From positions 1-21,181 of the IMG/VR virus record IMGVR_UViG_3300028925_003875: 21,181 bases of DNA. The stretch is one strand, 5' to 3'. Shown piece by piece: positions 1 to 21,181 of the stretch. Every line of letters begins with the position of its first letter. Within the stretch, counting starts at the first letter, position 1. This DNA comes from a virus. A program made the translations under genes and the position numbers. The notes below the pieces were generated by a model. It ran no database searches, was not told the origin of the DNA, and worked only from the letters and a program-made list of their open reading frames with translations.

Positions 1-917
1 CGTTGTGCAGCAACAAAAGTCTGAACTGGGGCTAAAGTAGCTACTGTGCTTCCTTCAACTGCTACCAGCCCAGCACTAACTCGTGTGATTGTTGTATCTG
101 TAGCTGCACCGACATTAAGAGCAGTAAACTGAGGACTGTCTCCAGTACCTACACCGAATGCAGTACGTGCAGCATTAGCAGTACTTGATCCAGTGCCTCC
201 TTGAGCTATAGTAAGATCAGTAGATAATCCTGTTAGTTGTGTAATATCACTATTAACACCTGATCCTGCAAAACTTAAAGCAGTCTTCATCTCTGCTACA
301 CTTTTAGATACATATGCTGTAGCACCTGCATTAGCTTGTAAGAACTCACTAGCTGTAATAGTAGAAGGCAAATTAGTACTAGCAGCAGATGCAGCACTAG
401 TTACAGCACTTGCAGAGGCACTAGTAGCACTTGCATCGGCAGCAGCTAATGGAGCAGTTAAATCAATAAGTGTAAGTATATTGCCAGCAGCTACATCAAG
501 ATCATAAGTAGTAGTAGATGTGAAACCACTAAGAGTAACTCCATACCTGTTTGCATCAACTAAAAACGTATTAACTGTATACGCTGTAGTTGCTGTATAT
601 GCGCCACCACTAACAAATTCCGTAGTGAATGAAGACCATCTACTCGCATTAGCAGCACGATCCTCTGCAAACGTACCTGTACTTGGAGTACTATGAGATG
701 TATTACATTCCCAAATAGTAAACAAGTCTGGATCAACATACCTATCACCAGCAACAACTGTAGTAGCATTCTGCCACGTACCTTTGAAGTTAAGGATAGA
801 GACAAATCTTGCTAACACAGCATCTAATGAACGCCAGTTATCTCTTTCATTCTCATGCCAAGGAATCTTATCAAATTCGATTAATTCAAAGGCAAAGTTA
901 GTAGTTCTATCTACCAT
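1..917 (-). CDS. Tail-fibre-like protein (partial, C-terminus beyond window)
   Basis: The frame is open from ATG 917 to the left edge, giving 305 codons with no stop seen. The ribosome binding site AGGTGA begins right at the stop of the upstream gene, which fixes the start. The N-terminal 60 residues are mixed and rich in aromatic and charged residues. The middle is an Ala/Ser/Thr-rich stretch near residues 150-180 (repeated ASATSAS-like units). Next comes the motif IAQGGTGSSTANAARTAFG near residues 240-260, followed by short Thr/Val/Gly-rich segments. QGGTG...ARTAFG motifs and Ser/Ala repeats are common in phage tail fibres and other trimeric receptor-binding shaft proteins. It is the last virion gene visible in the leftward operon, a usual place for host-recognition proteins. 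The role is inferred; a long tail spike or baseplate component is also possible. Confidence 0.7.
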   Translation of the reverse strand, partial: MVDRTTNFAFELIEFDKIPWHENERDNWRSLDAVLARFVSILNFKGTWQNATTVVAGDRYVDPDLFTIWECNTSHSTPSTGTFAEDRAANASRWSSFTTEFVSGGAYTATTAYTVNTFLVDANRYGVTLSGFTSTTTYDLDVAAGNILTLIDLTAPLAAADASATSASASAVTSAASAASTNLPSTITASEFLQANAGATAYVSKSVAEMKTALSFAGSGVNSDITQLTGLSTDLTIAQGGTGSSTANAARTAFGVGTGDSPQFTALNVGAATDTTITRVSAGLVAVEGSTVATLAPVQTFVAAQ

Positions 918-926
918 AACTCACCT

Positions 927-1328
927 CTAAACGTCGATTTCAGTACCTACAACTTGTATATTCATTGCATTCAATGCCGTAACGGCTACTGTATAAGATA
1001 CAATGTCACCTGCTGAGAGATAATAAATCATAGGAGCAGGAGCTACTGTCAATGCAGCAGTTAAGCCACCAGGAGTAACAGTTGCAGAAGGATCATTAAA
1101 CAGCAATGCATTACTAGAGTGAAAGAACTCTACAGTAGTAAGTGCAACAGACGTTGCAACAGCAATACCATTTACATTAATAGCTAATGTACCACTACTA
1201 TCAGCACCTGACTTAGCTAAGAACATGAGTTGCACTTTAGCAGCCTTGCCCGTTGGAACAGTATAAACAGTAGTTGTGGCGATAGAGACTGTAGTTGCTT
1301 CTCCAAGTACACCAATTTTATCAGACAT
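927..1328 (-). CDS. Small beta-rich virion protein, unknown role
   Basis: This 133-residue protein starts at an ATG preceded by AAGGAG six bases upstream and ends 9 nt before the fibre-like gene. The sequence is rich in Val, Thr, Ala and Ser with alternating hydrophobic residues, has almost no charge in the second half, and has no signal peptide. This profile suggests a compact beta-sandwich, such as a small tail-associated or decoration protein. I do not recognise a named family. Its place between the nozzle-like gene and the fibre-like gene points to a tail-tip or fibre-attachment part, but that is inference from position only. Confidence 0.65.
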   Translation of the reverse strand: MSDKIGVLGEATTVSIATTTVYTVPTGKAAKVQLMFLAKSGADSSGTLAINVNGIAVATSVALTTVEFFHSSNALLFNDPSATVTPGGLTAALTVAPAPMIYYLSAGDIVSYTVAVTALNAMNIQVVGTEIDV

Positions 1329-1338
1329 CTTATTCTCC

Positions 1339-1605
1339 TTACGAGTTAATAGCTACACGGCCAAATGCAATATCCCTTGCGAGGACACCTGTTTGTTCCG
1401 AATGTTGAATTGTAACAGCATTAGTTACTGCTGCATCTAAATCGCCTTGCTCTACAAAATTGTAGAATGCTTTCGCTCCAGCAACACTTGTACGTTGTTG
1501 AAGGGCAGTAATTTCGTTACTAAGAATAACCATCTGAGCACGAAAAGTAGATTTACTTACCTTTACATTATCAGCAGGGAAGGCTGTATTGACATCACTT
1601 GTCAT
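1339..1605 (-). CDS. Small hypothetical virion protein
   Basis: This 88-residue protein has its ATG 3 nt after the stop of the nozzle-like gene. Its ribosome binding site AAGGAG lies inside the last codons of that gene, so the two are translationally linked. Residues 15-45 are predicted by eye to be helical with heptad-like hydrophobics (FRAQMVILSNEITALQQR), which could form a short coiled coil. The rest is mixed. No family is recognised. A short coiled-coil protein upstream of a fibre gene could be a fibre linker or chaperone, which is inference. Confidence 0.6.
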   Translation of the reverse strand: MTSDVNTAFPADNVKVSKSTFRAQMVILSNEITALQQRTSVAGAKAFYNFVEQGDLDAAVTNAVTIQHSEQTGVLARDIAFGRVAINS

Positions 1606-1608
1606 TCT

Positions 1609-3438
1609 CTATCTCCTTGGCGAACCAGTATGGTACGCAAGTGTTATTGAAATAAACTTTAATTCTTTTGTAGCATCACCAGACATACGTAGTTTCTGTA
1701 ACTTATACTTAACTGTCCAAGCATATAAGTTTTCTAATCTAGTAGGTCTGCCACCACCAAAATCATCTCCGAACTCGTCAGCACCAAATCCAGGAGCATC
1801 TCCACCTTCAAATTCCATACTAAGAATTGGATTAAGTACATCTACATCCCATCCTAGATCATCATCAAACTTAAGGACATCTTCTTCCCAATCTTCTCCT
1901 AGATCAGTACGATCAAGATAAATGTTATCTGTAAACATCTCAACATGAAACCTATTATCTCCTACGGTATCAAAGTTCAAATACCTACTACCCTTAGTAA
2001 GAAACCGTTGTCTATTATCTGACCACGGTAATTCCCATACAAATTTAATAGCTATGCCACTATTTTTAGCATCTACAATAGGAGTAAAACCAGTATAGTC
2101 TGTCCAAGGAGTATCATCATCCCACATTTCTTGACTACCTTCGTAGTCCTTATATATGTTATCTCCGTCATGTTCCTCACCAAGTACAAATACTTCTGTA
2201 CCTTCTGTCATAAACACTCTTTTTAATGCTGATACACAACCTGAACGAAAATTCCAATTCTTCCAATCAGCCCATGCTTCAATCTTTAACTTTTCATTTC
2301 TCTTATATACAAAGCATCTTGTCGTTGTAGTATTAGCTGCAAGATCATTATCAGGAATAAATAACATATAGTTGTCAGAGTGATTATCCCATATAGCCCA
2401 AGTACGGTCTTCAACAGCAAGAGTAGATTGTAACTTATTAATATACTGCCTGTATGCAGGATCAATAAGCTGTGAGTCTCTGTTACTTGTGACACTACCA
2501 GTAAACAATGCTCTCTTAGATGAACCAACACCAGACTGATCAGCAAATAACATGTTTTCACCGACAGTAGCAATCACTCTATGAGATAATGCTCCAACAC
2601 TTTCGATAGCATCATCAAAATCAGGAATATGATTATCCCCACTAAAAGTACCAATCGTTCCAGGTAGTACTGAATCAGCAAACATGACCATTAAATTATC
2701 TCTAAATCTACCAAGTCCTTTAATAATGGGATCGCCACTTGGAACCCTGGAACCAAGATCGACATTAACAGCATCATTAGGAGCACTATCACCAACCCAA
2801 GTACCAGACGTATCGGTATTAGAGATATATAATCTATCTTCTGCTCCCTCTTCTGGATCACCTGCCATGATAAGATAACGATTATGAGTAACCACAAACC
2901 TACAAATAGGAACATTTGCATTAGTGTCATCAGCCAAATCCTTTAAAAAGCTGCACTGCATTGCATTATTTACTATTAGTGGTTTATTCACACCATTACA
3001 TATGATTAGTTCACCATTAAAGATAGCAAAAGATACGAAAAAAGTAGTAGTCCAACCACTAGGGGAACCAGATAATGTACCAGCAATAGCATCATCCCAT
3101 ATTAAAGATGCAATACCGAGACTATCTATCTTTACTACTTTACCATTTTGTCCTACAGCAACAAGAAAGCCATTAAAGTAAGAAATGTTAATGATTACAT
3201 CCAAGAACGCACTTGTTTCAGAAAATAGTCGCGTACCAGGACGTACAGCATTAGCACCATCTATTCCTCTATGCATATTCTCTAACTTCTTAGAGAACTT
3301 AGTATCTAAGTTTAGATCATTATCAGACTCATTCCATCCACCACTAAAGTCCCGTATAGTGGCATCAAGTAAAACGTTACTACGTTGTACTTGTGCAGAT
3401 CGTCCTCTAGGACCGGATGGGAATAAGAATGTATCCAT
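1609..3438 (-). CDS. Tail nozzle / DNA-stabilisation-like protein
   Basis: The protein has 609 residues. Its start overlaps the stop of the upstream gene by one base (TAATG) and has no good ribosome binding site of its own, so translation is probably coupled. An early segment (LENMHRGIDGANAVRPGTRLF, about residues 52-72) resembles the N-terminal region of podovirus tail nozzle and DNA-stabilisation proteins (T7 gp12 and P22 gp10 types), where a conserved RPGT-like motif precedes beta-propeller blades. The following residues alternate short hydrophobic strands with Gly/Asn turns (YFNGFLVAVGQNGKVVKI; FAIFNGELIICNG), as in propeller repeats. The C-terminal 100 residues are acidic with a Gly/Asp-rich patch. 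Gene order (after the adaptor, before the fibre) fits a tail role. The assignment rests on pattern and context. Confidence 0.5.
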   Translation of the reverse strand: MDTFLFPSGPRGRSAQVQRSNVLLDATIRDFSGGWNESDNDLNLDTKFSKKLENMHRGIDGANAVRPGTRLFSETSAFLDVIINISYFNGFLVAVGQNGKVVKIDSLGIASLIWDDAIAGTLSGSPSGWTTTFFVSFAIFNGELIICNGVNKPLIVNNAMQCSFLKDLADDTNANVPICRFVVTHNRYLIMAGDPEEGAEDRLYISNTDTSGTWVGDSAPNDAVNVDLGSRVPSGDPIIKGLGRFRDNLMVMFADSVLPGTIGTFSGDNHIPDFDDAIESVGALSHRVIATVGENMLFADQSGVGSSKRALFTGSVTSNRDSQLIDPAYRQYINKLQSTLAVEDRTWAIWDNHSDNYMLFIPDNDLAANTTTTRCFVYKRNEKLKIEAWADWKNWNFRSGCVSALKRVFMTEGTEVFVLGEEHDGDNIYKDYEGSQEMWDDDTPWTDYTGFTPIVDAKNSGIAIKFVWELPWSDNRQRFLTKGSRYLNFDTVGDNRFHVEMFTDNIYLDRTDLGEDWEEDVLKFDDDLGWDVDVLNPILSMEFEGGDAPGFGADEFGDDFGGGRPTRLENLYAWTVKYKLQKLRMSGDATKELKFISITLAYHTGSPRR

Positions 3439-4805
3439 TAAAAGGGTATCACATCATCTATATCTGACAACTCATCAAAGAGTTGTATATCAGCTTGTGT
3501 GGCATTTCCAGAACGTAAACGATGTTTAATTTCTTCTAACAATCTGTCTCCTTCGCCATTGAGGCCATTACCAAAACCATTTGAATATGAATCTATTACA
3601 TCTTGTGCTGCATCATCTGGCATTCGTTCAAAGTGTCCGTAATCTTGTCTTACTGAGGCTATGTGTCTAGGAGCAACATTATCTGAAAGACCATGAAGAG
3701 CACTATCATCATCATCAACATAATCCCAAGGGTCTGGTCCTTCGTCTCCTTGATCCCTTCTTAAAACTCTATTAGCTTCATTCCTTCTAGTAGTAGCTGC
3801 TTCATTCTTATTATATATCTTACGATTTGCTGTTTGTTCTACTTTACCTGGACCTTCAAATTCTAGTTCTCCTAATCTCTGTTCACGTTTCTTACTTGTT
3901 ATAGCACGTAACATTGCTGCCCCTGCTGGATCAGGAAGTTCTCCATAATTAGCAGAAGCTGGCCCATTGAAAAGATCACTAGTACTTTCTACACCTAAGC
4001 TTCTATCTTCAGCAGGACGTAGCCCTTTCTTCTCAGCTTTAGCACGTACTTTAGGAATACTAATCTCTGCTGGTGGACCTCCATGTTGAGACTTCGCACC
4101 AGTAACTCTACCACCAGTAAAATTACCAGTAGTATTCTTTAGTGGCTTAGTTAAAGCAGCTTGTCCCATCATTTCTAGCATCTTTGGTCCTTTACCAAAC
4201 AGTGTACCAGATTTAAGACTATCTCCAGGCTTTAGTCCTCTAAGTAACAGTTGATCTAACAACTCAGACTGTGGATGAAGCTTTGGTCCTGTTATTGCAT
4301 CTTTGGCTTGTTGCTCATTAATTCCACCTTGAGATTTAGGTCTACCAATTAAGTCCTTTACTTGTCTTGGATTAGGTAATGCATTCTGTACTAGTGTATG
4401 CATATTATTACCATTACTTCCTAATCCTCCACTAAATATTGTCGGTACTGAGTTATCAGCTTTATCTACAATACCGTATGCTGGATTCTTTCCACCAGCT
4501 AACATCATAGTCTTTAAGTCTTCACCTGGAGCTAACTTCTTAGCTGGTCCTATACCAGGAATCATACCAACAGCATCCATTGCTGCACCACTAAAGTCAC
4601 CTCGTCTTATACTTCCTGGTAAATCATATGCAGACTGTAACGCTCCTAACGGTGTAAAGTCTGCTGTACCAAGTATACCTTCAATTATTTTATTAGTGCG
4701 ATGTCCTTCAGCCCCAAAGAATTGGGCTATATCTTGCATAAGACTTTTAGGAGTAGTATCAGCCGCCTTTAACTTTCCTTTAGGTCTAAACTCATTATTA
4801 GCCAT
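3438..4805 (-). CDS. Possible internal virion / ejection protein
   Basis: The protein has 455 residues. ATG 4805 has an AGGG-type ribosome binding site, and the stop overlaps the next start (TAATG). The N-terminus has a Gly/Ala-rich amphipathic segment near residues 40-90 (ILGTADFTPLGALQSAYDLP and AVGMIPGIGPAKKL). Segments of this kind occur in internal virion and ejection proteins and in polymorphic-toxin-like phage proteins. The remainder is Lys/Arg-, Gly- and Asn-rich, with an acidic C-terminus (LSDIDDVIPF), and looks partly disordered. No catalytic motif is seen. Position between the adaptor and nozzle genes supports a virion protein. The precise function is unknown and the ejection role is inference. 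Confidence 0.5.
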   Translation of the reverse strand: MANNEFRPKGKLKAADTTPKSLMQDIAQFFGAEGHRTNKIIEGILGTADFTPLGALQSAYDLPGSIRRGDFSGAAMDAVGMIPGIGPAKKLAPGEDLKTMMLAGGKNPAYGIVDKADNSVPTIFSGGLGSNGNNMHTLVQNALPNPRQVKDLIGRPKSQGGINEQQAKDAITGPKLHPQSELLDQLLLRGLKPGDSLKSGTLFGKGPKMLEMMGQAALTKPLKNTTGNFTGGRVTGAKSQHGGPPAEISIPKVRAKAEKKGLRPAEDRSLGVESTSDLFNGPASANYGELPDPAGAAMLRAITSKKREQRLGELEFEGPGKVEQTANRKIYNKNEAATTRRNEANRVLRRDQGDEGPDPWDYVDDDDSALHGLSDNVAPRHIASVRQDYGHFERMPDDAAQDVIDSYSNGFGNGLNGEGDRLLEEIKHRLRSGNATQADIQLFDELSDIDDVIPF

Positions 4806-4821
4806 TATGCTACCCTATGCA

Positions 4822-5493
4822 CTACACTAACTCAACAAAGCTAAACGTCTGTGGAATAGCTGTTACAGGATCGAGGCTAATAGGTGCTGAGTTAAAGGTA
4901 TTTTTGAGTTGTTTCACCCTAGCCTCGAACAGGAGTTGGAACTTCTGAGTTGCATTAGGATTTGTGCCATCATCTTCTAAGTAATCAAAGGTGGCTCCAA
5001 GTATCAATGCTTGATCATCAAAATCAATCTCATCTGTTCCAATAAACGTAGTTGGCTTAGTACGATACTGGATGTCTACATTACCAGTAGCAGTCTTAGG
5101 CCAGATATTAAATACTTTAGTAATCTTATTAGTAGCCGTAGGCCCTAATGATTCAAAATGAATAGGTGTTGTACCTGATAAAGTGTTTGGATTAGTAGTA
5201 AGGGCAGCTAACTTTGTAAGTGCTGAATTACTATTATCAGGATAAATTACTCGTATGTCTTCAAACCGTTTAAGAGTATCAGTGAGATCAGCAGTAACTA
5301 CCCCTAATGTCCCATCTAATGTAAAGGTAGTCCATGAAAGAAATTGAGGCCAAAAGACCTCTTCAAACATAACGTCAAACTTATGCTGGATCATCTCAGC
5401 AATGCGATCCTCTGCATAAGTCTGTACGCCAGTACCAGCTACCATAGACAACCTATCGGCTGTCCTAGTAATTAATTGAGTTAATGTACTCAT
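4822..5493 (-). CDS. Head-tail adaptor-like protein
   Basis: The protein has 223 residues. The N-terminal helices (TQLITRTADRLSMV...YAEDRIAEMIQHKFDVMFEE) are followed by a beta-rich middle containing WPQFLSWTTFTLDGTLG and RFEDIRVIYPD. A C-terminal helical segment follows (DDQALILGATFDYLEDDG, then FEARVKQLKN). This helix-strand-helix layout and the I-R-V-I-Y-P-D motif resemble connector adaptors that bind below the portal (T7 gp11 / P22 gp4 type). Size and position between head and nozzle genes agree. The chosen start has no purine-rich ribosome binding site and sits 17 nt after an 11-bp mRNA hairpin. An internal ATG at residue 17 is possible, but it would cut the first helix. Confidence 0.55.
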   Translation of the reverse strand: MSTLTQLITRTADRLSMVAGTGVQTYAEDRIAEMIQHKFDVMFEEVFWPQFLSWTTFTLDGTLGVVTADLTDTLKRFEDIRVIYPDNSNSALTKLAALTTNPNTLSGTTPIHFESLGPTATNKITKVFNIWPKTATGNVDIQYRTKPTTFIGTDEIDFDDQALILGATFDYLEDDGTNPNATQKFQLLFEARVKQLKNTFNSAPISLDPVTAIPQTFSFVELV

Positions 5494-5510
5494 GATATGA
5501 CAGCAGAAGT

Positions 5511-5547
5511 GTCGGTAGGTCGAAGGGGAGGAATAAGACCTACCGAC
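5511..5547 (-). promoter_or_regulatory. Intergenic 11-bp perfect hairpin in the late mRNA
   Basis: Positions 5511-5521 and 5537-5547 are perfect reverse complements (GTCGGTAGGTC / GACCTACCGAC) around a 15-nt loop. In the leftward mRNA the loop contains the pyrimidine run CCUCCCC. There is no U-tract after the stem, so it is not a standard intrinsic terminator. It lies between the decoration-like gene and the adaptor gene, just before an ATG that lacks a ribosome binding site. It could be an RNA-processing site, a partial terminator or a translational control element. Confidence 0.6.
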
Positions 5548-5559
5548 TATCTTCTATGT

Positions 5560-6255
5560 CTAACCAGTAAACTGCTCGACACCGTGAAGATCACTTGTGT
5601 TACACAAGTAACGAATTTCACTTACAATTGAACCATCACTAGCAGATGCAGCATCGAACGTGCCACGAGGATCACCCGTAGTAGCCGTCTGTGGATCAGT
5701 AGTAATGGCGGCTGTTAACACTCCAGCAGCAACAACTCCATCTTCAGTATCACTAAGCAAACTTGTTCCTGCATAAGGAATACCAAGCTTATCTGCCCAA
5801 CCTACATCAACAGTATCAGAAGCTGCCCCAGTAGCAATAGCCATACTATCAACATATTTAAAGGCTTTAGCACCAGCAATTACTCCTGTGCCTGAAAGTG
5901 TAAAACTTTCTGACATAATTTGACCAAGATAATCTCTACCAGTAATTGATAACACATGATCAGACCCAGCACTTCCTGTGCAAGATAGTGTTCGACCAAA
6001 TGTAGCATCAATCATACCAGAAGTAGTAGTTAGTGAAGTAGCACTACCATCAAACGTATTCTTGTAGTTAGCAGAAGTGTAACTTGTTGCTGAGTTAGTA
6101 GCACTTACTCCATCCCAAATACCATCTGCATCAATAGCAGCAGGAGCACCAAGACTAATAAGAACAGCATTACCTACAACATCAGCAGCAAATTCCATGT
6201 TAGGAACATACTGACTAATACTACGTGGGCGGTTGTCTGCGATAACTTTCGACAT
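5560..6255 (-). CDS. Beta-rich virion protein, probably capsid decoration
   Basis: The protein has 231 residues. ATG 6255 is preceded by AAAGGA eight bases upstream. The sequence is very rich in Ala, Ser, Thr and Gly with few charges. It has a core region near residues 85-165 with alternating strands: GRTLSCTG, HVLSITGRDYLGQIMSE, FTLSGTG, AKAFKYVDSMAI, and VDVGWADKLGIPYAG. The pattern (TG-x-D-x-x-G, then GTG-x-x-x-G-x-K-A-F, then G-x-x-D-x-LG-x-P) is one I associate with small structural proteins encoded just downstream of capsid genes in podoviruses. A head decoration or minor head role is inferred. It is the last gene before the intergenic hairpin. Confidence 0.55.
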   Translation of the reverse strand: MSKVIADNRPRSISQYVPNMEFAADVVGNAVLISLGAPAAIDADGIWDGVSATNSATSYTSANYKNTFDGSATSLTTTSGMIDATFGRTLSCTGSAGSDHVLSITGRDYLGQIMSESFTLSGTGVIAGAKAFKYVDSMAIATGAASDTVDVGWADKLGIPYAGTSLLSDTEDGVVAAGVLTAAITTDPQTATTGDPRGTFDAASASDGSIVSEIRYLCNTSDLHGVEQFTG

Positions 6256-6267
6256 AACTTATATCCT

Positions 6268-6645
6268 TTATATTTGTGCGACTTTAGAAGTTCTAGAACG
6301 ACTAGATACTTGCTCTGACTTAGATTTGAGACTGGTTTGGGAAGCTGTTCCCATTACATCTCCAGAATCCATATCTACTAATTCAGGGTCTTGCAAGAAA
6401 CCTTGACGTTCCATCTCTTCGCGGGTCCAAACGTGAATAGAGGAGCCACTAGGAAAGTACACCATCCAACCGCCATCTTGTTCGATATCTTCAAACTCGA
6501 AGCCTCCTAAAAGTTTAGGATTACCCTCTTTATCATTAATGGGTTCTCCTTTAGCATCTTTTAGTGTCTTAGGTGTAGCAACTCTTCGTAACCTTGTTTC
6601 CTCTATTTTATGTACTTCAAAACGTGGCTTGATATTCGTATTCAT
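6268..6645 (-). CDS. Small conserved-type head-region protein
   Basis: The protein has 125 residues. I choose the ATG at 6645, with AAGGAG eight bases upstream. A GTG three codons earlier overlaps the ribosome binding site and is unlikely to be used. The middle segment GGWMVYFPSGSSIHVWTREEMERQGF (roughly residues 58-83, quoted in parts: GGWMVYFPSG and IHVWTREEMERQGF) looks like a small folded domain. Both ends are charged, and the last 30 residues are Ser/Lys-rich and probably disordered. Proteins with this W-x-V-Y-F-P-x-G pattern are often encoded directly after the capsid gene, but their role is not known to me. It may be a head-completion or capsid-associated factor. Confidence 0.6.
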   Translation of the reverse strand: MNTNIKPRFEVHKIEETRLRRVATPKTLKDAKGEPINDKEGNPKLLGGFEFEDIEQDGGWMVYFPSGSSIHVWTREEMERQGFLQDPELVDMDSGDVMGTASQTSLKSKSEQVSSRSRTSKVAQI

Positions 6646-6662
6646 CCCCTTCACTCCTTATA

Positions 6663-7622
6663 CTACGAGTTAATCAAAACGGCGTGAGTACGGAAAGCTT
6701 TCCACATGCACCACTGACCTTGCCAAACAATCCTACGACCTTGAGCATCAATCGTCCAAGGAGATACGAGTTCCTTAACCTTCATGTTAACATGCTTAAG
6801 AATATGTAGACGCAAGAACTTACTATTAATAAAGAACGCCTTATTAACAGGACAGTCTTCATCATACATCATTGGAATGTTTTGGTGTTTAACACCAGAG
6901 AACCCTAAGTCCATCATCTTCTTACCAGAATTAGACTCAGACAGATTAATCACTACCTTATCACGTACAGCAGTACGATAATGACGATACAGATTACGAC
7001 CCGTAAGGATAACATCTGGCTTATCACCTTTAAGAGTAAGGTCCATCAAGATATCATCAAAGGCTTCTTCAATGTTAGTCGAGTCTAGATTGCCATTGAA
7101 ATCGTAAGCTGAAGTTCTCCACTGAGATTCCGTGGCCCGATTAATATTACCAACTGTACCTGTCGTTGGATCATCAGGAATAAGAAGTCCAAGACCTTGA
7201 GGATCAGTACCAGCACCAGAAGCATACAAGTACTCAGAGAACTTCTCTTTAATACTTTCTTCTAGTACATCAATCTTTGCCTTCATCAATTTAAAGATTT
7301 GTGCTGCACCTTGGTTCTCATCTTCTTCTTGATCACTAATGACAACACTACCAGCAACACGCGCCCAATTATACGTTACCGTATCAAACTCATTGGTCTG
7401 TGTGATTGGTTGTTCATCATAATATTCATAAGATGAAATGTTAGGGTTACGACCCAACGTGAGAGGGTTCGTAATTTCGTGACCACCATCTTCAAATTCA
7501 ACACGATTATTAGCGAAAGCCCATGCCATAAGAGCATTAGACTTAATAGAAGCCAAGATTAGCTTCTTGCGTGACTTCGTAAGTGTTGAGTTGAGTACTG
7601 TGGCAATAGGTGTACTCGCCAT
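6663..7622 (-). CDS. Major capsid protein
   Basis: The protein has 319 residues and builds the icosahedral head shell. The ATG is preceded by AGGAG eight bases upstream, one of the best ribosome binding sites in the operon, as expected for the most abundant virion protein. The N-terminal 35 residues are helical, followed by a beta-hairpin-like extension (FEDGGHEITNPLTLGRNPNI). Next come a helix-rich section (QIFKLMKAKIDVLEESIKEKFSEYLY, quoted in parts: LMKAKIDVLEESIKEKF) and a C-terminal domain with KGDKPDVILTGRNLYRHY and a final strand region. This is consistent with the HK97 fold used by tailed phages. It sits directly after the scaffold gene, which strengthens the call. No protease gene is seen beside it. 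Confidence 0.85.
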   Translation of the reverse strand: MASTPIATVLNSTLTKSRKKLILASIKSNALMAWAFANNRVEFEDGGHEITNPLTLGRNPNISSYEYYDEQPITQTNEFDTVTYNWARVAGSVVISDQEEDENQGAAQIFKLMKAKIDVLEESIKEKFSEYLYASGAGTDPQGLGLLIPDDPTTGTVGNINRATESQWRTSAYDFNGNLDSTNIEEAFDDILMDLTLKGDKPDVILTGRNLYRHYRTAVRDKVVINLSESNSGKKMMDLGFSGVKHQNIPMMYDEDCPVNKAFFINSKFLRLHILKHVNMKVKELVSPWTIDAQGRRIVWQGQWCMWKAFRTHAVLINS

Positions 7623-7632
7623 TTAACTTCTC

Positions 7633-8613
7633 CTAAAATGTTATTCCAGCCTCTCGCATGGCATCTTTAACGATGTCACCCGTAGAGGTATTAACGTCTG
7701 CTACCGAGGCAGTATCAGTAGTATTAGCTTGAACTACTTTACCGTTAGGTAACTGTTGCTGTGTATTTTCTACTGGACCTTGTACCTTCTGAGCATCGTG
7801 CTCTTGTTGTAATTGATCTAGTGGCTTATTCCAATCAAGACTCTTCTGTAAGTAGAAGTTCTGGAGCTTTAAATACGCAGCTTCTGGAGATAACGTACTA
7901 TCTTCTGTCAGAAGTCGGGCGAGTGAGCTTTCATGTATTGCTGCATCAGGATGTCTAGTACTAAACTCATTGTATAGTCTTTGACTCTCTGCACTAGCAG
8001 CAGTAGTTTCGGCTCGTCCTTGTTGTTCTGTTACTAATGGTTTAACAGCATTATCTATCATCTGTTTGATGGCTTGTGTGTCCATCCCACCACCACCAGT
8101 AAGCAGTGCATCTATATTATGCCCTGCCGACTGTGCTTGTGTCAACATATAACTTAATGTTTCTACAGGATTTTCTTTATATGAACTAATAATTTGTGCG
8201 CCAGTAGTCACCTCTTCAGGAGACAATCCGTATTGTGTGCCAATTGTACCAGCATTATTAATTGCATCCATCTGTGCCTTAACAGTCTCTAACTCTTTAG
8301 TAATATTATCAGCACGAGATTTTTCACGTTGGGCGGTTTCATAGAACCTACGTTCCTTACCACCAGTAGCAATTATTTGTCCATCTGCTCCTACTAAGTC
8401 TTGGGGACCACGAGCAGTTTGTTGTTGCTCTTGAGTACTGCTTCCCTCAATATCTTGTTCACTACTGGCTGTAGATGCTTGTTCTGTAGTCTCCTCCGAC
8501 GTTCCTGCATCTTGTTCTTCTGTGTCATCGCTTGTAGTCGGTTCATCCCCTTCTCCAATACTATCTAAAATCGCTTCATCGGTGCTTACCAAGGTAATCT
8601 CATCATCTAACAT
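7633..8613 (-). CDS. Capsid scaffolding protein
   Basis: The protein has 326 residues. ATG 8613 has AGGGG seven bases upstream. The first 70 residues are strongly acidic and rich in Glu, Asp, Ser, Thr and Gln. They are followed by a basic patch (GGKERRFYETAQREKSRAD) leading into a heptad helix (ITKELETVKAQMDAI). The second half is helical and Gln-rich with a Gly patch (LLTGGGGMD) in the middle. Such an acidic, coiled-coil, low-complexity protein immediately upstream of the capsid gene is typical of scaffolds, which direct assembly of the procapsid and are then released. The scaffold role is inferred from composition plus position. No protease motif is visible. Confidence 0.8.
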   Translation of the reverse strand: MLDDEITLVSTDEAILDSIGEGDEPTTSDDTEEQDAGTSEETTEQASTASSEQDIEGSSTQEQQQTARGPQDLVGADGQIIATGGKERRFYETAQREKSRADNITKELETVKAQMDAINNAGTIGTQYGLSPEEVTTGAQIISSYKENPVETLSYMLTQAQSAGHNIDALLTGGGGMDTQAIKQMIDNAVKPLVTEQQGRAETTAASAESQRLYNEFSTRHPDAAIHESSLARLLTEDSTLSPEAAYLKLQNFYLQKSLDWNKPLDQLQQEHDAQKVQGPVENTQQQLPNGKVVQANTTDTASVADVNTSTGDIVKDAMREAGITF

Positions 8614-8623
8614 AGTTCATCCC

Positions 8624-10831
8624 CTATTGTGGTTGCTGTGCTTGTTGTGGATTTTGTACTTGCTTAAGTACGGCCTCTAGTGCTTGTTGTGGTGGAACGC
8701 CTGATTGAATTGCCTGTTGTACTTGATCTTTCATTTCAGGTGGTAGTTTCGTAAGTATCTCTTGTAACTGTTGTGGACTAGCAGAACCTACATCACTTTC
8801 TGGTCCTGTAGTAGGATCAGTACCAGGAGCACCTTCTTGTGGTTGTGGTGGACCTTGTGGACCTTGTTCTGCTTGTGCCTTCTGATCTACAGCTTCTTTT
8901 AACTCAGTCCAATCCTCTTCACGCATTGTAACTTCATCAAAGGCTTTCTCCATTACTTGTAGCATGATCTTTAATGTAGGTCCAGGAGCAGCGTTTACAA
9001 ACTGACCTAGCACCTGTCCGAACTCTAATGCTTCCTCTTTTTTGGAAGCAGAGGTGGGTTTTTTTGTTGATCCTCCTACTACAATTAAAGAGAGTTGGCC
9101 TATATCTTCTGGACTCATGTTCTCCCATTCAGAACCTTCCTCACCAATAAGAGCTACTACTTGTTCTACTGGCATATGCATAAGACATAATTGAGCAATA
9201 CCCCAATATATTTGACCAATCCAATCTTCTATCTGATCAGACTTCTCATCTACTCGCATATTAGCAGCTTGGGAATTGGCAGCAACAGCAGCCTTGTTAG
9301 TATTAGTCTTAAACTGTTCTCCTCTCATAACTGTACCTACTGAGGATATACGATCTATTGCACGATAGTAACCTTCTTTATCAAACATCTTATCATATTG
9401 AATGGAAGGTGGGGGTATTGATCCAATAACATCAGCTAACTTAACATCAGGCGGCACGTTAAGTCCCCTAGCTGTGCCATCATCACCGTTCAATACAGCA
9501 GTCGCATCTTCTTGGCTGATAACATTAGTGTTATAGAAGATGTTGCGCCTCGCCCACCTTCTTACCCTCTTCATTTCATCAGTCACTTCATTAATTGCAT
9601 CCTGTTGATCTAAGTAGTAAGAGACTTCCCCCTTAGATAACGGACCATTTGGTGACTCAAAAAACGTAAGTGGGTAGAAAGGAAAGAATGTATCTAACTG
9701 TAGTGGATCGTCCCATACCCATATAGGCCATGTCCAATCCTTACTATTAAACATCATAACTCGTCTAGTAACTTTATCCCATACAATAAAGACCTTAGTC
9801 ATCTTAGCTTTATCAAATGACTCTTCATCGGTGAAACCAAAGTCCTTAGCCTTATCCGTATCATTATCATAAAGACTAAAATTATCTGCACTATTATCCT
9901 CTGTCTCATCAGCATCTAAGGATGCCTTCATAACATGAGTAGGTTTGTAAATAGACTTATACTCTAACCCACTTTTATCTTTGTTAGCAAATTTAGCTAA
10001 GATAAACTCTGTAGGTAACATGTCTTCTTCAATAAGCCAATTGGCATCAGTAAGATCAATCTCTTTCGCATTAGGATCAACCATGATTTCATTTGGAGTC
10101 TTTACCATAGCAAAAGGACCGGAAGGCTGTAGTATATCAATACTCTCTTCTAATGCTTTCAATTTACCTTCAATCTCTACAATGTCTTTGCCACTAGCTT
10201 TCTCTAATTGTTTAGCTAGATCAGCTAGGTCTGCCAATGCTCGTTCACTACTCTCTTCTTTCTGTATCCAACCAATCTTCATCCATGCTCTATTTGTAAG
10301 CAAGCATGTAACCACACACCTCTTAGCCTTTGGTTTGAGGTTAATACCTGGAGCAGCTTTTCTTCCTCCAATAACATTAACAAGTCTTTCAAGGATTGTA
10401 GCTTGTCTCTTCTTACTCTCGACGTTGCTGGTAAATTCTGCTTCAGGGTTTCTTGCATACAGTGCTGGCACCATAGTAGTGACATTAGAAAATACAACAT
10501 TCTCTGTTTCTGTAATATTGTTATTAAGTTTTTGATTGCCTATGTTATTACCACTAGCATGATCTTGTGCATCTCTATGAGACAACTGATCATTCTCAAA
10601 ATAACGAATAGCCTCATCCCATGAGTCACGCACTTCTTTAGTATGTTCTTTAGACTGACTAACGCGAGACTTCCAAATCTTACCAGTAGCCTTAGATACA
10701 GGAATCTTACTACTACCAATTATCTGATAGGAAGGTTTAGTCTTGCCCTTACGTTTACGTTTAGGTCTGTCATCACCTAATGATTCATCAATGTTTTTAT
10801 CGACATCAATAGGTATTTGATCTTCAGCCAT
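8624..10831 (-). CDS. Portal protein
   Basis: The protein has 735 residues, in the size range of large podovirus portals (P22 type, about 725). It would form the dodecameric channel through which DNA enters and leaves the head. The N-terminus is basic (DRPKRKRKGKTK). Residues about 60-110 carry ENDQLSHRDAQ and NNNITETENVVFSNVTTMVP, a helical motif seen in portals. Later segments such as NEIMVDPNAKEIDLTDANWL and FFPFYPLTFFESPNGPLSKG fit the portal wing and stem regions. The last 110 residues are Gln/Pro-rich and low complexity. The start overlaps the end of the large terminase gene by 8 nt, and AAGGA lies nine bases upstream. The position between terminase and scaffold is standard. Confidence 0.88.
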   Translation of the reverse strand: MAEDQIPIDVDKNIDESLGDDRPKRKRKGKTKPSYQIIGSSKIPVSKATGKIWKSRVSQSKEHTKEVRDSWDEAIRYFENDQLSHRDAQDHASGNNIGNQKLNNNITETENVVFSNVTTMVPALYARNPEAEFTSNVESKKRQATILERLVNVIGGRKAAPGINLKPKAKRCVVTCLLTNRAWMKIGWIQKEESSERALADLADLAKQLEKASGKDIVEIEGKLKALEESIDILQPSGPFAMVKTPNEIMVDPNAKEIDLTDANWLIEEDMLPTEFILAKFANKDKSGLEYKSIYKPTHVMKASLDADETEDNSADNFSLYDNDTDKAKDFGFTDEESFDKAKMTKVFIVWDKVTRRVMMFNSKDWTWPIWVWDDPLQLDTFFPFYPLTFFESPNGPLSKGEVSYYLDQQDAINEVTDEMKRVRRWARRNIFYNTNVISQEDATAVLNGDDGTARGLNVPPDVKLADVIGSIPPPSIQYDKMFDKEGYYRAIDRISSVGTVMRGEQFKTNTNKAAVAANSQAANMRVDEKSDQIEDWIGQIYWGIAQLCLMHMPVEQVVALIGEEGSEWENMSPEDIGQLSLIVVGGSTKKPTSASKKEEALEFGQVLGQFVNAAPGPTLKIMLQVMEKAFDEVTMREEDWTELKEAVDQKAQAEQGPQGPPQPQEGAPGTDPTTGPESDVGSASPQQLQEILTKLPPEMKDQVQQAIQSGVPPQQALEAVLKQVQNPQQAQQPQ

Positions 10832-12371
10832 GTCTTAAATTCCTTCTAGTCTCTTGTATATCACGTTCCCCCCATGTAGTCCAACCTACTTCTTTGGGGC
10901 TGTTGGCTACACGAAGCTTACTAATATTAGGACGTTCTGACAACATATACTTAGTAGTATCCATTGCATGATCATCTCTGTCTACAGGTTTATCCATTTG
11001 CTCACCCATAGGATTCTTCATCCAATAGTAGTCATTAATTTCATTTATCCACCACTCCAATTTATCTGACACATACATATAAGGAGAATTGTACTCTCCT
11101 GTAATTGGATTCTGATGGTGTTGCTGTGGTATAAGATATTGGTTAATTTTAACAATTCCATTAGAGATATCATTATTACCTCTTCTACATACAATGTTCT
11201 CTTCCATAAACATATCACTAATAGCTTTACCTACTAATTTCCCACCAGCAGCCTTACGCCTAAAGATGTCTGGATCGGCCAGTATCATGTTTGACTCAAC
11301 AACACTATACTCATTACGAATACGCTTGATATCAGCAATATGGTCATCAAGGGGCGATTCTTTCTCATACTGACCATCCATAAGGAATACGTTACCATGA
11401 GGGTCGCTAAAGCCTAGTAGGTAGCAATAAGGTACAGCGAGGCCATAATCATATCCTTCTAAATACGTGATGCCTGTTGTTGTCAACTGTAATTGCTTAT
11501 AGTAGTTCTCTATACTATGATGCGACATTACATGTATAGTCTCATTGAATACTGGATATACTAAACCCTCATACGAGGCCCATTCTCCCATTAAGAACCT
11601 AGATCGCATCTGTCCTTTATAAGAAGATTCCAAGGTCTTAATAAAATCCTGTTCCAGATTATCTTTATTTTCGTATGTAGAACCTTCATAAATTTCAATA
11701 ATAGGGACAGGAAGCTTTTCTTCATTAAATAACATCTTGCCATCTGCATCTGTTTCACATAACAAGTCTTCATTAATATGTCCTAGTTTTAGTTCATGTA
11801 CTGGTTTGACTAACTTACGGTATACCCAATTACGTGTAGGATTGGTAGTAAGGACAAACCAACGAGGCCCCGTCTTAGGCATTGTAGGGTCTTCCCCATC
11901 ATAAGGAGTCATCCCTCTAAGTCTTCCTAGTAAATCTAAAAAGTCTTTATGTACTATCTCAGGGTCTTCCATCTGGTCTACAAATATTGCATCATACGTA
12001 GCACTAAGAAGGTTTGAAGTAGTTGCTTCATTCCCTAACTTACCTTGCTGTGCTATATATCTAAAGTTAATTGTTGTTCCATTAGTAAGAGTACATGTGT
12101 TCGATCCATTAGCACTTTTTGGAAATGATTTAATCCAGTCAGAAGGAAGCCACTTAAGAAACTCTTTTCGTAAAGTATCATTAAGTTTAGGATAAGTACT
12201 ACGGGCCATAAGTATATTTGCCCCAGGATAGTCTTTCGCAATACGTATGCATTTAATGCACGCAGCACTTGTCTTACCATTTGCAAATCCGCCACCATAC
12301 AGTTGTACCTTCCCCTTAGAGTTAAGGAACCTATCCTGTAAGCTATTACGTTCTAATCGAAAGTTAGGCAC
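10824..12371 (-). CDS. terL: Terminase large subunit (packaging ATPase and nuclease)
   Basis: The protein has 515 residues with the start I prefer, GTG 12371, which overlaps the TAG stop of the upstream gene (TAGTG). A TTG six codons earlier would run into that gene. The N-terminal ATPase carries Walker A GGGFANGKTS at about residues 26-35 and Walker B YDAIFVDQMED at about 126-136, with the D and E expected for metal binding and catalysis. The C-terminal RNase-H-like nuclease shows EGYDYG, ILADPD and DRDDHAMDTTKY, three acidic clusters in the right order. It cuts concatemeric DNA and drives it into the procapsid through the portal encoded next. The family call is secure; the packaging type (cos, pac or other) cannot be read from this. 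Confidence 0.93.
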   Translation of the reverse strand: MPNFRLERNSLQDRFLNSKGKVQLYGGGFANGKTSAACIKCIRIAKDYPGANILMARSTYPKLNDTLRKEFLKWLPSDWIKSFPKSANGSNTCTLTNGTTINFRYIAQQGKLGNEATTSNLLSATYDAIFVDQMEDPEIVHKDFLDLLGRLRGMTPYDGEDPTMPKTGPRWFVLTTNPTRNWVYRKLVKPVHELKLGHINEDLLCETDADGKMLFNEEKLPVPIIEIYEGSTYENKDNLEQDFIKTLESSYKGQMRSRFLMGEWASYEGLVYPVFNETIHVMSHHSIENYYKQLQLTTTGITYLEGYDYGLAVPYCYLLGFSDPHGNVFLMDGQYEKESPLDDHIADIKRIRNEYSVVESNMILADPDIFRRKAAGGKLVGKAISDMFMEENIVCRRGNNDISNGIVKINQYLIPQQHHQNPITGEYNSPYMYVSDKLEWWINEINDYYWMKNPMGEQMDKPVDRDDHAMDTTKYMLSERPNISKLRVANSPKEVGWTTWGERDIQETRRNLRHG

Positions 12372-12607
12372 TACAGAACAGCTACCCAATCAGCATTAGT
12401 AAGTGCATCAGTATTCAATGCACCGTCTACACGTTTAGCAACATAGTTAGTATCACTAGCCACATCATGTGCAATCTCTCCGATAAATGTTGGAACTAAG
12501 TTACCAATAACAGTAGCAGCACCTCTATTGACACTACTATATTTATTCTCTGGTCCTGCACCAGTGGTTCCTCCACCATTACCACTTGACTCTGCTACAA
12601 TAGCCAT
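12371..12607 (-). CDS. Small virion-like protein upstream of terL
   Basis: The protein has 78 residues. ATG 12607 has AGGAG seven bases upstream; that site lies in the last codons of the 33-residue peptide gene. The N-terminus is a Gly/Ser/Thr linker (SSGNGGGTTGAGPENK). The second half (VPTFIGEIAHDVASDTNYVA, then NTDALTNADWVAVL) resembles the short P-x-F-x-G-E-I-x-x-D...Y-x-A...NADWV-A repeat unit seen in phage head-fibre and tail-appendage proteins. It may be a small appendage protein. Its position between terminase genes is unusual for that role. No exact family is recognised, and the assignment is pattern-based. Confidence 0.6.
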   Translation of the reverse strand: MAIVAESSGNGGGTTGAGPENKYSSVNRGAATVIGNLVPTFIGEIAHDVASDTNYVAKRVDGALNTDALTNADWVAVL

Positions 12608-12608
12608 A

Positions 12609-12710
12609 TTACTTCTCCTTAACAACTTTAGGTGTACGTGCAATTCGTTCTAATTGACGACGACGACTGTTACTCATTTTATTAACTTTAGGTTTCTTAC
12701 TTAAGGCCAT
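12609..12710 (-). CDS. 33-residue basic peptide between the terminase genes
   Basis: ATG 12710 is preceded by AGGAG with a 6-nt spacer, and the frame ends at TAA 12609-12611. The peptide is strongly basic: KKPKVNK near the start, SNSRRRQLERIAR in the middle and PKVVKEK at the end. It is probably one helix and could bind nucleic acid. Its last codons contain the ribosome binding site of the next gene, and it fills the only gap in this tightly packed block, both of which support it being real. The function is unknown. A packaging accessory or capsid-DNA binding peptide is conceivable from charge and position alone. Confidence 0.7.
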   Translation of the reverse strand: MALSKKPKVNKMSNSRRRQLERIARTPKVVKEK

Positions 12711-12730
12711 TGTAAACTCCTATTGTATAA

Positions 12731-13321
12731 TTAAAACTCTGGTGTTATATCTATAACAGGGATATTATCTTTCTTCTCTACATATTCAATGGTAAGACCA
12801 CCTTCCATACTATGTCTATGTTCTACTACATCAACTGGCCTTTGTCCTGCACGATCTAATACATCCTTAGCAGCCAACATCCTTGCACTAATGCCCATTT
12901 CGGCATTGTTAACAACACCAACCATTAAGCCAGCAGCATTACGACTGCCTTCTACAAACATATTACGTACTTCACTAGCATCAGACTCTAAGATACTCTT
13001 AACCATTGTATCTTGTATAGTAGAATATGCATCAGTAGCTTTAATGTTAGCTATTTGCTCTAGTGATATTGAAAGTGCTAAAGAAATATCATCATCATTG
13101 ATACCAAATAAAGTATAAGATAAGACAACACTAATAGTATTCATCTGATGAGAAGGAACCGGGAGATCACTTAACCTCTTTCTTGAGGCAACAATCTCCC
13201 GTTTAATCTCTGCTGTATTAGGAACTTCTACTAATGGCTCATCTATTACAATAATCCCATCTATGGGATTAACACGAGTTCCATCAGCTAGTATAAGAGG
13301 TTCTGTCCCTTGAGGTAACAT
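12731..13321 (-). CDS. Probable terminase small subunit
   Basis: The protein has 196 residues. Its start overlaps the stop of the upstream gene by one base (TAATG). A helix-turn-helix-like segment lies near residues 65-95 (LFGINDDDISLALSISLEQI), matching the DNA-recognition motif of small terminases. A later helix (RMLAAKDVLDRAGQRPVDVV, about residues 148-167) resembles a common small-terminase signature in which A-x-x-x-L-D-R-A-G-x-R-P follows a long oligomerisation helix. The C-terminus is short and acidic. It lies just upstream of terL, separated by two tiny genes, the normal location for the subunit that recognises the packaging site. The assignment is by motif and context, without a confirmed family match. 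Confidence 0.7.
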   Translation of the reverse strand: MLPQGTEPLILADGTRVNPIDGIIVIDEPLVEVPNTAEIKREIVASRKRLSDLPVPSHQMNTISVVLSYTLFGINDDDISLALSISLEQIANIKATDAYSTIQDTMVKSILESDASEVRNMFVEGSRNAAGLMVGVVNNAEMGISARMLAAKDVLDRAGQRPVDVVEHRHSMEGGLTIEYVEKKDNIPVIDITPEF

Positions 13322-14514
13322 TAGTTAATACCAATATCATTCGCTTGTTTAAGTTCTAGGATTCTTTCTAGAATAGCAATCTTCTGTTCATCAGGAAGAT
13401 CAAGAGCACCTAAGATACCACCAATTTCTGCTTCAGACTTACCAACCAAACCTAATTGTTTAATAGCTACATCTAATGGATTATTTAAATTGTCAGGAGC
13501 ATCTATAGATGATGGAGGGGTTTGTACTTTAGGTGGGGCTACTGGTGATGGGACAGTAGCAGGGAGGTCCATAGAAACATTACGAGCAGTATTAGGAGTA
13601 GTCGCTGGTTCTGGTTTTGAAGTAAAGGCAGCAGCAATATCATCCCCAATAGTACTAACAATATCTTTGCCTTTATCTACTGTACTACCAATTGCATTAC
13701 TAGCTCCTGAAATAAACTCTCTTATAATTCTTTGTGCTTCTGCTTGAGAGTCTTCACTAGTAACAGGTAAATTAGGACGATCAGGAATTTTTATCCCTGA
13801 AACCTGATTGCCTGTTGAACTAGGACGAATAATATTAATAGCAGCTTCTCTATTAGCATTTCCAGCATCTTGTGTAGATGGAGATTCAAATTGATTAGAT
13901 ATTCTATTAGTTCCAGCAGCTACAGAATCTAAAAGCGCATTAGTACCTGTACCAAGTACTTCTGGAATTTTATCCAATAATTTCATAAAATTTGATCTAT
14001 CATCAGATGCTGTTGATACATTTGTTTTTAGTTGTGAAGTATCAGGAGATGGAACAGCAGGAGATGGAACAGCATTAGTAATACCATCTACAAGATCACC
14101 ACCTGTAGGTAATTCTGTTGGTACAGAAGATGTAGGTACTATTTCCGGTAAATTATTTGCTATAAACTCTTCTTTTGGTCCTACTTTAGTAAGATCAGGC
14201 CCTTCAGGAAATACAGAAGGTGTAGCAGGTATACCAGCAGCTTGTGCCTTAATTAATGACTGTATTTGTGGATCTGTAGGTACTCCACCAGCATTACTAA
14301 AGTCTGCTTCCTGCATTACATCTTCTACACTAATAGGAGCAGATTGTGCAGCAAGTATCTTTGCTTTAAGTACTTCCTCTTGTGATAGCAATGCTTCTAA
14401 TCCATCAGGAGTAAAACCACCACCATCTCCACCAGTAAATTCACCTTCAAAGTCAAAACCTTGCGATAACTCAGCAAGACGTTTTTGTTGTTCAGCAACT
14501 GTATGGTTAGGCAT
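13321..14514 (-). CDS. Low-complexity protein of unknown function
   Basis: The protein has 397 residues. Its start follows the previous stop by 2 nt and has only a weak GGGG upstream. It is rich in Pro, Ala, Ser, Thr and Asn with long unstructured stretches (TNAVPSPAVPSPDTSQ). A few helices are visible: the N-terminal VAEQQKRLAELSQ, a central EAQRIIREFISGASNAIG, and the C-terminal EQKIAILERILELKQAND. It has no enzyme motif, membrane segment or signal peptide. It shares the motif TPNTAR, and a 20-nt identical DNA stretch, with the next gene upstream. It may be a minor virion protein carried inside the head, but this is only inference from its place in the late operon. Confidence 0.6.
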   Translation of the reverse strand: MPNHTVAEQQKRLAELSQGFDFEGEFTGGDGGGFTPDGLEALLSQEEVLKAKILAAQSAPISVEDVMQEADFSNAGGVPTDPQIQSLIKAQAAGIPATPSVFPEGPDLTKVGPKEEFIANNLPEIVPTSSVPTELPTGGDLVDGITNAVPSPAVPSPDTSQLKTNVSTASDDRSNFMKLLDKIPEVLGTGTNALLDSVAAGTNRISNQFESPSTQDAGNANREAAINIIRPSSTGNQVSGIKIPDRPNLPVTSEDSQAEAQRIIREFISGASNAIGSTVDKGKDIVSTIGDDIAAAFTSKPEPATTPNTARNVSMDLPATVPSPVAPPKVQTPPSSIDAPDNLNNPLDVAIKQLGLVGKSEAEIGGILGALDLPDEQKIAILERILELKQANDIGIN

Positions 14515-14516
14515 GT

Positions 14517-14978
14517 TTAACGCCCCGAATCTTGTTTTCCACCACCACCGTTACCGGATAAGTCTTTCATATCAGTAGTAGCAAGGAACCGTTGTGATCT
14601 AGTATCCCCAGGAAGTAATTCACCTTGAATAGATGTTACATCGGCAGCACTAGCAGCACGAGCAGTATTAGGAGTAGCTGACGTTTCATTCTTATCTACT
14701 ACAGAATCCATAGATTCATTACTAGTAATAGTACGAACACCACCAGCAGAATTAGTTCCTCCTGGCGTTGCTATAGCATCAATCTGACTACGAGTAACAC
14801 TCATAGATGTTGAAGGACTACTATCAGTTAATAGAGTAGATAAAATCTCACCATAAGTTTGCATACCACGTTTCCGTAGAATCCGTGTTAGGTGATAGCG
14901 ATTAGGCGAACGACCACTAAGTAATGTAGCATTACTAGTATCTTCACCAATAGTTCCATTAGGTGCGTATGTAGTCAT
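14517..14978 (-). CDS. Unknown protein, first gene of the late operon
   Basis: The protein has 153 residues. I choose ATG 14978, which has GGAG nine bases upstream; an ATG five codons earlier overlaps that site. Residues 20-50 form the only clearly ordered part (RSPNRYHLTRILRKRGMQTYG), basic and helical, which could contact DNA or RNA. The remainder is Ser/Thr/Ala/Gly-rich and ends in a Gly patch (GNGGGGKQ). It carries the TPNTAR motif shared with the following gene. It is the promoter-proximal gene of the leftward operon. No family is recognised. Confidence 0.6.
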   Translation of the reverse strand: MTTYAPNGTIGEDTSNATLLSGRSPNRYHLTRILRKRGMQTYGEILSTLLTDSSPSTSMSVTRSQIDAIATPGGTNSAGGVRTITSNESMDSVVDKNETSATPNTARAASAADVTSIQGELLPGDTRSQRFLATTDMKDLSGNGGGGKQDSGR

Positions 14979-15079
14979 AACTCTTATCTCCACTTAGTTG
15001 TTTTGTCAGTGACTATGAATGAAAAGACACACATCTATTTAAGATTATGTATCGGACGGCCCTGTTGAAGTTAAGAATT

Positions 15080-15108
15080 AAAATAACATGATTTAGTATA
15101 TATGTCAA
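15080..15108 (-). promoter_or_regulatory. Leftward sigma70-type promoter for the late operon
   Basis: On the minus strand a perfect TTGACA (15108-15103) is followed after 17 nt by TATTTT (15085-15080, 4 of 6 matches to TATAAT). The flanks are very A/T rich. Transcription would start near 15073 and leave a leader of about 95 nt before ATG 14978. It is the only clear leftward promoter seen upstream of this operon. Confidence 0.5.
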
Positions 15109-15135
15109 CCCTTAATTTATAATATAACTAATTTA

Positions 15136-15155
15136 CGGGCGACGAAAGTCGCCCG
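15136..15155 (+). other. 8-bp perfect hairpin with GAAA loop
   Basis: CGGGCGAC (15136-15143) and GTCGCCCG (15148-15155) flank GAAA. Read on the plus strand this is a GNRA tetraloop on a G/C stem, which suggests an RNA made rightward. Read leftward it lies just upstream of the late promoter and could insulate it. No T-run follows on the plus strand; the minus-strand side is merely A/T rich. It stands out in sequence that is otherwise A/T rich. Confidence 0.6.
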
Positions 15156-15255
15156 ATCTCGCATCTACTAACTATTAATAACCATCAACAACTATTACCA
15201 TTAATAAAAAATATACAGATAACATATCAATATCTAGACGGTCTTATTGTTTTAT

Positions 15256-15364
15256 GGGGGGCATTAACTGTTACTAACTTTTCTTAATGGGTGGGATGAG
15301 TGATCTGATACAAGCAAGAAAGATATTGACCTAAACACCATGTTTTAAATGATAGGGGGCATTA
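15256..15364 (+). repeat. Pair of G-run direct repeats in the control region
   Basis: GGGGGGCATTA (15256-15266) and GGGGGCATTA (15355-15364) recur about 99 nt apart, and each is preceded by TGTTTTA (2 nt and 8 nt before the G-run, respectively). A GGGTGGG lies between them near 15290. A C-run near 15382-15388 gives ATGGGGGGG on the other strand. A TTGACC at 15326 lies 16 nt from AATGAT and could be a weak rightward promoter just before the second repeat. The repeats may be protein-binding sites or phage promoters. Nothing here encodes a plausible gene. Confidence 0.4.
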
Positions 15365-15419
15365 GTTGTACCTAGACCCATCCCCCCCATCGTATGTATG
15401 TGACATCAACATGACATTA

Positions 15420-15625
15420 ACACCTAGCTATGACCATCTAAGCATGAGTTAGGTGTATATGATGACAGTTATCATTATCTATCTAACTATCCAATGATAT
15501 CAATGCGTAACAATAACAGAGGAGTATGGTATAGATGTATAGAACCATACACAAGGTATAGTATATGATACTACATATAGGGTTCATCCGTATGTTGGAG
15601 CACTACATAGAGTATAGGTCTATAC
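15420..15625. promoter_or_regulatory. Cluster of inverted repeats in the A/T-rich divergent region
   Basis: Four inverted repeats lie within about 200 nt: ACACCTA/TAGGTGT (15420-15426 and 15450-15456); GTATGGT/ACCATAC (15524-15530 and 15544-15550); TAGTAT-ATG-ATACTA (15559-15573); and GTATAG-GT-CTATAC (15612-15625). The last three share the TATAG/GTATA word. Such clusters suit operators for a dimeric repressor, or a replication origin. There is no ORF here. The 14979-15660 region as a whole contains the late promoter, one hairpin, the G-run repeats and this cluster. Confidence 0.4.
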
Positions 15626-15660
15626 ATATATAGTATGCATTTCGTGTGTGCTACTGTAGT

Positions 15661-16455
15661 ATAAGGGAACTGATTGCGTTCCCTTATGAACCCTTGCAAC
15701 CAACTACTCGTAGTTGGAGACGATAACCTGTCGCGTCAGGTTAAACACGCTAGAATAGAGAACGCACAACAAGAGGTTGTCCGTCTGATTGCCAAGTACT
15801 GTCGTGGCAATCATGCTGCGGCTACTAACACGCCCGACCGTAGATAAAGGTTGCCTAGACATTGCAGTAAATTGGCTTAAGAGTTAGATGCCAATTGACT
15901 ACACTGGGCAACACTACAAGAAACGAGGAGCTATGCCTCGTTTCTCTATATCTCTTGGTCTTATTGGTATATGCGCCCTCTCAAGAAGGGCTAATACCCT
16001 TTACGACATTGGCTCTGTCAATGGCTCGCTTGTCGCTCGGCACTAAGACAGCGAGTCCTCTTCGAGTCCCGTACTGAAAACCGGGTGGCTGGTAAAGAGA
16101 CACTGTAACGCTCAGGAGTTTGGTAGACGTTCTATACCGTAACAACTATTAGTTCGCTCGTAGCAAAGCACCGTCCACTCGTTCCTCGTGTACTATATTT
16201 GTGAGAAAGAAACAAATATTCCTTTACTTCGCTGCTAATACTGGACAGTCGCTCGATGGAACTCGCGCCATTACTACTCCCAACACCGACTGCTTAACAC
16301 CGAGTCGCAACATCGGCTCACGCCGCCGAGTGGCGAGAGGACCACTGTACAGTTTGTCGCAGCCTTATACCTCGCTAGTCTCTTTAGCAGCCGCCAACGG
16401 TTTTCAGTTCTCGTGTGTTGTATTAAGCATTAGAAACTCAACCTCTCTGGTTGGG
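15661..16455 (+). ncRNA. Large structured non-coding RNA candidate (about 0.8 kb)
   Basis: The hand-counted GC rises from 34% (15061-15660) to 48% (15661-16440) exactly where a series of perfect hairpins begins. Stems include 15661-15670/15678-15687 (10 bp), 15700-15706/15711-15717 (7), 15724-15730/15737-15743 (7), 15766-15770/15776-15780 (5) and 15786-15794/15805-15813 (9). Others are 15850-15855/15907-15912 enclosing 15870-15876/15890-15896 (6 and 7), 15919-15928/15936-15945 (10), 15975-15979/15987-15991 (5) and 16025-16034/16047-16055 (9 bp, one bulge). The series continues with 16195-16202/16212-16219 (8), 16246-16251/16287-16292 (6), 16317-16324/16332-16339 (7 with an A-A mismatch) and 16437-16443/16449-16455 (7). 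No reading frame with a ribosome binding site covers the region. Size, complexity and phage location recall the GOLLD and ROOL RNAs, but I cannot confirm membership. Both ends are approximate. Confidence 0.6.
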
Positions 16456-16483
16456 TGGTGCTTCTTCGGAAAGGATTTATCTC

Positions 16484-16918
16484 ATGTCTAACATTAACCC
16501 TCTCACACCTGATACTACATTTACCAATCAGTTTTCATTCACGGTTGAGGAGCTTGGCTTAGTTATCAACATTGATCTTGCTACTCCTAAGTTCTTAGCT
16601 CTTCTCTTCATCGAAGATGTCCTCACTTGGGACGCGATGATCCAACTAGCTGATGCTGCTGCAACTGCTGATCACTATATCTATAGTGTTCACTTCACTG
16701 CGAGTGGTACTACTCACGACCGTCTTGCTATCTTCACCAATACAGATGCAGCAACAACAGCCATCAAACATCTCATTGCTGGATGTACGGCTGACAAACA
16801 ATCAGGCTTCAAGAAATGGTTCCCCTTTGCACGAACAATCAAAGGGACCGAGACTCAACTGTTCCATAAGCGTAGCCATCGGATAGATGACTCTAACGTT
16901 GAAGCTATACAATACTAA
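16484..16918 (+). CDS. Unknown 144-residue protein downstream of the structured RNA
   Basis: ATG 16484 has AAAGGA eight bases upstream; an earlier in-frame ATG at 16451 lies in the RNA's last hairpin and is not used as the start here. The N-terminal 30 residues are Thr/Phe-rich and strand-like (TFTNQFSFTVEELGLVINID). A helix-rich middle follows (FLALLFIEDVLTWDAMIQLA), then a strand-like part (YIYSVHFTAS) and a basic C-terminal stretch (KQSGFKKWFPFARTIKG, later HKRSHR). The basic tail could contact nucleic acid. The gene shares a transcription unit with the RNA and is closed by a strong terminator, so the two may act together; that is inference. No family is recognised. Confidence 0.7.
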   Translation: MSNINPLTPDTTFTNQFSFTVEELGLVINIDLATPKFLALLFIEDVLTWDAMIQLADAAATADHYIYSVHFTASGTTHDRLAIFTNTDAATTAIKHLIAGCTADKQSGFKKWFPFARTIKGTETQLFHKRSHRIDDSNVEAIQY

Positions 16919-16926
16919 TATCTCAT

Positions 16927-16968
16927 CTCGTGGATAGGGCATCTCGCTCTATCCACGAGGTTTTTTTT
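16927..16968 (+). terminator. Strong rho-independent terminator
   Basis: CTCGTGGATAG (16927-16937) pairs perfectly with CTATCCACGAG (16949-16959). The inner GGC/GCT can extend the stem to about 14 pairs with one wobble. Eight T residues follow at 16961-16968. It begins 9 nt after the stop of the 144-residue gene and ends the RNA-plus-protein unit. Confidence 0.93.
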
Positions 16969-16998
16969 AATCCAAGCACAGATCGGGGGTATAAGCAG

Positions 16999-17009
16999 CC
17001 TTGTTAGTG
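16999..17009 (+). repeat. Upstream element CCTTGTTAGTG, copy 1
   Basis: The same 11-mer occurs at 18563-18573. Both copies follow a terminator and precede the AGGAG of the next gene by a few bases. Upstream bases also match at fixed distance (GGGTA-x-A, 14 nt before the 11-mer ends its first C pair). It may be a promoter, an operator or a leader element. Confidence 0.5.
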
Positions 17010-17027
17010 CCAATAGGAGTTATCACA

Positions 17028-17189
17028 ATGTACGATATCAACAAGCATGACTTAGTAGACATATTCAACCACACCGTAATCAAAGAAGAGGAGGATGAAC
17101 GTAGATGTGTACGTGTATTCAACAGGTTCAATAATGAAACTGATGTAATTGAAGAGATACGTTTAACAGTACATAGGAGCAACAACTAA
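17028..17189 (+). CDS. Small acidic hypothetical protein
   Basis: The protein has 53 residues. ATG 17028 has AGGAG eight bases upstream; a TTG nine codons earlier precedes that site and is unlikely to be the start. The sequence mixes acidic clusters (KEEEDERR) with Arg and hydrophobic strands (CVRVFNRF, IEEIRLTVHR) and is probably a small alpha/beta fold. Its stop overlaps the next start (TAATG), so the two genes are co-translated. It opens the second rightward unit. Function unknown; short early genes of this type often act on the host. Confidence 0.7.
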   Translation: MYDINKHDLVDIFNHTVIKEEEDERRCVRVFNRFNNETDVIEEIRLTVHRSNN

Positions 17190-17383
17190 TGACTAATGAA
17201 CCACACATAACTAAGACAAGGATCAAGTCTAATCTAGAAGAAGCATGTGATAATCTACATATGATTATGGATACAGAGTTAACACAGTATAGTTTAGATA
17301 TACATGGTGAAGGTTCTGGAGAGTATGAGTTAGCTAAACAAGCTCTCATCTTAATACGTAATCATATGAATTTGGAGGTATAA
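17189..17383 (+). CDS. Small helical acidic hypothetical protein
   Basis: The protein has 64 residues, and its start overlaps the stop of the previous gene by one base (TAATG). Most of it appears helical (KSNLEEACDNLHMIMDTELT; EYELAKQALILIRNHMNL) and overall acidic. Its last codons contain the GGAGG ribosome binding site for the following ORF. No motif is recognised. The operon position indicates co-expression with the 53-residue protein. Confidence 0.7.
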   Translation: MTNEPHITKTRIKSNLEEACDNLHMIMDTELTQYSLDIHGEGSGEYELAKQALILIRNHMNLEV

Positions 17384-17387
17384 GATC

Positions 17388-17651
17388 ATGAGTAACAAAT
17401 ATAAAAGGTATATGGCCCCTAGCACCGACTTAGAGGCTCTTTACACCCACATAGACCCACACTTCAGTACAGGCTTGGGTTTGGGTGGGAAAATCTTATT
17501 GCTGATTAAAGGATGGAGAGACATATGCACAGTAAATGGACTATTAGGAATGGCAGATACTATTATGAAGATGTTGTTGTTGGTATCAGTCATGGGAATA
17601 TTGATGATAATCTTAATGGGCTTGATTATACCAGGTACTGTGTATTTATAG
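17388..17651 (+). CDS. ORF with hydrophobic C-terminus, overlaps next gene
   Basis: The ORF has 87 residues. ATG 17388 has a strong GGAGG placed inside the end of the previous gene, so initiation here is very likely. Residues 1-45 are ordinary and soluble-looking (STDLEALYTHIDPHFSTG). From about residue 62 onward the frame becomes almost purely hydrophobic (MLLLVSVMGILMIILMGLII), which could be a membrane helix. That part overlaps the next gene in another frame over 127 nt. It could be a genuine small membrane protein. Alternatively it is the first half of a gene disrupted by a frameshift whose second half is the following ORF. Confidence 0.5.
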   Translation: MSNKYKRYMAPSTDLEALYTHIDPHFSTGLGLGGKILLLIKGWRDICTVNGLLGMADTIMKMLLLVSVMGILMIILMGLIIPGTVYL

Positions 17652-17971
17652 ACCATGTAACACTTAAGAAAGCTTCAATTAACAATCGTAAAGATTGGAG
17701 TAGACCACTCAAGCATAAATTAGCCTTGACTGCAAAGAAGTTCTGCCATCTGTTGAGCAGATACAATGAACAAGGGTTTAATGACATGCCTAAGTGGATT
17801 AAGGATCAGTTCTTAATAAGAGTTACATATCTTAAGCCACGACAAGCCACTGAGATTGAACAGTGGGAGACAGTAAGCGATGCATTAGAACATCGTATCG
17901 TACATAAGGAACTTACTATATCTGATTACTATAATACAATCGTAAAAGGTAAATCACACACAATAACTTAG
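17525..17971 (+). CDS. Hypothetical protein overlapping the preceding ORF
   Basis: The protein has 148 residues. I choose ATG 17525 because GGAG lies six bases upstream; an ATG four codons earlier is directly preceded by AAAGG with no spacer. The frame is closed by a TAA just upstream (17507-17509), so it cannot extend left. The protein has a Tyr/Asp-rich N-terminus (IRNGRYYYEDVVVG; NGLDYTRYCVFIDHV) and then a basic helical part (RPLKHKLALTAKKFCHLLSR). The amino-acid mix is typical of a folded soluble protein, so this frame is the better-supported of the two overlapping ones. Function unknown. Confidence 0.7.
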   Translation: MHSKWTIRNGRYYYEDVVVGISHGNIDDNLNGLDYTRYCVFIDHVTLKKASINNRKDWSRPLKHKLALTAKKFCHLLSRYNEQGFNDMPKWIKDQFLIRVTYLKPRQATEIEQWETVSDALEHRIVHKELTISDYYNTIVKGKSHTIT

Positions 17972-17980
17972 GAGTATCAC

Positions 17981-18484
17981 ATGTTTAATTTCAAACAATA
18001 CGTTTTCGATCTCACAGTAGACCAAGACAATCAAGAGCGAGTCGATGCTGAACAGGCATTGGAAGTTAACCAAGTACTATATGGCGATCCTTGGTTAGTA
18101 AGAGCACATACCTTTGGTGTAGCTGGAGCGATGCAACGACAAGTTGAATTTGTAATGGGTACATTGTTACCTCAACAAGAACAGAAGCTCGCTAGATTAA
18201 AGAGTGATGGAGTATTAGGTGAAAGCTATGTAAATGCTGCATGGAATACAACTGATACAACTAATGCAACTGACCCTCATATCAATGATGAAAATCCTAC
18301 TCAAGAGATTGATGATTGTGAGATGTTTATCGAACAACTACGATCAAGGGTACTAACTGCATGTATTCATTTCATCGTCAATCTAATTGTACATGATGAT
18401 GTTAGTAAGGATTTAAATCAAAAAACATATGGTCAAATCCAAGCTACATCGGCTGCTAATCGTAAGGCTCGTATGGTAGCTTAA
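17981..18484 (+). CDS. Hypothetical protein, last gene of unit two
   Basis: The protein has 167 residues. ATG 17981 has AGGAG six bases upstream. It is mostly helical, with DNQERVDAEQALEVNQVLYG near the N-terminus, a long helix around QRQVEFVMGTLLPQQEQKLA, and a second helix pair near residues 110-145 (EMFIEQLRSRVLTACIHFIV). The C-terminus is basic (AANRKARMVA). No enzyme motif is seen. It is followed at once by a terminator, so it ends this unit. A helical oligomer or DNA-associated early protein is possible. Confidence 0.7.
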   Translation: MFNFKQYVFDLTVDQDNQERVDAEQALEVNQVLYGDPWLVRAHTFGVAGAMQRQVEFVMGTLLPQQEQKLARLKSDGVLGESYVNAAWNTTDTTNATDPHINDENPTQEIDDCEMFIEQLRSRVLTACIHFIVNLIVHDDVSKDLNQKTYGQIQATSAANRKARMVA

Positions 18485-18493
18485 CTAACTAAT

Positions 18494-18536
18494 GGGGAGT
18501 AGGGCTTATGCTCTACTTCCCATCTTTCTTTTTTAT
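18494..18536 (+). terminator. Rho-independent terminator
   Basis: GGGGAGTAG (18494-18502) pairs with CTACTTCCC (18513-18521), nine pairs with one G-T wobble, around a 10-nt loop. A T-rich tract (CTTTCTTTTTTAT) follows from 18524. It lies 9 nt after the stop of the 167-residue gene. Confidence 0.85.
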
Positions 18537-18562
18537 ATTGGCCTCTCTCTGGGTAAATCCTC

Positions 18563-18573
18563 CCTTGTTAGTG
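18563..18573 (+). repeat. Upstream element CCTTGTTAGTG, copy 2
   Basis: Identical to 16999-17009 and in the same setting: after a terminator and just before AGGAG of the first gene in the next unit. The matching GGGTA-x-A upstream sits at the same distance as in copy 1. Confidence 0.5.
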
Positions 18574-18588
18574 GCTAGGAGATTTACT

Positions 18589-18645
18589 ATGGAATGGCTA
18601 ATCGCATCAATTATACTATCAATAATATTCGGGAGCATATGGTAA
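18589..18645 (+). CDS. 18-residue hydrophobic peptide (MEWLIASIILSIIFGSIW)
   Basis: ATG 18589 has AGGAG with a 7-nt spacer, the best-placed start after this ribosome binding site. The 18-codon frame is almost entirely hydrophobic with Trp near both ends, as in a very short membrane-spanning peptide. Its TAA overlaps the next ATG (TAATG at 18643-18647), the junction used elsewhere in this genome. It could be a real micro-protein or a leader whose translation controls the next gene. The alternative is that ATG 18594 starts a longer version of the next gene. Confidence 0.5.
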   Translation: MEWLIASIILSIIFGSIW

Positions 18646-18902
18646 TGAGTGAACTTAGACGTGGACACTATGACTACTTAAAAGACACTATTAAGAATGA
18701 TCCTGATATCAGTGAATACATTCGTAACCTGATGTTAGCCTTGTTATTCGTATACTTTAAACGTGATATGAATAACTTTCGTTCTGATAGATGGCTTAGT
18801 GCATTAGGCCCTAATGTTAAGGAAAGGTTCAATGAAATCATCACCAATGATACGTCCCATACCTTTGAAGTTCCCACTACCAATGGACATAAAGGTACTT
18901 AG
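18645..18902 (+). CDS. Small hypothetical protein
   Basis: The protein has 85 residues. ATG 18645 is coupled by TAATG to the 18-residue peptide. A longer 102-residue form from ATG 18594 is possible, but its start is 12 nt from the ribosome binding site. The fold appears helical (RRGHYDYLKDTIKND; SEYIRNLMLALLFVYFKRD) with an internal hydrophobic helix near residues 27-40, then a mixed region (FRSDRWLSALGPNVKERF). The last 20 nt overlap the next gene. Function unknown. Confidence 0.6.
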   Translation: MSELRRGHYDYLKDTIKNDPDISEYIRNLMLALLFVYFKRDMNNFRSDRWLSALGPNVKERFNEIITNDTSHTFEVPTTNGHKGT

Positions 18903-19068
18903 AGTTGAACGTGCCAAAGACTCATGGCGTATCTGGTTAATGGCTAATGGTGATTACTCACTAGGTACTTTTATTCAACTTGTTGACGATGGTACTGTTA
19001 ATAGAGTAACTTGGCATAATGATGGTACAGAATCAGTCTTTGAGGTAATTAACAATGCCGAGATATAA
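18883..19068 (+). CDS. Small beta-rich hypothetical protein
   Basis: The protein has 61 residues. ATG 18883 is chosen as the first start giving natural sequence; the frame opens further upstream, but those residues look like a shadow of the previous gene. No clear ribosome binding site is seen, so the start is uncertain and may be coupled. The protein alternates strands and turns (IKVLRVERAKDSWRIWLMANG; GTFIQLVDDGTVNRVTW, quoted in parts) like a small beta-barrel. It overlaps both neighbours (20 nt and 14 nt). Confidence 0.55.
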   Translation: MDIKVLRVERAKDSWRIWLMANGDYSLGTFIQLVDDGTVNRVTWHNDGTESVFEVINNAEI

Positions 19069-19519
19069 TATCCCTAGTGATGTCTTTAAGCACATAGATA
19101 TGAAAGATGGTGATACTAATGTTTGCTGGCCTTGGAAGAAGACAACGAACGCCAAAGATGGAAGACCTTACTTCACGGTCAAAGGGAAACGTAGGCCATC
19201 ATACACTGTTGCACTCGAATGCTATAGTGGAATGTTACAGACGGAAGGGCAAGTGGCGAGGCATAGTTGCGATAATCCTATTTGTTGTAATCCCCATCAT
19301 CTTAGTTGGGGGACTCATCAAGATAACATGGATGATATGGTAGAAAGGGATAGACATGGACTTCCACGAACAGTTATTCGAGCTATACGTACGTTACTTA
19401 GCGAATCACGGACACATCGAGACATCGCCGAGCTTTACGGGGTTTCTAGAGAAACTATTACAGCAATTCACAACGGGAAAACTCACAAAGGAGTTGACAA
19501 AGAGGAAGACAGCGAGTAA
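19055..19519 (+). CDS. HNH endonuclease with C-terminal helix-turn-helix
   Basis: The protein has 154 residues. The start has GAGGT eight bases upstream, inside the previous gene. The N-terminal half is an HNH domain: a CWPW segment at 24-27, then RHSCDNPICCNPHHL at 69-83 and WGTHQDN at 85-91. H70, N79 and H88 are the likely HNH residues. C24, C72, C77 or C78 and H82 are candidate zinc ligands. Residues about 116-145 (THRDIAELYGVSRETITAIH) are a helix-turn-helix. This is the layout of free-standing phage homing endonucleases, which cut related genomes and spread their own gene; a packaging or regulatory nuclease is less likely. It ends just before a terminator. Confidence 0.88.
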   Translation: MPRYNIPSDVFKHIDMKDGDTNVCWPWKKTTNAKDGRPYFTVKGKRRPSYTVALECYSGMLQTEGQVARHSCDNPICCNPHHLSWGTHQDNMDDMVERDRHGLPRTVIRAIRTLLSESRTHRDIAELYGVSRETITAIHNGKTHKGVDKEEDSE

Positions 19520-19524
19520 TATGT

Positions 19525-19592
19525 AGTAGTCAACCTCCCTGTTGATTACTCCGACTCAAGCCCCTGTACTTAATTGTGCAGGGGTTTCTTTT
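19525..19592 (+). terminator. Tandem hairpin terminator
   Basis: A first hairpin pairs AGTAGTCAAC (19525-19534) with GTTGATTACT (19541-19550), 10 pairs with one wobble. A second, CCCCTGTAC (19561-19569) with GTGCAGGGG (19576-19584), has nine pairs with one wobble and is followed by TTTCTTTT. The second is a standard intrinsic terminator. The first may be an upstream RNA-processing or stabilising stem. Confidence 0.85.
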
Positions 19593-19595
19593 ACC

Positions 19596-19624
19596 TTGAC
19601 TTATGTGTGACAAGGTGGTAAATT
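19596..19624 (+). promoter_or_regulatory. Sigma70-type promoter for the DUF932 unit
   Basis: TTGACT (19596-19601), a 17-nt spacer and TAAATT (19619-19624) lie just after the terminator and about 37 nt before ATG 19661. Spacing is ideal; the -10 matches 4 of 6 and the -35 matches 5 of 6. Confidence 0.5.
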
Positions 19625-19660
19625 CATTCTATTGATCCAATGAAGGACAAGGAGTTAAAT

Positions 19661-20545
19661 ATGAATAACATTACAACATTATATCCGGTAGAATCACCCT
19701 TCCAATCTGAATCAGAGTTATACTTTGAGACATGGGAACGTCCTGTGTTCTTTAAAGGTAAGAATGATATGCATGAGATGCCTGATCATAAGGCTATTGT
19801 ACGTATGTGGGAAGATGAACCTAAACAGATAGGATTAGTAGGTAAGAACTATAAAGTACTACCAATGAAGGATATCTGCCAACAAGTAGAACAAACCTTC
19901 TTAGAGACTATGACTGAGAAGGAACTCTCTGATGTCAGAACCAAAGACTCTACCTCATATTATGGTGGTTTATGTCACAGAGAATACATTTTCCCATCTA
20001 TCAACACCGATATTGGGTCTTCAAAATCATCCGTCGCCTTTCGAACTATCATTATTAATGGGTATGATGGCTCATCCAGTTTCAAGTTTTACAACGGAGC
20101 TATCGACTTCTTCTGTACAAATGGAATGGTATCAGGAATATACGATATGACTATTAAACGTCATACTGCTGGACTAACAGTCCCTAGTCTTGAAGGTAAG
20201 TTACGTAGTAGTATTGATATCTTCTATAAGCAAGCTGAGACATGGAGTAAGTGGGTAGGTAAAGAGATTAGTGATGAAAATGCAGAAGATTGTTTTTATG
20301 CTATCCCTAACATCAGTGATCGTCGTGTTGCGCAGTTCATGCGCCAATTTCACATCGAATGCTTATCTCACGGGCGTACAGTATGGGCCTTATATAGTGC
20401 AGCCACCTTTTATGCAACACATAATGAAGGAGACTTCACTGTACGTGAAACAGGACAACAACATCAAGCAGCTACATTGATGAATAGAGAGAAACAAATC
20501 CGTAGTTGGTTGAACACTGAGAAATTCCTAGAACTTGCAGCTTAA
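19661..20545 (+). CDS. DUF932-family protein
   Basis: The protein has 294 residues. ATG 19661 has AAGGAG six bases upstream; an ATG seven codons earlier lies before that site. The signature region (FRTIIINGYDGSSSFKFYNG, then FFCTNGMVSG, about residues 127-160) matches the DUF932 pattern of R-x-I-x-x-N-x-x-D-G-S...C-x-N-G-M, a family common in phages and plasmids and poorly understood. The N-terminal 60 residues (YFETWERPVFFKG; IGLVGKNYKVLP) also fit the family layout. A helical C-terminus follows. Its biochemical activity is not established to my knowledge. It stands alone with its own promoter and precedes small genes of the next block. Confidence 0.8.
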   Translation: MNNITTLYPVESPFQSESELYFETWERPVFFKGKNDMHEMPDHKAIVRMWEDEPKQIGLVGKNYKVLPMKDICQQVEQTFLETMTEKELSDVRTKDSTSYYGGLCHREYIFPSINTDIGSSKSSVAFRTIIINGYDGSSSFKFYNGAIDFFCTNGMVSGIYDMTIKRHTAGLTVPSLEGKLRSSIDIFYKQAETWSKWVGKEISDENAEDCFYAIPNISDRRVAQFMRQFHIECLSHGRTVWALYSAATFYATHNEGDFTVRETGQQHQAATLMNREKQIRSWLNTEKFLELAA

Positions 20546-20564
20546 TATTTGAAGGGGAGCTTCA

Positions 20565-20831
20565 ATGACATTTAAAGAGAATGATATCGTGCGTCTTGTT
20601 AGTAAAGACAACGATGGCGAAGCTATGCGAGTGTTAGACACTAGTGATACAGTGGCACATGTAGCAGCAGCTAAAGGAGAACGCTGGTTAGACATGGGAG
20701 ACTTAGAGATAGTCCCTGATACTAATAGAGTAACTGTATCTATGAATCTTGATCAACAGATAGAAAGTGAGCTATCATCTATTGGGTATTCTATTGATAG
20801 AATACGAGACTTAATGAATGGGAGGATATAA
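20565..20831 (+). CDS. Small hypothetical protein with beta-barrel-like N-terminus
   Basis: The protein has 88 residues. ATG 20565 has AGGGGAG five bases upstream. The first half (FKENDIVRLVSKDNDGEAMR, then AHVAAAKGERWLDMGDLEIV) is a strand-rich pattern resembling small SH3-like or KOW-like barrels. The second half is a helix (QQIESELSSIGYSIDRIRDL). The stop overlaps the next ATG (TAATG). The barrel similarity is visual only, and the function is unknown. Confidence 0.7.
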   Translation: MTFKENDIVRLVSKDNDGEAMRVLDTSDTVAHVAAAKGERWLDMGDLEIVPDTNRVTVSMNLDQQIESELSSIGYSIDRIRDLMNGRI

Positions 20832-21181
20832 TGGATACTGTAGATATAGCACGATACTTTAAAGAACTTGATGATAAAATGAATATCGCAGTAGAATCAG
20901 TTAAACATAAGATGGATAAAGATTTTAGCACTACTAGTAAGATGAATGATGAAGCAGCATTTCAAGCTGATGCTCATGGTACTATGGTAGACTTTCTAAT
21001 CTCTAGTAAACTTAATGCAGTATGGAAGAAAGCATATGATAGAGATAAGAAGTCTTTAGATATTGCTGCTAAAGAATTGGGTATTGATAGTGAAGGTGAG
21101 GCATCGGTTACTAAAGAAGTATACAGTTTCAATAGCTTATTATATAAGAAACGTCAGAATAAGGATGGTGTAACTACCCTT
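20831..21181 (+). CDS. Hypothetical protein (partial, runs off right edge)
   Basis: At least 117 codons are open from ATG 20831 to the right edge. The start is coupled by TAATG to the previous gene and has GGGAGG nearby. The sequence is Lys/Asp-rich and helical (YFKELDDKMNIAVESVKHKM; DKKSLDIAAKELGID). No recognisable domain is visible in the available part. It continues the operon with the 88-residue gene. Confidence 0.65.
   Translation, partial: MDTVDIARYFKELDDKMNIAVESVKHKMDKDFSTTSKMNDEAAFQADAHGTMVDFLISSKLNAVWKKAYDRDKKSLDIAAKELGIDSEGEASVTKEVYSFNSLLYKKRQNKDGVTTL

Follow-up and report, generated by a model that had tools for sequence, protein, structure and literature searches.

A large structured non-coding region upstream of the first early gene in an IMG/VR virus

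GOLLD RNAs are frequently found in or near a tRNA island and form a homo-oligomeric cage. Large structured RNAs are rare to our knowledge, and we know of no established function for the giant phage RNAs GOLLD and ROOL. With regard to size, many GOLLD members exceed 800 nt (PMC12286853). The sequence considered here, referred to as the window, is the complete 21,181-base IMG/VR record IMGVR_UViG_3300028925_003875, in which a segment of about 0.8 kb (15661-16455) constitutes a real and statistically strong feature belonging to no known family. A first-pass annotation made from the sequence had described this segment as a large ornate non-coding RNA in a phage intergenic region. The results reported below uphold its non-coding nature, its size and its strong structure, and show that it is without a match in Rfam. 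The interest of the region lies in its size, its long-range architecture and the rapid exchange observed at the same slot in related phages.

Setting and coding potential of the region

The late genes of this virus, including those for terminase, a P22-type portal, the major capsid protein and an adaptor, lie on the minus strand, and the early genes are found on the plus strand from 16484 onwards. The structured region sits between these two blocks, directly upstream of early gene 1, and is non-coding. Its GC content is 48.4%, compared with 34.3% in the 600 nt to its left (15061-15660), which reproduces by recomputation a jump from 34% to 48% that had previously been counted by hand.

The absence of a credible ORF, also stated in the first-pass annotation, is borne out by two measures: the frames open in the region have codon scores of -0.19 to -0.96 bits per codon, all below those of the phage genes (mostly 0 to 0.5, with a few small early genes slightly negative, the lowest being -0.15), and the longest open stretch, at 109 codons, is shorter than the 95% point of shuffled sequences (137 codons). 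A hidden protein in 15661-16455 is therefore ruled out by codon usage and frame lengths. ARAGORN found neither tRNA nor tmRNA genes in the 21-kb window, and there was no Rfam tRNA match either.

Early gene 1 is without a match in PHROG, Pfam or PADLOC, and recovered no relatives when used as a search probe. No strong terminator is predicted between 15650 and 16484, the sole strong one being located past gene 1 (Table 1); a weak terminator-like hairpin is present at 16436-16456. The terminal hairpin of the region adjoins the ribosome-binding site of gene 1.

Table 1. Predicted features of the structured region and its surroundings (window coordinates)
Feature	Position	Strand	Details
Early-promoter-like region P1	15289-15359	+	GGGTGGGATGAGTGATCT ... 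ATGTTTTAAATGATAGGGGG; position conserved in relatives
G-run/C-run hairpin	15355-15387	+	GGGGG...CCCCCC after P1; counterparts in most relatives
Second early-promoter-like region	15620-15651	+	AT-rich stretch, then TTTCGTGTGTGC at 15640-15651
5' module	15660-15720	+	Hairpin 1 (15660-15688, 11 bp) and hairpin 2 (15700-15717, 7 bp)
Hairpin 3	15724-15743	+	7 bp, perfect
676-nt multibranched domain	15744-16419	+	Long-range closing stem 15744-15754/16409-16419
Branched sub-domain	15842-15953 (15836-15960 in the wider delimitation)	+	Stems 15850-15858/15904-15912 and 15863-15876/15890-15903; perfect hairpin 15919-15945
Long-range helix	16073-16408	+	16073-16101/16378-16408, 11+17 bp; encloses stem 16231-16271/16330-16363
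3' hairpin	16425-16463	+	7+8 bp; contains CTCTCTGGTTGGGTG, like the relatives' pre-gene-1 element TGCTTCTG.TGTTGGGTG
Early gene 1	16484-16918	+	144 aa; ribosome-binding site GGAAAGGA; by eye like the relatives' first early gene
Strong intrinsic terminator	16925-16961	+	3' of gene 1; terminator prediction

Predicted fold and its statistical support

The anatomy listed in Table 1 is a prediction from one sequence, obtained by combining the minimum-energy fold with pair probabilities. For 15655-16480 (826 nt) the minimum free energy is -279.1 kcal/mol, corresponding to a z-score of -5.66 against 20 shuffles and -4.97 against 60, and the fold comprises 27 stems of at least 5 bp, most of which have a mean pair probability above 0.7. 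Seven perfect Watson-Crick hairpins of at least 7 bp are found in these 826 nt (15661-15687, 15700-15717, 15724-15743, 15786-15813, 15870-15896, 15919-15945 and 16195-16219), as against a mean of 0.51 and a maximum of 4 in shuffles (n=300), and an average of 0.70 with the same maximum of 4 in other segments of the contig. The 200-nt segment 15801-16000 has a z-score of -5.42, the lowest among the 210 examined along the contig.

The earlier count of at least thirteen local helices was right; as for their arrangement as a tandem hairpin array, this holds for 15661-15945, together with one further hairpin at 16195-16219, but not for the remainder of the 3' part, since 15950-16455 has few local hairpins and its 200-nt segments score like shuffles (z -1.4 to +2.0). 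The excess stability of the 3' part is instead due to the long-range inverted repeat 16073-16101/16378-16408, a feature absent from the first-pass annotation. The arms of the resulting 28-bp helix are ~280 nt apart; the repeat has an E-value of 1.8e-4 in self-comparison, and the helix scores 18, a value equalled by 0 of 400 shuffles, which reach at most 15.5. The sub-domain that it closes (16073-16408) has a z-score of -3.86, and the 676-nt domain folded alone one of -5.96, with a mean pair probability of 0.92 for its closing stem. Along 16378-16419 the 3' strand is predicted to pair almost without interruption with two separate 5' strands.

Related phages and the early leader slot

About 20 distinct relatives covering the locus (designated L and a number) were compared, the probes being the terminase, the DUF932 protein, an early protein and the non-coding motif CATAACTCTT...TTGTTTTGTCAGTGRC. 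This motif (14971-15015) marks the beginning of the late operon, L004 and L009 carry it at 93-98% identity, and a pattern search found it in 19 IMG/VR stretches, making it a useful handle on the phage group; a search of GTDB genomes for a host, with the conserved motif and the terminase, yielded nothing. Between the divergent operons, a perfect hairpin, CGGGCGACGAAAGTCGCCCG, is located at 15136-15155, and most relatives have a strongly conserved counterpart, CGGGCAACGCAGTTGCCCG.

The relatives share a common order consisting of minus-strand late genes, a GGGGGGAYGATAGATCT promoter-like block, GTTTT.AAA, a G-run, a leader, a small first gene and a terminator. At the place equivalent to P1 they have GGGGGGAYGATAGATCT ... 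GTTTT.AAA..GGGGGGAG, and their block GGGGGGAYGATAGATCT ... GTTTT.AAA ... GGGGGG..CCCCCC, corresponding to 15289-15387, is conserved; judging from these motifs, P1 is a putative promoter, and the whole stretch resembles an early promoter of unusual type, with a G-run/C-run hairpin where the transcript would begin. The motif at 15640-15651 is directly 5' of hairpin 1 with the next gene start 830 nt downstream, and in several relatives this motif, GTGTGTGC, follows an AT-rich stretch ~40-100 nt 5' of early genes. Further upstream, 15529-15580 aligns to positions 4069-4120 of L015 (E 1.5e-6), and an AT-rich imperfect inverted repeat (15530-15632; 29-nt, 79%) overlaps this L015-conserved stretch ahead of the structured region.

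Because the flanking early signals and the gene order match those of the relatives, the region occupies the early leader slot, its position between early-promoter-type signals and gene 1 being that of the relatives' leaders. The conserved motif and gene 1 are 1474 nt apart here and about 370-830 nt apart in relatives, whose leaders are mostly short. The leader of L100 (323 nt with about ten hairpins) has a z-score of -5.0 and that of L103 one of -2.9, and most of the others are not unusually structured (z ~0 to -2). L100 and L103 agree at 98.6% of positions ahead of the hairpin segment of the leader and at 96.6% beyond it, and the segment itself (~184 and 60 nt, respectively) is unrelated. Wholly different hairpin segments between near-identical flanks indicate that the slot turns over fast. 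Such a wholesale exchange between near-identical phages is unusual and suggests that either an RNA is under diversifying selection here or palindromes are being actively generated. Hairpins with similar arms (CCAACT/AGTTGG and AACCTG/CAGGTT) recur across different phages. The short motif CTCGTTCCTCG, which occurs once in the RNA of the window (16178-16188), is also found in L100, L103 and L106, either in the leader or past a terminator, and in none of the other relatives compared for it.

Homologue searches, as proposed in the first-pass annotation, gave candidates for the first 60 nt of the region and none for the 676-nt domain, of which no homologue was found in phages, plasmids, IMG/VR or the relatives. 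The RNA was left unmatched by blastn against phages, plasmids and all relatives, and IMG/VR pattern scans with pieces of it gave 0 matches apart from a single chance match, in an unrelated contig and within a coding gene; the short element preceding gene 1, used as a pattern, returned mostly unrelated contigs. Rfam gave no match at gathering score, nor at E-values up to 10 with permissive filters, and none to the relatives' leaders. The Rfam covariance models speak strongly against GOLLD, ROOL, OLE, HEARO and group I and II introns.

The first 60 nt may correspond to a two-hairpin leader element common to L097, L100 and L106. A covariance model with short calibration, built from L100 and L106 only, scores L097 at 34.6 bits and has its best match in the window at 15659-15720 (22.4 bits, E 2.7e-5), the next reaching 13.8 bits. 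For comparison, reverse-strand matches of the same model in L100 and L106 score 25.2 and 18.6 bits, and are explained by hairpin 1 being palindromic. Paired changes are seen at seven positions and in both stems among the four real alignment rows (e.g., T-A, C-G and A-T at one pair); the alignment scored for covariation held two additional, non-independent reverse-strand rows, so that its totals overstate the evidence. In L097 the element precedes the second promoter-like region rather than following it. By these sequence comparisons, homology with the relatives' element is suggested for the first 60 nt only.

Possible nature of the region and comparison with known systems

We infer transcription, its strand and start site, and all functions discussed here; for the plus strand as the presumed RNA strand, position is the chief argument. 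Our preferred reading, held tentatively and at somewhat less than even confidence, is that an early phage transcript carries the region as a long structured 5' leader, which acts mainly in cis. It is favoured by the strong terminator being found only after gene 1, by the last hairpin lying beside the ribosome-binding site, and by the leaders of the relatives, at least that of L100 being similarly built at the equivalent place. The folding excess, the hairpin and long-range-helix statistics, the well-defined pairing, the absence of a coding signal, the GTGTGTGC motif just upstream and the covariance-model match with its paired changes also count in its favour. An early promoter near 15620-15650 would give rise to the transcript, and the polymerase would then cross ~800 nt that fold as RNA (three hairpins at the 5' end, the 676-nt domain and a last hairpin before the ribosome-binding site), the transcript including gene 1 and ending at the terminator beyond it. 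The folds could guard the 5' end against RNases, set the output of gene 1 or sustain the polymerase; of these, 5'-end protection or translation control may rank above processivity. Against a leader stand the size of the 676-nt domain, large for a plain leader, the modest structure of most relatives' leaders, the modest 22-bit match, which the reverse-strand matches in L100 and L106 rival, the position of the element ahead of the second promoter-like region in L097, and the equal folding of both strands with a G-U-poor 5' third.

This last observation also fits an unlikely alternative, in which short perfect palindromes accumulate and turn over intergenically at the DNA level and RNA structure is a by-product. 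Such an array may have arisen by template switching or from small mobile hairpins, and its palindromes may be protein-binding or replication sites, or functionless. The reverse complement folds as well as the plus strand (z -5.21 and -4.97, respectively), meaning that the fold alone cannot tell the RNA strand, and G-U pairs make up only 2 of 87 (2.3%) in the 5' 301 nt; strand-symmetric folds and a near-absence of G-U pairs in the 5' part therefore also fit palindromes selected as DNA. The exchanged hairpin segment of L100 and L103, the similar-armed hairpins of different phages and the CTCGTTCCTCG motif common to L100, L103 and L106 are likewise in its favour. It accounts poorly for the 3' part, where the widely spaced arms of the 28-bp helix and the stem 16231-16271/16330-16363 are not local palindromes and where the G-U share, at 11.5%, is ordinary. 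For 16073-16408 the plus-strand ensemble is somewhat better defined (centroid -92 of -110 kcal/mol) than that of the minus strand (-76 of -120 kcal/mol).

Roughly equal in likelihood to the palindrome array, and thus also improbable, is a free-standing large non-coding RNA of a new class, produced from the early promoter, cut or terminated near 16463 and acting in trans, where it may bind a host protein or ribosomes or self-assemble as GOLLD and ROOL do. Its size and branching are like those of GOLLD and ROOL, the 676-nt domain is closed by long-range pairing, and the weak terminator-like hairpin could supply an end. Further evidence comes from the second early operon of the relatives, which often opens with a NADAR-domain gene (L017, L027, L117) or alternatively with a SLOG-family gene (L015/L099; L027 has one too), suggesting that swappable functions reside here which could counter host defences; a counter-defence role of the early region is plausible, the evidence being association with these genes. 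On the other hand, ornate RNA classes are known by their wide conservation, whereas the domain is found in no relative and has no sequence homologue in phages, plasmids or IMG/VR, and the 21-kb window is without a tRNA island. The first-pass annotation had likewise proposed an ornate non-coding RNA: its non-coding and structured character stands, and a separate gene is a less likely reading. The slot, in which relatives have short, variable and sometimes hairpin-rich leaders, runs from a promoter-type region to gene 1 with no strong terminator. Still more doubtful is the fuller version of this proposal, in which ornate phage RNAs of large size, forming a class of their own, would be made at the earliest stage of infection from a fast-diversifying slot and act in trans on the host.

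A diverged GOLLD, ROOL, OLE, HEARO or group I or II intron beyond the reach of Rfam is very improbable, having only size and phage setting in its favour, and the specific check for GOLLD, ROOL, HEARO and OLE put forward in the first-pass annotation came back empty even at an E-value of 10.

A structured leader is a more probable reading of the region than a known giant RNA. What it would have in common with the element of L100, L106 and L097 is an AAGGG..CCCTT hairpin, a 14-15 nt linker and a CCAACT..AGTTGG hairpin located 5' of gene 1, but the leaders of those phages are far shorter or otherwise ordered and are without the 676-nt domain. In contrast with GOLLD, there is here no Rfam match, no tRNA island nearby and no 3' half conserved in relatives, and the location is an early region before a protein gene; size, phage origin, elaborate branching and long-range closing stems (predicted in our case) are common to both. 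ROOL (PMC12286853) differs in the same absence here of an Rfam match and a tRNA island and in that homologues of the present RNA were not found, and resembles it in its large size, its many stems, its phage origin and its lack of coding content. Linked to a defined gene and promoter, a 0.8-kb RNA expressed early would be more amenable to testing than either GOLLD or ROOL.
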